A stretch of DNA of 64,000 nt from Qipengyuania intermedia (GTDB lineage: Bacteria; Pseudomonadota; Alphaproteobacteria; Sphingomonadales; Sphingomonadaceae), in assembly GCF_019711615.1 (NCBI RefSeq), contig NZ_JAIGNS010000002.1:1-64000 (forward strand). Reading direction: 5' to 3'. The notes below the pieces were generated by a model. The model did no database searches. It was given only the letters and a program-made list of their open reading frames with translations, and was not told the DNA's origin. Shown piece by piece: positions 1 to 64,000 of this stretch (position 1 is the first letter of the stretch; each line of letters opens with the position of its first letter). A program made the position numbers and the translations under genes.

Positions 1-3
1 TGG

Positions 4-32
4 AAAGGGCCTCGCATGGAGCGGGGCCCTTT
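4..32 (+). terminator. Probable terminator hairpin of a gene left of the window
   Basis: The arms AAAGGGCC (4-11) and GGCCCTTT (25-32) pair perfectly. They extend inward through a T-G wobble and three more pairs to the loop ATGGA. The downstream T run is short (tttct), so this is a weak intrinsic terminator. Its gene lies outside the window. Confidence 0.6.
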
Positions 33-500
33 CTCGTATCTCGATTCAAAAATTGCGCGTCCGGATTCGGACCGTGCGCAATCCCGCAACCTGAAATTTG
101 CCCGCAAAAATTTTTTCGCATTTTCATTTTGGGGCTTGCGCAGCTGCAAAGTCCAGCTTGGTCCACGCGTCGCTGCGTCGCATCAATGTGATACACCTGA
201 CCAATGGCGCGGCTTTGCGCATTAATTTAGCCTTTACCCTCTTGCACGCGAGTCCGCTCTGATTCACTATCTAGTGGTCGGTCACCGGGGGGTACCCACA
301 AGACCTAGAGATTTCGGCATTCGTCCCCATATGGGTTGAGTGTCGTTTTCCGGTCGGCCCTGTGGGGAAAAGGGGGATAAGTTTTCAACCCGAAGACCGG
401 CAAAATTGCTAGGCAGGACACACCGCTTGGCGACTCGAACAAGAGCCGGAAGGCAAGCGGGCAACGACCCGCTGCGCAACAAACGAGAGTGGGGCACGAC
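33..500. other. Non-coding leader region upstream of nrdA
   Basis: No convincing gene is present here. The only short open frames lack a ribosome binding site and family-like sequence. The stretch holds the inverted repeat CACTA-TC-TAGTG at 265-276 and, near 361-390, a G/A-rich run ending in GGGGATAAG. The promoter of nrdA should lie here, but I cannot place -35 and -10 boxes with confidence. Confidence 0.5.
373..381 (-). promoter_or_regulatory. DnaA-box-like 9-mer upstream of nrdA
   Basis: On the reverse strand this reads CTTATCCCC. The identical 9-mer lies upstream of nrdB at 5006-5014. TTATCCCC resembles a DnaA box (TTATNCACA) with two mismatches. It lies about 120 bases before the nrdA start. 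The link to DnaA is inference. Confidence 0.3.
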
Positions 501-2555
501 ATGGATTTCAAGAGCGGGGACGAAGCGGCGATGGGACTGGATCTGGACACTCAGGACAGCGACGAAGACACCGCACCCGCCAAGAAGCCGGCCCCGAAAA
601 AGGACGCGGCGGAAAAGGCAGTGACAATGGACAAGCAGGACAAGGGCAGCGAAGAACTGGTCGCCGAAGCCGCGGGCGAAGCGATGGCCGGTGCCATGGC
701 CGAAGTTGCCAAGGCGGCCGCCGTGAAAGAGGATTCCAAGAAGGTCCTCGACCGCCGGTTCAACGTGAAGACCGACAGCTCGCGCGATGATCTGCTGACC
801 GTGTTCGGCAAGGAAACGCTCGAAGACCGTTACCTCCTCCCCGGCGAAAGCTACCAGGACCTGTTCGCGCGCGTCGCCGATGCTTTCGCGGACGACGCCG
901 ACCACGCGCAGCGTCTCTACGATTATATCTCGCGCCTGTGGTTCATGCCCGCAACGCCGGTGCTGTCCAACGGCGGCACGCAGCGCGGCCTGCCCATTTC
1001 GTGCTACCTTAACTCGGTTTCCGACAGCCTCGACGGCATCGTGAACACTTGGAACGAGAACGTGTGGCTCGCCTCCAAGGGCGGCGGCATCGGCACTTAC
1101 TGGGGCAATGTGCGCGGCATCGGCGAGCCGGTCGGCCTCAACGGCAAGACCAGCGGCATCATTCCCTTCGTCCGCGTTATGGACAGCCTGACGCTCGCCA
1201 TCTCGCAAGGGTCGCTGCGCCGCGGTTCGGCCGCCTGCTACATCGACATCACCCACCCGGAGATCGAGGAATTCCTCGAAATCCGCAAACCCTCGGGCGA
1301 CTTCAACCGCAAGGCGCTGAACCTGCACCACGGCGTGCTGGTCACCGACGCCTTCATGGAGGCGGTCCGCAATGGCGAGGAATTCGATCTTCTCAGCCCG
1401 AAGGACGGTTCGGTCCGCAAGACCGTGGATGCGCGCGGCCTCTTCCAGAAGCTCGTCGAAACGCGCCTTGCCACGGGCGAGCCCTACATCGTCTTCTCGG
1501 ACACGGTGAACCGCATGATGCCCAAGCATCACCGCGAACTCGGCCTCAAGGTCTCGACCTCGAACCTGTGCGCCGAAATCACCCTGCCGACCGGCATCGA
1601 CCACCTCGGCAACGACCGCACCGCAGTGTGTTGCCTGTCCTCGCTCAACATCGAGAAGTGGGACGAGTGGAACGAAGACAAGCAGTTCATCGAGGACGTC
1701 ATGCGCTTCCTCGACAACGTCCTGCAGAACTACATCGACCGCGCGCCCGAAGAGATGGCCCGCGCCAAGTATTCGGCCATGCGCGAACGCTCGGTCGGGC
1801 TCGGCGTGATGGGCTTCCACTCTTTCCTCCAGCAGAAGGGTATCGGCTTCGAAAGCCCGATGGCCAAGGTCTGGAACCTGAAGATGTTCAAGCACATCCA
1901 GGGCAAGGCGTCCGAAGCTTCCATGCTGCTCGCACAGGAACGCGGCGCATGTCCCGATGCGGAAGAAATGGGCGCGATGGAGCGGTTCAGCTGCAAGATG
2001 GCGATCGCACCGACCGCGTCGATCAGCATCATCTGCGGCGGTACCAGCGCCTGCATCGAGCCGATCCCGGCGAACATCTACACGCACAAGACGCTGTCCG
2101 GGTCCTTCGTGGTCAAGAACCCGTACCTGGAAAAGCTGCTCAAGAAGAAGAGCAAGGACAGCACTGCAGTCTGGAACTCGATCCTCGAGCAGGGCGGCAG
2201 CGTTCAGCACCTCGACTTCCTGACGCCGGAAGAAAAGGCCGCGTTCAAGACCAGCTTTGAAATCGACCAGCGCTGGCTGCTCGAATTCGCTGCCGACCGT
2301 GCGCCCTATATCGATCAGGCCCAGTCGCTGAACCTGTTCATCCCGGCAGACGTCGACAAGTGGGACCTCATGATGCTGCACTTCCAGGCGTGGGAGAAGG
2401 GCATCAAGTCGCTCTACTACCTGCGCTCCAAGAGCGTGCAGCGCGCCGGTTTCGCAGGCGGCGTCGAAGCGGACAACACCGCCGATGCAGCGAAGTACGA
2501 ACTGGCTGCCGGCGCCGAGCAGACCGACTACGAGGAATGCCTCGCCTGCCAGTAA
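501..2555 (+). CDS. nrdA: Ribonucleoside-diphosphate reductase, class Ia alpha (large) subunit
   Basis: This subunit reduces ribonucleotides to deoxyribonucleotides together with NrdB. The 684-aa protein carries the expected active-site set: C168 in PISCYLN, N355/C357/E359 in NLCAEI, a C377-C378 pair in AVCCLSS, Y639-Y640 for radical transfer, and a C-terminal CLACQ (C680, C683) for re-reduction. I chose ATG 501 over the in-frame GTG at 489 as the more usual codon; the ribosome binding site is weak either way. The first ~95 residues are an Ala/Lys/Glu-rich low-complexity tail, and I see no ATP-cone there. nrdB lies 2.5 kb downstream instead of adjacent. A clear terminator follows. Confidence 0.95.
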   Translation: MDFKSGDEAAMGLDLDTQDSDEDTAPAKKPAPKKDAAEKAVTMDKQDKGSEELVAEAAGEAMAGAMAEVAKAAAVKEDSKKVLDRRFNVKTDSSRDDLLTVFGKETLEDRYLLPGESYQDLFARVADAFADDADHAQRLYDYISRLWFMPATPVLSNGGTQRGLPISCYLNSVSDSLDGIVNTWNENVWLASKGGGIGTYWGNVRGIGEPVGLNGKTSGIIPFVRVMDSLTLAISQGSLRRGSAACYIDITHPEIEEFLEIRKPSGDFNRKALNLHHGVLVTDAFMEAVRNGEEFDLLSPKDGSVRKTVDARGLFQKLVETRLATGEPYIVFSDTVNRMMPKHHRELGLKVSTSNLCAEITLPTGIDHLGNDRTAVCCLSSLNIEKWDEWNEDKQFIEDVMRFLDNVLQNYIDRAPEEMARAKYSAMRERSVGLGVMGFHSFLQQKGIGFESPMAKVWNLKMFKHIQGKASEASMLLAQERGACPDAEEMGAMERFSCKMAIAPTASISIICGGTSACIEPIPANIYTHKTLSGSFVVKNPYLEKLLKKKSKDSTAVWNSILEQGGSVQHLDFLTPEEKAAFKTSFEIDQRWLLEFAADRAPYIDQAQSLNLFIPADVDKWDLMMLHFQAWEKGIKSLYYLRSKSVQRAGFAGGVEADNTADAAKYELAAGAEQTDYEECLACQ

Positions 2556-2581
2556 GAGAGCCCTTGGACGGGTAATAAGAC

Positions 2582-2622
2582 GTGCGCCGGGACATCTGAT
2601 GATGACCCGGCGCGCTCTTTTT
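2582..2622 (+). terminator. Intrinsic terminator after nrdA
   Basis: The GC-rich arms GCGCCGGG (2584-2591) and CCCGGCGC (2606-2613) are extended by a wobble and a G-C pair. A 14-base loop separates them, and the T-rich tract tcttttt follows. The reductase transcript therefore probably ends before the next gene. Confidence 0.85.
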
Positions 2623-2665
2623 GTGGGCCTTGCCCTTTTCTCGCTTGCGGGGCACCTATGGCGCG

Positions 2666-3931
2666 ATGGGTCTGCAGCGCATCCTTTTCATCACGCCTAA
2701 CTTTCCGCCCTTTGCCCAGGCTGGCGCCGCGCGGACGGGGGCGCTCGCGCTCCATTGGGCGCGGCAGGGGCATCAAGTTACCGTGATCGGCGCGCGCATC
2801 GGCACGGCGAGCGGTATCCATTCCCAGCTCGACCATCCGAACCTCGTTACGCACTTGCTATCCATCGACAAGTCGGAAGCACAGGGTTCGCAAAGCAGAG
2901 ACGAGGGCAGATCCACCACCGGAAGTAAGCCCGGCAAGCTGAAACGCTGGCTATGGCTCGCCAAGCAGATGCCCGACCGGTTTCACGCGCACTGGGTGCC
3001 GCGGGCGGTGCAGAGGGCTGTCGACCTTGGTGGTGGTGACGCATTCGACCTCGTCTATTCCTCCGGACCGCCGCACTCGGCCCATATCGCGGCGAGGCAG
3101 ATCGCTGCGGCGACGGGCCTGCCCTGGATATGCGAGCAGCGCGACCTGTGGGTCGATAATCCTTATAGCGAACGGCACCCCTTCCTCACCCGCTATTACG
3201 AATGGCAGGGACGCAGGGTGCAGCGCGATGCGGACGCCTTCGTCGCGGTGACAACCGGCGCGCGTGCTGCGCTGGCAGAGCAAACCGGCAAGGAAGTCGT
3301 GCTGGCGCGAAATGGCTGGGTCGAAAGCGATTTCGCAGGGCTGGAAGCAGCGCCCGCCCCCCTCGATCCCGAACGCCTCACGATCGTCCACGCGGGCTTG
3401 ATCTATGCGGAGCGGCGCGATCCCAAGGCGCTTTTCGAAGCGATCGCCATGCTGGGCGAGGACCGGCACAAGGTGCGCGCGATTTTCTATCACGACGAAT
3501 ACGGCTTCCTCGACCAGCGCATCCGCGAATACGGCGTCGCCGATAGTGTGGAAGTACACGATTTCCTGCCGCGCAGCGAAATCCTCGCGGTCGAGCGTGC
3601 GGCGGACGTGTTGCTCATGTGTCGCTGGCCGCATCCGGCGGAAGACGATGTCATACCGGGCAAGCTGTTCGAATATATCGGCGCGCGGCGCCCGATCCTG
3701 GCCACCGGTCTCGAAAGCGGGGAGGCGGCGAAGATCGTGAGGGAAGGCGACTTCGGATTGGCCACGCAGGACGCCGGCAAGATCGCCGGTCAGTTGCGCG
3801 GCTGGATCGCCAGCAAGAAGGCGGGTGGCGGCCGGATACCGGATTTGCCGAAAGATGCGGCCATGAATTACACGCGCAACGAAGCATTCACTGCCATCGA
3901 CGAGCTGATCGGGCGCTTCGCCAGCGCGTGA
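2666..3931 (+). CDS. Family 4-like glycosyltransferase (GT-B fold)
   Basis: This 421-aa protein has the layout of a GT-B glycosyltransferase. The N-terminal half has the loop ITPNFPPFAQAGAARTGAL at residues ~8-26. The C-terminal half has the sugar-nucleotide region PGKLFEYIGARRPILATG near residues 330-347. It probably transfers a sugar to an envelope polysaccharide or lipid; donor and acceptor cannot be read. I start it at ATG 2666 (MGLQRI); the longer TTG form would begin inside the nrdA terminator. It stands alone between nrdA and a reverse-strand gene, with no other sugar genes beside it. Confidence 0.8.
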   Translation: MGLQRILFITPNFPPFAQAGAARTGALALHWARQGHQVTVIGARIGTASGIHSQLDHPNLVTHLLSIDKSEAQGSQSRDEGRSTTGSKPGKLKRWLWLAKQMPDRFHAHWVPRAVQRAVDLGGGDAFDLVYSSGPPHSAHIAARQIAAATGLPWICEQRDLWVDNPYSERHPFLTRYYEWQGRRVQRDADAFVAVTTGARAALAEQTGKEVVLARNGWVESDFAGLEAAPAPLDPERLTIVHAGLIYAERRDPKALFEAIAMLGEDRHKVRAIFYHDEYGFLDQRIREYGVADSVEVHDFLPRSEILAVERAADVLLMCRWPHPAEDDVIPGKLFEYIGARRPILATGLESGEAAKIVREGDFGLATQDAGKIAGQLRGWIASKKAGGGRIPDLPKDAAMNYTRNEAFTAIDELIGRFASA

Positions 3932-3945
3932 TCAAGCATGCGAGA

Positions 3946-3974
3946 GGCCCCGACTGCGCAAAGCAGCCGAGGCC
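3946..3974. other. Hairpin between convergent genes
   Basis: GGCC...CTGC (3946-3957) pairs with GCAG...GGCC (3963-3974) with two mismatches and the loop gcaaa. A smaller CCGGAC/GTCCGG repeat follows at 3995-4011. Neither has a proper T tract, so termination of the two convergent genes is only possible, not shown. Confidence 0.35.
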
Positions 3975-4022
3975 GTTCGATTGTCACTAAGGTGCCGGAC
4001 TAAACGTCCGGGCTAGGCCGAT

Positions 4023-4268
4023 TTAGGCGTCCTGCATGACTGCCTTGTTGCCCAGACCTTCGGGAATGCGTGCGCTTTCCTTCAGGTAAATGCGATTGTC
4101 GTCGATCTTGTCGACATCATCCAGCGAAAGGAAGTGGTGCATGTCGTCTGCACTGTCCGACTTCGTCAGCTTGATGGCGTCGTCCTGGACCGCATCGACC
4201 GTACCGACGTGCTGCCCTTCGTAGTTGGCGACTTCCATGTGTTCCTTGATGCGAATCTTCTCGAACAT
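4023..4268 (-). CDS. DUF2171 (PRC-barrel-like) small protein
   Basis: An 81-aa acidic soluble protein beginning MFEKIRIKEHMEVANYEG and continuing HVGTVDAVQDDAIKLTKSD. This is the short beta-barrel pattern of DUF2171 proteins, common in sphingomonads. No enzymatic role is known for the family, and none is implied by the sequence. The start is an ATG with only a weak AGAAAG upstream. It is convergent with the glycosyltransferase and in the same direction as the small disordered protein upstream, but 321 bases and a terminator separate those two, so it is probably transcribed on its own. Confidence 0.8.
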   Translation of the reverse strand: MFEKIRIKEHMEVANYEGQHVGTVDAVQDDAIKLTKSDSADDMHHFLSLDDVDKIDDNRIYLKESARIPEGLGNKAVMQDA

Positions 4269-4475
4269 AGTGTACTTTCTGCCCGGATAACCGAGCGTTT
4301 TGAGTTGGTTATACCCTATTAACGGGCGGCAACGAGATACGGTCCACGCTTCGTCGAGGGTCGTGCACGGCTCAGAGGATAGTCACGCGACGGCAGCATC
4401 TGGGACGCGCCGAGCCCTCCGGCAGCGAAGCGGTAGGGCGGAAAAACCCGCCCTCGAGCAGCGCAGCGATAGGCC
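4269..4475. other. Non-coding stretch between two small reverse-strand genes
   Basis: Together with the following terminator and spacer, this makes a gene-free interval of 321 bases (4269-4589). Open frames here lack ribosome binding sites and look like chance. The only structure I see is a short GGGCGG/CCGCCC stem at 4436-4453 with an A-rich loop. The promoter of the DUF2171 gene should lie near 4270-4330. Confidence 0.5.
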
Positions 4476-4516
4476 ACAAAAAATTGACGCCCCAACCTCT
4501 TGCGAGGCGGGGCGTC
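4476..4516 (-). terminator. Strong intrinsic terminator of the small disordered-protein gene
   Basis: Read on the reverse strand, GACGCCCC (4516-4509) pairs with GGGGCGTC (4493-4486). An inner CCTC/GAGG stem adds to it, and AATTTTTTGT follows directly. This is a textbook rho-independent terminator about 75 bases past the stop of the gene at 4590-4901. Confidence 0.88.
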
Positions 4517-4589
4517 GGGGATGCGGAGCCGAAGCCCGCAAAAGGGGAAAAACCGGACCATGGCCCGCTAGTCCCCGAACTGGTAAGGC

Positions 4590-4901
4590 TCAGCTCTCGC
4601 CGAGCGGTCGGTTGGCATCGGCCTTGGCGCGCTCGTCCGGCTGGCCGGAAATCTCGCCCGGCTGCGCATCGGCGCTGCCCTGTGCGAGCGGCTGGTTGCC
4701 GAGATCGCCGGTGGCGACATCCTGTTCCATCGTGCCGTCTTCATTGCGCGCATTGCCATAGCCACGCTGCGCCTGTGCATCGTCGGACTGTTCCTGCTGG
4801 CGGGTTTCGCCTTCGCGCGGACCGGTGCGTTCGAGGCCGAAGGGTTCATGCCCTTGGTTGAGCGTCACGTCGCGGCTGTCGTTGGGTTCATACTGGCCCA
4901 T
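4590..4901 (-). CDS. Small, highly polar, probably disordered protein
   Basis: A 103-aa protein that opens MGQYEPNDSRDVTLNQ and is then dominated by Gln, Glu, Asp, Gly, Ala and Arg, with almost no hydrophobic core. I know of no assigned function. It is supported as a real gene by a good GGAGA ribosome binding site 6-7 bases before the ATG and by a strong terminator of its own. It is divergent from nrdB, sharing a 195-base promoter region. The composition suggests an intrinsically disordered, perhaps stress-related, protein (inference). Confidence 0.7.
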   Translation of the reverse strand: MGQYEPNDSRDVTLNQGHEPFGLERTGPREGETRQQEQSDDAQAQRGYGNARNEDGTMEQDVATGDLGNQPLAQGSADAQPGEISGQPDERAKADANRPLGES

Positions 4902-5005
4902 GGGGTCTCTCCAAAAATCTGTCTTTGTCTGTCTTCACCCAACCAACCCGCCACGCCCCGGCGTGTTCCGGCAGCTTGTCGCAAACCGTGCACAGATTTT
5001 GCCGT

Positions 5006-5014
5006 CTTATCCCC
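5006..5014 (+). promoter_or_regulatory. DnaA-box-like 9-mer upstream of nrdB
   Basis: CTTATCCCC lies about 85 bases before the nrdB start. It is identical to the motif upstream of nrdA at 373-381, in the opposite orientation. A 13-base repeat TCCT-TATAT-AGGA at 5055-5067 lies closer to the gene and could include its -10 box. Confidence 0.3.
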
Positions 5015-5096
5015 GCGTAATTCTTTCCCCTTGCTATCGAATCGCAGCCATGATTCCTTATATAGGACGTCCAGCTGCCAACCGGAGAAACACAAG

Positions 5097-6155
5097 ATGT
5101 CGTTGCTCGAAGCCCGCAAGACCTACAAACCCTTCGAATATCCGTGGGCCTACGACTTCTGGAAACGCCAGCAGCAGATCCACTGGATGCCGGAAGAAGT
5201 TCCGCTGGGCGAAGACTGCCGCGACTGGGCGCAGAAGCTGTCCGAGCACGAGCGCAACCTGCTCACGCAGATCTTCCGTTTCTTCACCCAGGCCGACGTC
5301 GAGGTGCAGGATTGCTACCACGACAAATACGGCCGCGTGTTCAAGCCGACCGAGATCAAGATGATGCTGACCGCCTTCTCCAACATGGAGACGGTGCACA
5401 TCGCGGCATACAGCCACCTGCTCGACACGATCGGCATGCCGGAAAGCGAATATTCCGCCTTCCTCGAATATGAGGAAATGGCCGACAAGCACAATTACAT
5501 GCAGCAGTTCGGCGTCGACAACGATGAAGACATCGCCCGCACGCTGGCCATGTTCGGCGCCTTCACCGAAGGCATGCAGCTGTTCGCCAGCTTCGCGATG
5601 CTGATGAACTTCCCGCGCTTCAACAAGATGAAGGGCATGGGCCAGATCGTCAGCTGGTCGATCCGCGACGAAAGCCTTCACTGCGAAGGCATCATCCGCA
5701 TGTTCCACGAATTCGTGCGCGAGCGGGACTGCCTGACCAAGGCGGTCAAGGAAGACATCGTCGACATCTGCCAGAAGACCGTGCGCCTGGAAGACAACTT
5801 CATCGACCTCGCCTTCGAAATGGGTCCGGTGTCCGGCATGACGCCCAAGGACATCAAGAAGTACATCCGCTACATCGCCGACTGGCGCCTGGGCCAGCTG
5901 GGCATGCAGCCGATCTACATGGTCGACGACCACCCGCTGCCCTGGCTCGCCCCGCTGATCAACGGTGTGGAGCACGCCAACTTCTTCGAACAGCGCGCCA
6001 CCGAATACTCCAAGGGCGCGACCAAGGGCGACTGGAACACCGTCTGGTCTAGCTTCGACAAGCGCCAGAGCGCCAAGGCCGCGAACGAGGAAGAAACCAC
6101 CGACGACGGCCCGGGCCTGTTCGGCGACGAAGCTGCAACCGAAGCGGCTGAATAA
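5097..6155 (+). CDS. nrdB: Ribonucleoside-diphosphate reductase, class Ia beta (small) subunit
   Basis: This subunit makes and houses the diiron-tyrosyl radical used by NrdA. In the 352-aa protein the iron ligands D67, E98, H101, E158, E192 and H195 and the radical tyrosine Y105 (in METVHIAAY) are all present with the spacing of E. coli NrdB, so it should be an active Ia subunit. The start is ATG 5097 with GGAGAA seven bases upstream. No N-terminal ATP-cone precedes the ferritin-like domain. The last ~30 residues are an acidic tail ending GLFGDEAATEAAE. It is monocistronic, followed by a large hairpin. Confidence 0.95.
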   Translation: MSLLEARKTYKPFEYPWAYDFWKRQQQIHWMPEEVPLGEDCRDWAQKLSEHERNLLTQIFRFFTQADVEVQDCYHDKYGRVFKPTEIKMMLTAFSNMETVHIAAYSHLLDTIGMPESEYSAFLEYEEMADKHNYMQQFGVDNDEDIARTLAMFGAFTEGMQLFASFAMLMNFPRFNKMKGMGQIVSWSIRDESLHCEGIIRMFHEFVRERDCLTKAVKEDIVDICQKTVRLEDNFIDLAFEMGPVSGMTPKDIKKYIRYIADWRLGQLGMQPIYMVDDHPLPWLAPLINGVEHANFFEQRATEYSKGATKGDWNTVWSSFDKRQSAKAANEEETTDDGPGLFGDEAATEAAE

Positions 6156-6165
6156 GGCAAATCCT

Positions 6166-6206
6166 TCCGGCCGGCATTTGCTCTAGATCGGGCATCGCCG
6201 GCCGGA
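6166..6206. repeat. Perfect 10-bp inverted repeat after nrdB
   Basis: TCCGGCCGGC (6166-6175) and GCCGGCCGGA (6197-6206) are exact inverted copies with a 21-base loop. It lies 11 bases past the nrdB stop. No T run follows, so it may act as a transcript-stabilising or rho-assisted end and not as an intrinsic terminator. Confidence 0.5.
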
Positions 6207-6274
6207 CTTCACACTCCCCGCACTTCGTGACATATTCCTCGTTCTCGGGTCGCCGGAACCGGGGAGGGCCGATT

Positions 6275-7192
6275 ATGCCTGTCGGAGTGGGGCGACGCGC
6301 GCGCAGTATCGAGGAATTCGGGGCGAACATGGGGGCCTTGGCAGGGCTCACGCAGCCTGAGGCGCGCCATTCCATCGTGCCGCGCCCGGACGATGTCTAC
6401 ATCACCAGCTGGGCCAAGAGCGGGACGACGCTCTCCCAGCAGATGTTCCACCAGCTTCGCATGGCGCACCTTACCGGTGCCATCGACATGGACTTCACCG
6501 ACATCAGCGGCGTGGTGCCGTGGGAAGACACCGCGACCATGATCGACTTCGACATGCATGCACCGCAAAAGGCAGCCCCGCGCGGCTTCAAATCCCATCG
6601 CGAGTACGAACGGCTTCCGACAGGTTCGCGCTATGTCGTGACGCTGCGCGATCCGCACGAGACCTATGTTTCGATGTACCGCTTCTTCGACGGGTGGCAT
6701 CTGGAAAAGGGCGCGCTCGCGCTCGATGAATTCATGCCGTTATGGCTTGGCGGTGGCCCGGGCGGCTGCGACTATTTCACTCACCTGCTGAGCTGGTATG
6801 CGCGCCGGGACGAGCCGGACACGCTGCTCGTCACCTATCGATGGGTCGTCGAGAACAAGCGGCGGATGATCCGCGAAATGGCCTCGTTCCTAGGCATCGA
6901 TGCAAGCGACGACATGGTCGAAATGGTGGTCGATGCCACCGACCGCGAATTCATGCACCGCCATAAGGACCGGTTCGACGATGCGCTGGTGTGTGCAGTG
7001 ATGGACAGGCATCTCGGCATTCCCGCAAATAGCGATTCCACCAAGGTGCAGGCCAGCGGAAGCGATGCAAAGGTTCTCCCGGCCTCGATCGTGCAAGAGA
7101 TCGATGCCATGTGGGCAGAGCGCGTTGCACCGGTGACCGGCCACGAAAACTTCGCCTCGCTCAAAGAGGAGATAGACGCGCGTTTTTCCTAG
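6275..7192 (+). CDS. PAPS-dependent sulfotransferase family protein
   Basis: A 305-aa cytosolic protein with the two nucleotide-binding motifs of the sulfotransferase_1 family: the 5'-phosphosulfate loop SWAKSGTTLSQQMF near residues 45-58, and the 3'-phosphate motif VVTLRDPHETYVSMYRFF near residues 117-134. It should move a sulfo group from PAPS to a hydroxyl acceptor; the acceptor is unknown. I start it at ATG 6275 because GGGGAGGG lies just upstream, in place of the longer GTG form at 6227. No PAPS synthesis or sulfatase genes are in the window. Confidence 0.82.
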   Translation: MPVGVGRRARSIEEFGANMGALAGLTQPEARHSIVPRPDDVYITSWAKSGTTLSQQMFHQLRMAHLTGAIDMDFTDISGVVPWEDTATMIDFDMHAPQKAAPRGFKSHREYERLPTGSRYVVTLRDPHETYVSMYRFFDGWHLEKGALALDEFMPLWLGGGPGGCDYFTHLLSWYARRDEPDTLLVTYRWVVENKRRMIREMASFLGIDASDDMVEMVVDATDREFMHRHKDRFDDALVCAVMDRHLGIPANSDSTKVQASGSDAKVLPASIVQEIDAMWAERVAPVTGHENFASLKEEIDARFS

Positions 7193-7208
7193 GAAGCGAA
7201 ATTGCGCG

Positions 7209-7748
7209 TCACTGGCACCAGTTGACGCTCCCCATCCAGCCATTCCCCTCGGCCAGCCCGGCGTCGATCATGTGGTCCGCCAGTCGCTCGTCGCCGCGGT
7301 AGGCGGCGCGCAGTTCGCGGCCGTAGCGGTCGCGGGGTGGATCCTGGCCGCCAGTCCAAGCGAAGCGGCCTTGCGATAGCCATTGGTGGAGGGCCGTGCG
7401 GGCCTCGCGCGCCTTGACCCGCTCGGCCTCGCATTCCCCGTCCATCTCCGGCGCGTCGAACCCGGTGAGCCGGATGCGCCGCTCGCCGACCCGCACCGTG
7501 TCGCCGTCGACCACGCAGGCCCCCCAGCCTTCACCGCACAGGCCGAAGCTCGATGCGACTTCGGTCACCTCGGGGCGCGGGCCGATGCGGTCCTCGAACA
7601 GGACCCAGGCACCCACCAGCACCAGTGTGAGAACGATGGTCACGCCTCCACGCCAGCCGCGCCTGCGCGACCTGCGCCTCACCGGCTTCCGGTAAAAGCG
7701 GGGCACGCGCCTTTCCGGCCTGCACCTGAAGGGAAGGATTTTGCCCAC
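7209..7748 (-). CDS. Membrane-anchored thermonuclease (SNase-like) domain protein
   Basis: A 179-aa protein with an Arg-rich cytoplasmic N-terminus, one membrane segment at ~35-52, and a staphylococcal-nuclease-like OB fold outside. Family signatures are VVDGDTVRV (79-87), RIRLTGFDAPEM (91-102) and DRYGRELRA (140-148). It is likely an exported or periplasm-facing nuclease cutting DNA or RNA, though some homologues are inactive. It is convergent with the sulfotransferase, 16 bases away, and divergent from a DUF1294 gene. Confidence 0.82.
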   Translation of the reverse strand: MGKILPFRCRPERRVPRFYRKPVRRRSRRRGWRGGVTIVLTLVLVGAWVLFEDRIGPRPEVTEVASSFGLCGEGWGACVVDGDTVRVGERRIRLTGFDAPEMDGECEAERVKAREARTALHQWLSQGRFAWTGGQDPPRDRYGRELRAAYRGDERLADHMIDAGLAEGNGWMGSVNWCQ

Positions 7749-7834
7749 GCCCTGACGATAGCCTGCTCCACACCGGCAAGAAACCCGGCGGTGCGAGTGC
7801 GTTTCCTTAACCTTGTGCGGGCTAGGATGGATGC

Positions 7835-8287
7835 ATGCTGCTGGAATTGCTCACCTATTACCTGATCGCGATCAATTTCGCGATCTTCGCCGCCTTCGGT
7901 ATCGACAAGGCGCGAGCCGAAAACGGCCAGTGGCGCATCAGCGAGGGGACATTGCTGCTTATGGCAACGATGGGTGGCTGGCCCGGGGCATGGGCGGGAC
8001 GCTCGGCATTCCAGCACAAGACCCGCAAGCAAAGCTTCAACGAAGGCCTTCGGGTTGCGACCATGGCACCGATGGGCATCGCGGCTTTCGGCTATTTCAT
8101 GGCCCCCACCATCTTCGAAACCGAAGAGGCAAGGGCAGAGCGCTTGGCCGTGGAAGCATCGGTCTATTATGCGGGCTGCAACCAGGTACGCGCAGCGGGC
8201 AAGGCTCCGCTTCACAGGGGTGAACCAGGCTATCGCATCGGCATGGACGGCGATGGCGACGGCACCGCTTGCGAAGACTATTATTGA
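7835..8287 (+). CDS. DUF1294 membrane protein with C-terminal Excalibur domain
   Basis: A 150-aa protein. Residues 1-90 are a DUF1294 membrane domain, with segments at ~5-22 and ~75-92, and HKTRKQSF at 61-68. Residues 110-148 are an Excalibur calcium-binding motif with C115, the loop DGDGDG at 138-143, and C146. The Excalibur part probably sits in the periplasm. Excalibur domains are often found with SNase domains, and the divergent neighbour at 7209-7748 is an SNase protein, so the two may work together (inference). The ATG 7835 start has TAGGAT upstream. It is paralogous to the gene at 8911. Confidence 0.8.
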   Translation: MLLELLTYYLIAINFAIFAAFGIDKARAENGQWRISEGTLLLMATMGGWPGAWAGRSAFQHKTRKQSFNEGLRVATMAPMGIAAFGYFMAPTIFETEEARAERLAVEASVYYAGCNQVRAAGKAPLHRGEPGYRIGMDGDGDGTACEDYY

Positions 8288-8377
8288 ACTGCGCGCTCGT
8301 GAATTTGATCTGCCGCAAAGAAGGGGCGGATAGCGCGGCCTATGGCTGGGTCAACGCACACAGCCAAGGATGCAATC

Positions 8378-8629
8378 ATGTCGCAGCACACGCCCAATGA
8401 ACTGACCAAGATCTTCGCCCGCGACCGGGACCTCGTCACGCGATTGAAGCAGGAGGACGCGCATTACGCGCGGCTGGCGGACGAATATCACGAGGTGAAC
8501 CGCGAAGTGCACCGCATCGAGGCGGAATCCGAAGCCGCCAGCGACGAGCGCGCCGAGCAGCTGAAGAAGAAACGCCTCGGCCTCCTCGACGAAATCACCG
8601 CGATCGTCACCAAGGCCAGAGCCGCCTAG
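8378..8629 (+). CDS. YdcH family (DUF465) small coiled-coil protein
   Basis: An 83-aa, charged, alpha-helical protein (LVTRLKQEDAHYARLADEYH, then EVNREVHRIEAE). This matches the short coiled-coil YdcH/DUF465 family, whose function is not established. I chose ATG 8378, which has AAGGA at a good distance, over an upstream in-frame ATG. It is in the same direction as the DUF1294-Excalibur gene 90 bases before it. Confidence 0.8.
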   Translation: MSQHTPNELTKIFARDRDLVTRLKQEDAHYARLADEYHEVNREVHRIEAESEAASDERAEQLKKKRLGLLDEITAIVTKARAA

Positions 8630-8701
8630 CGCTACGCCTCCCCGGCAACTCGCACCAAACGGGCCAACGGCCCGCAAGGCCGACCGGCCGCCCGCAGCGA
8701 C

Positions 8702-8717
8702 GCGACCTTAAGGTCGC
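8702..8717. repeat. Perfect 16-bp palindrome in an intergenic spacer
   Basis: GCGACCTTAAGGTCGC reads the same on both strands. It lies in the 281-base spacer between the YdcH gene and the second DUF1294 gene, which otherwise holds only a short GGGCC/GGCCC stem near 8660. It could be a protein-binding site or a weak terminator. Confidence 0.35.
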
Positions 8718-8910
8718 ACGAGCGAGGATAGCCAAGTCTGCGAACGCCCCCGCCGGCGCTTGAGGCGCAACAAACACTCTGCCTGAGGCCAACCAACAAA
8801 TGTCGTAAACCAACAATACCGCATCTGCGAAGGCGGGGTATTTCCTTCGCACAAGCACAAAAGACGGCGTCGCTGGTCCCGAGTTTGAATGCCCGAGAGC
8901 GGAGCCTTGC

Positions 8911-9207
8911 ATGCCTGTCGAATTCACCCTGCTGGAATGGTTCGTCTATTACCTGATCGCGATCAATATGGTCGCGTTCTTTGCGTTCATGGCGGACAAG
9001 GTACTGGCAGAAAACGGCGGCTGGCGGCTGAGCGAGGCGAGCCTTCTGGGCTGGGCCTTCGCGGGCGGCACGCTGGGTGCCTATGCCGCGCGCGCTCTGC
9101 TGCGCCACAAGACGCGCAAGGAGCCGTTCTCCAACCGGCTGCACGCCATCGCCTGCATACAGGTGATCGCCTTCGCCACGCTGATGCTGTGGTTCACGAC
9201 GCGGTGA
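8911..9207 (+). CDS. DUF1294 small membrane protein (paralogue)
   Basis: A 98-aa protein that covers only the DUF1294 domain: segment LEWFVYYLIAINMVAFFAF, then LRHKTRKEPF and a second segment near the C-terminus. It is a paralogue of the N-terminal part of the gene at 7835, including a 22-base identical DNA stretch (7855-7876 and 8946-8967), but lacks the Excalibur tail. The family has no known function. The start ATG 8911 has GCGGAG upstream. Confidence 0.8.
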   Translation: MPVEFTLLEWFVYYLIAINMVAFFAFMADKVLAENGGWRLSEASLLGWAFAGGTLGAYAARALLRHKTRKEPFSNRLHAIACIQVIAFATLMLWFTTR

Positions 9208-9380
9208 CGGAATGACGAGTGGCCGCAAACCTGCGCGGATTTCGGAGACTACGTTCGCTGACGGACGCTTGCAGCTTCACCCATTGGCGCGTCTGAAGAA
9301 AGAGCGCTGGCCGTGGGTGGTCTTGCTGCTTTCCCCATGGCAGGCATCGCTGTCGCTGCCTTGTGGCATTTCCTGATCGC

Positions 9381-9419
9381 TTGATATTGTGCATTGCTGA
9401 TGTATATCGGCAATACACA
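9381..9419 (+). promoter_or_regulatory. Candidate promoter with operator-like inverted repeat
   Basis: TTGATA (9381-9386) and TATATC (9403-9408) are spaced by 16 bases, about right for a sigma-70-type promoter. TGTGCATTGC (9388-9397) and GCAATACACA (9410-9419) form a 9-of-10 inverted repeat that brackets the -10 box, as a repressor site would. The NTF2-like gene starts 15 bases further on. Confidence 0.45.
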
Positions 9420-9434
9420 TGAACAGGAGGTACC

Positions 9435-9971
9435 ATGTCCGCCATTGCCGCATTCCTGATCGCCCAGGCCGCCACTGCTGCCCCGACGGTCACCCCGCTT
9501 CCGGCAATCGATGAAATCCGGACCCGCATCGAAAGGAATGACTCCCGTCTGTTCTGGGGTTTCTTCGAGGGATGCGACCCCGATGCGGTCGAGCAACTGC
9601 TGCATCCCGACTACCGTATGATCCACGATCTCGCCGGCATGCCGCATGACAGTGCGAAAGCGATGGTCGGGCAGGCTCGTGAACAGTGCGCCCGCCGCGC
9701 GCCAGGTGGCGATGCGGAAGGATACAGGAATCGCAGGCTGCTGGTCCCTGGCAGCCGTTCTATAGAGCGGCTCGGAGACTGGGGCGCGCTGGAGGAGGGC
9801 TATCACACATTCCACGAATGGAGCGTCAAGGAGGAGGAATGGGTCCAAACGGGCGGCGGGCGTTACCTCCATGTCTGGCAATGGATGCCCGAAGAAGGGC
9901 GCTTCCGCCTGCTGGAAAGCCTGAGCATCGATCACGGGCCGGCGCCGCAATATCCGCCAGTGGAGAACTGA
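9435..9971 (+). CDS. NTF2/DUF4440-like protein, possibly exported
   Basis: A 178-aa protein with a short hydrophobic N-terminus (MSAIAAFLIAQAATAAPTV) that may be a signal peptide. Then comes an NTF2-like cone: NDSRLFWGFFEGCDPDAVEQ, LLHPDYRMIHD, ALEEGYHTFHEW and YLHVWQWMPEEGRFRLLESL. Such folds bind small ligands or act as accessory domains; the ligand here is unknown. GGAGG lies seven bases before the ATG. Family assignment is moderate. Confidence 0.6.
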   Translation: MSAIAAFLIAQAATAAPTVTPLPAIDEIRTRIERNDSRLFWGFFEGCDPDAVEQLLHPDYRMIHDLAGMPHDSAKAMVGQAREQCARRAPGGDAEGYRNRRLLVPGSRSIERLGDWGALEEGYHTFHEWSVKEEEWVQTGGGRYLHVWQWMPEEGRFRLLESLSIDHGPAPQYPPVEN

Positions 9972-10157
9972 GTCGCGCTTTCCTACTTCGGGGCAAGCTG
10001 CTTTCGTGATGCCATGCCCCACCGCCCTTCCATGGCCCGTGTCCCAGCCGGATGCGGGCCGTTTTGCATCGGCGAAGGTTTTATTGCCAGGACCGTGTTC
10101 CACCCGTTCCACTCTGTCGGAGCTGCGCGAGGGTCACTCCAACTTTGGGGCCCGGGC

Positions 10158-10793
10158 CTACCAGCCCCAGGCGGGCGGGGGCGGGGCGACGGTATCGCTG
10201 GCGTTGAACTCCACCCGGAACAGGCGGGTCGGATCGTTGCGGCGGGTCAACTGGTAGGCGAAGCGCGCGCTTTCGGCCTCGGCGTGGTCGACCTCCACGC
10301 GCCAGACGTTGGTGAGCGATGCGTCCAGCCCCTCACGCTCGAACAGGGCGATGGAGAAGGCATCGACCGGGAAGTCCTGGATGCGCGGCGTCCCGCCCGA
10401 CAGCGTGTCGCCGCCGTATTGGGTGACCGCATCCTCGCTGCCGTCCTCGTGACGGTGGTCGTGCTTCAGGCGCAGGCCGTCCGCGGTGCGGCTGACGAGC
10501 CAGGTGCGCGAGCGGTTCCAGCCGCCAGGAGCCCCGGCATCCTCGACATGGAAGGCGATGGCGACACGCGTGTCGGAGCAATCGGCCCAGTGCGCCACCA
10601 TGCGCTTGCCCGCCCAGTCGGCGTCGCGCTCGTCGCTGCTGGCAAGCCCGCCTTCGTAGGCATTGCCGCAATGGCTGGAGAGCGCGTCCCAGAAGCGCTC
10701 CTGCGACGGGGCGAGGCGGGGTACGTCCGGCGTGCTGGCACAGGCGGCGAGGGCGATAAGCGGGGCGAGGGCGAGGGCTCTGATGTGGGTCAT
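10158..10793 (-). CDS. Putative lipoprotein of unknown function
   Basis: A 211-aa protein. Starting at ATG 10793 it has a clean lipoprotein signal ending LIALAAC, with the lipidated cysteine at residue 18. The mature part has scattered Trp and Cys residues (ALSSHCGNAYEGG, MVAHWADCSDTRVAIAFHVE, NRSRTWLVSRTADGLRLKHD) and ends APPPPAWGW. I do not recognise a family. It is probably anchored in the outer membrane and faces the periplasm. An upstream in-frame start is less likely because it would bury the signal. Confidence 0.65.
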   Translation of the reverse strand: MTHIRALALAPLIALAACASTPDVPRLAPSQERFWDALSSHCGNAYEGGLASSDERDADWAGKRMVAHWADCSDTRVAIAFHVEDAGAPGGWNRSRTWLVSRTADGLRLKHDHRHEDGSEDAVTQYGGDTLSGGTPRIQDFPVDAFSIALFEREGLDASLTNVWRVEVDHAEAESARFAYQLTRRNDPTRLFRVEFNASDTVAPPPPAWGW

Positions 10794-10894
10794 GCGCAGG
10801 CTGTGCCACTTCCGGCCTTTGCGCTCAAGCAAGCCCGTTTCGGAACGGGTGGGAGGGGCAAGGCATTGGACAGGAAAGCAAGAAGGAGTTCCCG

Positions 10895-11170
10895 ATGACC
10901 GACCCCGTTCCCGATAGCAAACCCGGTACCCGCTGGCTCTGGGTGGCGCTGATCGTCCTGATGACGCTGGTGTTCCTGTTCTACATTTTCAACACCGATG
11001 GCGGCGAAGAGCCGGTTCCGGTTGGCGAGACCACCGGTGAAGTGCCCGACCCGCTGCCGACGACGACCTCGGTCCCGGTTTCGCCCGAAGGCGAATTCGG
11101 CGAAGCGCCGGTCAATGGCGAAGACCTCGATCCCGAAGTGGAGATCGAACAGATGCCGGCGCAGGAATAA
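10895..11170 (+). CDS. Small single-pass membrane protein, unknown
   Basis: A 91-aa protein with a membrane helix at ~13-32 (RWLWVALIVLMTLVFLFYIF). A Pro/Glu/Thr-rich tail follows (PDPLPTTTSVPVSPEGEFGE) that is acidic and probably periplasmic and unstructured. AAGGAG lies seven bases before the ATG. It is divergent from the lipoprotein gene and lies 93 bases before argB. No family is recognised. Confidence 0.65.
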   Translation: MTDPVPDSKPGTRWLWVALIVLMTLVFLFYIFNTDGGEEPVPVGETTGEVPDPLPTTTSVPVSPEGEFGEAPVNGEDLDPEVEIEQMPAQE

Positions 11171-11263
11171 CGCGCCCCCTTTCGCCTGCACGCCGGGCAC
11201 GCTAACGCCTGCGCTCCCCAGTCACGGGGATGCGCGGGCTTTGCGTATGGATGGAGCACGAGT

Positions 11264-12172
11264 TTGAGCGACGACACCGGCCAGGCGATGCACGAGGCAA
11301 GCACCAAGGCGCAGACGCTGATCGAGGCGCTGCCCTATTTCCAGCGCTATGCCGGGCGCAGTTTCGTCGTGAAGTACGGCGGCAACGCCATGGGCGACGA
11401 AGAAGCCGCACGCGAATTCGCCGAAGACATCGTCCTGCTCAAAGCCGTCGGCATCAACCCCGTGGTCGTGCACGGCGGTGGTCCGCAGATCGGTGCGATG
11501 CTCAAGAAGCTTGGCGTCGAGAGCACCTTTGTCGACGGCCTTCGCGTCACCGACAAGGCGACGGCGGAAGTGGCCGAAATGGTCCTGTCGGGCGCGATCA
11601 ACAAGGCGCTGGTGTCCTCGATCGCGCGGGCGGGCGGCAAGGCTGTGGGCCTTTCCGGCAAGGACGGCGGCCTCGTGACGGCGCGCAAGGTCGAACGCAC
11701 GACCAAGGACCCCGAAAGCAACATCGAACGCGCGCTCGACCTCGGTTTCGTGGGCGAGCCGAGCGCGGTCGACACGACGATCATCGAAACCGCCACGGCG
11801 GCGGGCATGATACCGATCATTGCCCCCATCGGTACGGGCGAGGACGGACACACCTACAACATCAATGCCGATACCATGGCGGGCGCGCTCGCTTCGGCTC
11901 TCGGCGCTGCGCGGTTGCTGCTGCTGACCGACGTTCCGGGCGTGCTCGACAAGAGCGGCACGCTCCTCACCGATCTCACGCCTGCGGATATCGCCGCGTT
12001 GCGCGAAGACGGGACGATCAGCGGCGGCATGATCCCCAAGCTGGAAACCTGCGTGAGCGCGGTTGAGGCGGGATGCGAAGCTGCTGTCGTCCTCGACGGG
12101 CGCGTGCCGCACGCCATGCTGCTTGAATTCTTCACCGCAAGGGGCGCAGGCACCTTGATAAGCGCCCGATAG
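11264..12172 (+). CDS. argB: Acetylglutamate kinase
   Basis: This enzyme phosphorylates N-acetylglutamate in arginine synthesis. The 302-aa protein has the N-terminal helix [13 protein letters not shown], typical of arginine-inhibited forms. It also has VVKYGGNAM with K37 in the phosphate loop, [10 protein letters not shown], and the ATP-binding end ([24 protein letters not shown]). The start is probably TTG 11264 with GGAG about eight bases upstream; ATG 11288 is an alternative. No other arg gene is in the window. Confidence 0.95.
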
Positions 12173-12185
12173 GGCTTGGCTCAGG

Positions 12186-12207
12186 GCGTCTTGCACGTGT
12201 AAGACGC
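12186..12207. other. Hairpin between argB and yggT
   Basis: GCGTCTT (12186-12192) and AAGACGC (12201-12207) are perfect arms around an 8-base loop, 14 bases past the argB stop. Without a T run this is at best a weak or processing-type end of the argB transcript. Confidence 0.35.
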
Positions 12208-12249
12208 GGCGCTAACGGGATTGCACACACACCAGCGGGATAGACCCTA

Positions 12250-12534
12250 GTGCTCATCACACTCTACCAGATACTCGAAATGCTCACGAGCGTGTTCGTG
12301 ATGCTGATCATAATCCAGTTCATCATCGGGCTGCTGTTCGCCTTCAACGTGGTGGGCCGCAACGAATTCCTGATGAGCTTCTATGACGGCATCAACCGCC
12401 TGCTCGATCCGGTGCTCCGCCCGATCCGCAACCTGCTGCCGCAAACGGGGATGATCGACTTCTCGCCCCTGGTGCTCATCATCCTGATGAACGTCATCCT
12501 TATCGTCCTCGGGAACATCATCTACTCGCTATGA
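12250..12534 (+). CDS. YggT family integral membrane protein
   Basis: A 94-aa protein with two long membrane helices at ~10-33 and ~72-92, and the conserved loop [20 protein letters not shown] between them, which marks the YggT family. Homologues are linked to osmotic tolerance and cell-division loci, but the molecular role is unclear. The start is GTG 12250 with only a weak ribosome binding site. The stop overlaps the folD start by 4 bases (ATGA), so the two are co-translated. Confidence 0.85.
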
Positions 12535-13424
12535 CCGCTGAACGTATCGACGGAAAAGCCTTCGCAGCCCTTCTGAGGGAGCGTGTCGGCGCGCTTGCCG
12601 GGCAGTTCGAGCAGAAGGCGGGCCGCAAGGCCGGTCTCGCAGTCGTCCTGGTGGGCGAGGATCCCGCCAGCCAGGTCTACGTGCGCTCGAAGCACAAGGC
12701 GACGGTTGCTGCGGGCATGGAGAGCTTCGAGCACCGCTTGCCGGTCGACACCAGCGAGGCGGATTTGCTGGCGCTTGTCGAACAGCTGAATGCGGACGAT
12801 GCGGTCGATGGCATCCTGGTCCAGCTGCCGCTGCCCGACCATCTTGACGAGCAATCGGTGATCGCATCGATCAGCCCGGACAAGGACGTGGACGGCTTCC
12901 ACGTAACCAACGCCGGAAGGCTTGCCGTGGGACAGAACGGCTTCGTGCCATGCACGCCGCTCGGCTGCATGATGCTGCTGACCGACCGGCTGGGCGACTT
13001 GTCCGGCCTTGAAGCGGTCGTGATCGGCCGTTCGAACATCGTCGGCAAGCCGATGGCGCAGCTCTTGCTCGACGCCAACGCCACGGTCACCATCGCCCAC
13101 AGCCGGACGAAGGACCTGCCGTCGGTGGTGAAGCGGGCCGACATCGTGGTGGCCGCAGTAGGCCGCGCGGAAATGGTCAAGGCGGAATGGCTCAAGGAAG
13201 GGGCCACCGTGATCGACGTCGGTATCAACCGCCTGCCCCCTGCCGAAGGCGAGGAGAAGGGCCGACTGGTCGGCGATGTCGACTATGCCGGCGCTGAGGG
13301 AATCGCTGCGGCGATTACGCCCGTTCCGGGTGGCGTCGGCCCGATGACGATCGCGGTACTCCTGCGCAACACGCTGGTCGCTGCCCATCGCAATGCCGGG
13401 CTGGAAGTGCCGCAGAGCCTGTGA
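12531..13424 (+). CDS. folD: Bifunctional methylenetetrahydrofolate dehydrogenase / cyclohydrolase
   Basis: This enzyme interconverts 5,10-methylene-, methenyl- and 10-formyl-tetrahydrofolate with NADP. The 297-aa protein has the catalytic Y50xxxK54 (QVYVRSK), [11 protein letters not shown], the ending [10 protein letters not shown], and the NADP site [13 protein letters not shown]. It begins inside the yggT stop and its own stop overlaps the next gene (GTGA), so it sits in the middle of a four-gene coupled block. Confidence 0.96.
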
Positions 13425-14101
13425 GGATACGCATCGCCTTGGCTGCCTGTGCGCTGGCAAGCGTCGCGGCTTGCGCTCCGCTGCCGAACCAGCGCGATCG
13501 TTATACGCGGCTGCTGACCCCGACCGCCGAAGTGAGCAAGGTAATTGCTACCGAACTCGCCTTCGCCCGTGCCGCGCGTGAGGACGGTCAGTGGACTGCC
13601 TTCGACGAATACGCAGCGGACGGCGCGCTGATCTTCGGCCGTAACGGCGCGATAGAAGCCAAGCCCTGGCTGAGGTCGCAGGAAAATCCGCCCGAAGCGG
13701 TCAGCTGGGAGCCACATCGCGTCTGGTCGAGCTGCGATGGCTCGCTCGCCGTGACGCAGGGTGGCTTCACCGATCCGGACGGCTCGGTCGGGACCTTCAA
13801 CACGGTATGGCAGAGGCAGCGCAATGGCGACTATCGCTACGTGTTCGACTTCGGCTTCCCGCAGGTGGAGGCGCCCGTTGCGCCCGACATGATCTCGAGC
13901 GCGGTCGCCGCGTGCGACGCCAAGGTCGACACCGGCGAGCCGGACAGCGCCATTCCCCTGCGCGTTTCGCGTGACGGCACTCTGGCCTGGGGCTTCCAGA
14001 CCGTCGGCCAGGGAGAGCGCCACTATGTCGTCTGGCTGGCCGGTGAAGACGGATGGGAGCAGGTCGTGAATATCGCTCTGGCACCGGACGCCGCGCAATG
14101 A
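13421..14101 (+). CDS. Putative lipoprotein, unknown function
   Basis: A 226-aa protein starting at GTG 13421 inside the folD stop. The signal [18 protein letters not shown] ends in a lipobox with the modified cysteine at residue 18. The mature part includes [20 protein letters not shown] and [20 protein letters not shown], which resembles SnoaL/NTF2-like proteins, but I cannot confirm this. It is probably periplasmic and envelope-anchored. The stop overlaps the marC start. Confidence 0.7.
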
Positions 14102-14721
14102 CCCAGCTGTTCATCTCGGCCTTCATCACGCTGTTCGTTGTCATCGACCCGCCGGGTTGTGCGCCGATCTATGCAGGTCTCACCAAGGGGGCGACCCCGG
14201 CCCAGCGCCGGAACATGGCCATCCGTGCCTGTTTCATCGCGGCAATCATCCTCTTGATCTTCGCCCTGTTCGGCGAGGACCTGCTGAGCGCGCTGCACAT
14301 CGAACTCGACAGTTTCCGCATCGCAGGCGGCTTCATGCTGTTCTGGATCGCGTTCGAGATGGTGTTCGAGAAACGGACACAGCGCCGCGAGGAGCGGGCA
14401 GAAAAACTCGCTGCAACGCCTGAAGTCGAAGACGTATCGGTATTTCCCATGGCCATGCCGATGCTGGCCGGACCCGGCGCGATCGCGGCGATCATGCTGC
14501 TGATGAACGAAGCATCGGGGCTGGAGCAGACGTTCGTGGTACTCGGCGCCCTTGGCGCGGTGCTATTCATCACCATGCTTGCGCTGGTGGCGGCAGGCCC
14601 GCTGATGAAATTCTTCGGCGACCGGGTAGAAGCAGTAATCACGCGCCTGCTCGGCGTGCTGCTGGCAGCGCTCGCGGCGCAATATGTGATCGACGGCCTG
14701 AAAGGCAGCTTCGGCCTTTGA
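14098..14721 (+). CDS. MarC family integral membrane protein
   Basis: A 207-aa protein with about six membrane helices and the MarC signatures FFVVIDPPG-like (LFVVIDPPGCAPIYAGLT) near the N-terminus and PMAMPMLAGPGAIAAIMLL in the middle. MarC proteins are widespread; the early link to multiple antibiotic resistance was not upheld, and the substrate is unknown. I start at ATG 14098, which overlaps the lipoprotein stop as ATGA, in place of the longer upstream frame. Confidence 0.85.
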   Translation: MTQLFISAFITLFVVIDPPGCAPIYAGLTKGATPAQRRNMAIRACFIAAIILLIFALFGEDLLSALHIELDSFRIAGGFMLFWIAFEMVFEKRTQRREERAEKLAATPEVEDVSVFPMAMPMLAGPGAIAAIMLLMNEASGLEQTFVVLGALGAVLFITMLALVAAGPLMKFFGDRVEAVITRLLGVLLAALAAQYVIDGLKGSFGL

Positions 14722-14724
14722 TGC

Positions 14725-15336
14725 CTACTGGAGGGTGACGATTTCGTCGTCGTCGTCGCGCAGGGCGAAGAACTGCATCAGCTGGATCATGAGCTCGCAC
14801 CGGTCGGCAAGGTTCGGCGCTTCCAGCAGGGCCTGCTTGGCCGCCGAATCGAACGGAATGATCTGCGCCACCCCGTTGATCAGTGTCTCGTCGTCCAGCC
14901 GCTCGACCGAATCCCAGTCGACCGTGTAGCCCTGCATCAAGGCAAACCGCTTGGCTTCGAACTCGAAGGCGGCGCGTTCGACGCTGGACAGCACTTCGTT
15001 CTGTGGGTCTTCGATGAATTCCGCCTCGACCTGCCGGAATGCGGTCGTCACGTCGAGTTCGCGCAGGACCCTGAAACGGGCTTCGCCTTCCAGCACGATA
15101 TTGTAGCGGCCATCCTCCAGCGCTTCGACATCGCCGATGCGGCCGACACAGCCGACCTCGTAAAGCGGGGAGTTCTCGCCCGATTTTTGCGGCTGGATCA
15201 TCGCGATGAGGCGATCCTTCGCCAGCGCACTGCCGACCAGCTCGCGATAACGCGGCTCGAAAATGTGAAGCGGCAATTGCAGGCCGGGAAACAGGATCGC
15301 ACCGGGCAGGGGAAAGATGGAAAGACGACGGGCCAA
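14725..15336 (-). CDS. LON substrate-binding-domain protein (no protease domain)
   Basis: A 203-aa protein with only the N-terminal LON domain: LSIFPLPGAILFPGLQLPLHIFEPRYREL, given here as LSIFPLPGAILFPGLQ then LPLHIFEPRYREL, followed by a helical C-terminus. It lacks the AAA and serine-protease parts of Lon, so it probably binds unfolded or target proteins. The best start is TTG 15336, five bases past the stop of the thioredoxin gene, with a GGA eight bases upstream. This suggests translation coupled to the thioredoxin-TPR protein and a shared role in protein quality control (inference). Confidence 0.8.
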   Translation of the reverse strand: MARRLSIFPLPGAILFPGLQLPLHIFEPRYRELVGSALAKDRLIAMIQPQKSGENSPLYEVGCVGRIGDVEALEDGRYNIVLEGEARFRVLRELDVTTAFRQVEAEFIEDPQNEVLSSVERAAFEFEAKRFALMQGYTVDWDSVERLDDETLINGVAQIIPFDSAAKQALLEAPNLADRCELMIQLMQFFALRDDDDEIVTLQ

Positions 15337-15340
15337 TGCG

Positions 15341-16273
15341 TTATCCGAACAAGAGTCGTGAAAGCTTGCGGCGGGTTTCGACAACCCAGGGGTCTTCCAG
15401 ACCGACCGCGCCGAATATTTCCACCAGCTTGGCGCGCGCGGCGCCCTCGTTCCATTCGCGGTCGGCTTCGACCATTGCGAGCAGTTCCTCTGCCGCAGCG
15501 TCGCGCTGTCCGGCAGCGAAGGCGGCTTCGGCGTAGGCGAGGCGCGCATCCATGTCGGCCGGGTCGGACTTGGCCTTGTCCCTCAGGCCGGCAAGTTCGC
15601 TGTCGTCCACTTTGCTTCCGGCAAGCTCCAGGGCGCTTGCTGCCACTTCGATCGCGGGATGTTCGGCCAAGGCAGGATTGCCTTTCGCGGCATCGAGGAC
15701 CTTCTTCGCTTCCTCGATCTGGTCCGCCTGCGTGAGCGCGCGGATCAGGCCCGCGTGCGCTTCCGCATTGTCGGGAGCCATCTCGGTCACCTGTGCGAAA
15801 ATGCCCGCAGCGCGGGGTGCATCCCCTTCGGCCAGGACCTGTTCGCCCATCGCCACGAATTGATCGACCTGCTGTGCGGCTTGCGCTTGCGGATCGGCAC
15901 CTGCGCCCGCCTGGACAGGAACCTGCGCGAGGATCTGGTCGAGGGTCTGCTTCAGCTGCGATTCGCTGCGCGTATTGGTGAGATCGGCAACCGGCTGGCC
16001 CTGGAACATGGCATAGACAGTAGGGATCGACTGGACCTGGAACTGCGAGGCAATGAACTGCTCCTTGTCGACGTCGATCTTCTTCAGGACGACACCCTTG
16101 TCCGCATAATCCGCCGCAACCTTCTCGAGCATCGGGGCCAGAGCTTTGCAGGGACCACACCAGTCGGCGTAGAAATCTAGGATCACCAGGCTGGTCATCG
16201 AGGGTTCGACAACGTCTTTCTTGAAACGCTCGACCGCCTTCTGCTCGTCGATGTTCAAACCCATGCTTGCCAC
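15341..16273 (-). CDS. Thioredoxin-TPR protein, CnoX/YbbN-like
   Basis: A 310-aa protein with a thioredoxin domain at ~1-115 (DFYADWCGPCKALAPM, C39 and C42; SIPTVYAMFQG with the cis-proline) and a TPR-like helical half from ~130 to the end. CnoX/YbbN proteins act as redox-linked holdases that pass clients to chaperones. Here a true CGPC is present, so reductase activity is also possible, unlike E. coli YbbN. AAAGGCGG lies five bases before GTG 16273; ATG 16264 is an alternative. Its operon partner is the LON-domain gene. Confidence 0.85.
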   Translation of the reverse strand: MASMGLNIDEQKAVERFKKDVVEPSMTSLVILDFYADWCGPCKALAPMLEKVAADYADKGVVLKKIDVDKEQFIASQFQVQSIPTVYAMFQGQPVADLTNTRSESQLKQTLDQILAQVPVQAGAGADPQAQAAQQVDQFVAMGEQVLAEGDAPRAAGIFAQVTEMAPDNAEAHAGLIRALTQADQIEEAKKVLDAAKGNPALAEHPAIEVAASALELAGSKVDDSELAGLRDKAKSDPADMDARLAYAEAAFAAGQRDAAAEELLAMVEADREWNEGAARAKLVEIFGAVGLEDPWVVETRRKLSRLLFG

Positions 16274-16388
16274 TGGTACCGCCTTTCGATGCTTTTAAAT
16301 GGTAGGCCACCCATGTGGGCCTTCGCGCGCAATTGTGAAGTACCGGGAAGCGCTGCACAAGGGCGGGACAAAAGCTGCATTTTTTCTC

Positions 16389-16417
16389 TTGCGGGACTCA
16401 TGCGGCGTTGCTAACTG
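16389..16417 (+). promoter_or_regulatory. Candidate promoter of tRNA-Gly
   Basis: TTGCGG (16389-16394) and TAACTG (16412-16417) are spaced by 17 bases, 45 bases before the tRNA. The -10 box is a weak match, so this is only a candidate. Confidence 0.33.
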
Positions 16418-16461
16418 CGCGCCTCCCCACCGGGCCATGCGGCTCGGTAGAGCGTCAGTGA

Positions 16462-16536
16462 GCGGGCGTAGCTCAGGGGTAGAGCACAACCTTGCCAAGG
16501 TTGGGGTCGGGCGTTCGAATCGCCTCGCCCGCTCCA
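16462..16536 (+). tRNA. tRNA-Gly (anticodon GCC)
   Basis: GCGGGCG at 16462-16468 pairs with CGCCCGC at 16526-16532. The anticodon stem AACCT/AGGTT holds the loop TTGCCAA with anticodon GCC at 16494-16496. The T-loop is TTCGAAT, the discriminator is T, and CCA is encoded at 16534-16536. No integrase or repeated tRNA end is seen nearby. Confidence 0.97.
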
Positions 16537-16650
16537 TTTCTTCAAAAAAACCCGAACTTCGATCGGCGACCTTTCTGTCGTTTGTCGTGCCGTGTGCACA
16601 TTTGGCGGATAACGCTTGAATGTGCGGCTTCGGCTGCTATCTCGCGCGAT

Positions 16651-18831
16651 ATGTTGTATCAGACCAAAATCGCCAAGCGCGCTCTTTTCGCCTCCCTTTC
16701 CACCCTGGCGCTGGTGGCTACAGCACCGGCAGCTGCGCAGGATACCGATACGCAGTCGGCGGAATCCGAGGATGTGATCGACGATGTCCATGACCGCCGT
16801 ATGGATTCGCGCAGCGTCATCATCGTCACGGCAGCCGGCCTGCGCCAGTTCGACTTGCTCGCCGGGACCAGCGTCATCGAGGGCGCGACTCTCGATGCCA
16901 ATCTCGACGGCCAGTTGGGCGAAGTCCTCGCCGATGTGCCGGGTGTGACCGCGACCGGCTTTGCGCCCGGTGCATCGAGGCCGATCCTGCGCGGATTTTC
17001 TGGCGAGCGCGTGAAGGTGCTGGTCGACGGGATCGGAGCTATCGACGTTTCCAATACCTCTGCCGATCACGCGGTGTCGATCGATCCGCTGACCGCCGAA
17101 AGCATCGAGGTGCTGCGCGGACCGGCGGTCCTACTTTACGGAAGCCAGGCGATCGGCGGTGCAGTCAACGTTATCGACAAGCGCATCCCGCGCCGCGTTC
17201 CCAATGAAGCGGTGCATATCGACGCCATCGTGCGCGCCGATACGGCGAGTGACCTGCGCGAGGCCGGTGCGTCGATCGACGTTCCGCTGGGCGGCGGCTT
17301 CGTGACACATTTCGACGGGTCTTACCGCACTACGGACGATCTCAGCGTTCCCGGCTTCGTCCTTTCCGAAAACCTTCGCAGCGAACTTCTCGAAGAAGCC
17401 GACGAGGAAGAGGGAGAGGGCGAATTCGAAGAAGCCGAAGAATTGCGTGAAGCGGCCTCGGCCAGCGGAACGCTCTTCAACAGCGCCACCGAAACATGGA
17501 CGGCCAATGGCGGCTTCGCCTTCTTCCGCGATGATTCCCATCTCGGCGTGTCGGTCGGCGTTTACGACACCTTCTATGGTGTCCCGATCCGGCCCGGAGC
17601 CGGACACCATCACGGCGAAGAGGAAGAAGGCGGCGAGGCAGAACTAGAGGAGGAAGGTCCCGAAACCGTCAACATCGGTCTTCGCCAGTACCGCGCCGAT
17701 TTGCGTGGTGAGATAGCGCTGGGTGAAGGGATGTTCGAACGCTTGCGCGTAAGGGCGGGCTATTCCGACTATACCCACACCGAATTCGAAGGCGACGAGG
17801 TCGGCACGGTGTTCGACGTGCAGGGCATGGAAGCCCGCGCCGAACTGATCCAGAACCCCAACGGTCGCTGGCGCGGTTCGCTCGGCCTGCAGTATTACTT
17901 CCGCGACTTCTTCGCCGAGGGCGAAGAGGCCTATGTCGCGCCGAACCGCACCGAGCAGATCTCGCTCTTCGCCCTGCAGGAATATGGCGACGGCCCGATC
18001 CAGCTGGAAGGTGCGCTTCGCTATGAGACGACAAATGTCGATTCCGTGCCGCTTGGCGTCGAGCGCGATTTCGATGCATTCTCCGGCGCGATCGGCCTGG
18101 CCTACGATGGACCGCAGGCCTTCCGCGCCGGCGTGAACCTGTCGCGTGTGGCGCGCGCCCCGAGCGCCGAGGAACTGTTCTCCAACGGTCCGCACATCGC
18201 GACCCAGCAGTTCGAGATCGGCGATGTGGACCTCGGGATCGAGCGTGCATGGGGCGCGGAAATCTTCGCGCGTGGAAGGCTCGGCAATGTCGAGTTCAGC
18301 GTCGCAGCGTTCAAGAACTGGTTCGACGATTACATCTATCTGTCGGAAACCGGCGAAGAAGAAGACGAGCTGCCGGTGTTCGAATACCTGCAACAGGATG
18401 CGACCTATCAGGGCCTCGAAGGCGAGCTGATCTGGCGCTTCCTCGATACGGGCAATTTTGCTCTTACCGCGGACCTTCGCGGTGAACTGGTCGATGCGGA
18501 ATTATCCGATGGATCGAACGTGCCACGCATCCCGCCGCTCAGCCTGATGGGCGCGCTCGAAGCGTCGACCGGATCGCTCGATCTTCGCGGCGAAGTCGAA
18601 TGGGTAGATGCCCAGGACGAGGTCGCGGCATTCGAAACGCCGACCGACGGGTTCACTTTCGTGAATGCAATCGCGACGTGGCGCCCGATCGCTGCCGACC
18701 CGTCTGTCAGCGTCATCGTGAAGGCCGAGAACATCTTCGACGTGACCGGTCGCCGCCACGCCAGCTTCACGAAGGACTTCGTGCCGATGGCGGGCCGCAA
18801 CTTCAGTGCGAGCCTGCGGGTCAGCTACTGA
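16651..18831 (+). CDS. TonB-dependent receptor, ZnuD-like (probable zinc/metal uptake)
   Basis: A 726-aa outer-membrane receptor with the signal peptide RALFASLSTLALVATAPAAA, a plug with the TonB-box-like region SVIIVTAAG, the plug motif LRGPAVLLYGSQAIGGAVN, and a barrel ending in RNFSASLRVSY. Two unusual loops stand out: an acidic run at ~245-270 (EEADEEEGEGEFEEAEEL) and a His/Glu run at ~316-338 (GAGHHHGEEEEGGEAELEEE). These resemble the metal-capturing loops of ZnuD-type zinc receptors. I start at ATG 16651 to give a clean signal peptide; no good ribosome binding site precedes it. Confidence 0.85.
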   Translation: MLYQTKIAKRALFASLSTLALVATAPAAAQDTDTQSAESEDVIDDVHDRRMDSRSVIIVTAAGLRQFDLLAGTSVIEGATLDANLDGQLGEVLADVPGVTATGFAPGASRPILRGFSGERVKVLVDGIGAIDVSNTSADHAVSIDPLTAESIEVLRGPAVLLYGSQAIGGAVNVIDKRIPRRVPNEAVHIDAIVRADTASDLREAGASIDVPLGGGFVTHFDGSYRTTDDLSVPGFVLSENLRSELLEEADEEEGEGEFEEAEELREAASASGTLFNSATETWTANGGFAFFRDDSHLGVSVGVYDTFYGVPIRPGAGHHHGEEEEGGEAELEEEGPETVNIGLRQYRADLRGEIALGEGMFERLRVRAGYSDYTHTEFEGDEVGTVFDVQGMEARAELIQNPNGRWRGSLGLQYYFRDFFAEGEEAYVAPNRTEQISLFALQEYGDGPIQLEGALRYETTNVDSVPLGVERDFDAFSGAIGLAYDGPQAFRAGVNLSRVARAPSAEELFSNGPHIATQQFEIGDVDLGIERAWGAEIFARGRLGNVEFSVAAFKNWFDDYIYLSETGEEEDELPVFEYLQQDATYQGLEGELIWRFLDTGNFALTADLRGELVDAELSDGSNVPRIPPLSLMGALEASTGSLDLRGEVEWVDAQDEVAAFETPTDGFTFVNAIATWRPIAADPSVSVIVKAENIFDVTGRRHASFTKDFVPMAGRNFSASLRVSY

Positions 18832-18840
18832 TCAAAAGGG

Positions 18841-20016
18841 TTAGTCCTCGAGCGCAAAGGTGAGAGCGGCATGTTCGCGCAGCCGCTCCACCAGATCCTC
18901 GCCAAGGAATGACCCCGGAGTTCCGACGCCGCCCTCGGCCTTGCTTTCGAGCAGGGCCATGCCGGTTTCTCCGAGCATGCGGCTGGTCGAACCATATCCC
19001 GGGTCGTAGCGACCCTTCACAGCATATTTGATCCGCTTGCCGTCCGGATATTCGCCCACGAACAGGACATCGTAGAAGCCGTTCTCGCGTTCTTCCGCAG
19101 TCGGGCCTTCGCCCGGCTTCGGCGGCTTCGCCCCGAACGGATTCTTCGCAAGTTCGACCATGGCGTTGGCAGCAGCCTTGCCGGCATCGCCCGGGCTGGT
19201 GAGCACCATTTCGTCGTAGCGGAAGTCTTCGCCATAAGGATGGCCGCGCAGGAAGTTGGTGCGGTGGACGTTCTTCGTATTGATCGGCGCCATCACGAAC
19301 GGGGCGGCCCATTTGCCGATCTCGTCTTCATAGCGCGGCACCATGCCGGAAGGCTGGTCCGGCCCGTCGAAGCCGGGCGTCAAAGCGAATGGATCGCGCA
19401 GCACGCCGATCACCTTGGGATTTTTCATCGCCGCTTTCATCGTTGCGCCGAGGCTGGCTGCGGTGCCACCAGAGAACGTGCCCTGCATGGCGCGGACACG
19501 CCCTTTTACGCGCGGCGCGGGCGAACCGTGGGCGGCCTTCGCTTCCTTTTGGAGCATAAGCACACCCAGATCGAAGGGGATCGAATCGAAGCCGGATGAG
19601 AAACAGATGCGCGCCCCGCTGGCCATTGCCGCATCGTGGTGCTTGGTGATCTGTTCGGCCATCCAGGCGGGCTCGCCGCAAAGGTCGGCGTAATCGGTAC
19701 CGGTCTTGACGCAGGCTTCGACGAGGGCATCGCCATAGAGCTGGTACGGCCCCACCGTCGATAGAACGACTTTCGTCCGCTTGCACATGGCTTCGAGACT
19801 GGCGGGATCGGACGCATCTGCGACGATCATCGGCGTGGTCGCGGGTGCACCGATCTCGTCGCGAACGGCGGTCAGCTTGTCTTCACTGCGCCCCGCCATC
19901 GCCCATTTCGGGGCGTCATCACTATTCCCGTATTCGCGGACGAAGTGTTCTGCGACTAGCCGCCCGGTATACCCGGTGGCGCCGTATACGATGATGTCGA
20001 ATTCGCGATCGGCCAT
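18841..20016 (-). CDS. Saccharopine dehydrogenase-like NAD(P)-binding oxidoreductase
   Basis: A 391-aa protein with a Rossmann start (FDIIVYGATGYTGRLVAEHF). It continues with the saccharopine dehydrogenase/trans-acting enoyl reductase pattern: MVLSTVGPYQLYG-like segment KVVLSTVGPYQLYGDALVEA, GTDYADLCGEPAWM and SSGFDSIPFDLGVL. Homologues act on lipid or polyketide precursors; the substrate here is unknown. AAGGAG lies upstream of the ATG. It is convergent with the receptor gene, nine bases apart, with no terminator visible. Confidence 0.8.
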   Translation of the reverse strand: MADREFDIIVYGATGYTGRLVAEHFVREYGNSDDAPKWAMAGRSEDKLTAVRDEIGAPATTPMIVADASDPASLEAMCKRTKVVLSTVGPYQLYGDALVEACVKTGTDYADLCGEPAWMAEQITKHHDAAMASGARICFSSGFDSIPFDLGVLMLQKEAKAAHGSPAPRVKGRVRAMQGTFSGGTAASLGATMKAAMKNPKVIGVLRDPFALTPGFDGPDQPSGMVPRYEDEIGKWAAPFVMAPINTKNVHRTNFLRGHPYGEDFRYDEMVLTSPGDAGKAAANAMVELAKNPFGAKPPKPGEGPTAEERENGFYDVLFVGEYPDGKRIKYAVKGRYDPGYGSTSRMLGETGMALLESKAEGGVGTPGSFLGEDLVERLREHAALTFALED

Positions 20017-20091
20017 GTCAGTCTCCTCTTTGCAAAGGAGATGTGGGCCGGACCGGGGCCAGAGTCAAAGACGCAGCGTCAGGGCCGCACC

Positions 20092-20646
20092 TTACAAGCG
20101 CGGCAGGGTCACGCCGCGCTGCCCCATGTATTTGCCTGCCCGGTCCCGATAGCTCGTCTCGCAGCGTTCGTTACCCTGGAGGAAGAGGAACTGGCACGCA
20201 CCCTCGTTTGCATAGATCTTTGCAGGCAGCGGGGTCGTGTTCGAAAACTCCAGCGTCACGTGGCCTTCCCAGCCCGGCTCCAGCGGGGTGACGTTCACGA
20301 TGATCCCGCAGCGCGCATAGGTGCTCTTGCCGAGGCAGATCACCAGCACGTCTTCCGGCACACGGAAGTATTCGACCGTGCGTGCAAGGGCGAAGCTGTT
20401 GGGCGGGATGATGCAGCAATCGGTCTTCTTGTCGACGAAGCTGTTGGCTGCGAAATCCTTCGGATCGACGATCGCGCTGTCGATGTTCGTGAAGATCTTG
20501 AACTCGTCCGCGACGCGCGCGTCGTAACCATAGGACGACAGGCCGTAGCTGATAGTGCCGTCGCGCCGCTGGCTCTCGACGAAAGGCTCGATCATGCCTT
20601 CCGAATTTGCCTTTTCGCGGATCCATTTGTCGGAGAGAATCGCCAT
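20092..20646 (-). CDS. dcd: dCTP deaminase
   Basis: This enzyme deaminates dCTP to dUTP, feeding dTMP synthesis, and so relates to the reductase genes at the left end. The 184-aa protein has [11 protein letters not shown], the [13 protein letters not shown] segment, [20 protein letters not shown], and [16 protein letters not shown] with the catalytic Glu. The start is ATG 20646 with a GGGGA upstream; longer frames run into unrelated sequence. A 9-bp hairpin separates it from the beta-helix gene. Confidence 0.95.
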
Positions 20647-20683
20647 GGGTCTGTGATTCCCCAAGCGGCTCTTGCGAGCAAGC

Positions 20684-20709
20684 ACGGGAGGGAAATAATC
20701 CCCTCCCGT
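20684..20709. terminator. Strong hairpin between the beta-helix gene and dcd
   Basis: ACGGGAGGG (20684-20692) and CCCTCCCGT (20701-20709) pair perfectly around an 8-base A/T-rich loop. It follows the beta-helix stop by 17 bases on the reverse strand. A T tract is lacking on that strand, so it is a probable but not textbook terminator. Confidence 0.45.
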
Positions 20710-20725
20710 CTGAAGTGCCTTTTGG

Positions 20726-22678
20726 TCAGGCTGCGGAGAAGAAACCGCTTTCTTCCCAGCGTTGCAGATCGCGATTGTAGACGAACTCGATCCAGTCGTA
20801 GGCATCGACCAGCATGCGGGTCGCCAGGACTGCATAAGATGGCGAAGCGCCCTTGCCGAAGCGGAAGGACCCGGCGCTCCCGTCTTTGGTGATTCGCACT
20901 CTCTGGCCGTCCGCGTAGCCGTACGCTGCCCCACCCGCAGGGGTTCGCGACAGGCTCATGTCCGCGATGATGGCGCTTTCCAGAGCGATCGACATCAGCG
21001 GCGATGTAACCACGATCTCGCCCGATCCGCCGAAGGTGGGGGGCTTGTACCAACCCCTCGCCCAGTAACTCGACGATGCGGTCCCGTTTGCGAAGGTTAC
21101 GAGCGGCATGGAGATCGGATTGTCACCGCCGTTCGGTACGCGCCCGGTCGCAAAATCGCCTTCGACATGAAGCGCGCAGGTTCGATCGATATAACCGTTC
21201 CAATGTACGCCCAGCCATTGCCGTTCGGCCAGTTGCGCCTCGCGGGTGCGCCGCTGTTTCAAGTAAATCGCGATATTGGCCGGCGGCAATTGGTGGGTTC
21301 CATCGGGGGCACCGCTCACCTGCTCGGTCAGGGACGCCACGCCATCGATAGTGAGCGCGTGGATCGATTGCTTCTGGTCGAGCACGGCCTCGATCTTGAG
21401 ATCGACTTCGCGCAGCGCTTGCCCGCTCCAGCCGGGAAGCCCGATCGGCGAATCCACCGCGCGGATGGTGCCGGCCACCCAGCTGAAGAATCGCAGCCAG
21501 CCGATGTTCCTGAATTCGCAGTGGTCGAGCCGCGTCAGGGGCGGCGCTTGCTGCTGGTCGCGCGTTGGCCACAGGAAATTGTATTGGATGACATCGGTGG
21601 CTCCGCTGCCCAGCGCCATGTGATCGCAATCGTGCCAGATGCAATTGCGATAGACTGCACGCGATTTCCCGACATCTTCCTGGGCCTGGAAGCAGTCTCC
21701 GAAGGTGCAATCGGAGGCGATCACCTCGACGTCGCAGCCCGGGTTGAACGCGCTGCCGTTGGTCGTGGCGAAACGACATCTTTCGAGAGTGACTTTCTCG
21801 GCCATGTCGAGCGCGCCGCCGAGATAGACTATCTCGCCCTTCCAGCCGATCATGTCCGTGTCGCGGCACACGATCTCCCCGATATAGCAATCCTGAACCC
21901 ACAGGGCCTTGTCGGAGATGTCCCATCCGTCGCCTGAAAGCGGATCGGCCGGCCAGCCATAGGCACCTGTATGCTGGCGATTGCCCTGCAGCACCAGGCG
22001 GTCGATTTCGAAGTGGCCGATGGTCCGCACGCCCGCTCCCGGGTCGGAAGCATCGCCTTGCAGGAATATCCCGCCCCCGCGCCAGACTGCGAGGCTCGGG
22101 TCGCCTGGGGCTGCGGGCACAAGCTGCCAGTCGTCTTCGGGATCGGCGCCGTCCACGGCCCGGAAATCCAGCACCGATCGTTCTGGCGCTTTTCCGATCA
22201 AAGCGACCGATTTGCGGACGACGAGGGGATGGCCGTCCTCGGCTCTCGTGTCGCTGGCTGGCGATATGCGGACCGGACAATCCAGCCGGTATCGCGGCGC
22301 ACCGAAGGCCACGGCGCGTGCGCCGATGGCTTCTGCATAATCGATCGCACCCTGTATCGCCGGCTGGTCGTTGGTGGCCGGATCACCGAGCGCGCCTGCT
22401 TGCTCGACAGCAATCTCGCCGCCTTCCGGCAGAAGGCGGAAGATGCGGCCGTTAAGTGTGCGAACGGTGCAGGCCGGATGCGCGGAGTGCAGGCTTTCCG
22501 AGCAGAGGTTATCCGATACATAAATGCCGGGCCCTTTGCCGGGCCGTGCGAAACCGCTGGTCTCCAAGCGGTCCACTTCGCGGGGTATCGACCGGGCGGC
22601 GAGATCCAGGAAAAGTCCGGGAAGGCACTGCACCGCGCGTTGGGCAAGGCCAAGCGTCGCCAGAGATATGGCGGTCAT
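20726..22678 (-). CDS. Parallel beta-helix (pectate-lyase-3-like) spike-type protein
   Basis: A 650-aa protein. Residues ~60-110 match the N-cap of pectate_lyase_3 proteins ([20 protein letters not shown]), and the middle is a run of beta-helix rungs ([55 protein letters not shown]). The C-terminal ~200 residues look like a separate beta-rich domain. There is no signal peptide. Such proteins are phage tail spikes or polysaccharide lyases. ATG 22678 overlaps the upstream stop (ATGA), so it is co-translated with the small phage-like protein; the longer TTG form is less likely. Enzyme activity is not provable from sequence. Confidence 0.7.
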
Positions 22679-23106
22679 TGCGAGAGCCTGTATTCCAGGG
22701 TGCCGGACGCCAGCGAGCAATCGAGCCAGAGCGCCGCACCGTCTTCGCTTTCTTGCCAGACAGCTTCACACGCCGGACCCGAAAAGACCGCCCAGGTAGA
22801 ACCGGCTGCCGTAAGCGGGTGGATTGTCTCGCCGCCGTCGGTCGAGCGGACGACCTGCACGGTTCCTTCGAAGTCGCCCGACAGCGTGCAATATACGGGT
22901 GCGAGTGCTGCCGGCTCGAAGGGGCCGATCAGGGCGGAGGAGGCTGTCGATCCCTCAAGCGCGGCGGGTACCTGGGCAGGTGCGGGGCGTGTCGGTAGCG
23001 GTCTCTCGCTCGAGATTACCGCACACATTCCCTCGGTGTCCTCGAAACCGAGCGTAAAAACAGGCGCAAATCCGCCTGGGGTCTGGATCGGGGTGGGGCT
23101 GCTCAT
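22675..23106 (-). CDS. Small phage-like beta-rich protein, unknown
   Basis: A 143-aa protein beginning MSSPTPIQTPGGFAPVFTLG. The second half has VQVVRSTDGGETIHPLTAAG and ends LEYRLSQ, a style common in small phage virion proteins. I do not recognise a family with confidence. GGAGAAACC lies just before the ATG and is flanked by an 8-bp inverted repeat. Its stop overlaps the beta-helix gene start, so the two form a unit. No other virion, packaging or lysis gene is in the window. Confidence 0.55.
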   Translation of the reverse strand: MSSPTPIQTPGGFAPVFTLGFEDTEGMCAVISSERPLPTRPAPAQVPAALEGSTASSALIGPFEPAALAPVYCTLSGDFEGTVQVVRSTDGGETIHPLTAAGSTWAVFSGPACEAVWQESEDGAALWLDCSLASGTLEYRLSQ

Positions 23107-23108
23107 GA

Positions 23109-23138
23109 TTGGTTTCTCCTGATCTTCGTAGAAACCAA
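23109..23138 (-). promoter_or_regulatory. Hairpin around the ribosome binding site of the phage-like gene
   Basis: TTGGTTTC (23109-23116 on the plus strand) and GAAACCAA (23131-23138) are exact inverted copies. In the reverse-strand transcript the loop carries AGGA and the second arm carries GAAACC, so the Shine-Dalgarno region lies at the loop-stem border. It could control translation or be an operator. Confidence 0.4.
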
Positions 23139-23144
23139 ATCGGT

Positions 23145-23150
23145 TATAAT
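23145..23150 (+). promoter_or_regulatory. Candidate -10 box of the glycosyltransferase gene
   Basis: A perfect TATAAT lies 60 bases before the start at 23210. A matching -35 box is not clear (ATCTTC with 17-base spacing), so only the -10 element is suggested. Confidence 0.35.
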
Positions 23151-23209
23151 CCTGCGCGAGTGTAGGAAAATGGTTTTTGCCGCGCCGCTTTCATTCCAAG
23201 GGTAGGCGA

Positions 23210-24451
23210 ATGACGATCGCGGTTTTCCATCCGGGCATGCAGCATAGCCGGCAGACCGCGCTTGCCCTCCAGCAGTTGGGGCGACTGGCATTCTACGCTA
23301 CCGGCATTTTCGATCACGAGAAGAGCCCCTGGCGGCGCGCTACAGCCATCGCGCCTGCCGGTGTCGAAAGAGCTGTCGAAACTATCTTCGCGCGTTTCGC
23401 CACGCCTGGTCTGGACCCCGCCCTGGTGCGGGATTTTCCCCTTTATGAACTGCCCGAACGTGTCCTTGCGAAAACGGGATTCGCAGCGCTTGCGCGCGCA
23501 TTCGACCGGAAAGCGAACGACCGGTTCGGGAAGCGGGTCGCAGGCCTGGCGAAGGCCGAAGGGGCGGAGGCACTGTGGGGTTTTGACAATTCCTCTCTCT
23601 CCGCGTTCACGGACCCGAGAAGCAAGGAGGCGGTGAAAATCCTCGACCGGACCATCGCCGACTGGAGAGAGTGGAACGCGATCGTCGGGGCCATCGAGGA
23701 CACGCATGGAGACTGGCTGGATTCCTCGATCAGGCGCGCGCCTCGATGGCTGATCGAGCGCGGCGAGGCCGAGTTTGCCGCAGCGGACCATATCCTGTGC
23801 GGAAGCGATTATGTGATCGAGACGATTGTGAACCATTCTTCGGTGGAAGGGGTCGCACGCAAGCTCCGCAAGCTGCCTTACTGTTTCGATGCAGCAGGAT
23901 ACGGTTCGCTCCCGCACCCCCGGTTGCGCGCGAAAGATGAGCCGGCACGCTTTCTGTTCGCAGGCCAGCTTTCGGCGAGGAAAGGCATTCACCACGTTCT
24001 CGAGGCGATCGATCACCTCTCGCCCGACGAGGCAGTTCTTACCTGCGTGGGTCCAAGCCAGGTGCCTGGCGCAATGCTCGGGAAATATGCCGATCGGGTA
24101 GAATTCATGGGCAATGTATCGCGGCGAGAGATGCCCGGCATCATGGCCCGGCACGATGCGCTGGTGCTTCCAAGCTATTTCGAAGGTTCTGCGATCGTGT
24201 TGCTCGAAGCTATGGCCGCAGGCCTCGCGATCGTCTCAACTCCGCAAGCGGGGTCTGGTCCCTCGGCAATAAGCGGCATCAGGGTGGAAAAGCCCGATAC
24301 CGAACTTGTCGCTGGTGCGATGAAACAACTGGCACAGGACAGGGAGCGATTGTTCGCGATGCGGCAGGCGGCGCGCGCCGAGGCCGGTGGCTATGATCAC
24401 GCGGCATATTGCCACAACATCGCTGCATTGCTGAGCGATATGGGCATTTAG
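23210..24451 (+). CDS. Family 4-type glycosyltransferase
   Basis: A 413-aa protein with a GT-B layout. The C-terminal half is typical: ARFLFAGQLSARKGIHHVLE (the GT4 start), then PGIMARHDALVLPSYFEGSA and IVLLEAMAAGLAIVSTPQAG with the ExxE-like donor site. It probably adds a sugar in envelope or exopolysaccharide synthesis; donor and acceptor are unknown. ATG 23210 has AAGGGTAGG upstream. Its stop overlaps the stop of the WcaI-like gene by 4 bases, tail to tail. Confidence 0.82.
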   Translation: MTIAVFHPGMQHSRQTALALQQLGRLAFYATGIFDHEKSPWRRATAIAPAGVERAVETIFARFATPGLDPALVRDFPLYELPERVLAKTGFAALARAFDRKANDRFGKRVAGLAKAEGAEALWGFDNSSLSAFTDPRSKEAVKILDRTIADWREWNAIVGAIEDTHGDWLDSSIRRAPRWLIERGEAEFAAADHILCGSDYVIETIVNHSSVEGVARKLRKLPYCFDAAGYGSLPHPRLRAKDEPARFLFAGQLSARKGIHHVLEAIDHLSPDEAVLTCVGPSQVPGAMLGKYADRVEFMGNVSRREMPGIMARHDALVLPSYFEGSAIVLLEAMAAGLAIVSTPQAGSGPSAISGIRVEKPDTELVAGAMKQLAQDRERLFAMRQAARAEAGGYDHAAYCHNIAALLSDMGI

Positions 24452-25665
24452 GCCAGCAGTTCTTCCATCGTGTTTTCGAAGGCGTCCACAACGGTCTCCT
24501 TGGACCAACGCAAGCGCGCAACTTCACGCGCCCTCTGACCCATGGCTGCACACGCTTCGCGATCGCCTGCCAGCCTCTCGATCGCCCAGGCAAGCGCCTG
24601 CGCATCGCCGGGCGGAACGATCGCGCCGGCCCCGTCCAGTTCTTCGGCCAACCCGGAATGAAGGGAGGTGGTAGCGATCGTCGGGCGACCCGAGGCCAGC
24701 ATGTTGCCAAGTTTCGACGGTAACATGAGGTCCTTGGCCCCGGTGACCTGAGGGAGCAAGTGCAGGTCCGCAAAATGAAGAAGGTCCCCGACGTCCTCGC
24801 TCGGCTGCAGTTCATGGAAGGTCAGGTTATCCAAACCTGTGGCCAGTTCCTGAAGCCTTGTGCGGTTAGGGCCTTCTCCGCAAATCACGAAATGTATGTC
24901 TGGCCTGCGGGTGAGGAATTTTGCCGCCTCGATCATGATGTCCAGGCCCTGCTTGTTGGCGATGTTGCCCGAATATAGCGCCACGAAACGGCCGTCCAAT
25001 TGCCATTCGGCGCGAAAATCCCGCCGGCCTTGTGCGCGGTCGTGATTGGCCCAGTTGCGCAATTCCCGAACGCGCTCGGGCGGAACGCCCTTGTCGATCA
25101 GGAGCTGTTGCATCGGCTTGCTGATCGTCGACACGACATCGGCAGCCGACAGGACCCGCCTTTCGAATTGCAATGCTGCGTCACCCACCGCCCCGGATTC
25201 CAGTAGGCCTGTTGCCAAGGCAGCGCCGACCTCGAAGTCTTGGATGTGCAGCCACAACGGGACCTTGGACCTCTTCGCCATTCTCGCCGCCACCGGTGCC
25301 GCAATCAGCGACGGGGCCACGGTAAATACAAGGTCCGGACGCAATTCTCTCCGCGCAAGCCGCGCAGCCGGATAGCAGCTGCTGGCGAAACTGAGATGAT
25401 GGACTAGCCTGCGGCGCCCGGTCGGGGTGCTTGGAATATAATGCGGACAACGGGTGACCTTGACGCCCTCTTCCGTGGCGGTCCTCCACCTTCCCCGGAA
25501 CAGGGAATGCATCTTCCAATCGGGGTAATAAGGCTGCCCGACCACCGCATGGACTTGGTGTCCGCGCCGGGCAAGCGCACTCATGAGGCCTGTGCTGTAG
25601 GGACCAATCCCGATCGGCTCGGGCGCGTAATTGAGCCCGATGAACAAGATCTTCCGTGTTGCCAT
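24448..25665 (-). CDS. WcaI-like glycosyltransferase (family 4)
   Basis: A 405-aa protein with the WcaI-type N-terminus ILFIGLNYAPEPIGIGPYST, then GHQVHAVVGQPYYPDW, and the GT4 C-terminal half (FVALYSGNIANKQGLDIMIE, LMLPSKLGNMLASGRPTIAT). WcaI proteins act in colanic-acid-like exopolysaccharide synthesis, mostly in the cytoplasm at the inner membrane. This and the convergent gene at 23210 make a two-gene sugar-transfer locus with no polymerase or flippase nearby. Confidence 0.83.
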   Translation of the reverse strand: MATRKILFIGLNYAPEPIGIGPYSTGLMSALARRGHQVHAVVGQPYYPDWKMHSLFRGRWRTATEEGVKVTRCPHYIPSTPTGRRRLVHHLSFASSCYPAARLARRELRPDLVFTVAPSLIAAPVAARMAKRSKVPLWLHIQDFEVGAALATGLLESGAVGDAALQFERRVLSAADVVSTISKPMQQLLIDKGVPPERVRELRNWANHDRAQGRRDFRAEWQLDGRFVALYSGNIANKQGLDIMIEAAKFLTRRPDIHFVICGEGPNRTRLQELATGLDNLTFHELQPSEDVGDLLHFADLHLLPQVTGAKDLMLPSKLGNMLASGRPTIATTSLHSGLAEELDGAGAIVPPGDAQALAWAIERLAGDREACAAMGQRAREVARLRWSKETVVDAFENTMEELLA

Positions 25666-25673
25666 GCCTTGAA

Positions 25674-26312
25674 TTACGTCTGGCGGATCGCCGTCAGGCC
25701 GGACGCGCCGCCGTCCGCTGCAGACAAGCCGGCGAAGATCGTGTCGATGATGGCAGCGAGCTTATCTTCTGCCAGGCGATCGTTGATGATGATCATCAAA
25801 TCGGGCATCGTATAGCACATCAGCATCTGGTTGATCAGCGTGAGCGCCCGATCGATCTGCAAGCCTTCGAAATATCCTTCGGCCTGCGCCTGAGCGATCA
25901 GTTCGCACAGATAGTGGTCTGCCAGATCGACATAGGACCGCACCTGTTCGAAGCGGCGGGCGCCCAGATCGCACAGCACCGCATAGGCCGCAGGATCGCG
26001 TTCGAACTCGGCACGATTGCGCCGGAAACGTCGCACGTAGAATTCGTGGAACTTGCGATTGATGGGAAGGTCGCTTTCGAGGACCTGTTCCATGATCTGC
26101 ACATGGGGTTCAAACCAGAGCTCGGTCACCGCGTCGAACAGGTCGGCGTCCGTAGGAAAGATCGCTTCGACGCGCGCCCTCGAAACGCCCGCTTCGACAG
26201 CCAGGTGCGCAATCGTGATTTCGGTCCCGCGCCGCGCGGTCAGTTCCATCGCCATGACGGCAAGCTTGTTCCGCTCTGAGGCTGTATCGACGCTCGACAC
26301 GATCAGGACCAT
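25674..26312 (-). CDS. TetR family transcriptional regulator
   Basis: A 212-aa protein with an N-terminal helix-turn-helix (AHLAVEAGVSRARVEAIFPT at ~34-53, where TetR proteins usually have YYHF) and an all-helical ligand domain. The effector and targets are unknown. It lies eight bases upstream of the WcaI-like gene in the same direction and 76 bases downstream of the DUF1295 gene, so it may regulate either the lipid genes upstream or itself. Confidence 0.8.
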   Translation of the reverse strand: MVLIVSSVDTASERNKLAVMAMELTARRGTEITIAHLAVEAGVSRARVEAIFPTDADLFDAVTELWFEPHVQIMEQVLESDLPINRKFHEFYVRRFRRNRAEFERDPAAYAVLCDLGARRFEQVRSYVDLADHYLCELIAQAQAEGYFEGLQIDRALTLINQMLMCYTMPDLMIIINDRLAEDKLAAIIDTIFAGLSAADGGASGLTAIRQT

Positions 26313-26388
26313 TCAACAATGCACATGGGTCAAGAGTAGGGACCTGCGCCGCCCTATTCCAGTACGTAAATCGTATTTTCCTGCCTTC

Positions 26389-27186
26389 TCAACCGGTCGC
26401 TTTGGGCGGCATGGGGATGAAGGCGGACGTGCGACGCTTGTACTCCTCATACCCGGAGCGCGAATGCTTCATGCCCTTTTCCAGCAGCGCGGCACCCGAC
26501 CATTTGACGAGCGTGAAGGTGAGGAAGAGCGGCCCCGCAATCGTCCAGAGCGCGATTTCCCAGCTTGCGCTCGCTGTCACCAGCCAGATGCCCCACCAGG
26601 CACAGGCATCGCCGAAATAGTTGGGATGGCGGGTATAGCGCCACAGGCCCTGGTCCATGACCTCGCCCTTGTTGGCAGGATCGGCCTTGAATTTGGCGAG
26701 CTGCCAGTCGCCGACCCACTCGAAAAAGATGCCCACGAGGTAGAGCGCCAGTCCGACCCATGCGAGGCCGGCGATCGGGGCGGGTTCGCTACTGGTCAGG
26801 ATGCCGACCTGTGCCGGCGAGCAGACGAGGAACAGCAGGATCGCCTGACCGAGCCAGATCTTGGTGAGCGCGGCGATTGCGAAGCGACCTTTCTCCCGGT
26901 CCTTGCGCAGCATCCGCTCATACCTTTTGTCCTGCCCTTCCGCGCGCCAGCGCCGGAAGAGATAGATGCCCAGCCGTAGTCCCCAAGCCCCGACCATCAC
27001 GAGGAGGAGTGTTGCCAGATCGCCGGGATCGGCGAGCTGAAGCCAGCTGGTGAGTGCCATCAGCGCCATGCCTGCTCCCCAGAATGCATCGATGAAGGAG
27101 ACATCGTCGATCTGGACCGAAACAACCCACAGGATCAGGACCACGCCGATCAATATCGCTGCGTTGGCCAGCAGGGCATCAAGCAT
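26389..27186 (-). CDS. DUF1295 integral membrane protein (steroid reductase-like fold)
   Basis: A 265-aa protein with about six membrane helices. The conserved C-terminal region is GLWRYTRHPNYFGDACAWWG and YEEYKRRTSAFIP, typical of DUF1295 and related to isoprenylcysteine methyltransferase and sterol reductase families. The likely substrate is a lipid, but this is inference. Its start overlaps the plsC stop by eight bases, so the two are translated together. Confidence 0.85.
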   Translation of the reverse strand: MLDALLANAAILIGVVLILWVVSVQIDDVSFIDAFWGAGMALMALTSWLQLADPGDLATLLLVMVGAWGLRLGIYLFRRWRAEGQDKRYERMLRKDREKGRFAIAALTKIWLGQAILLFLVCSPAQVGILTSSEPAPIAGLAWVGLALYLVGIFFEWVGDWQLAKFKADPANKGEVMDQGLWRYTRHPNYFGDACAWWGIWLVTASASWEIALWTIAGPLFLTFTLVKWSGAALLEKGMKHSRSGYEEYKRRTSAFIPMPPKATG

Positions 27187-27808
27187 TGGTTTTCTCCTCC
27201 TCGATCAGGCGCAGTGCCTGGGCCTCAAGCACCTTGTACCGCTCGTAATCGGGTAGTTTGGAGCGCATGAAGCGCGCGATTTCCAGCAGCGTTTCGCCAT
27301 AGCTGTCCGTCGGGACGATAGCGGGTCCGAAGCCCAGAACCATATCCTGATTGCACACCCATGCAGGCACGATCGGTACATTGGCGGCACGCGCGATATT
27401 GTAGAAACCCGATTTCCATTCGCCATTCGAACTGCGCGTGCCCTCGGCAGCGATGACGAGCGCCAGATGGTCGCGCGCAGCGAATTCCGCTGCGACCTGT
27501 TCGACCACGTTGCTACGTTTCGTCCGGTCGATAGGGATGCCACCCATGTCGAACATGAAATTGCGCATCAGCCCCTGGAACAGCGTGTGCTTGCCCATGA
27601 AATTGGGCTCGACGCCTTCTTCGGCCGTGGCGCCGACGAAGAAAACGAAATCCCAGTTCGAGGTGTGCGGAGCGCCCGCGATGACGAACTTATCGATGTC
27701 CGGCAGGTGCCCGTCGAGCTTCCAGCCCTTGAAGCGGTATAGCGCCATGATGATCCGGCGCACGATGCGCGACAGGATCGAGCGCTTGCGGCTCGTTCGT
27801 TCCGACAT
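27179..27808 (-). CDS. 1-acyl-glycerol-3-phosphate acyltransferase family (PlsC-like)
   Basis: A 209-aa protein with the acyltransferase motifs H48-x4-D53 (PHTSNWDF), FMGKHTLF, GGIPIDRTKRS and AAEGTRS (E122-R125). It transfers an acyl group to a lysophospholipid or similar acceptor at the inner membrane. The short length and lack of a long membrane domain suit the small PlsC subgroup seen beside membrane enzymes. Co-translated with DUF1295, it probably forms a lipid-modifying pair. Confidence 0.82.
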   Translation of the reverse strand: MSERTSRKRSILSRIVRRIIMALYRFKGWKLDGHLPDIDKFVIAGAPHTSNWDFVFFVGATAEEGVEPNFMGKHTLFQGLMRNFMFDMGGIPIDRTKRSNVVEQVAAEFAARDHLALVIAAEGTRSSNGEWKSGFYNIARAANVPIVPAWVCNQDMVLGFGPAIVPTDSYGETLLEIARFMRSKLPDYERYKVLEAQALRLIEEEKTNA

Positions 27809-27872
27809 GTTCTCTCCTGCGGCCCTGCCTAACAGATGTTAAGCAGATTGCGATAGCGATTGGGCACGCGGC

Positions 27873-28679
27873 TCACTGCCATTCCAGTTCCGGGAATTTT
27901 CGCGCTCCGTATAGGTAGGCACAAAACAACTGTTTGACCTCTTCGATCTGGAACGTCGCATTTGAACCAGCACCAATCCTTCGAGCGTTGCGCGGCCAAT
28001 CGTCGCCGATATTGCGCCTTTCGATCGAATAGCCGAATGCGGACGCGGCCGATTGCACGAACTCTGTCTCGCTTCTGCTCAGGATCACGTGGCTTTCACG
28101 CCCTTCGTGCATCGCATCGAGGGCAGCAGTCAGCTCTTCGATAGTCACGTTCTCGATAGAGCGCGCCCCGGACACGTCCATGGCCATTCGCCTGGGCTCG
28201 CCAGTGGGCCGCGCAAACGTCAGGGGCTCGGGGCTTTCCTGCGGCTCGAATTCCTTCCGCAGCAGCCCGACGATTTCATTATGCTCGTTGTTGTTCCGTC
28301 TCAGGAGCCAGGCGGCCAGCACGAGGGTCAGGATCGAGACCATAAGGATCGGGACTGCACCCATCGCATAGAGTTCGCCCTTCACCATTCCGACAGCCGC
28401 CCAAATGGCGGCAATCGCCGGGACAAGGACAAGCGCCAGCGCAGCCTGCATAAGAGTGGTGATGCCGCTGATGCGCGTGGCCGATCCGTCACGCCGGATC
28501 AGGGCCACCAGTTCGAAAGTATGATAAAGAGACAAGCCGGACCAGATACAGACCAGCCGACCGAGAACGAACCCCCTTGGGCCCGGCTTTGGATCGAACC
28601 ACGGTTGGAGCAGCGCCCGTACGCGTTGGCGTGTCTCGGCCACGTTTGTCGCCGACCGTATCACAAAGCAAACTGCCAC
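27873..28679 (-). CDS. Membrane protein of unknown function
   Basis: About 268 aa from a possible GTG start at 28679; GTG 28664 or 28643 are alternatives and no ribosome binding site decides. It has three or four membrane helices in the first 150 residues (FVLGRLVCIWSGLSLYHTFE, AALALVLVPAIAAIWAAVGM, AVPILMVSILTLVLAAWLL) and then a soluble C-terminal domain (SIENVTIEELTAALDAM ... FCAYLYGARKFPELEWQ). No family is recognised. It follows the carboxylase gene by 17 bases in the same direction. Confidence 0.6.
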   Translation of the reverse strand: MAVCFVIRSATNVAETRQRVRALLQPWFDPKPGPRGFVLGRLVCIWSGLSLYHTFELVALIRRDGSATRISGITTLMQAALALVLVPAIAAIWAAVGMVKGELYAMGAVPILMVSILTLVLAAWLLRRNNNEHNEIVGLLRKEFEPQESPEPLTFARPTGEPRRMAMDVSGARSIENVTIEELTAALDAMHEGRESHVILSRSETEFVQSAASAFGYSIERRNIGDDWPRNARRIGAGSNATFQIEEVKQLFCAYLYGARKFPELEWQ

Positions 28680-28696
28680 GATGCGCGATGCCGAGC

Positions 28697-30307
28697 CTAC
28701 ATCCTGAACACGCCGAACTGCGGCTTTTCGGGGATGGGCGCTTCGAGTGTGGCTGCGAAGGCGAGGCCGAGCACATCGCGGGTTTGTGCCGGGTCGATCA
28801 CACCGTCGTCCCACAGGCGCGCGGTGGCGTAATAGGGGTTGCCCTCGTCCTCGTATTTCTGACGGATCGGGGCCTTGAACTCCTCGGCCTGTTCCTCGGT
28901 CCAGCTGTCGGCGTCGCGGTGGACGGTGGCGAGAACGCTGGCGGCTTGCTCGCCGCCCATCACGGAAATGCGCGCATTGGGCCAGGTGAAGAGGAAGCGC
29001 GGGCTATAGGCGCGTCCGCACATGCCGTAATTGCCTGCGCCGAAGCTGCCGCCGATCACTACGGTGATCTTGGGCACCGTCGCGGTGGCGACTGCAGTCA
29101 CCAGCTTCGCGCCGTGCTTGGCGATGCCTTCTGCCTCGTATTTGCCGCCAACCATGAAGCCGGAGATGTTCTGGAGGAACAGCAACGGGATGCGGCGTTG
29201 CTGAGCCAGCTCGATGAAGTGCGCGCCCTTTTGCGCGCTTTCCGAAAACAGCACGCCGTTATTGGCGAGGATCGCCACCGGCATGCCCCAGATGTGGGCG
29301 AAGCCGCAGACGAGCGTACTGCCGTAGTGCTGCTTGAACTCGTGGAATTCACTGCCGTCGACAAGCCGGGCGATGACTTCGTGCACATCGTAGGGCGCGC
29401 GCACATCGTCGGGGACGATGGCGTAAAGGTCTTCGGCATCGAACTTGGGCGCACGCGGCTCTTTCAGTTCGATTGCCTTCGCCGCAGCATGGTTGTCGCC
29501 GAGATGTGACACGATGTCGCGCACGATGGTGAGTGCGTGCTCGTCGTTCTCGGCGAGGTGGTCGACCACGCCCGATTTTTTCGCATGGAGATCGCCGCCG
29601 CCAAGGTCCTCGGCGCTGATTTCCTCGCCCGTCGCAGCCTTCACCAGCGGCGGTCCGGCAAGGAAGATCGTCCCCTGGTTGCGCACGATCACTGTCTCGT
29701 CGGACATGGCGGGGACATATGCGCCGCCCGCGGTGCAGCTGCCCATCACGCAGGCGATCTGCGGGATGCCCAGCGCACTCATGTTCGCCTGATTGAAGAA
29801 GATTCGGCCGAAATGGTCGCGGTCGGGGAAGACCTCGGCCTGGTGCGGCAAGTTCGCCCCGCCACTGTCGACGAGATAGATGCACGGCAGGCGGTTCTCC
29901 TGCGCGATCTCTTGCGCGCGCAGGTGCTTCTTGACCGTCATCGGGTAATAGGTGCCGCCCTTCACGGTGGCATCGTTGCACACGATCATCACCTGGCGGC
30001 CGGAAACGCGGCCAATCCCGGCGATCATCCCGGCGCCGTTGATCGCGTCCTTGCCGTACATGCCGTTGGCGGCAAGCTGGCCGATCTCGAGAAAGGGGCT
30101 GCCCGGATCGAGCAGGCGCTCGACACGCTCGCGCGGCAGCAGCTTGCCGCGCCCGACATGGCGCTCGCGGCTGCCTTCGGAGCCGCCAAGCGCGGCTGCG
30201 GCTACGGTCGAGCGCAGGTCTGCAGAAAGCGTGCGGTTGTGCTCGAACCGCGCCTTCGCATCAGGCGCCTCGCGGTCGAGAGTCGAGGTAAGAACGGGTG
30301 CGGTCAT
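28697..30307 (-). CDS. Acyl-CoA carboxylase carboxyltransferase subunit, probable methylcrotonyl-CoA carboxylase beta
   Basis: A 536-aa carboxyltransferase with both crotonase-like halves. The N-terminal part has [20 protein letters not shown] and [16 protein letters not shown]; the acyl-CoA/biotin sites have VDSGGANLP and [16 protein letters not shown], and the C-terminal part has [20 protein letters not shown]. This pattern and the neighbour ivd point to 3-methylcrotonyl-CoA carboxylase in leucine breakdown. ATG 30307 overlaps the upstream stop (ATGA). The biotin-carrying alpha subunit is not in the window. Confidence 0.88.
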
Positions 30308-30675
30308 TCTGACGGTTTCCACATGATGCTGGCGGCAAGGCCAACCAGCGAAACGACGAAGGCGATCCCGATCAGCGCAGTCAATACGCCGAGGTCGAAA
30401 TTGCCGGAATTGGACGAGGCGGGGTCGAAGACTTTTCCGAAGAAGCTACCGTACAGCATTCCAGCGCAAGCTCCCCAGCCAGCTACGAAGATTGCCCAGC
30501 GTGTGCGGGTCGGCCTTGTCATGAGAATCGCCCCAGCCAACAAGAGTCCGCCCATGAAGAAGTCGTCGAGGACGAACATGATCGGCCGGCCGACGCCCCA
30601 ACTGCGGATCGCCTCGCCGATCATCAACGAAAGCGCGAGACCTGCGCCGAGGAAGCGCTGCAGGGCGAGGGTCAC
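30304..30675 (-). CDS. Small membrane protein inside the leucine-catabolism operon
   Basis: A 123-aa protein with four predicted membrane helices ([72 protein letters not shown]). It starts at GTG 30675 inside the ivd stop (GTGA) and ends inside the carboxylase start (ATGA), so it is translationally coupled on both sides. No family is recognised, and it has no obvious catalytic motif. Confidence 0.65.
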
Positions 30676-31841
30676 CCAGCCGCCCCAATCAGCTCTCGCC
30701 CGATCAGCATGCGCCTGATCTCGTTCGTGCCTGCACCGATGTCGAGCAGCTTGGCATCGCGCATGTAGCGCTCCACCGGCCAGTCGAGCGTGTAGCCTGC
30801 GCCGCCAAGCGCCTGGACGCTTTCGGCGGCCACGCGGAAGGCATTCTCGCTCGCCAGCAGGATCGCGCCCGCCGCATCGAAGCGGGTGGTCTTTTCCGCA
30901 TCGCAGCTTTTGGCGACGGCGTAGGTGTAGGCGCGGGCCGATTGCAGCGCGACATACATGTCGGCAACCTTGGCCTGCATCAGCTGGAAGGACCCGATGG
31001 GCTTGCCGAACTGGGTGCGTTCGCGAAGGTAGGGAATGACTGTGTCGAGGCAGGCCTGCATCACGCCCAGCTGCAATCCGGCGAGGACCACGCGCTCGTA
31101 ATCCAGGCCGCTCATCAGCACGCCGACGCCGCCGTTTTCGGGGCCCATGACGTTCTCTTCGGGCACGAAGCAATCGTCGAACACCAGCTCTGCCGTGGGC
31201 GAACCCCGCATGCCGACCTTCTCGATCTTCTGGCCGATCGAGAAACCGTCGAAATCCTTCTCGATCAGGAAGGTCGTGATGCCGCGACTGGCGGCCTCGG
31301 GCGCAGTCTTAGCGTAGACCACCAGCGTGTCCGCATAGGGCGCGTTGGTGATCCAGAACTTGGTGCCGTTGAGGACATAGCCGCCATCGACCTTCTCGGC
31401 CTTGGCTTTCATGGATACGACGTCCGACCCGGCGCTCGCCTCGCTCATGGCCAGGCTTCCGACATGTTCGCCGCTGATCAGCTTGGGGAGATACTTGGCC
31501 TTCTGCGCCTCATTGCCCCAGCGCGCGATCTGGTTGACGCACAGGTTCGAGTGCGCACCATAGCTAAGGCCGATGCTGGCGCTGGCACGGCTGACTTCCT
31601 CGACCGCGATCACATGTTCGAGATAGCCGAGCCCCAGCCCGCCATCGTCTTCAGCTACGGTGATGCCGTGGAGGCCGAGCTCGCCCATCGCGGGCCACAG
31701 TTCCGCCTTGGGAAACCAGTCCTCGCGATCCACCTTTTCGGCGAGGGGGGCGATCTGTTCGTCGGCGAAGCGACCCACGCTTTCGCGGATCATGTCTGCG
31801 CTCTCGCCAAGCTGGAAATCGAAGTCGGGGGTGGCGCGCAT
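30672..31841 (-). CDS. ivd: Isovaleryl-CoA dehydrogenase
   Basis: An FAD enzyme oxidising isovaleryl-CoA to 3-methylcrotonyl-CoA, with electrons passing to ETF. The 389-aa length is typical. The flavin and substrate segments AMSEASAGSDVVSM and WITNAPYADTLVVYAKT are present, and the catalytic Glu sits at E249 in GLDYERVVLAG, the position used by isovaleryl-CoA dehydrogenases and not by short-chain acyl-CoA dehydrogenases. ATG 31841 has GGAGA upstream. It heads a coupled operon with a small membrane protein and the methylcrotonyl-CoA carboxylase beta subunit. Confidence 0.92.
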   Translation of the reverse strand: MRATPDFDFQLGESADMIRESVGRFADEQIAPLAEKVDREDWFPKAELWPAMGELGLHGITVAEDDGGLGLGYLEHVIAVEEVSRASASIGLSYGAHSNLCVNQIARWGNEAQKAKYLPKLISGEHVGSLAMSEASAGSDVVSMKAKAEKVDGGYVLNGTKFWITNAPYADTLVVYAKTAPEAASRGITTFLIEKDFDGFSIGQKIEKVGMRGSPTAELVFDDCFVPEENVMGPENGGVGVLMSGLDYERVVLAGLQLGVMQACLDTVIPYLRERTQFGKPIGSFQLMQAKVADMYVALQSARAYTYAVAKSCDAEKTTRFDAAGAILLASENAFRVAAESVQALGGAGYTLDWPVERYMRDAKLLDIGAGTNEIRRMLIGRELIGAAG

Positions 31842-31989
31842 GGTATCTCCTGGTTGCCATTCAAGGCAGTCTCTCTCTGGTCGGCGCGATAGCGAAGCTT
31901 TGTTGTCCGGGCAAACCCAAGCGAGTAAACTCGATGGCAAACATGCCAACTTCTTGAAAATCAGACGGATAGCTTTAAACCAGCGAGAC

Positions 31990-33516
31990 ATGAAAAGGGA
32001 CGATGCAATAGATTGGCCTCAGGGGAGGGGTCCGAACCCTGCGTTTTGCAGCGAGGACGAGCGCCTTACCGTGATGGCTTCCTACGGCCTGGACGAATTG
32101 ATGGACGATCAGGAGCTCTCCCAAATCGTTCAATTCGCTGCGAAATTGTGCGGCGCACCGATTTCTCTGGTCAGCCTGGTCGAGGAACAGCGGCAGCGTT
32201 TCCTCGCGCGGGCGGGGCTGCTGACGACCGAGACACCGCGACCGACCAGTTTCTGCGCCCATGCGATGATGGAGCGAGAGCCGATGGTGGTGCCCGACGC
32301 GCTGCTCGATCCCCGCTTCGAACGCAATCCGCTGGTGACCGGCGAGCCCAAGATCCGCTTCTATGCCGGTGCGCCGCTGTTGTCGGCCGAAGGCGCGCCG
32401 CTTGGTTCGCTATGCGTCATCGACACCGAACCGCGCCCCGGCGGCCTGACCGAATTGCAGCGCGAAGGGCTGGAAGTGCTGGCGGCGTCGGTGATGCGCC
32501 GCCTGAATGCGCGGCGCGAATATCTCGCGGTGCAGGAACAGCTCGTCCGCGAAAGCATGCGCTTGCGCAAGATGGCGGAACATATTCCGGTGCTGGCCTG
32601 GGCCGCTCGGCCTGACGGTTCTCTCGAGTTCGGAAATTCCGCGCTCTATGAGTATTTCGGTACCGAAGACCTTACTGCGATCGACCTCGGCGACATGATC
32701 CATCCTTCGGACAGCGAGGAGGTGGAGCGGTTACGCAAGAAATCCCGCGAAGAGGGCGGACGGTGGGACGCCGAGGCGCGTGTCCGCCGGTCCGACGGAG
32801 AGTACCGCTGGATGGTCCTCAGGGCTTGGCCGATGCGCGACTCCAAGGGCCAGATCGAAACCTGGTTCGGAGCAGGGATCGATATCGACGAAACCCACAA
32901 GCTGTCCGAAAGCCGCGATCTGCTCGCGCGCGAGTTGTCGCACAGGATCAAAAATATCTTCGCGGTGGTTTCCGGGCTGATCGCCATGCATTCGCGCGGA
33001 CAGCCGGAAGTAAAACCCTTCGTCGACAAGATCGGAGCGGCCATTCGTTCGCTGGCCACGGCGCATGACTACGTAAGGCCGGACGATGGTCGCTCGAGCG
33101 ATAATCTTGGCGGCCTGCTCGAGGGGCTGCTCGAACCATACGCCTCGCAGGACCGGGAGCGGATCCAGGTCGATGGCGACCATGTCGGACTGGGCTCGCG
33201 CGCGGCCACGCCGCTGGCGCTGATCTTCCACGAGCTCGCTACCAATTCCGCGAAATACGGTGCACTGTCTAACGGTGTCGGCAAGGTGAAAATCAACGTC
33301 GTGGACGATTGCGACAGTGACGATAACGTATGCATCAGCTGGCACGAGGACATGGACGGATTTACGCCGCCTGCGCAGGATGAAGCGGAAGGATTCGGAT
33401 CGCGCCTCCTGCGAATGGCGATCGAAGGCCAGCTGTCCGGTCAATTCTCCCGCGAATATTCGCACGAGGGTCTGCGCGTGGAACTGGTGATCCCCAGAAG
33501 TTCGATTACCCAATGA
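31990..33516 (+). CDS. GAF-PAS-HWE family sensor histidine kinase
   Basis: A 508-aa soluble kinase: an N-terminal GAF domain (~30-170), a PAS/PAC domain (~190-310; WMVLRAWPMRDSKGQIETWF at its end), then an HWE/HisKA_2 catalytic part. The phospho-accepting H318 lies in ELSHRIKNIFAV, and the N-box is HELATNSAKYGAL from H414. No membrane segment is present, so it senses a cytoplasmic or light/redox-type cue (inference). HWE kinases in alphaproteobacteria often feed the general stress response. No response regulator is adjacent. It is divergent from ivd with a shared 148-base promoter region. Confidence 0.88.
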   Translation: MKRDDAIDWPQGRGPNPAFCSEDERLTVMASYGLDELMDDQELSQIVQFAAKLCGAPISLVSLVEEQRQRFLARAGLLTTETPRPTSFCAHAMMEREPMVVPDALLDPRFERNPLVTGEPKIRFYAGAPLLSAEGAPLGSLCVIDTEPRPGGLTELQREGLEVLAASVMRRLNARREYLAVQEQLVRESMRLRKMAEHIPVLAWAARPDGSLEFGNSALYEYFGTEDLTAIDLGDMIHPSDSEEVERLRKKSREEGGRWDAEARVRRSDGEYRWMVLRAWPMRDSKGQIETWFGAGIDIDETHKLSESRDLLARELSHRIKNIFAVVSGLIAMHSRGQPEVKPFVDKIGAAIRSLATAHDYVRPDDGRSSDNLGGLLEGLLEPYASQDRERIQVDGDHVGLGSRAATPLALIFHELATNSAKYGALSNGVGKVKINVVDDCDSDDNVCISWHEDMDGFTPPAQDEAEGFGSRLLRMAIEGQLSGQFSREYSHEGLRVELVIPRSSITQ

Positions 33517-33565
33517 TGCGGCGCAAGGGTCGCCAGATCGTCCCGAGCGCGATATGCCCTTGGTT

Positions 33566-34045
33566 ATGAACCGTAAGATCGCACCGCTCGTCGCCCTGGC
33601 GCTCTGCCTGCCTGCCATGGCCTGCGCTCCCGCTGAGGAAGAACAGGCAGACCCGGCTGCTATATCCGAAGGGGAGGACGCTCAGCCGGCGTCCGACGAT
33701 ACGCCGCAGCCTGCTCACAGCGAATTTTCCGATACCGCATGGCGCGTGATGGCCGAGGACGGGGCACGTTACGTCACTCACATAGACGCCGACGGGACCT
33801 ATCGCGACTATCGCAATGGCGAACCGTGGCAGGAGGGCAGCTGGAAATTCGATCCGGCCGAAGAAAGCTCAGACAACGCCGACCTGCTATGCTTCACGCC
33901 CGATGCGGAAGACGGCAGCGAGAGGTGCTGGGAGCCGGGAAGGCTGCTCGATGACGAGCTGATCGTCACTTCGGGCGGAGGGCGCCGTGTAGCGCTGGAA
34001 AAAGTCACTTACGTCGCGCCCGAAGAGGCCGAAACCGAAGAGTGA
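33566..34045 (+). CDS. Putative lipoprotein, unknown, coupled to the ABC importer
   Basis: A 159-aa protein. From ATG 33566 it has the signal MNRKIAPLVALALCLPAMAC with the likely lipidated Cys at residue 20; ATG 33554 is an alternative. The mature region is acidic, then has TAWRVMAEDGARYVTHIDAD and WQEGSWKFDPAEESSDNADL. I do not recognise a family. Its stop overlaps the start of the ATPase gene (GTGA), so it belongs to the importer operon and may help at the periplasmic face. Confidence 0.68.
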   Translation: MNRKIAPLVALALCLPAMACAPAEEEQADPAAISEGEDAQPASDDTPQPAHSEFSDTAWRVMAEDGARYVTHIDADGTYRDYRNGEPWQEGSWKFDPAEESSDNADLLCFTPDAEDGSERCWEPGRLLDDELIVTSGGGRRVALEKVTYVAPEEAETEE

Positions 34046-34809
34046 CGAAACCCGCCTGCTCTTACCTATCCTTCGACAATGTCTCCCGCAGGTTCGGCGC
34101 GGCAACCGCGGTCGATGGCGTCTCGCTCGACATTGCCAAGGGCGAGTTCGTCGCCCTTGTCGGCGCCTCCGGGTCGGGCAAGTCGACCCTGCTGAAAATG
34201 GTCAATCGGCTGATAGACCCGAGCGGCGGAAATGTAGACCTCGATAGCCAAAATGTAGAGGACATCGCGCTTCCTGCACTGCGCAGGCGCATAGGATACG
34301 TGTTCCAGTCCATCGGTCTCTTCCCGCACATGGATGTCGGGCAGAATATTGCCATCGGGCCGCGTCTTTCCGGAACGACCCTGTCGCCCGACCGGATCGG
34401 CGAGCTGCTTTCGCTGGTCGAATTGGAGCCGGAAATGACAAGCCGGATGCCCGACGAATTGAGCGGCGGGCAAAGGCAGCGGGTGGGCGTTGCGCGGGCC
34501 CTGGCCAACGATCCCGAGCTGCTCCTTATGGACGAACCTTTCGGCGCGCTCGATCCGGTGACGCGCGATGCGCTGGGCGAACGGGTGCTGGCGCTCCATC
34601 GCGAGTTCGGGCTGACGACAGTAATGGTCACGCACGACATGGCGGAGGCGCTGCTCCTTGCAGACCGCGTGCTGATAATGGACGCCGGCAGGATCGTTGC
34701 GGACGAGACGCCTGAGGCGCTGGTGGCGGGCGAAGGGGGAGAAATCGCGCAGGGCCTCGTGGCGGTGCCGCGACACCAGGCCGACCGGCTGGCGGAACTG
34801 TCGCGGTGA
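34042..34809 (+). CDS. Betaine/osmoprotectant-type ABC importer, ATP-binding subunit
   Basis: A 255-aa ATPase with Walker A GASGSGKST (41-49), signature LSGGQRQR (140-147), Walker B LLLMDEP (160-166) and the H-loop TVMVTHDMAEA. It powers import by the fused permease/binding protein that follows. Similarity to OpuCA-type subunits is by overall style; it lacks the C-terminal CBS domains of some relatives. It starts at GTG 34042, overlapping the lipoprotein stop. Confidence 0.88.
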   Translation: MTKPACSYLSFDNVSRRFGAATAVDGVSLDIAKGEFVALVGASGSGKSTLLKMVNRLIDPSGGNVDLDSQNVEDIALPALRRRIGYVFQSIGLFPHMDVGQNIAIGPRLSGTTLSPDRIGELLSLVELEPEMTSRMPDELSGGQRQRVGVARALANDPELLLMDEPFGALDPVTRDALGERVLALHREFGLTTVMVTHDMAEALLLADRVLIMDAGRIVADETPEALVAGEGGEIAQGLVAVPRHQADRLAELSR

Positions 34810-36341
34810 GCGGACTCTGGGAAGCGATCATGGGCCTTGGCGACCAGCTGGCCGCGCATGTCCTCCTGTCGGCATCTGCGATTGCGCTGGGCATCATCGT
34901 GGCGCTTCCGCTGGCGGTGTGGGCCAGTCGCTCCCCTGCCGTTTCGCGCGCGAGCCTTGCCTTTGCGAGTTTGGTACAGACCATCCCGGCGCTCGCCCTG
35001 CTGGCGCTGTTCTTCCCCATCCTCCTAAGCCTGCGCGCGGTATTCGGCGAAGGCCTGCCGACGCTCGGCTTCCTGCCAGCCCTGCTCGCACTGGCGCTTT
35101 ATGCGCTGCTGCCGATCCTGCGCAATGCGGTGACGGCTCAGGCCAACCTCGACCCCGGCGTGATCGAGGCGGCGCACGGGGTAGGCATGACATTCCGCCA
35201 GCGGCTGCTGCTGGTCGAAGCGCCGCTGTCCGCACCCTTCATCATGGCCGGTATCCGCACGGCGGCCGTCTGGACCATCGGCGCCGCAACGCTCGCCACG
35301 ACGATCGGGCAGAAGAGCCTTGGCGATCCGATCTTCGCCGGATTGCAGACCCAGAACTGGGTGCTGGTGCTGGCGGGCTGCATCGCCAGTGCGGGCCTTG
35401 CAATCCTTGCCGACAGCCTGCTCGGCACGATCGAGCGCGGCTTTCGCGAACGCAGGCGCGGCCTGTGGCTGGGCGGCCTTACAGCAGTGCTGCTTGGCGT
35501 GGGCGCAGCGTTCTTCGCGCAATTCGGCGGGGACGAGGATGACAGCGTCGTGATCGGCGCCAAGGGTTTCTCCGAGCAGTACATCCTCGCCCGCCTGATC
35601 GGGCAACGGCTGGAAGCGGAAGGTTTCGCCGTCGAATATCGCGACGGGCTGGGTTCGGCAGTCGCGCATAGCGCAGCGGCCAGCGGCGAGATCGACGTCT
35701 ATGTCGATTACACCGGCACCATCTGGACCAATCAGATGAAGCGCACAGAAAACCCTCCGCGCGAGCAGATGTATCGCGAGATCGCCCGATGGGAGGAGGC
35801 GAATACCGGCATGGAAGTCCTGGGGCGGCTCGGTTTCGAGAACGCCTATGGCCTCGCCATGAGCCGCGAGGCCGCAACCTTCGGCGAATTCAATTCCATC
35901 GCCGACGTGGCCCAGCGAGGACAGGCGATGGTGATCGGCGGCGATCCCGAGTTCTTCGAGCGGCCCGAATGGATCGCGGTGCGCGACGCCTATGGCCTTC
36001 GCTTTGCAGGCCAGCGCAATTTCTCGCCCACTTTCATGTACAATGCGCTGCAATCGGGCGAGGCGGACATCATCGGCGCCTATACGTCGGATGGCCGGAT
36101 CGTCGCCGACCGGCTCGTCATCCTCGACGATCCGCGCGGGGCTTTCCCCAATTACGATGCGGTCCTGCTGCTAAGCCCTCAGGCTGCCGAGGATGAAGCG
36201 CTCAGGGCCGCGCTCATGCCGCTGATCGATGCCATCGACGTGGAAGCTATGCGCGAGGCGAATTATTCCGTCGATCGCGAAGAGGACAAGCTGACCTTCG
36301 ACGAGGCTGCGCGCCTGCTGTCGGAGCGCGCCGGGCTGTAA
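34806..36341 (+). CDS. Fused permease and substrate-binding protein of a betaine/choline ABC importer
   Basis: A 511-aa fusion. The first ~230 residues are an ABC permease with five or six helices (ASAIALGIIVALPLAVW, ILRNAVTAQANLDPGVIEAA with the coupling EAA loop). From ~247 a glycine-betaine-type binding domain begins (VVIGAKGFSEQYILARLIG, IDVYVDYTGTIWTNQ, GEADIIGAYTSDGRI). It imports a small quaternary amine such as betaine or choline (family knowledge). GTG 34806 overlaps the ATPase stop. It ends two bases from the convergent DUF2147 gene. Confidence 0.9.
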   Translation: MSGLWEAIMGLGDQLAAHVLLSASAIALGIIVALPLAVWASRSPAVSRASLAFASLVQTIPALALLALFFPILLSLRAVFGEGLPTLGFLPALLALALYALLPILRNAVTAQANLDPGVIEAAHGVGMTFRQRLLLVEAPLSAPFIMAGIRTAAVWTIGAATLATTIGQKSLGDPIFAGLQTQNWVLVLAGCIASAGLAILADSLLGTIERGFRERRRGLWLGGLTAVLLGVGAAFFAQFGGDEDDSVVIGAKGFSEQYILARLIGQRLEAEGFAVEYRDGLGSAVAHSAAASGEIDVYVDYTGTIWTNQMKRTENPPREQMYREIARWEEANTGMEVLGRLGFENAYGLAMSREAATFGEFNSIADVAQRGQAMVIGGDPEFFERPEWIAVRDAYGLRFAGQRNFSPTFMYNALQSGEADIIGAYTSDGRIVADRLVILDDPRGAFPNYDAVLLLSPQAAEDEALRAALMPLIDAIDVEAMREANYSVDREEDKLTFDEAARLLSERAGL

Positions 36342-36342
36342 C

Positions 36343-36768
36343 TCAGCGAGCGCGGGTCCAGACCTGCGTCTGGCAGAAGGGCCCGATGCATCCCTTCACC
36401 TCAAGCCGGTTGGCGTCCTTGCGGCGCACGACCGAGCGATAGGTTTTGCCGCTTTTCGGATCGTAGATCTCGCCGCGCCACAAATCGCTTTCCTCACTGA
36501 ACCCGGTCAGCACCGGCATGCCCAGCAGCTTGCGATTGCGCAGGCGCGGCTCCTTGTTGTTCACGTCCCGCTGGTCGAGGCCCTGCGGCGGCGCGACGAG
36601 GAAGCGGGCGATCTTTCCGCACAGCGACTTGCCGCACTTGCCGATCTGGATGACGGCGTCCTTTTCCGCGGTGACCCAGCGCCCTTCGATCGGCTGGGCG
36701 GCGAGCAGCGGCGCAGCGGTTGCAAGCGCGGCGATGGCGGCAAGGCGTTTAAGGGGCAGGCGTTTCAT
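36343..36768 (-). CDS. DUF2147 exported protein
   Basis: A 141-aa protein with a signal peptide from ATG 36768 (KRLPLKRLAAIAALATAAPL) and the DUF2147 pattern IEGRWVTAEKDAVIQIGKCG, LCGKIARF, GEIYDPKSGKTYRSVV and VKGCIGPFCQTQVWTR. The family is a small periplasmic beta-barrel-like fold of unknown role. GGAAGGA precedes the start. It lies 55 bases downstream of the methyltransferase in the same direction. Confidence 0.85.
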   Translation of the reverse strand: MKRLPLKRLAAIAALATAAPLLAAQPIEGRWVTAEKDAVIQIGKCGKSLCGKIARFLVAPPQGLDQRDVNNKEPRLRNRKLLGMPVLTGFSEESDLWRGEIYDPKSGKTYRSVVRRKDANRLEVKGCIGPFCQTQVWTRAR

Positions 36769-36823
36769 GGGCAGTCCTTCCAGATTGCTCGACGCGGAAA
36801 CCCTGCACAGGTTCCGATGAACC

Positions 36824-37879
36824 TCAGCCGAAGCCTGCACCTTGGGGCCAATGGGGCGGGGTCATGGCAAAGACCTTGAACAGCTCGCCCATCTCTTCAA
36901 CGCCGGTCAGGCGCTCGAACGCCTGCGCGATCCGGGCTGCGCTTTCGGGCGTTTTATTGACGAGGGCCTGTGCGCGGGCACCCATGCCGAGCGCCATCAG
37001 CCACTGGCCCTGCGTAATCGCGGCATGTGTCATGCCCTGCGCCGAGGCGATCTCGGCCAGCATGGCGAAGTCGACATGGGCGGTGAGGTCCATATCGCCC
37101 GGCGCATCGAATACGCCCACCTTGCGATGCGCCTTGATCGCCTGCAGCGTTTCGCCGGTCCTCGAGACGAGATGCCCATAATCGATCAGCAGGGCAGCAC
37201 CGCCTTGCCGGGTCAAGCGCTCGGCCAGCGCTTCCGTCAGCGCGGCGGCAGCGGGGCAGGTTTCGATAACCGTGCCGACCGGCTGGTCCTTCATCGCATC
37301 TGGCACCGCGTCATCCATCGGGCTTGGCCCTGCGGCAAAGACGAATGCGTCTTCGTTCAGCGCGACCATGCGTTCGCGCCAGCCTTTTTCTGTCATGACC
37401 AGTTGCCGGATCGGCAGCGCATCGAGGAACTCGTTGCCGACGACCAGCAGCGGCAGGTCTTCGGGCAGGGTGTCGATCGTATCGTGAAATAACGCGTCAC
37501 GAAGAGCACCTGCCTGCACATCGCGCAGCGCCTTGGACCCTTCGACGAGGTGGACCGCCGGTTTCAATCCCTGGCTCGCCATCGCGCGCAACGCGTCTGC
37601 GGCCAGCGTGCCCCGGCCCGGACCAAGCTCGACGTAGGCGCATCGGGGCCTGCCCGCGCGCACCCACAGATCGGTCAGCCACAGCCCGATCATCTCGCCG
37701 AACATCTGGCTGATTTCGGGCGCGGTGGTGAAGTCGCCTCCCGCACCCAGCGGATCGCGGCTGGTGTAATAGCGTGCGTTGCTTTCGCCCATGTAGCGCG
37801 ACACGGGCATCGGCCCGTGCCGCTCTATCAGGCGCCTGAAACGCGCGGCGAGGTCGGTGTCCTCGCGCCCGTTCGTCAT
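36824..37879 (-). CDS. SAM-dependent methyltransferase, NDUFAF7/MidA family
   Basis: A 351-aa protein of the COG1565 family, with MPVSRYMGESNARYYTSRDP, GDFTTAPEISQMFGEMIGLW and the SAM site YVELGPGRGTLAADALR. The mitochondrial homologue NDUFAF7 methylates an arginine of a complex I subunit, so a role in respiratory complex I assembly is plausible. ATG 37879 overlaps the lgt stop (ATGA). In sphingomonads lgt is often followed by this gene and a laccase-domain gene, which is missing here. Confidence 0.85.
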   Translation of the reverse strand: MTNGREDTDLAARFRRLIERHGPMPVSRYMGESNARYYTSRDPLGAGGDFTTAPEISQMFGEMIGLWLTDLWVRAGRPRCAYVELGPGRGTLAADALRAMASQGLKPAVHLVEGSKALRDVQAGALRDALFHDTIDTLPEDLPLLVVGNEFLDALPIRQLVMTEKGWRERMVALNEDAFVFAAGPSPMDDAVPDAMKDQPVGTVIETCPAAAALTEALAERLTRQGGAALLIDYGHLVSRTGETLQAIKAHRKVGVFDAPGDMDLTAHVDFAMLAEIASAQGMTHAAITQGQWLMALGMGARAQALVNKTPESAARIAQAFERLTGVEEMGELFKVFAMTPPHWPQGAGFG

Positions 37880-38751
37880 GCCGTTTGCGCGGCGGGCGCC
37901 TTGGTCGTGCCGATGGGCTTACGGGTGTAGGCGTATATCATCACCGCAAGGCCCACTGCGATCATCGGCAGGCTCAGCCACTGGCCGCGCGACAGGCCGG
38001 TTTCGGCGACCACATAGGCAAGGTGCGCATCGGGTTCGCGGAAGAACTCGTTGACGAACCGGCCCACGCCCATGCCAACCGTGAACAGGCCGACCAGCAG
38101 GCCGGGACGATAGCGCGCGCGGGTCAGCCAGAAGAGCGCGATCAGCACGACACCGAGCAACAGGCCTTCGAGACCGGCCTGGTAGAGCTGGCTCGGGTGG
38201 CGGGCGACATCGCCTCCTCCCGGGAAGACCATCGCCCAGGCGACGTCGCTTTCGACCGGACGGCCGTAAAGCTCGCCGTTGATGAAGTTGGCAATCCGGC
38301 CGAGCATGTAGGCGAGTGGCACGTTGACCGCGATGTAGTCGCATACGCGCAGCCAGTTCAGATTGCCGCGCCGCGCGACCCAGGTGATCGCGACCAGCAC
38401 ACCGATCACGCCCCCATGGAAGCTCATCCCGCCGCCCCACAGCTTGAACAGCTCTATGCTGGTCAACAGGTCGGGCTTGTAGAACGCGGCGTAACCGAGC
38501 CTGCCGCCGAGGATTACGCCCAGCGTGCAGTAGAAGAAGAGGTCGTCGGCATGGCGCTGCGCCATCGGGCTGCCGTGCGACTTGATCATCTTGGACAGGT
38601 GCCAATAGCCCAGCAGGATGCCGAACAGGTAGGCGAGCGAATAATAGCGCAGCTGGAATCCGCCGATCTCGAACAGGTAGGGGCGAAGGCCCAATTCCGC
38701 CCACTGGATGGGTTCGGAAACTGCCGCAGTGGCGGCCAATAGTGACAGCAA
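37876..38751 (-). CDS. lgt: Prolipoprotein diacylglyceryl transferase
   Basis: This inner-membrane enzyme adds diacylglycerol to the lipobox cysteine of lipoprotein precursors; several lipoproteins are encoded in this window. The 291-aa protein has seven or so helices, the segment MSFHGGVIGVLVAI, and the signature GRIANFINGELYGRP. The start is TTG 38751 with AAGGGG eight bases upstream; no ATG is available. A large hairpin lies 27 bases upstream in the divergent region with the acyl-CoA synthetase gene. Confidence 0.94.
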   Translation of the reverse strand: MLSLLAATAAVSEPIQWAELGLRPYLFEIGGFQLRYYSLAYLFGILLGYWHLSKMIKSHGSPMAQRHADDLFFYCTLGVILGGRLGYAAFYKPDLLTSIELFKLWGGGMSFHGGVIGVLVAITWVARRGNLNWLRVCDYIAVNVPLAYMLGRIANFINGELYGRPVESDVAWAMVFPGGGDVARHPSQLYQAGLEGLLLGVVLIALFWLTRARYRPGLLVGLFTVGMGVGRFVNEFFREPDAHLAYVVAETGLSRGQWLSLPMIAVGLAVMIYAYTRKPIGTTKAPAAQTA

Positions 38752-38777
38752 GGTTTTATCCCCTTAGAGACGTGTCG

Positions 38778-38812
38778 AAAGCCGCATGCGCGACCCGTTG
38801 CGGGGCGGCTTT
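38778..38812. other. Large hairpin in the lgt/acyl-CoA synthetase divergent region
   Basis: AAAGCCGC (38778-38785) pairs with GCGGCTTT (38805-38812), and an inner CCCG/CGGG stem (38794-38797, 38801-38804) stacks on the second arm. TTTTGG follows on the plus strand. It looks like an intrinsic terminator but follows no plus-strand gene, so it may be a leader structure of lgt or end an antisense or small transcript. Confidence 0.45.
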
Positions 38813-38878
38813 TGGCATAGCAGGGGTTTTGGGGAAAGCCTGCGTCGCATCTCTATCCATCCCGAAGGGGGGATAGTG

Positions 38879-38892
38879 GCGATTCGCCATCG
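38879..38892 (+). promoter_or_regulatory. 14-base motif upstream of the acyl-CoA synthetase gene, shared with a TonB receptor gene
   Basis: GCGATTCGCCATCG lies 36 bases before ATG 38928, and the same 14 bases lie at 43414-43427, 37 bases before the receptor start. Here it is part of the palindrome TGGCGATTCGCCA. It is probably a shared operator or promoter part. Confidence 0.5.
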
Positions 38893-38927
38893 TGCGCGTG
38901 CATTTTGAGAGAGGACAAAAACACACC

Positions 38928-40618
<1,691 letters not shown>

Positions 40619-40622
<4 letters not shown>

Positions 40623-43378
40623 GCGAACCGCAGATCCCCGACCGGCGCGCGATCATCGATCGCAAGGCGCTCGCCTCTCGCATAGAGGCGCTGGCCGGGG
40701 AGCAGGGCGCCAAGGCGCGCCCGCAAGTCGTCGCCGCGCTGAAAGAGGCACTTGAGGCAGGCCGCACGGAAATGGAGCGGCGGCTGGAGGCGAGCCCGTC
40801 CGCCGGCCACGCTATTGCGGGCGGCTATTCCTTCCTCGTCGACCAGCTCGTGCGGATCATCCACGAGTACGTCACGCAATACGTCTATCCAGCTGCCAAC
40901 CGGTCTTCGGGCGAACGGCTCGCGGTCATGGCGGTGGGCGGATACGGCCGGGCGGAAATGGCCCCGCATTCCGATGTCGACATCGCCTTCCTGGTCGGCG
41001 AGAGACGCAACGCATGGTGCGAACAGGTGGTGGAGGCAATGCTCTACCTGCTGTGGGATCTCGGCCTCAAGGTCGGCCATTCCACCCGCACTCTGGACGA
41101 GGCGATCAGGCTGGCGAAGGACGACCTGACCATCCGCACCGCGCTGCTCGAAGGACGCTATGTCTGGGGCGACCGCGACCTTTATTCCGAAGGCGAGCGG
41201 CGCTTCACGCTCGAAGTCGTCAAGGGCAACGAACGCGCATTTCTCACGCAGAAGCTGCAGGAGCGCAACGCGCGTCACAAGCGCATGGGAGACAGCCGCT
41301 ATGTCGTCGAACCCAACGTCAAGGACGGCAAGGGCGGCTTGCGCGATCTCCAGACGCTCTACTGGATCGGCAAGTTCATACACCGTGTGCGCAGCGCGTC
41401 GGAACTGGTCGAAAGCGGGCTGCTGACCCGTAACGAATACCGCACCTTCCGCCGCGCCGAACGCTTCCTGCTTGCAGTGCGCTGCCACATGCACGCGATC
41501 ACGGGGAGGGCGGAAGACCGCCTGACCTTCGACCTGCAGCGGCGCGTGGCGGAGCGGATGAATTTCGCCGACCGTCCGGGCAAGTCCGCGGTCGAGCGGT
41601 TCATGCAGTTCTACTTCCTCCAGGCGAAACACGTCGGCAGCCTGACCGGCGTGTTCCTGGCCCATATCGAGGACGATCTGGCCACCCGCGCAGCGCGCAG
41701 CGGCTTCTTCGCAACCTTCCGGCAGAAGGCGCGCGAGATCAAAGGCTATCGCGTCTTCGGCGGGCGCATCGCAGCGCCATCTGACGACTATTTCCGCAAG
41801 GACCCGGTCCGCCTGATCGAGATTTTCCAGATCGCCGAGGCAGAGGGGCTGGAAATCCACCCGGAAACCATGCGCCAGGCCGCCCGCGACGCGAAGCTGA
41901 TCGACCATGGTGTCCGCGAGGACAAGCGCGCCAATGCCCTCTTCCTGGACCTGCTGTCCGGACGCAACGATCCCGAAACGGTCCTGCGCTGGATGAACGA
42001 GGCGGGCGTGTTCGGCCGCTTCGTGCCCGATTTCGGCAAGGTCAATGCGCAGATGCAGTTCGACATGTATCACCACTACACCGTCGACGAGCACACCATC
42101 CGGGCCATCGGGCTCCTCAGCCAGATCGAGAAGGGCGAACTGAAGCAGGACCACCCGCGCGCGACCCGCCTGATCCACAAGGTCGCCTCGCGCAGGGTCG
42201 CCTATGTCGCTGCGCTCCTGCACGATATCGCCAAGGGTCGCGGCGGCGACCATTCGGTCCTCGGTGCGGAGGTCGCCCGCGAATTGTGCCCCCGCTTCGG
42301 CTTCAGCGAAAACGAAACCGAGCTGGTGGCATGGCTGGTCCTTCACCACCTGCTGATGAGCCATACCGCGCAAAAGCGCGACCTGACCGATCCCAAGACG
42401 ATCGAGGATTACGTGGGCGAGGTGCAGAGCATCGAACGCCTCCGCCACCTTGCGATCCTGACTGCGGTCGATATCCGCGCGGTCGGCCCGGGGACCTGGA
42501 ACAGCTGGAAGGGCCAGCTGCTCGGCGAATTGTACGATGCCGCGTCCGAGCGTTTGCGGCTCGGCCACATGCGGCACGGGCGCAAGGAAAAGGTTGCTGC
42601 GAAGAAGGCGCAGGTGGCCGAAATGTTGGGCGGGAAGGGGCACCTCGTCGCGGAGCTTGGCGACACGTTCGACGATTCCTACTGGATCGCCGAACCGCTC
42701 GACATCGTCGCGCTCAACCTCGTCCATTATGCCGCGGCGCGCGAGCTCGACCATGCGCTATCGGTGCATTGCGAATTCTACGAAGCGCGCGGGGCCACGC
42801 TCGTCACGGTCATCGCCGCCGACCACCCCGGCCTGTTCTACCGGATCGCGGGCGGTATCCACCTGGCGGGCGGCAACATCATCGACGCGCGCATCCACAC
42901 GACGCGGACCGGCTGGGCGCTCGACAATTTCCTGGTGCAGGACCCGCACGGCGCCCCGTTCCGCGAGGAAGGACAGCTCGAACGGCTCAAGACCTCTATC
43001 GCCGATGCGCTGGCGAACCGCGTCGATCTTGCGCCAAAGCTCGCCCAGCGTCCGCTGCCGCACAGCCGGTCGAAGGCGTTTGACGTCAGCCCGCGCGTCC
43101 TGTTCGACAACAAGGCATCGAACCGCTTCACCGTGATCGAGGTCAATGCGCGCGATCGCCCCGCATTGCTCAACCGGCTGGCCCGCGTGCTGTTCGAAAG
43201 CCGCCTGGTGGTCCATTCCGCGCACATCACCCATTACGGGGAGCGGGCCGTCGACACCTTCTATGTGACCGACCTCACCGGCGGGAAACTGGTCGAGGGA
43301 GAGCGCCAGAACACTATAGAGGCGCGGCTGGTCGAAGCGGCAGGTGATGCAATGCAGGCACGGTTGGAAGACGCATGA
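40619..43378 (+). CDS. glnD: Bifunctional [protein-PII] uridylyltransferase/uridylyl-removing enzyme
   Basis: A 919-aa nitrogen sensor that adds or removes UMP on PII proteins in response to glutamine. Domains in order: a nucleotidyltransferase with GGYGRAEMAPHSDVDIAFL, an HD domain (YHHYTVDEHTIRAIGLL, LLHDIAKGRGGDHS), and two C-terminal ACT domains (ADHPGLFYRIAGGIHLAGGN and RDRPALLNRLARVLFESRLV). It starts at TTG 40619, overlapping the synthetase stop by 4 bases (TTGA), so translation is coupled. Confidence 0.95.
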
Positions 43379-43413
43379 CGGGTGTTCGACGTTTGATAGT
43401 TGCGTTTTGCATA

Positions 43414-43427
43414 GCGATTCGCCATCG
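43414..43427 (+). promoter_or_regulatory. 14-base motif upstream of the second TonB receptor gene
   Basis: GCGATTCGCCATCG here is identical to the copy at 38879-38892. Both are followed within about ten bases by a TTTNGAGAGA-like segment, so the resemblance extends past the core. The flanks here do not complete the palindrome. Confidence 0.5.
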
Positions 43428-43463
43428 AAAATTTCGAGAGAAACACAGAGGAGAGGTATTCCC

Positions 43464-46199
43464 ATGAGGAAAACATCAGTATCGTTGCGTACGCTTGCCG
43501 TTCTGGGCGCAGGTCTTGCACTTGCCCCGCAGGCGGCACTTGCCCAGTCGACCGCCGATGAAGGCGACATGGTCGAAAATGCCGATGTCGAGCAGGATAT
43601 GCCCGTCATCATCGTGACTGCGCAGGGGCGTGCCCAGGTGCTGGCCGATGTCCCGGTGGCAATTTCGGCAGTTTCGGCCGAAACGCTTGAGAATTCCGGC
43701 ACCAGCGACATTCGCGAACTGAACCAGGTCGCCCCTTCGCTGCTCGTTTCCTCGACCGGCAACGAAGCCAACGGCTCGGCCCGTATCCGCGGTATCGGCA
43801 CGGTGGGCGATAACCCGGGCCTGGAAAGCTCGGTCGCGGTCTTCGTTGATGGCGTCTATCGCTCGCGCTCGGGTAATGCCCTCTCCGAACTCGGCCCGCT
43901 CGACCGGATCGAAATCCTGCGCGGTCCGCAGGGCACACTTGGCGGACGCAACTCCTCGGCCGGCATGCTCAACATCTTCACTGCGGCGCCCAGCTTCGCA
44001 TTCGAAGGTCACGCAAGCGCCAGCTACGGCAATTTCGACGCGCTTCGTTTCGAAGCCGGTGTCAACGCGCCGCTTTCTGACACTGTCGCCGCGCGCGTCG
44101 ACGGGGTCTATTTCCAGCGTGACGGCTTCTACACCGACGTCACCAACGGCGTCGATGTGAACAACCGCGACCGCTACCTCGTGCGTGCACAGGCGCTGTT
44201 CGAACCGAACGACGATATCAGCTTCCGCCTGATCGGCGACTATTCGAAGAAGGACGAGGCCTGCTGCGCCGCCACCTTCGTGCAGCCCGATTTCGCCCAG
44301 TACGCGCGTGTTTCGCCGGGCCTCGATCCGTTTGCGCAACCCGTCGGAGCAGCGCCGGCGCTGACCAGCACCGACAATCCGATCGTCAACGTCCTGCTCG
44401 GCCTCGGACAGGATCCGCGTGCGCTTACCCAGTCGACCTTCAACCGCAACATCTACCCTACGGCCGGTCGCAGCTATGCTGGCGAGACCGAGGATTACGG
44501 TATTTCGGGCGAACTCAACTGGTCGTTCGGCAATGTGAACCTGACGTCGATCACGGCCTATCGCGAATATGCGAACACGCAGGGTTCGGATACCGACTAC
44601 ACGACGGTCGACATTCTCTACCGCGCCCCCGGCGACGATGCCGGCGCGCGTGAATTCGCGACCTTCACACAGGAACTGCGCCTCAACGGCACGGCCTTCA
44701 ACGACAAGCTCGACTGGCTGGTCGGCGCTTATTACGCGAACGAAGACCTGCAGACGCGCGACAACCTGCGCTTCGGCAACGATTACGGCACGTTCGTGAG
44801 TTGCCGTATCGCGCTGGCCGTCAACCCGGCGCTGGTCAATCCGGCGGCGCAGGACTGCCTCGGCCCGGTCGGTCGCGGGGCCCTTCAGGCTGCCAATGGC
44901 GGTGCCGGTGCCTTCGGCGCAGCGACCCCGGCGATCCTTGCCGGTATTACGAACCTGTCGAACGTCAACGACCTCGGCGGTACGGGCGATGTGTACAACC
45001 AGACCAGCGAAAACTTCGCGATCTTCACGCACAACATCTTCCACATCACCGACACGCTCGATCTGACCCTCGGCCTTCGTTACACCAACGAAACCAAGGA
45101 CTTCGACGCGACCTTCAGCAACGACAACGTGATCTGCCCGCAGAACCGTGCGCTGCTGTCGAACTTCCTCGCCGTTCCGGCATTGGCAGGTCTTGCAGGC
45201 GGCCTGATCGCACTGTCGTGCCAGGGCAACTCGACTGCCGAACTCGACGGTGTCTCGATCGCGAATTCGCGTGACGAAGACAAGCTGACGGGTACGGCGA
45301 TCCTGAGCTGGAAGCCGATCGACGACTTGCTGGTCTACGGCTCGTATTCGCGCGGTTACAAGGCCGGCGGTTTCAACCTCGACCGTTCGGCTCTGGGCAA
45401 CCCGGTGACCTTCAACGTGGCGAACATCGATCCGGCCTCGCTCCAGTTCGACGAGGAAACGGTCGATGCCTATGAAATCGGCATGAAGTATTCGGGCCGT
45501 GGCTGGGGGGTCAGCGTCGCTGCCTTCCGCCAGGAATTCAGCAACTTCCAGCTGAACACCTTCAACGGCTCGGTATACCTGGTGCAGAACATCAACGGCT
45601 GCTCGACCAGCCTGAACGGCGGTGACAGCGATGCCAGCGCCGCGACCGGTGTCTGCGATGCCGACGATGTGAGCCCGGGCGTGGTTTCGCAGGGCTTCGA
45701 ATTCGAAGCTTCGCTGAGCCCGATCCGCGATATCACGATGACCATGGGCATCACCCACGCCGACACGCGTTATGCGGACGATGTGGTGGGCAGCGACCAG
45801 GGCGATCCGCTCGATCCGGCGCTGCGCCTGCTGCCGGGTGACAATATGTCGAACGCACCCGCCTGGGTCGGTACCAGCTCGTTCACCTGGACCCCGCCGA
45901 TCGGCGACAGCGGCATGGAGGGCCTGTTCTTCATCAACGCCCGCATGACCAGCGATTACAACACCGGTTCGGACCTGCTCTACGGCAAGGAACAGGACGG
46001 CTATATCCTGGTCAACGGCCGCGTCGGCCTGACCAATATCGCCGACCGTTTCGCGATCGAAGGCTGGGTCCAGAACATGTTCGACGTCGACTATTCGCAG
46101 GTCGCGTTCAACACGCCGTTCGTGGCTCCGCAGCAGACCTACTCGGCCTTCCTCGCCGAGCCGCGCACCTACGGTGTCACGGTCAAGGCCAAGTTCTAA
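43464..46199 (+). CDS. TonB-dependent outer-membrane receptor
   Basis: A 911-aa receptor. The signal peptide is RTLAVLGAGLALAPQAALAQ. A TonB-box-like VIIVTAQG, a plug (VPVAISAVSAETLENSGTSD, EILRGPQGTLGGRNSSAGML) and a long barrel follow, ending RTYGVTVKAKF with a terminal Phe. The class is that of the many sphingomonad receptors for complex organic ligands; the ligand is unknown. Paired cysteines occur in loops (CRIALAVNPAL...DC; GCSTSLNGG...C). GAGAGG lies before ATG 43464. It shares an upstream motif with the acyl-CoA synthetase gene, hinting at a lipid-like or aromatic substrate. A strong terminator follows. Confidence 0.9.
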   Translation: MRKTSVSLRTLAVLGAGLALAPQAALAQSTADEGDMVENADVEQDMPVIIVTAQGRAQVLADVPVAISAVSAETLENSGTSDIRELNQVAPSLLVSSTGNEANGSARIRGIGTVGDNPGLESSVAVFVDGVYRSRSGNALSELGPLDRIEILRGPQGTLGGRNSSAGMLNIFTAAPSFAFEGHASASYGNFDALRFEAGVNAPLSDTVAARVDGVYFQRDGFYTDVTNGVDVNNRDRYLVRAQALFEPNDDISFRLIGDYSKKDEACCAATFVQPDFAQYARVSPGLDPFAQPVGAAPALTSTDNPIVNVLLGLGQDPRALTQSTFNRNIYPTAGRSYAGETEDYGISGELNWSFGNVNLTSITAYREYANTQGSDTDYTTVDILYRAPGDDAGAREFATFTQELRLNGTAFNDKLDWLVGAYYANEDLQTRDNLRFGNDYGTFVSCRIALAVNPALVNPAAQDCLGPVGRGALQAANGGAGAFGAATPAILAGITNLSNVNDLGGTGDVYNQTSENFAIFTHNIFHITDTLDLTLGLRYTNETKDFDATFSNDNVICPQNRALLSNFLAVPALAGLAGGLIALSCQGNSTAELDGVSIANSRDEDKLTGTAILSWKPIDDLLVYGSYSRGYKAGGFNLDRSALGNPVTFNVANIDPASLQFDEETVDAYEIGMKYSGRGWGVSVAAFRQEFSNFQLNTFNGSVYLVQNINGCSTSLNGGDSDASAATGVCDADDVSPGVVSQGFEFEASLSPIRDITMTMGITHADTRYADDVVGSDQGDPLDPALRLLPGDNMSNAPAWVGTSSFTWTPPIGDSGMEGLFFINARMTSDYNTGSDLLYGKEQDGYILVNGRVGLTNIADRFAIEGWVQNMFDVDYSQVAFNTPFVAPQQTYSAFLAEPRTYGVTVKAKF

Positions 46200-46224
46200 A
46201 CTCGGCGCCGGTCACGGCAAACAA

Positions 46225-46262
46225 GGAGGGGCGCTGCCGGAAGGCGGCGCCCTTTCCTTTTG
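46225..46262 (+). terminator. Intrinsic terminator after the TonB receptor gene
   Basis: GGGCGC (46229-46234) pairs with GCGCCC (46247-46252), with an inner GCC/GGC stem around ggaa and wobble pairs outside; TTTCCTTTT follows. It could also serve the convergent yggS transcript, as the opposite strand has a modest T-rich run. Confidence 0.82.
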
Positions 46263-46278
46263 CAGCCGGTAAAGGTGA

Positions 46279-46941
46279 TCAGCCCCGGGCGCCGAACAGC
46301 GCCGTGCCGACGCGGATATGCGTTGCACCCAGCATGATGGCGGTCTCGTAATCGCCGCTCATGCCCATGGAGCGTCCCTCAAGCCCGTTGTCGCGCGCCA
46401 GCTTGTCGAGCAGCGCAAAGAAGGGTGCGGGTTCGATATCGGCAGGTGGTATGCACATGAGGCCCGCAAGCGGTATGCCCGCCTCGCGCGCCTGACCGAT
46501 GAGGTCTGGCAGGTCCGCGATCGCGCAGCCGCCCTTCTGCTCTTCCTCGCCGACATCGACCTGGATGAAGCAGTCGGGGCAACGGCCGGTCTTCTCTCTC
46601 GCCTTGGCAAGCGCCTTGACCAGGCTCGGCCGGTCGAGCGAATGGATGACATCGAACAGCTCAGCCGCGTCCTCCGCCTTGTTCGACTGCAATTGCCCGA
46701 CGAGGTGCAGCACGGTGTCGGGATAGGCCTCTTTCAGCGCAGGCCATTTGTCCTGCGCTTCCTGCACCCGGTTTTCGCCGAAATGGCGCTGACCCTGCTC
46801 GAGCAGCGGCTCGATCCGGTCGGCCGGATGGGTCTTGCTGATCGCGATCAGGGTAACCTCGCCGGGTTCGCGCCGCGCGCGCTTGCAGGTGGCGGCGATC
46901 TTCGATCGCACGGTTTGAAGAGGAGAGTCTGCCTTTTCCAT
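46279..46941 (-). CDS. YggS/PLPBP family pyridoxal phosphate homeostasis protein
   Basis: A 220-aa TIM-barrel-type protein that binds PLP but is not known as an enzyme. K36 in LIAISKTHP is the PLP lysine; RHFGENRVQEAQDKW, HLVGQLQSNKAEDAA and SMGMSGDYETAIMLGATHIR are family signatures. It buffers vitamin B6 in the cytoplasm. The ATG at 46941 lies close to the divergent ThiE-like gene, so promoters overlap coding starts. Confidence 0.92.
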   Translation of the reverse strand: MEKADSPLQTVRSKIAATCKRARREPGEVTLIAISKTHPADRIEPLLEQGQRHFGENRVQEAQDKWPALKEAYPDTVLHLVGQLQSNKAEDAAELFDVIHSLDRPSLVKALAKAREKTGRCPDCFIQVDVGEEEQKGGCAIADLPDLIGQAREAGIPLAGLMCIPPADIEPAPFFALLDKLARDNGLEGRSMGMSGDYETAIMLGATHIRVGTALFGARG

Positions 46942-46963
46942 GAGGCCGCGCTATAACGTCCCT

Positions 46964-47491
46964 ATGTCTGCGCGCCAGTCCCTGCCCCTGCTTTGGCTGC
47001 TTTCCGATGCCCGCAACGATGCCGGGCTGGAGCAGGCCTTGCAGGTATTGCCCAAGGGCTCGGGCTTCGTGTTCAGGCATTATCACTTGCCGCCCGAAGA
47101 GCGACGCGCGCGCTTCGATGCCTTGGCAGCGCTGGCCCGGTCGTGTGGTCACCTCGTCATCCTATCCGGGGAAGAGGACTGGGGCGCGGATGGGCATTAT
47201 GGCGCGGCCGAGGCGCTGGGTTCCGGCCTGCGCCTTGCGACAGCCCATGATGGCGATGAATTGCAGGAGGCAATCGCCAAGGGGGCGGACGGTATCTTCC
47301 TCTCGCCTGTTTTCCCGACCAACTCCCACCCAGGCGCGAAAACGCTCGGAGTCTTCGGCTTCCGCGTACTGGCGCAGCAATCGCCCGTGCCGGTCATCGC
47401 GCTGGGCGGAATGAATGCTAAGCGGGCACGCGAGCTCGACTGGCCGCGCTGGGGCGCGATCGACGGACTCGCCTCGACGAAGAGCGCTTGA
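46964..47491 (+). CDS. Thiamine phosphate synthase (ThiE/TenI)-like protein
   Basis: A 175-aa protein with the family's C-terminal barrel strands: GADGIFLSPVFPTNSHPGAK, LGVFGFRVLAQQ and VPVIALGGMNAKRARELDWP. The N-terminal half is divergent and the usual pyrophosphate-binding pattern GQEDL is replaced by GEEDWGADG, so true thiamine phosphate synthesis is uncertain. It may be a TenI-type regulator or a shortened enzyme. I start at ATG 46964; an upstream ATG at 46940 would overlap the yggS start codon. Confidence 0.7.
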   Translation: MSARQSLPLLWLLSDARNDAGLEQALQVLPKGSGFVFRHYHLPPEERRARFDALAALARSCGHLVILSGEEDWGADGHYGAAEALGSGLRLATAHDGDELQEAIAKGADGIFLSPVFPTNSHPGAKTLGVFGFRVLAQQSPVPVIALGGMNAKRARELDWPRWGAIDGLASTKSA

Positions 47492-47548
47492 CCTCGGACT
47501 CGCCGAGGATTCATAGTGTTTCCCACACGACGGACGGAAGGAATGACA

Positions 47549-49888
47549 ATGGCCACGCGCGCTGGCGCAAAACCCGATTGGCGGGCGGCGTTTCGCCGTT
47601 CCCTGCGCCGTGCGACGCATATGGCGGGCGCGGGCCTGCTGCTGGTCCTGCTGGTCTTCCTGACGCTGGCGCTCGCCAGCTACACGCAGACCGATCCCAG
47701 CGCCTCGACGGCCGCATCGGGCACGACCATTTCCAACTGGATGGGGGCGAGCGGCGCCTGGGCGGCAGAGCGGGCCTATTTCTTCTTCGGCCTGCCGGCG
47801 CTGCTCCTGCTCCCGCTGATCTGGATTTCCGCACGCCGGTTGTGGACCGGGGTCGAGGATGCGGACGAGGAAGAAACGCCGGGCCGGTGGTGGGGGCCGT
47901 TCGGCCTGTTGCTGGTCGCGATGCTGCTTCTCGGCACCGTCGTCAGCCTGATGTTCGAAAGCAGCCCGGGGCCGTTCCCGGCGGGAGGGGGCGGTCTTGC
48001 CGGGCTCCTCGGTGCAGGCGGCATCGACGCGGTTGCGACCCGCTTCGGCGGGGACTTTTCCGGCTGGATTACCGGCGCCCTCGGCCTCGTTGCGCTGGGC
48101 GGTGGTCTTGCGCTGGTGACGAAGGTTTTCGCGCTCGACTGGGGCCAGTTCTTCACCTTGCCGAAGATCTTCGAACGGAAGGAGGTCGAGACCGATATCG
48201 ACCTGCCGCTCGTGCCGAAGAAGACGAAGCGCGCACGCCGCAAGGCCGAGGATATCGACGACGAAGAAGATGAGGACACGCCGCGCGCCCCGCGTCGCTC
48301 GCCCGAAATCGCCGATCCCAAGCCTGCGCCCGTCCGCTCGCAGCCGGCCAAGGCCAAGCAGCGCGACATGTTCGCGAATTACCAGCTGCCGAGCCACGAT
48401 CTGCTCGACGACCCGCCCGAACACGCCGTGCAGAAGCTCGACAAGATCGCGCTGGAACGCAATGCCCGCCTGCTCGAGAACGTGCTCGACGATTTCAACG
48501 TGAAGGGCGAGATCACCGCCGTGCGCGCGGGTCCCGTCGTGACCATGTACGAACTGGAGCCTGCACCGGGCATCAAGGCCAGCCGCGTGGTCGGCCTTGC
48601 CGAAGACATCGCCCGCAACATGAGCGCGATCAGCGCGCGCGTGTCGCCCATTCCGGGCAAGACCGTCATCGGTATCGAACTGCCCAATGCGGATCGCCAG
48701 ATGGTCAGCTACAAGGAGCTGTCGACGTCCGCTGCTTTCGTCGATTCCAGGGGCAGCCTGCCGATGATCCTGGGCAAGGACATCGGCGGCGAACCGATCA
48801 TCGCCGACCTCGCAGCCATGCCTCACTTGCTGGTCGCAGGTACGACGGGTTCGGGTAAGTCGGTCGGCCTCAACGCAATCCTGCTGTCACTGCTGTACCG
48901 CTTCACGCCGGACGAGTGCCGCCTGATCCTGATCGATCCCAAGGTCCTCGAGCTGAAGACCTATGACGATATTCCGCATCTCCTCAGCCCGGTTGTGACC
49001 GAGCCTGCCAAGTCCGTCCGGGCATTGAAATGGGCGGTCGAGGAGATGGAGAAGCGCTATCGCATGATGTCCAGCGTGAACTCGCGCAATATCGCGGGCT
49101 TCAACGAGAAGGTGAAAGCCGCCGCTGCCAAGGGCAAGCCGCTGGGCCGCCGCGTACAGACGGGTTTCGATCCGGAGACGGGCGAAGAACTCTATGAAGA
49201 AGAGCAGCTCGATTACGAACCGCTGCCGCTGATCGTGCTGATCGTCGACGAATTGGCCGACCTCATGGTTACCGTCGGCAAGGAAATCGAAGTCCTAATC
49301 CAGCGCCTCAGCCAGAAATCGCGTGCTGCGGGCATCCACCTCATCATGGCGACGCAGCGTCCGTCGGTCGACGTCATCACCGGCGTCATCAAGGCCAACC
49401 TGCCGACCCGTATCAGCTTCAAGGTGACGAGCCGCATCGACAGCCGCACCATCCTTGGCGAACAGGGCGCCGAGCAGCTGCTGGGCAAGGGCGACATGCT
49501 CTACAAGCCCAACACCGGCGCGATGATCCGCGTCCACGGACCCTTCGTGTCCGACGAGGAAGTCGAGAAGGTCGCCGATCACTGGCGCGCGCAGGGCAAG
49601 CCCGACTATGTCGATGCCGTTACCGAAGAGCCGGAAGACGGTGGCTTCAATTTCGAGGACGATTTCACTGCGTCCGACAATCCGGACGAGCGCAAGTACC
49701 GCCAGGCCTGCCAGATCGTGATCGAGAACCAGAAGGCGAGCGGAAGCTGGCTCCAGCGCCAGATGGGCGTCGGCTACAACACGGCAGCCAAATGGATCGA
49801 GCGCATGGAAAGCGAAGGGCTGGTCGGGCCCGCCAACCACGTCGGCCGCCGCGAGATTTACCGCGACCAGGACGGCAATCCGCTCTGA
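47549..49888 (+). CDS. ftsK: DNA translocase FtsK
   Basis: A 779-aa divisome DNA pump that clears chromosome dimers at the septum. It has four N-terminal membrane helices in the first ~200 residues, an acidic/basic linker, then the alpha-beta motor with Walker A GTTGSGKS (~431-438), Walker B LIVLIVDELADLM (~560), and the C-terminal gamma winged helix (MGVGYNTAAKWIERMESEGL) that reads KOPS sequences. ATG 47549 fits GGAAGGA best; GTG 47516 and ATG 47543 are less well placed. Confidence 0.95.
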   Translation: MATRAGAKPDWRAAFRRSLRRATHMAGAGLLLVLLVFLTLALASYTQTDPSASTAASGTTISNWMGASGAWAAERAYFFFGLPALLLLPLIWISARRLWTGVEDADEEETPGRWWGPFGLLLVAMLLLGTVVSLMFESSPGPFPAGGGGLAGLLGAGGIDAVATRFGGDFSGWITGALGLVALGGGLALVTKVFALDWGQFFTLPKIFERKEVETDIDLPLVPKKTKRARRKAEDIDDEEDEDTPRAPRRSPEIADPKPAPVRSQPAKAKQRDMFANYQLPSHDLLDDPPEHAVQKLDKIALERNARLLENVLDDFNVKGEITAVRAGPVVTMYELEPAPGIKASRVVGLAEDIARNMSAISARVSPIPGKTVIGIELPNADRQMVSYKELSTSAAFVDSRGSLPMILGKDIGGEPIIADLAAMPHLLVAGTTGSGKSVGLNAILLSLLYRFTPDECRLILIDPKVLELKTYDDIPHLLSPVVTEPAKSVRALKWAVEEMEKRYRMMSSVNSRNIAGFNEKVKAAAAKGKPLGRRVQTGFDPETGEELYEEEQLDYEPLPLIVLIVDELADLMVTVGKEIEVLIQRLSQKSRAAGIHLIMATQRPSVDVITGVIKANLPTRISFKVTSRIDSRTILGEQGAEQLLGKGDMLYKPNTGAMIRVHGPFVSDEEVEKVADHWRAQGKPDYVDAVTEEPEDGGFNFEDDFTASDNPDERKYRQACQIVIENQKASGSWLQRQMGVGYNTAAKWIERMESEGLVGPANHVGRREIYRDQDGNPL

Positions 49889-49926
49889 TCCGGATAAGGA
49901 CTTGACCGACACGAGAGCCTCCGTAT

Positions 49927-49942
49927 GATTACACATGTAATC
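49927..49942. promoter_or_regulatory. Operator-like 16-bp inverted repeat with BlaI/CopY-type core
   Basis: GATTACACATGTAATC has perfect 7-base arms (GATTACA / TGTAATC) around CA. Its core TACACATGTA fits TACAnnTGTA, the core bound by BlaI/MecI and CopY repressors. It ends just before the AAGGAGG of the next gene, where a bound repressor would block transcription. No such regulator is encoded nearby. Confidence 0.5.
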
Positions 49943-49955
49943 GTAAGGAGGGTTT

Positions 49956-50861
49956 ATGGATTTGCGCGTTTCCGTGGCTTCGGCCGTGCTGGCAGGTTTT
50001 CTGGGTTCCTGTGCTTCGATACAAGCGCAGCCTGCCGACCCGATTGAGCCGCAGATGATCCCGATCAAGGGGGGCGAATTCTTCCTCGGCTCGCCTTCCT
50101 CGCAAGAAGGGCACCAGGCTGACGAGGGCCCCCAGCTCGCTGTGACGGTTCCCTCCTTCCGGATTTCCAGGTTTGAAGTCACCAGGGGCCAGTATCGCGC
50201 TTTTGTCGAGGCGAACGGTTATTCGTCCGATACGCCCTGCCTCGTCATGGGAGAGGACGGCCGCTGGTTCCACGATCCCGACGCGTCTTGGGAAAACCCG
50301 GGTTTTGCGCAAACTGATGATCATCCTGTCGTGTGCGTTTCATGGGCGGATGCAAAGGCCTATGCCGCTTGGCTCGGCGAACGAACGCAAGGCGCAGGAT
50401 ACCGCCTGCCGAGCGAAGCCGAGTGGGAGTTCGTTGCCAAGGCCGGCAGCACCTCGACCTATTGGTGGGGCGAGGACGAAGAGCGCTTCTGTTCCTACAC
50501 CAATGGCGCCGATGCTACGGCTCGTGCCCTCTATCCGGAATGGGATCGCGCGGGAGAATGCGATGACGGGTTCGCCTACACTGCGCCGGTCGGCACTTAT
50601 GAAAAGCCCAATGCCTTCGGCGCGCAGGACATGATCGGCAATGTGTGGGAGTGGATGGCCGACTGTTACACGGGGACGCATTCCGACGCGCCGCGCGACG
50701 GGGGTGCGGTCGAGATGCCGGATTGCGAGAAACGCGTCATGCGCGGCGGTGCGTGGGATTTCGGATCTTTCTACCTGAGGACCGCCTATCGCGGGGCGTG
50801 GGACGGATCGCAGGCTTTCTCCAACCTCGGCTTTCGGGTGGCGGCGGACCAGCGCCCGTAA
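49956..50861 (+). CDS. SUMF1/formylglycine-generating-enzyme-fold lipoprotein
   Basis: A 301-aa protein with a lipoprotein signal ending AGFLGSC (Cys 19) and a full SUMF1 fold: MIPIKGGEFFLGSPSSQEGH, FRISRFEVTRGQYRAFVEAN, VVCVSWADAKAYAAWLG, YRLPSEAEWEFVAKAG, DMIGNVWEWMADCYTG and MRGGAWDFGSFYLRTAYRG. True FGEs have two cysteines in the last segment; they are absent here, so sulfatase activation is unlikely and it is better seen as a SUMF1-fold protein of unknown role on the envelope. AAGGAGG precedes the ATG. Confidence 0.85.
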   Translation: MDLRVSVASAVLAGFLGSCASIQAQPADPIEPQMIPIKGGEFFLGSPSSQEGHQADEGPQLAVTVPSFRISRFEVTRGQYRAFVEANGYSSDTPCLVMGEDGRWFHDPDASWENPGFAQTDDHPVVCVSWADAKAYAAWLGERTQGAGYRLPSEAEWEFVAKAGSTSTYWWGEDEERFCSYTNGADATARALYPEWDRAGECDDGFAYTAPVGTYEKPNAFGAQDMIGNVWEWMADCYTGTHSDAPRDGGAVEMPDCEKRVMRGGAWDFGSFYLRTAYRGAWDGSQAFSNLGFRVAADQRP

Positions 50862-50934
50862 TTCGAAGCGCCGATAGGCTGCGGCCGCAAATTTTCCCGC
50901 GACGGGCACGCTATTGCGCTTTAAGGGCATGGCG

Positions 50935-52488
50935 ATGGCACGAGTTGTGACGCCCAATTACGCTTCCAAGCGCAGGCCCCCGACACCGGGTTGGGTGCAT
51001 AGCCCGATCGGGCGTGCACTGGTTCCGATCCGCCGCTGGTGGCTCGACAATGTGGTGGCCGATGTGGACCACACCGCCGTGATCGCCAAGATTGCGGGCG
51101 AGAGCGATGCCAGCCCGCGTTATATCTTCATGACAATGATGTCGGCGGGCATCGCGATCCTGGGGATGCTGCTGTCCTCTCCCGCAGTCGTGATCGGGGC
51201 CATGCTCCTGTCGCCGCTGATGAGCCCGATCATCGGGGCGGGTTTCGCGCTCGCCTCGGGCAAGTTGAAGTGGCTGCGCATCAGTATCCGGGCGCTGGCG
51301 ATCGGGACAATTGCCGCAGTCCTCTTTACCGCTTTGATCGTGCTGGTCTCTCCCTTGCAGACAGTCACCTCGGAAATCGCCGCGCGTACCCAGCCGAACC
51401 TGTTCGACCTGCTGGTCGCGCTGTTTTCCTCGCTGGCAGGCTCCTATGCGCTGATCCGCGGGCGCGAGGGCACGATTGTTGGGGTTGCCATCGCAACCGC
51501 CCTCATGCCGCCACTGGCCGCCGTGGGATATGGACTGGCGACCCTCAACTGGACGGTATTCGGCGGGGCGCTGGCGCTTTACGTCACCAACTTCCTGACC
51601 ATTGCGCTCTCGGCAACGATCATGGCGCGCCTCTACGGGTTCCGCACGGACCTGTCGGCGCGGCAAGGCTGGTTCCAGAACTTCGGTATCTTCGTGGTGT
51701 TCGTCGCCCTTGCCATCCCGCTTGGCTTCTCGCTGCGAGACATCGCCTTCGAGGCCAATGCGCAGCGCGTGGTGCAGGACGTCATCGCCGAAAGCTTCCC
51801 AGACAAGGCGCGGGTCAATGTCACCGGTATCGACTGGGACGCAGAGCCGGTTGTCGTCAGCGGAACCGTCGATACGCCGCAGTTCAACAGCAACGCCAAT
51901 GCCGAGATCAAGCGCCGCTTCGAGGCGCGTTTCGATCGCGAGGTCGTGGTGGCGGTCGAACAGTATCGGGTGGGTACCGATCCTGGCGCTGCCGAAGCCG
52001 CCGAACTCGCCCGGGCCAAGGACGAGCAGCGCGCGCAGGCGACCGAACGCCAGATTGCGGAAATGGTCGGCGAACTTGCGCTGGTCGCCGGGGTCGAGAA
52101 GTCGGAAGTTACGGTCGATCGCGACAATCGCCGCGCCATCGTACAGGCGAGCCACCTTCCCGGATTGACGGTGGAGGGATGGCGCGTGCTGGAAGGCCGT
52201 GTCGATGCGGGCATGCCCGGCTGGTCGGTGGAACTGCGCCCGCCGCTCCTCGCCCTGCCTTCGATCACCCTCACCGAAGGCGAGCCGGACGCGGCTGGAC
52301 AGCAGGCACTCGACGTCATCGCCTGGGCCGCCCGGCGGCAGGGACTCGGCATCAACCTCGCCGGACGCGAGGGTGAAGCCTTCGACGCGGTCGCTGCCCA
52401 ATTGCGCGAACGCGGCGTGACATTAACGCAAACGAATGGCGGTTCTCCCGATCGTATCGAAGCGCGCTGGCAGGCTTTGCCGGAATAA
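50935..52488 (+). CDS. DUF389 integral membrane protein
   Basis: A 517-aa protein. Residues ~60-270 hold the DUF389 membrane domain with five or six helices (FMTMMSAGIAILGMLLSSPA, VVIGAMLLSPLMSPIIGAG, VAIATALMPPLAAVGYGLA). The C-terminal half is soluble, with two OmpA/BON-like alpha-beta repeats (VQDVIAESFPDKARVNVTGI, ALDVIAWAARRQGLGINLAG). Function is unknown. I start at ATG 50935, where TAAGGG is seven bases upstream; an earlier TTG or ATG would sit too close. Confidence 0.82.
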   Translation: MARVVTPNYASKRRPPTPGWVHSPIGRALVPIRRWWLDNVVADVDHTAVIAKIAGESDASPRYIFMTMMSAGIAILGMLLSSPAVVIGAMLLSPLMSPIIGAGFALASGKLKWLRISIRALAIGTIAAVLFTALIVLVSPLQTVTSEIAARTQPNLFDLLVALFSSLAGSYALIRGREGTIVGVAIATALMPPLAAVGYGLATLNWTVFGGALALYVTNFLTIALSATIMARLYGFRTDLSARQGWFQNFGIFVVFVALAIPLGFSLRDIAFEANAQRVVQDVIAESFPDKARVNVTGIDWDAEPVVVSGTVDTPQFNSNANAEIKRRFEARFDREVVVAVEQYRVGTDPGAAEAAELARAKDEQRAQATERQIAEMVGELALVAGVEKSEVTVDRDNRRAIVQASHLPGLTVEGWRVLEGRVDAGMPGWSVELRPPLLALPSITLTEGEPDAAGQQALDVIAWAARRQGLGINLAGREGEAFDAVAAQLRERGVTLTQTNGGSPDRIEARWQALPE

Positions 52489-52500
52489 AAATACGCTACG

Positions 52501-52514
52501 GCAAGCGCGCTTGC
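52501..52514. repeat. Perfect 14-bp palindrome upstream of ald
   Basis: GCAAGCGCGCTTGC is its own reverse complement. It lies 12 bases past the DUF389 stop and 52 bases before ald. It could be an operator for ald, which is often controlled by Lrp/AsnC-type regulators in other bacteria, or an end-of-transcript hairpin without a T run. Confidence 0.38.
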
Positions 52515-52566
52515 AGCGGAGGGTTTTCACGAGTAGCGGCGCTTCCCAGAGAAGGAGTCCGCACCC

Positions 52567-53682
52567 ATGCGCATCGGCTGTCCGAAAGAAATCAAGAACC
52601 ACGAATACCGCGTCGGCCTGACGCCGGAGAGTGCGAACGAACTCGTCGCTCAGGGCCACGAAGTGTGGATCGAGACGCAGGCCGGTTGCGGCATCGATGC
52701 GACGGACGAACAATATGTCGCAGCGGGTGCAAAGATCGTGGACGGACCCGATCCGATCTTCGCCGAATGCGAAATGGTCGTGAAGGTGAAGGAACCGCAG
52801 GCGGTCGAACGCAAGAAGCTGCGCGCGGACCAGATCCTCTATACTTATCTCCACCTCGCGCCCGATCCGGACCAGACAAGGGACCTCGTCGATAGCGGCG
52901 TGACCGCAATCGCCTATGAGACGGTCACCGGCCCGCGCGGCCAGTTGCCGCTGCTCAAGCCGATGAGCCAGGTGGCCGGCCGCATGAGCGTGCAGGCAGG
53001 CGCGACCGCGCTTGAAAAGGCACATGGCGGGCGCGGTGTGCTCCTCGGCGGCGTACCGGGCGTGATGCCGGGCAAGGTCGTGGTGATCGGCGGCGGCGTG
53101 GTCGGCTTCAACGCGGCGCAGATGGCTGCGGGCCTTGGCGCAGACGTGACGATCCTCGACCGCGATCCCGAAGTGCTCGAAAAGGTCGGCACCCATTTCG
53201 AAAGCCGCGCGAGCACGCGCTTCTCGAACAAGGCCAACCTCTATGATGCGGTGTGCGGCGCGGACCTCGTTATCGGTGCGGTGCTGATCCCCGGCGCGGC
53301 AGCCCCGAAGCTCGTCACCCGCGAAATGCTGGGCGACATGCAGAAGGGCGCGGTCCTCGTCGACGTCGCGATCGACCAGGGCGGCTGTTTCGAGACCTCG
53401 AAGCCCACCACCCATGCCGACCCGACCTATGTCGTCAACGACATCGTGCATTACTGCGTTGCGAACATGCCGGGCGCCGTCGCGCGCACCAGCACCTATG
53501 CGCTGAACAATGTGACGCTCCCGCATGCCCTGCGCATTGCGCGGATGGGCTGGAAGGACGCGATGCGCAACGACCCGCATCTCGCCGAAGGGCTCAACGT
53601 GCACGCCGGCGAAGTCACTTACGAAGCGGTGGCAAGCGAGCTGGGCTACAATTACCGGCCGGTGTCCGACCTGCTCGGTTAA
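52567..53682 (+). CDS. ald: Alanine dehydrogenase
   Basis: This enzyme reversibly converts L-alanine and NAD to pyruvate and ammonia. The 371-aa length is standard, and the catalytic residues K75 (VVKVKEP) and H96 (YLHLAPD) sit at the numbers known for the family. The NAD site is [26 protein letters not shown] lies before the ATG. Its stop overlaps the convergent thioesterase stop by 4 bases. Confidence 0.96.
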
Positions 53683-54083
53683 TCGACCTCTTTGGTGAGG
53701 GCTTCGAGCATTTCGGGCCGAACCCTCGCCAGCCTGTTCGATGCGCGTTCCAGCATGGCCCAGGTCGTGGCTGCGGACACGATGACCTTGTCGTTCGCAT
53801 CGCGGAATTCGACGCGGCGAACCGATGTCGCCCCGCGTGCACGCCCTTCGATCCAGGTCGTACCGGTCACGCTTTCACCTTCCGCGACATTGCCGCGGTA
53901 ATCGATCTCGTGCCGGGTCACGACCCAGAAATAGGTCTCCCGGTCTTCCGGGCGCGCGGCGGCTTCCCAATGGCTTGTCGACATGTCCTGGATCCACTGG
54001 ACCCAGATCGCATTGTTGACGTGGCCGAGCTCGTCGATGTGCTCGGCCCCGGCAACATACGTCTTCGTGAACTTCGCCGTCAC
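53679..54083 (-). CDS. Acyl-CoA thioesterase family protein (hotdog fold)
   Basis: A 134-aa 4HBT-type protein: HIDELGHVNNAIWVQWIQDM with the usual Asp/Asn active-site helix, then YFWVVTRHEIDYRGNVAEGE and GTTWIEGRARGATSVRRVEF. It hydrolyses an acyl-CoA; the acyl group is unknown. The start GTG 54083 overlaps the stop of the peptidase gene (GTGA), so translation is coupled to it. Longer upstream frames would lie inside the peptidase. Confidence 0.85.
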   Translation of the reverse strand: MTAKFTKTYVAGAEHIDELGHVNNAIWVQWIQDMSTSHWEAAARPEDRETYFWVVTRHEIDYRGNVAEGESVTGTTWIEGRARGATSVRRVEFRDANDKVIVSAATTWAMLERASNRLARVRPEMLEALTKEVD

Positions 54084-56242
54084 TCGGTCATCCCGAGCTG
54101 CCACAGGATGAAGGCGTATTCCTCGGCCACTTCGTAGACCGAATTCCAGCGGCCCGACTTGCCGCCGTGCCCTGCACCCATATTGGTCTTGAGCAGCAGT
54201 TCGTTGTCGTCGGTCTTCACCTCGCGCAGCTTGGCAACCCACTTGGCAGGCTCCCAATAGGTTACGCGCGGATCGTTGAGGCCGGCGGTCACCAGCATGG
54301 GCGGGTAATCCTGCGCCTTGACCTGGTCGTAGGGCGAGTAGCTGAGGATATAGGCAAACGCGGCCTTGTCGGTGATGGGGTTGCCCCATTCCTGCCATTC
54401 GCCCGGCGTCAGCGGGAGGCTTTCGTCCAGCATGGTGTTGAGCACGTCGACGAAGGGCACGTGGGCCACGACGGCGCCGTACTGCTCCGGATCCTGGTTG
54501 ACGATCGCCCCCATCAGCTCGCCGCCTGCGGACCCGCCGCTCGCGGTGATCTTGCCCTCGGCGGTGTAGCCCTTCTCGATCAGGCCGCGTCCGACATCGA
54601 CGAAGTCGTTGAAGGTGTTGGCGCGCTCGAACATCTTGCCCTGCAGGTACCAGCGCCGGCCGAGATCGTCGCCGCCGCGGATATGCGCGATGGCATAAGC
54701 GAAGCCGCGATCAATCAGGCTGAGGCGCGTGGTCGAAAAGCCAGGCGGCATGGCATAGCCATAGGCGCCGTAGGCATAGAGGTGGAGCGGCATGGCGCCG
54801 TCCTTGCGATCCTTGCGATAAACGATGCTGACCGGGATCATCGTACCGTCGCGCGACTGCACGCTCAGGCGTTCGGTGGTGTAGAGCGAAGCGTCGTAGC
54901 CGCTCGGGATTTCCTGCTGCTTGAGCAGTTCTAGGCCGCCGCTGGCGACGTCGTAATCATAGACCGAATCCGGCGTGACCATGCTTTCATAATCGAGGCG
55001 CAGCTTGGTGACGGCATATTCGGGATTGTTCGACAGTCCCGCATTGTAGCTCGCTTCGGGGAAGCTGATGGCGCGGGCCTGGAGCGGCGCGTCGTAGGTG
55101 CGCAGCTGGATCTGGTCGAGCCCGTCGAGGCGGCCTTCGGTCACGAAGAAATCCTGGAACAGGTCGAAGCCGGTGAGGTAGAATTCGTCCGATCCGGCAA
55201 TCACGGTTTCCCATTCGCCGGGCGCTTCTATCGAAGCCTTGGCGAGGCGGAAGTTGATGTGATCGTCATTGGTCCACACGAACAGATTCGTGCCTGTCTC
55301 GTCGGTGCGGACATCGACCGAATATTCGACGCCCTTCTGGCGCGGCCTGACAAGGATCTGTTCGCCGGTCGGGTCGTCTGCGCGCACGAGGCGCACTTCG
55401 CTGGTCTCGTTGTCGCCCGTGGCGATGATCAGCCAGTCGTCCTGTGCGGACAGGCCTGCGCCCACGCCGAAACTCTGGTCCTTCTCTTCATAGAGCGTGA
55501 CGTCGCTTTCGACCGGCGTGCCGAGCACGTGCAGCTTCGCTTCGAGCGAGCGCCATTCCTCGGTCGAGGGGCCGTAGACCAGCGCCGTATCGTTCGCGAC
55601 CCAGGTGAGGCCGCCGCGCAGGTTCGTCAGTTCGTCCGGCAGCAATTCGCCGGTCTGCAGGTCCTTGATCCGCGCGGTGTAGCGTTCGGACCCGTTGCTG
55701 TCGGTCGAATAGGCGAGATAGCGCCCATTATTGCTCACCGACGCTGCACCGAGCCGGAAGTATTCGAGGCCTTCCGCCAGTTCGTTCTCGTCGAGGATCA
55801 GCACTGCATCGCCGCCCGATACCGGCTTGCGGTAATGCTTGCGATATTGCGCGCCTTCTTCGAATTCGGACCAGTAGAGCCAGTCGCCATCCTTTTGGGG
55901 AACGGTGGAATCGTCTTCCTTGATCCGCGCCTTCATCTCTTCGAACAGCGTGTCGACGAGTTCCTTCTGCGGCGCCATGCGCGCTTCGTACCAGGCGTTC
56001 TCCGCCTTCACGTAGTCGAGGATGTCCTCGTCATCGATCGTCGGATAGCTCTGGTCCTTGAGCCAGTGATACGGATCGGAGATCGTGATCCCGTGGTGGG
56101 TATAGGAATGGTCGCGCTTCTCGGCTTGGGGCGGAGAGGTAGGTGCAGTCACTGAAGTCCCTTCGGTTTCTTGGGCCGCGCCAGGCGCAGCCAGAACGAG
56201 CGATACGGCAGATAGGCACGCAGCCAGTCGCATGTAAGCCAT
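54080..56242 (-). CDS. Secreted prolyl-oligopeptidase-family (S9A) peptidase, oligopeptidase B-like
   Basis: A 720-aa exported serine peptidase with the signal RLAACLSAVSLVLAAPGAAQ, a beta-propeller-containing first two thirds, and an alpha/beta hydrolase C-terminus. The nucleophile is S571 in ASGGSAGGELM; the Asp lies in AGLNDPRVTYWEPAKW and the His in GAGHGGKSGRW. It cuts short peptides in the periplasm or outside. ATG 56242 has GGGGAGAT upstream; an earlier ATG would spoil the signal. It is co-translated with the thioesterase and divergent from an aminopeptidase P. Confidence 0.9.
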   Translation of the reverse strand: MAYMRLAACLSAVSLVLAAPGAAQETEGTSVTAPTSPPQAEKRDHSYTHHGITISDPYHWLKDQSYPTIDDEDILDYVKAENAWYEARMAPQKELVDTLFEEMKARIKEDDSTVPQKDGDWLYWSEFEEGAQYRKHYRKPVSGGDAVLILDENELAEGLEYFRLGAASVSNNGRYLAYSTDSNGSERYTARIKDLQTGELLPDELTNLRGGLTWVANDTALVYGPSTEEWRSLEAKLHVLGTPVESDVTLYEEKDQSFGVGAGLSAQDDWLIIATGDNETSEVRLVRADDPTGEQILVRPRQKGVEYSVDVRTDETGTNLFVWTNDDHINFRLAKASIEAPGEWETVIAGSDEFYLTGFDLFQDFFVTEGRLDGLDQIQLRTYDAPLQARAISFPEASYNAGLSNNPEYAVTKLRLDYESMVTPDSVYDYDVASGGLELLKQQEIPSGYDASLYTTERLSVQSRDGTMIPVSIVYRKDRKDGAMPLHLYAYGAYGYAMPPGFSTTRLSLIDRGFAYAIAHIRGGDDLGRRWYLQGKMFERANTFNDFVDVGRGLIEKGYTAEGKITASGGSAGGELMGAIVNQDPEQYGAVVAHVPFVDVLNTMLDESLPLTPGEWQEWGNPITDKAAFAYILSYSPYDQVKAQDYPPMLVTAGLNDPRVTYWEPAKWVAKLREVKTDDNELLLKTNMGAGHGGKSGRWNSVYEVAEEYAFILWQLGMTE

Positions 56243-56386
56243 GAATGATCTCCCCGGTGGCGGCACAAAGCTGGAAAGCGGGGCCGCAAGTGTCTAAGTT
56301 GAAGGCGTGACTATGCGGCAAGATGCAATGCCGCAAGCGCCGTCTCCACCGATGCGGGACGGCAGCCGACGAAAGGATTTATTCGC

Positions 56387-58192
56387 ATGCTGATGCAGAC
56401 CCACGAAGCGCGCCTCGATGCGCTCAGGACCGAACTCGAAAAGCGCGGCCTTTATGGCTTCGTCGTCCCCATTTCGGACGAGCATATGAGCGAATATGTC
56501 GGCTCCTATGCCCAGCGGCTCCACTGGCTGACCGGCTTCGGGGGCAGCGCAGGCAGTGCGGTGGTGCTGAAGGCCAAGGCCGCCATGTTCACCGACGGCC
56601 GCTATACCGTGCAGGTGCGCGAACAGGTCGACGGCAAGCTCTACGATTACGAAGACGTGCCCGCGACCTCGCCTGCGAAATGGATCGCTGCCAATGCGCC
56701 CGAAGGTGCACGGATCGGTTACGATGCGTGGTTGCACGGTATCGGTTGGGCGGAAGAGGCGCAAAAGCTGTTTGCCAAGAAGGGTATCGATCTCGTCCCG
56801 GTAGACGGCAATCCGATCGACGCGGTCTGGGCCGACCGCCCAGAGCCGAGCAAGGCTGCCGCCGTGCCGCATGAAGACCGCCTCGCCGGCCGGTCGAGTG
56901 CGGACAAGCGCGCCGAGATCGCCGACTGGTTGAAGCAGGAAGGCTATGACGCGACCGTCGTCACCGCGCTCGATTCCGTGGCCTGGGTGCTCAACATGCG
57001 CGGCAAGGATGTCGACAACACGCCTGTCGCCCTGTCCTATGTCGTCGCCCATGCGGACGGCACCGCCGACCTCTTCATCGCGCCCGAGAAGGTTACGCCC
57101 GAACTTACCCAGCATCTCGGCAATGCGGTGCGCATCAACGACCGCTCCGAATTCGAGCCTGCGCTGGCAAAGCTGCAGGGCAAGACCGTGGCCGTCGATC
57201 CGCGGCACGCGGTGGCAGGCATCTTCCACGCGCTTGAAGCGGGCGGGGCGAAGGTCGTGCGCGACGACGACCCGGCCGTGCTGCCCAAGGCAATCAAGAA
57301 CGAGGCCGAACAGCAGGGCCACCGCGATGCGCAGGCGCGCGACGGGGCTGCCGTGGTGAAATACCTGCGCTGGATCGAGGAGAACGCCCCCTCGGGCGAG
57401 ATTGACGAACTGACGGCAGCGGCCAAGCTGCGCGAATTCCGCGGCCTCAATCCGGATCTCAAGGATACCAGCTTCGACACGATCAGCGCGGCTGCGGGCC
57501 ATGCCGCCCTGCCGCACTACAAGGTCGACGAGGACAGCAATATCCCGATCCCTCCGTCCAGCATCTACCTGTGCGATTCCGGCGGTCAGTATCCCGACGG
57601 CACCACCGACATTACCCGCACGGTCTGGGTTGGCCCGGGCGAACCCACGGCCGAAATGATCGACCGCAACACGCGCGTGCTGAAGGGCCACATCGAACTG
57701 GACCTTGCGAAATTCCCCGATGCGACGAGTGGCGGCGCTCTCGACGCGCTGGCGCGTATGCACCTGTGGCAGGCGGGTGTGGATTATGGCCACGGCACCG
57801 GTCACGGCGTCGGCAGCTATCTGTCGGTCCACGAAGGGCCGCAGCGCATTTCGAAGCCCGGGGGCGCCTTCCCCGGGACCGAAACTCCGCTTCGCGAAGG
57901 CATGATCCTTTCCAATGAGCCTGGCTATTACAAGCCGGGCGAATACGGCATCCGGATCGAGAACCTCGTCCTCGTGGTCGATGCCGGTATCGATGGATCG
58001 GAAGGCAAGTACCTCGGCTTCGAGACGCTGACCCACGTCCCGCTCGACCGCAAGCTGGTCGACAAGAGCCTGCTCAGCGAACGCGAGATCGCCTGGTGGA
58101 ACGAATATCACGCCAAGACCCGCGAGATCCTCGCTCCGCAGCTGGAGGGCGAGGACCTCGCCTGGCTCGAACGCGAATGCGCACCCTTGTAG
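56387..58192 (+). CDS. Xaa-Pro aminopeptidase (aminopeptidase P family, M24B)
   Basis: A 601-aa dimetal peptidase removing the N-terminal residue before proline. It has two creatinase-type N-terminal domains (HWLTGFGGSAGSAVVL, FTDGRYTVQVREQ, DSVAWVLNMRGKDVDNTPV) and a pita-bread catalytic domain with the metal ligands in CDSGGQY, GTTDITRT, GTGHGVG, SNEPGYY and RIENL. No signal peptide is present, so it is cytoplasmic. AAAGGA precedes ATG 56387. It is divergent from the S9 peptidase, and the two would suit joint proline-peptide use. Confidence 0.93.
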   Translation: MLMQTHEARLDALRTELEKRGLYGFVVPISDEHMSEYVGSYAQRLHWLTGFGGSAGSAVVLKAKAAMFTDGRYTVQVREQVDGKLYDYEDVPATSPAKWIAANAPEGARIGYDAWLHGIGWAEEAQKLFAKKGIDLVPVDGNPIDAVWADRPEPSKAAAVPHEDRLAGRSSADKRAEIADWLKQEGYDATVVTALDSVAWVLNMRGKDVDNTPVALSYVVAHADGTADLFIAPEKVTPELTQHLGNAVRINDRSEFEPALAKLQGKTVAVDPRHAVAGIFHALEAGGAKVVRDDDPAVLPKAIKNEAEQQGHRDAQARDGAAVVKYLRWIEENAPSGEIDELTAAAKLREFRGLNPDLKDTSFDTISAAAGHAALPHYKVDEDSNIPIPPSSIYLCDSGGQYPDGTTDITRTVWVGPGEPTAEMIDRNTRVLKGHIELDLAKFPDATSGGALDALARMHLWQAGVDYGHGTGHGVGSYLSVHEGPQRISKPGGAFPGTETPLREGMILSNEPGYYKPGEYGIRIENLVLVVDAGIDGSEGKYLGFETLTHVPLDRKLVDKSLLSEREIAWWNEYHAKTREILAPQLEGEDLAWLERECAPL

Positions 58193-58254
58193 GAGAAGTT
58201 ATGTTCACGTAATGTTCCACCGGTCGCGAGTCGTTTCCAGATAGGAGAGTTTGC

Positions 58255-58650
58255 ATGATCGGTTACGTTACGATGGGCACCAACGACCTTACGAGGGCGG
58301 CCAAATTCTACGATGCCATCGCGGCCGAAATGGGCGTGGGGCGGATGATGGAATTCGAAACCTTCATCGCCTGGGGCAAGTGGGATGGCGGCGCGGGTAT
58401 CGCGGCGACCATGCCGTTCGATGGCGAAAAGGCGACGGTCGGCAATGGCACGATGGTCGCGCTCGAAGCCAAGGACCGCGAGCAGGTGAAGCGGCTGTAC
58501 GACATCGCGCTCGCCAATGGCGGCAGCGACGAGGGAGAGCCTGGACCGAGGGGCGAGCCGGACGAGAACGGCATGCTCTTCTACGCCGCCTATTTCCGCG
58601 ATCCCGACGGCAACAAGCTCAACGCCTACCTCATGGACAAGGTCGAGTGA
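58255..58650 (+). CDS. VOC (glyoxalase/bleomycin resistance) family protein
   Basis: A 131-aa protein with two beta-alpha-beta-beta-beta modules: MIGYVTMGTNDLTRAAKFYD at the start and AYFRDPDGNKLNAYLM at the end. VOC proteins bind a metal and a small ligand; the activity here is unknown. GGAGA lies before the ATG. Its stop shares bases with the cupin start (TGATG), so the two are co-translated. Confidence 0.85.
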   Translation: MIGYVTMGTNDLTRAAKFYDAIAAEMGVGRMMEFETFIAWGKWDGGAGIAATMPFDGEKATVGNGTMVALEAKDREQVKRLYDIALANGGSDEGEPGPRGEPDENGMLFYAAYFRDPDGNKLNAYLMDKVE

Positions 58651-59051
58651 TGCAGGGCAAGCGCCGCCTTGCGGACAGTTTCCTGCACCTCGGGCTGGGG
58701 GCGACCGCCGTTCCCCAGCCTCCCTTCGAAGGCGTGATGGAATGGTACGAAGGATACGGGAAGCGTCACGGCAGTGACGGGCGCGAAGGAAGGCTGGTCA
58801 GCCAGCACAGCTTCTCCGAAGACTGGGGCAGCTGGGAAATGCACCCGCATGGCGAGGAAGTTGTCATTTGCACGGCAGGAAGCATGGTGCTGACGCAGGA
58901 ATTTCCCGATAGGCGCCGCGAAAGCGTCACTCTGGAAGCGGGGGAGTATGCGATCAATCCGGCGGGCGTGTGGCATATCGCCGACGTGGAATCCCACGCG
59001 ACCGCAATCTTCATCACTGCCGGCGAGGGCACGCAGCATCGTCCCCGGTGA
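58650..59051 (+). CDS. Cupin domain protein
   Basis: A 133-aa protein with the two cupin motifs, WEMHPHGEEVVICTAGSMVL and GEYAINPAGVWHIADVESHA, that hold a metal in a small beta barrel. It probably binds a small molecule or metal; the substrate is unknown. It starts at ATG 58650 inside the VOC stop. The region after it, to 59231, is the leader of the EF-hand gene. Confidence 0.82.
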   Translation: MQGKRRLADSFLHLGLGATAVPQPPFEGVMEWYEGYGKRHGSDGREGRLVSQHSFSEDWGSWEMHPHGEEVVICTAGSMVLTQEFPDRRRESVTLEAGEYAINPAGVWHIADVESHATAIFITAGEGTQHRPR

Positions 59052-59143
59052 ATTGCTGACACCCGGGTGAACGGCCTGACCGGCGCGTTACATTCCGATA
59101 CAATTCTCCTGCGATCCGGCACATTGCTGCGACAAGACGGCCC

Positions 59144-59149
59144 TATAAC
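59144..59149 (+). promoter_or_regulatory. Candidate -10 box of the EF-hand gene
   Basis: TATAAC lies so that transcription would begin near 59156-59158, the first base of the leader hairpin. The matching -35 is weak (ATTGCT at 59123-59128 with 15-base spacing, or ACATTG with 17). Confidence 0.4.
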
Positions 59150-59157
59150 GGTGACAC

Positions 59158-59228
59158 GAACTGCGGCGCTGTCCCCTCAATCCCTCCCCCCAACCCAGGC
59201 GCGCCGCAGTTCTCCAAATTCAGGAGAA
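59158..59228 (+). promoter_or_regulatory. Structured 5' leader with two competing hairpins upstream of the EF-hand gene
   Basis: GAACTGCGGCGC (59158-59169) and GCGCCGCAGTTC (59201-59212) are perfect 12-base arms around a C-rich 31-base loop. TTCTCC (59210-59215) can instead pair with GGAGAA (59223-59228), the ribosome binding site of the gene, around AAATTCA. The two stems share bases 59210-59212, so they compete. This has the form of a translational switch; the signal is unknown. Confidence 0.5.
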
Positions 59229-59231
59229 CAC

Positions 59232-59912
59232 ATGATGAAGAAGATCACCTTGACCTTGTCCGCAGCAGCGCTCGCGCTGACCGGGACTGCCGCGATCGCG
59301 CACCAGCACATGGGCAAGACGAACCCCGATGCGGACGGCAACGGCATCGTGACTAGCGCCGAACACACCGCCCATGCGAACGAGATGTTTGCGCGGATGG
59401 ACGCCAATGGCGACGGTGTGATCAACGCCGAAGACCGTGCCGAGAGGCGCGAGGCCATGTTTGCCAAGGCCGACGCCAATGGCGATGGCGAGTTGTCGCA
59501 GGCCGAAATGAAGGCGATGCACGATGCGCGCAAGGAGCAGCGCGAAGCACGCCGCGGCGAACGAGGCGAACCTCGTGCAGCGCGGATGGAACAACGTTTC
59601 GCCCAGCTCGACACCGACAATTCGGGCGGCCTCTCGCAGGCCGAACTCCAGGCCATGAAGGAAATGCGCGGTGAACGCGGCGGCGAAGCTCGCAAGGCCC
59701 GTCGCGGCGGCAAGCGTGGCGGCCCCATGGCCATGCTGCAGCGCGCCGACACCGATGGCGACAAGTCGATCTCCCGCGCTGAATTCCAGGCGGCGGTCGA
59801 TGCGCGCTTCGCCCGGGCCGATGCCGACGGCAATGGCGAAATCTCGGCTGCGGAACGCGAAGCGATGAAGCAGGCACGGCAGGAACGGCGCGCAGAGCGT
59901 CGCAGCCAGTAA
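59232..59912 (+). CDS. Exported multi-EF-hand calcium-binding protein
   Basis: A 226-aa protein with a signal peptide (MMKKITLTLSAAALALTGTA, cut near AIAHQ) and six EF-hand loops: 33-44 (DADGNGIVTSAE), 57-68, 81-92, 127-138, 173-184 and 197-208 (DADGNGEISAAE). Arg/Lys/Gly-rich linkers lie between loops three and five. It should bind calcium in the periplasm; the partner is unknown. GGAGAA precedes ATG 59232 and can be hidden in a hairpin. It lies just before an OmpR-type two-component pair, and may report calcium or cation state to it (inference). Confidence 0.88.
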   Translation: MMKKITLTLSAAALALTGTAAIAHQHMGKTNPDADGNGIVTSAEHTAHANEMFARMDANGDGVINAEDRAERREAMFAKADANGDGELSQAEMKAMHDARKEQREARRGERGEPRAARMEQRFAQLDTDNSGGLSQAELQAMKEMRGERGGEARKARRGGKRGGPMAMLQRADTDGDKSISRAEFQAAVDARFARADADGNGEISAAEREAMKQARQERRAERRSQ

Positions 59913-59958
59913 CCGGCTTTCTGTTTCGTTCACCGCAAAGCGAGTGCATAGGTCCCGC

Positions 59959-60693
59959 ATGAACGATGCTGCGCCCATCACCCTGCTGCTGGTCGACGAC
60001 GAAGCCAGCCTGCGCGAACCCCTGGCGGAATATCTCTCCGGCCAGGGGTTCGTCGTGCTGGAGGCCGAAAGTGCAGCGCGGGCGCGCTCGCGGCTGGAGA
60101 GCGATCGGCCCGACCTTGTCCTGCTCGACATCATGATGCCGGGAGAAGACGGCCTGTCGCTCTGCCGGCACCTCGTCGAAAGTCGCCAGCTTCCCGTCAT
60201 TCTGCTGACCGCCAAGGGCGAGGCGATGGACCGAATTATCGGCCTTGAAATCGGGGCGGACGACTACGTCACCAAGCCCTTCGAACCGCGCGAACTGGTG
60301 GCGCGGATACGCTCCGTCCTTCGCCGGGCAGAGCGCACTGGCGCAGAGCCTGCAGACGATCTCGCTTATGTCTTCGACGGCTGGACACTCGACCCGCTCA
60401 AGCGCCGGCTGACCGATCCCGAGGGCACCCTGGTGCCGATCTCGACCGCGGAATTCCGGATGCTGCGTGCATTCTGCGACCACCCGCGCCAGGTGCTCGA
60501 CCGGGACCGGCTGCTGGACATGGTCCAGGGGCGCGAGGCGCAATTGTTCGACCGCGCGGTGGACAACCAGGTCAGCCGCCTGCGCCGCAAGATCGAGGCC
60601 GACAGCCGCAACCCGCGTTTCATACAGACGGTGAGGGGCGGCGGCTACCGGTTCGGCGCGGATGTCACGCGCAAGGCGCCGGACAAAGCCTGA
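59959..60693 (+). CDS. OmpR/PhoB family response regulator
   Basis: A 244-aa regulator: a receiver domain with D13/D14 (LVDDEAS), the phospho-acceptor D57 in LVLLDIMMPGEDG and K in TKPFEPRELVAR, then a winged-helix DNA-binding domain (FDRAVDNQVSRLRRKIEADS, then NPRFIQTVRGGGYRFG). Its partner is the kinase that follows; the stop overlaps the kinase start (TGATG). I chose ATG 59959 over an upstream GTG. Confidence 0.92.
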   Translation: MNDAAPITLLLVDDEASLREPLAEYLSGQGFVVLEAESAARARSRLESDRPDLVLLDIMMPGEDGLSLCRHLVESRQLPVILLTAKGEAMDRIIGLEIGADDYVTKPFEPRELVARIRSVLRRAERTGAEPADDLAYVFDGWTLDPLKRRLTDPEGTLVPISTAEFRMLRAFCDHPRQVLDRDRLLDMVQGREAQLFDRAVDNQVSRLRRKIEADSRNPRFIQTVRGGGYRFGADVTRKAPDKA

Positions 60694-62093
60694 TGCGGTT
60701 TCTTCCCAGGAGCCTGCTGGGCCAGACATTGCTGGCGGTCGCCGGCGCGCTCCTGCTGGCGCAACTGGTGACGACCGGACTTCTCTATCGCATCGCCGAA
60801 GAGCGGCGCGAAGAAGCGCTGATCAGCGCCGCCCAGCTTTCCTTGTGGGGTGCGCCGGTGTTTCGCCAGGCTCGCGGCGAAGCGGTGCTCGAAGGGGATC
60901 GCCGACGTTTCCGGGCAGACCGGCGCGAACTGGGTGGCCGCTGGATGCGGGGCGAGGTGACAGAAGCCTTTCCCCTCTTGCCGGGCGAGACTTCGGACGA
61001 GGCTCTGGCGACGGCCATTGCAGCGCGCCTGACGGGTTTCGTTCGCGAACCGCATGCCGTGCTTGCGACCATTCGCGCCACCGACGACGATCCAGTGGTG
61101 ATGCAGCGGGTTCGCGACTGGACCCCGGCATCGCGCAAAATGGTCCGAGGTTACCGGAAGGTATTCGTCGCTGCAGTCCAGTGGGAAGAAGGCGGCGCAT
61201 GGCACGTCGCCCGAGTACCGTTTCCGCGCGACGACCGGAGGGTTTTCCTCGTTACTGCGGCCCAAACGCTGGTGATCTTCATCCTGGTCATGACGGTCCT
61301 GTTCGTCCTGCTGCGCCGGATCACCCGGCCCTTGGCGAGGCTGACGCGCCAGACCGAACGGTTTTCGTCCAATCCGGGCAGCATTACCCCGATTGAGCCG
61401 AGCGGGCCCGACGATATTCGCAGCCTGATCGCGGCGCATAATGCGATGGAAGCGCGCATCGCTGCCATGCTGGATGAAAAGGACGTCATGCTGGGCGCCA
61501 TCGGCCATGACCTGAAGACGCCGCTGGCCGCGCTGAGGGTTCGGATCGAGGCGATCCGCGACGACGGCCTGCGGGCGAAGATGGCGGATTCGATCGAAGA
61601 GATAACGCAAACGCTCGACGAGATCCTCCTGTTGGCACGCATCGGCCGCGCCGATCGCCCTGCGGAGCGTACCGATCTCTATGCCTTGCTGGTGTCGGTG
61701 GTCGAGGAATTCGAGGATATGAACCAGCCGGTCGCGCTGCTCGAAGGACAGCGGGTGCCCGCGCCTGTGCACCTCACCTGGCTGAAACGGGGCGTGCGCA
61801 ACCTCATCTCCAACGCCCTGCGCTATGGCGGGACGGCAGAGATCGCACTGTTGCGCGAAGGCAATGAAGCGGTGATCCGCGTCGTGGATGACGGACCCGG
61901 CATTCCCGAGGAGCGCATCGCGGAAATGCTCGAACCTTTCACTCGCGGCGAGGCAAGCCGCAATCGCGCCACAGGCGGCGCCGGTCTCGGCCTGACCATC
62001 ACGCGCGCCGTTGCAGAGCAGCATGGCGGTTCGCTGGTGCTGGAAAACCGGCAGCAGGGCGGCCTGCGTGCCGAGTTGCGTCTGCCGCTCTAG
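60693..62093 (+). CDS. Membrane sensor histidine kinase, OmpR-type partner
   Basis: A 466-aa kinase: a membrane helix at ~8-30, a ~150-residue periplasmic part rich in Arg/Asp, a second helix near 190-210, HAMP ([17 protein letters not shown]), HisKA with H272 in [14 protein letters not shown], and HATPase_c ([34 protein letters not shown]). The stimulus cannot be read; the neighbouring EF-hand protein hints at a cation-related cue. Its stop overlaps the convergent HerA-like stop by 4 bases. Confidence 0.92.
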
Positions 62094-63616
62094 CGCATCA
62101 GCCCGCCGACGATATTGCGCACGAAGGCATTGAGGCCTGTGCGTACCGGATCGGCGCGCGACTTCTTGCCGAGGACTGCGGCAACGGCCACCGAGGAGAG
62201 CGAGCCTGCCGCAGCGGTCGCCGCAGCCTTGCCCGCCTTGGTCCACATCGACGGCGTCTTGCGTTCGCGCTTGCGCACCTCCTCCTCGCCCCTTTCCTCG
62301 ACCTCCTTGGCGGTTTCGGCCGCGTCGAGTGTCTTTGCCGCGAGCACTTCTTCCGCGCTCTCGCGATCGACGGCTTCGTCGTATTTCCCGTCCAGCTCGC
62401 TGACCGAGTTCACGATCTTGCGCTCTTTTTCTGTCACCGGGCCGAGGCGCGAGTGGGGCGGCTTGATCAGCGTGCGCTGCACGACCGATGGTGCGCCGTC
62501 CTCGTCCAGCGTGGAAACCAGCGCCTCGCCTACCTTGAGTTCAGTGATCGCTTGCTCGACGTCGAGGTCCGGATTGATCCGGAATGTCTCTGCGGCGGCC
62601 TTGATCGCGCGCTGGTCGCGCGGGGTGAAGGCGCGCAGTGCATGCTGGACGCGGTTGCCCAGCTGGCCGGCGATCTTTTCCGGGATGTCGATAGGGTTCT
62701 GCGTCACGAAATAGACGCCCACGCCCTTCGACCGGATGAGACGCACGACCTGCTCAACCTTTTCTTCCAGTGCTTCGGGCGCATCGTCGAAGAGCAGGTG
62801 TGCCTCGTCGAAGAAGAACACCAGCTTCGGCTTGTCCGGATCGCCGACCTCGGGAAGCGTTTCGAACAGTTCGGCCAGCAGCCAGAGCAGGAAGGTTGCG
62901 TAGAGCTTCGGGCTGCGCATCAGCTTGTCGGCGGCCAGCACGTTGATCACACCCCGGCCTTTTTCATCAGTAGCGAGGAAGTCGTCGATCTCCAGCGCGG
63001 GCTCGCCGAAGAATTCGTCCGCGCCTTGGCTTTCAAAACTCAGCAGCTGGCGCTGGATCGCGCCGACGCTGGCCTTGGAAACATTGCCGTATTTGCCGGA
63101 CAGGTCTTTGGCGTTGTCATAGGCGAAAGTCAGCATTGCCTGCAGGTCGCCAAGGTCGAGCAGCAGAAGGTTGTTCTCGTCGGCATAGCGGAAGACGATA
63201 TTGAGCACGCCTTCCTGCGTTTCGTTGAGGTCCAGCAGGCGCGCCAGCAGCAGTGGGCCCATTTCCGAAATCGTCGTGCGGATGGGGAAGCCCTTTTCGC
63301 CATAGAGATCCCAGAACACCGCCGCATTATCGGCATAGGCATAGTCGTCCATGCCCAGGTCCTTCGCGCGGCCTTCCAGCTTGTCGGCATGCTTGAACTG
63401 GGGGGAGCCGGCCATGGAAATGCCTGAAAGGTCACCCTTCACATCGGCCACGAATACAGGGACGCCGCGTGCGGAGAAGCTTTCTGCAAGGCCCTGGAGA
63501 GTGACCGTCTTACCGGTCCCGGTGGCACCGGCGATCAATCCATGGCGATTGGCCTGCGCAAGCCTGAGATACTGCTTTTCTCCATTGCCGCCCAATCCAA
63601 GGAAAATATCGTTCAT
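62090..63616 (-). CDS. HerA-like ATPase (DUF853 family)
   Basis: A 508-aa P-loop ATPase with Walker A GATGTGKT (30-37), Walker [16 protein letters not shown], and the arginine-finger region [20 protein letters not shown] of the HerA/FtsK superclass. It is a stand-alone version without NurA, and the C-terminal ~80 residues are Lys/Glu-rich then Ala-rich and may bind DNA or membrane. The role is likely DNA-associated, but unproven. It is divergent from pabB. Confidence 0.85.
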
Positions 63617-63724
63617 CCGGCCCGTATCCCTCTTAACATGTCTCGCTCGCGGTTTGGCGCAGTGGAGGCGGCAGGGTCAAGCTATCCCTCGACATAGCCT
63701 GCCGCTGCGGTAAAGGCAGGGCAT

Positions 63725-64000
63725 ATGGCGCGGCGCGACCCTTTCGTTCTACTCGACGATGCACGCAGCGATGGTGCGGCGGACGCGTTGCTGTTCGAAC
63801 GGCCGCGCGCGGTCTTCGTCGCCTCGCGGCCCGGAGACGTGGCAGCGACGCTGGAGGCTGCGGAGCAGGCGCGGCGCGAAGGCGGCGAACTGGCCGGCTT
63901 TATCGCCTACGAGGCAGGGCTCGCGCTTGAAGGCCGCCTTCAACATCGCGCCGCAGCGAAGACGGGGGCGTCCGGTCCGCTGGTGTGGCTAGGCCTGTTC
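63725..64000 (+). CDS. pabB: Aminodeoxychorismate synthase component I, N-terminal part (cut by window end)
   Basis: The frame is open from ATG 63725 to the window edge, 92 codons. It reads ARRDPFVLLDDARSDGAADA, then FVASRPGDVAATLEAAEQA, GGELAGFIAYEAGLALEGRL and PLVWLGLF, the N-terminal style of PabB, which makes 4-amino-4-deoxychorismate for folate. AAAGGCAGG lies before the ATG. The catalytic chorismate-binding domain lies outside, so the call rests on the first 92 residues only. Confidence 0.72.
   Translation, partial: MARRDPFVLLDDARSDGAADALLFERPRAVFVASRPGDVAATLEAAEQARREGGELAGFIAYEAGLALEGRLQHRAAAKTGASGPLVWLGLF

Follow-up and report, generated by a model that had tools for sequence, protein, structure and literature searches.

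A 12-bp RNA hairpin with a C-rich loop, hereafter P1, is conserved ahead of one specific operon that encodes a putatively exported EF-hand protein, an OmpR-type response regulator and a sensor histidine kinase, and the leader that carries it is in all likelihood a genuine control element, one not described so far. The locus lies in a stretch of 64,000 nucleotides from Qipengyuania intermedia (NZ_JAIGNS010000002.1), which as a whole is called the window below (Table 1). Both stems announced in the preliminary description, the 12-bp P1 and the 6-bp P2 over the Shine-Dalgarno (SD) sequence, were confirmed as perfect inverted repeats, and its claim of a C-rich loop holds as well, the core CCCTCCCCCC being anti-SD-like and the motif being kept in relatives. 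The whole window contains two perfect hairpins with a stem of 12 bp or more and a loop of 4–50 nt, versus 1, 1, 0, 0 and 0 in five block-shuffled copies, and folding z-scores amount to −3.44 for positions 59156–59262 and −4.17 for 59156–59250. The other perfect hairpin of this kind (60015–60052) is found inside the regulator gene. The covariance models of Rfam 15, applied to the whole window at gathering score, detected only a tRNA located elsewhere in it, and for the segment 59050–59330 at E ≤ 10 five matches were returned, all far under their gathering scores (best E 1.3).

Table 1. Positions of the promoter, leader and operon features within the window
Feature	Position	Strand	Description
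TGAAC	59068–59072	+	Conserved near −90 from P1
GTTACA-N4-GATACAA direct repeat	59087–59103	+	Candidate site for the OmpR-type regulator encoded in the operon
GCGACA	59129–59134	+	Promoter-proximal half-site-like element; in −35 to −10 from P1 in 128/129 leaders
−10-like box TATAAC	59144–59149	+	8 nt before P1
P1, 5′ arm	59158–59169	+	GAACTGCGGCGC; perfect 12-bp inverted repeat with GCGCCGCAGTTC
P1 loop	59170–59200	+	31 nt, C-rich; anti-Shine-Dalgarno-like core CCCTCCCCCC at 59182–59191
P1, 3′ arm	59201–59212	+	GCGCCGCAGTTC; pairs with GAACTGCGGCGC
P2, 5′ arm TTCTCC	59210–59215	+	Extendable to 59209 (G59209–C59229); overlaps P1 at 59210–59212
P2, 3′ arm GGAGAA	59223–59228	+	Extendable to 59229; holds Shine-Dalgarno GGAG at 59223–59226
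Putatively exported six-EF-hand protein gene	59232–59912	+	Start at 59232 or 59235; Pfam EF-hand families over cut-offs
OmpR-type response regulator	59959–60693	+	Receiver and Trans_reg_C domains
Sensor histidine kinase	60693–62093	+	HAMP, HisKA, HATPase_c

Within the genus, relatives of the EF-hand protein were matched in 54 of 60 genomes, and at 47 of the 50 inspected loci the leader precedes the EF-hand gene and the regulator gene follows it, the three remaining loci (L046–L048) having neither leader nor regulator within the DNA examined. The MAFFT alignment of the genus (A1) comprises 44 of these 47 leaders, with L013 (contig end), L049 (short loop) and L051 (divergent) left out and with L001 duplicating L002; P1 is its sole consensus helix, and four of the 12 pairs are changed on both sides. 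Over the 42 distinct rows 99.2% of cells are paired versus 28–63% with the partner slid, and among 500 shuffles the number of doubly changed pairs was matched in 10 and the covariation score in none. In the window's own clade P1 contains GAA/UUC where most relatives have GAG/CUC.

Beyond the genus, a family-wide search with the leader model R1 at E ≤ 0.1 hit 126 of 397 genomes, covering 50 of 96 genera, the weak end of this list holding false positives. Inspected matches in other genera precede an EF-hand gene and the regulator (71–83% identical) in 38 of 40 cases, and the kinase stands behind the regulator in all 18 other-genus loci with enough DNA (L082–L101 minus L090 and L100). The latter two were discarded as false leader matches composed of unrelated repeats. 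Twenty further loci, picked partly as second or weak matches, divided into 10 at the operon and 10 without it, and in each of eight inspected genomes with two leader matches (including L016, L024 and L073) only one is placed at the operon. The leader is thus situated at the operon in 23 genera of the GTDB family besides Qipengyuania, that is, in at least 24 altogether. At the level of the order (E ≤ 0.01) 67 of the 68 matching genomes, out of 296 searched, belong to the same family, and the sole genome outside it (G452) has no such operon at the site. The reciprocal search based on the regulator yielded 80 loci, from Qipengyuania, Erythrobacter, Altererythrobacter, Pelagerythrobacter, Croceibacterium, Tsuneonella and Novosphingobium among others, with the leader in 59 of them (46 passed by automatic parsing), upstream DNA missing in two and no model match in 19. 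As judged by eye and left unscored, several of these 19 (such as L152, L154, L160 and L177) have a hairpin that is diverged but C-rich in its loop, and L195 and L203 do not.

The set assembled in this way comprises 129 leaders, in which some genomes are represented twice; plain counts below refer to all of them and tests to 74 representatives (or to 14 from the genus and 62 others). One intermediate alignment (A2) still included three non-members, namely L090, L100 and the antisense of L063. The cross-genus alignment A3, restricted to 66 of 85 leaders by exclusion of near-duplicates, was fitted to the model and is therefore biased toward structure; 98.1% of its cells are paired versus 89.6% in shuffled and 25–54% in slid controls. 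Nine of the 12 P1 pairs are changed on both sides, one position is occupied by a G-U pair in 32 of the 66 leaders, and true arms of the 74 representatives pair with −21.0 kcal/mol versus −13.3 kcal/mol for swapped arms. Covariation and conservation, named in the preliminary description as the check for its stems, are thus strong for P1, within the genus as well as over many genera. Since an inverted repeat close to a promoter may be an operator, P1 might be taken for a DNA palindrome bound by protein with no RNA structure at all; but the spacing of its arms varies (loop of 22–117 nt, median 31), the arms co-change across genera and the G-U pair is widespread, which makes this explanation hardly credible.

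As follows from alignments in the genus and across genera, the conserved part of the leader is the hairpin with its C-rich loop and nothing beyond. Of the 74 representatives, 67 have CUCCCC or CCUCCC in the loop. Pairing of the loop with the SD as a pseudoknot was considered and rejected, covariation between them being absent (p = 0.74, 74 representatives).

Upstream of P1 the arrangement of sequence elements is equally persistent. In 113 of 129 leaders a −10-like TA-hexamer lies upstream of P1, its end 8 or 9 nt away from the stem, and because of this rigid spacing the mRNA probably begins at the foot of P1. The scan for sigma-70-like promoters gave one site, 59076–59104, which overlies the direct repeat and could be an alternative start. 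The pentamer TGAAC is present at −110 to −65 from P1 in 106 of 129 leaders (93 times at −91 or −90), two ACA-type half-sites 10–11 bp apart occur upstream of P1 in 118 of 129, and the repeat pattern has two occurrences in the genome versus none for the backward control. Such a site would suit the OmpR-type regulator encoded downstream, so that the operon may be controlled by its own product. A wider regulon was dismissed: the single other repeat site is C1:140401, and approximately one chance match is expected by our own estimate. The location of P1 at the probable 5′ end, some 8–9 nt past the −10 box, is also what one might expect of a stability hairpin opposing 5′-end-dependent decay, like the 5′ hairpin which shields mRNA in the E. 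coli ompA leader, with P2 as a separate, lineage-specific translation brake. The relative L049, in which the stem is retained despite loss of the C-rich loop, agrees with this explanation, but it leaves both the loop motif and the restriction to one operon unexplained, and we consider it unlikely, albeit worth keeping in mind.

The second stem belongs to the genus and, at most in part, to the family. At least three of the four SD bases are paired in a local hairpin in 61 of 74 representatives, with P1 bases being used in 53. Comparison of true versus swapped P2 partners gave p = 0.0004 over all 74 (0.0007 in a repeat run), which is not significant under stricter dereplication (p = 0.25 at 70% and 0.15 at 65%), and the signal is not significant in the P1 end alone (p = 0.087) or in the spacer alone (p = 0.65). 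Genus members evolve their partners jointly (p = 0.0024, n = 14; 0.0035, n = 8; 0.13, n = 4), but outside the genus the effect is weak or not significant (p = 0.016, n = 62; 0.13, n = 35; 0.41, n = 22), and the covariation anticipated for P2 was therefore borne out only in part. Similarly, cover of the SD exceeds that given by shuffled spacers in 12 of the 14 representatives from the genus (p = 0.02), but outside it in no more than 38 of 62 (p = 0.23), the figure obtained without dereplication being 68 of 83.

P1 and P2 compete for three to four bases, at most 59209–59212, and the same UUC is contested by GAA of the putative mRNA 5′ end and by GAA of the SD region. The minimum-energy fold of 59156–59250 combines a shortened P1 with full P2, and for the window three mixed states, P1(12)+P2(3), P1(9)+P2(6) and P1(8)+P2(7), were computed at −24.8, −24.0 and −24.9 kcal/mol, i.e., within 1 kcal/mol. 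Strict mutual exclusion of the stems, as initially proposed, has to be abandoned, since both are present in these folds, which are steps of branch migration and no pair of exclusive structures. Blocking the P1 foot in 14 genus representatives has a median cost of 5.8 kcal/mol (within 3 kcal/mol in two of them) and raises the number of paired SD bases from 2.7 to 3.8 of 4; for 62 other representatives the cost is 6.2 kcal/mol and the rise is from 2.3 to 2.9. When the P1 5′ arm is removed in the computation, the SD becomes less accessible in 13 of 14 genus representatives and in 54 of the 62 others. Because both operations reduce access to the SD, P1 tends to leave the ribosome site more open. 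The idea of a two-state leader is thereby upheld as to competition and the preference of P1 for an open SD, but the even balance of states seen in the window is not conserved, P1 being favoured in most relatives. A short hairpin over the SD might in principle operate as an RNA thermometer based on P2, but from 15 to 50 °C the computed SD accessibility is nearly flat (0.30 to 0.33 for 14 genus representatives and 0.12 to 0.17 for the window), and this option appears extremely unlikely.

Loop count and Pfam domains agree with the original assignment of six calcium loops, an OmpR-type regulator and a sensor kinase to the operon. The N-terminus of the EF-hand protein reads like a signal peptide, suggesting export, and behind 128 of 129 leaders stands a gene whose product has between three and six EF-hand loops. 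The two-component pair has OmpR/EnvZ-type domain architecture, with scores for the OmpR and EnvZ equivalogs under cut-off (238.9 of 331 and 171.8 of 415). Against PDB sequences the EF-hand protein gave weak matches, to a calcium-binding protein (2.7e-6) and to lanmodulin (4.1e-5). An XopAW-type effector was rejected at 91.1 bits versus a cut-off of 120, and the predicted structure (pLDDT 77, pTM 0.60) was set aside, none of the 50 Foldseek matches listed having E ≤ 0.001; these were mostly calmodulin-type, with TM of 0.11–0.16. In other alphaproteobacterial families an EF-hand gene adjoins the nearest regulators (51–59%, tblastn) in divergent orientation at 10 of 27 loci, a count that refers to loci with 1.5 kb of flank, includes some weak EF-hand matches and stands without a background rate for EF-hand genes beside unrelated regulators. 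The P1 leader is absent from 28 regulator loci of these families, where one match had E = 0.15. The gene order found here, together with the separate divergent arrangement elsewhere, supports a functional link between the EF-hand protein and the two-component system. The protein probably binds Ca2+, and its EF-hands make Ca2+ a plausible signal of the operon. A gene product of metal-binding type would also be in keeping with a metal-ion riboswitch, or with one for some other small ligand; the alignments of the leader, however, show no junction, pseudoknot or conserved core beyond the C-run, and it has no Rfam match, and we regard a riboswitch as very improbable. Direct cation sensing by the RNA likewise found no sign in its favour, P1 being a plain hairpin without a match to any Rfam riboswitch.

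The explanation that we favour, and to which we assign close to even chances, is that the leader tunes translation of a probably self-regulated and possibly Ca2+-linked EF-hand/regulator/kinase operon with the participation of a trans-acting factor recognised through the loop. Transcription would start at the foot of the 5′-terminal P1, presenting the C-rich anti-SD-like loop, and the foot would compete with the ribosome-binding site for their few common bases. With P1 complete the ribosome site would be covered only in part, and with the foot opened P2 would lengthen and cover it. The leader would so set how strongly the EF-hand gene is translated and, through polarity, perhaps the regulator and kinase genes as well, its state being decided by a protein or RNA acting in trans. 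Arguing against this explanation are the weakness of the P2 signal outside the genus, the uneven balance of states in relatives, and L049 with its stem but no C-rich loop. The broader proposal, that these leaders represent an undescribed class of cis-RNA, so far seen only in one Sphingomonadales family, in which a 5′-terminal anti-SD hairpin rivals the ribosome site and a loop-bound RNA or protein sets the EF-hand/two-component output, is advanced only tentatively. If true, a bacterial EF-hand signalling operon would be under RNA-level control, and the device exerting this control would be an anti-SD hairpin of the type employed in trans by other alphaproteobacteria. The locus offers a compact conserved unit of leader, EF-hand protein, regulator and kinase occurring in culturable genera, and is relevant to the links between EF-hand proteins and bacterial gene control. 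Being this widespread and yet missing from Rfam, the structured leader clearly invites RNA biochemistry.

Among known systems, translational attenuators and expression platforms of riboswitches have a stem that sequesters the SD and competes with another stem upstream. The leader resembles them in that two stems contest bases beside the SD, and differs in having just two to four common bases, no aptamer and a first stem that is 5′-terminal. In ZraSR-ZraP and CpxAR-CpxP a two-component system is accompanied by a periplasmic accessory protein that binds metal. The present operon likewise unites an OmpR-type pair with a putatively exported protein of metal-binding type, the distinctions being that the candidate accessory is an EF-hand protein and that an RNA leader is present. 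The genome's sole PQQ alcohol dehydrogenase over the TIGR03075 cut-off has the metal-site motif WDYT and not DYD, the motif which marks lanthanide enzymes. Lanmodulin is defined by EF-hands 12–13 residues apart (PMC10232371) and by Pro in the second position of one or more EF-hands. Our protein is like it in being a periplasmic-type EF-hand protein with 12-residue linkers (loop-to-loop distance of 24 in 303 of 513 cases), and 28 of 128 relatives have lanmodulin-like size, with four loops and fewer than 200 residues; unlike lanmodulin, it scores 65.6 bits with NCBIfam LanM against a cut-off of 135, and Pro occupies loop position 2 in 0 of 641 loops. A lanthanide reading was thus rejected in spite of the LanM-like spacing and the sub-threshold profile. 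Caulobacter UzcRS, a U/Zn/Cu-responsive OmpR-type system tied to metals and envelope genes, has uzcR and uzcS as CCNA_02842 and CCNA_02845 and the motif CATTAC-N6-TTAA (PMC8963506). Compared by these descriptions, it shares with our pair the OmpR type and alphaproteobacterial origin and differs in these gene numbers and in this motif.

Searches of open-access literature listings for RNAs with anti-SD motifs, for operons joining EF-hand and two-component genes, for structured RNAs of Sphingomonadaceae and for start sites or sRNAs of sphingomonads brought up no description of the leader. The closest counterparts are the alpha-r14/NfeR1/cuckoo sRNAs, which are GC-rich hairpins with variable stems and the conserved anti-SD loop CCUCCUCCC, defined by its presence in loops of two to four hairpins (PMC10746234, PMC3927594). 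The leader follows the same logic, a conserved C-rich anti-SD loop on variable stems, and it might thus act in trans, whether released or within the mRNA, its loop binding ribosome sites of other mRNAs. Yet the scan of 59040–59960 revealed no terminator-like site, hence none after P1; in place of two to four hairpins there is a single one in a cis 5′ leader; and its loop is of CUCCCC type, with exact CCUCCUCCC in 3 of 129 loops. Action in trans therefore seems quite improbable, and with the leader regarded primarily as a cis element, its anti-SD loop bears on the possible origin of the alphaproteobacterial anti-SD sRNAs.

The TGAAC element, located at approximately -90 relative to the 12-bp leader hairpin P1, is conserved in 106 of the 129 leaders. 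Among leader variants, one from the same genus (L049) retains the P1 stem and is devoid of the C-rich loop, which was either deleted in nature or dropped through faulty assembly, and two others (L124 and L125), residing at the same EF-hand/regulator operon, gave unusually long matches to the leader model (133 and 147 nt). The match of this model in L100 was rejected as false, this being an intergenic repeat with mutually complementary G-rich and C-rich blocks, located in a same-family genome.

Coordinates of the features discussed
Feature	Location	Strand	Remark
TGAAC	window 59068-59072		5′ of direct repeats
HerA-like helicase gene	window 62090-63616	-	HerA_C, 716 bits
Leader variant	L049 3733-3797	-	
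False leader-model match	L100 ~960-1090		
PQQ alcohol dehydrogenase	L238, G000:C2:113556-115172		

Within the window, the kinase gene and the gene for HerA-like helicase are convergently oriented. The PQQ alcohol dehydrogenase encoded in the same genome exceeds the TIGR03075 cut-off, and its metal site reads WDYT.

Regulator, kinase, and leader are all absent from the DNA read around the EF-hand relatives in L046, L047, and L048. In other alphaproteobacterial families, a divergent EF-hand gene adjoins the nearest relatives of the regulator at 10 of 27 loci (L211, L212, L218-L221, L224, L225, L234, and L235).
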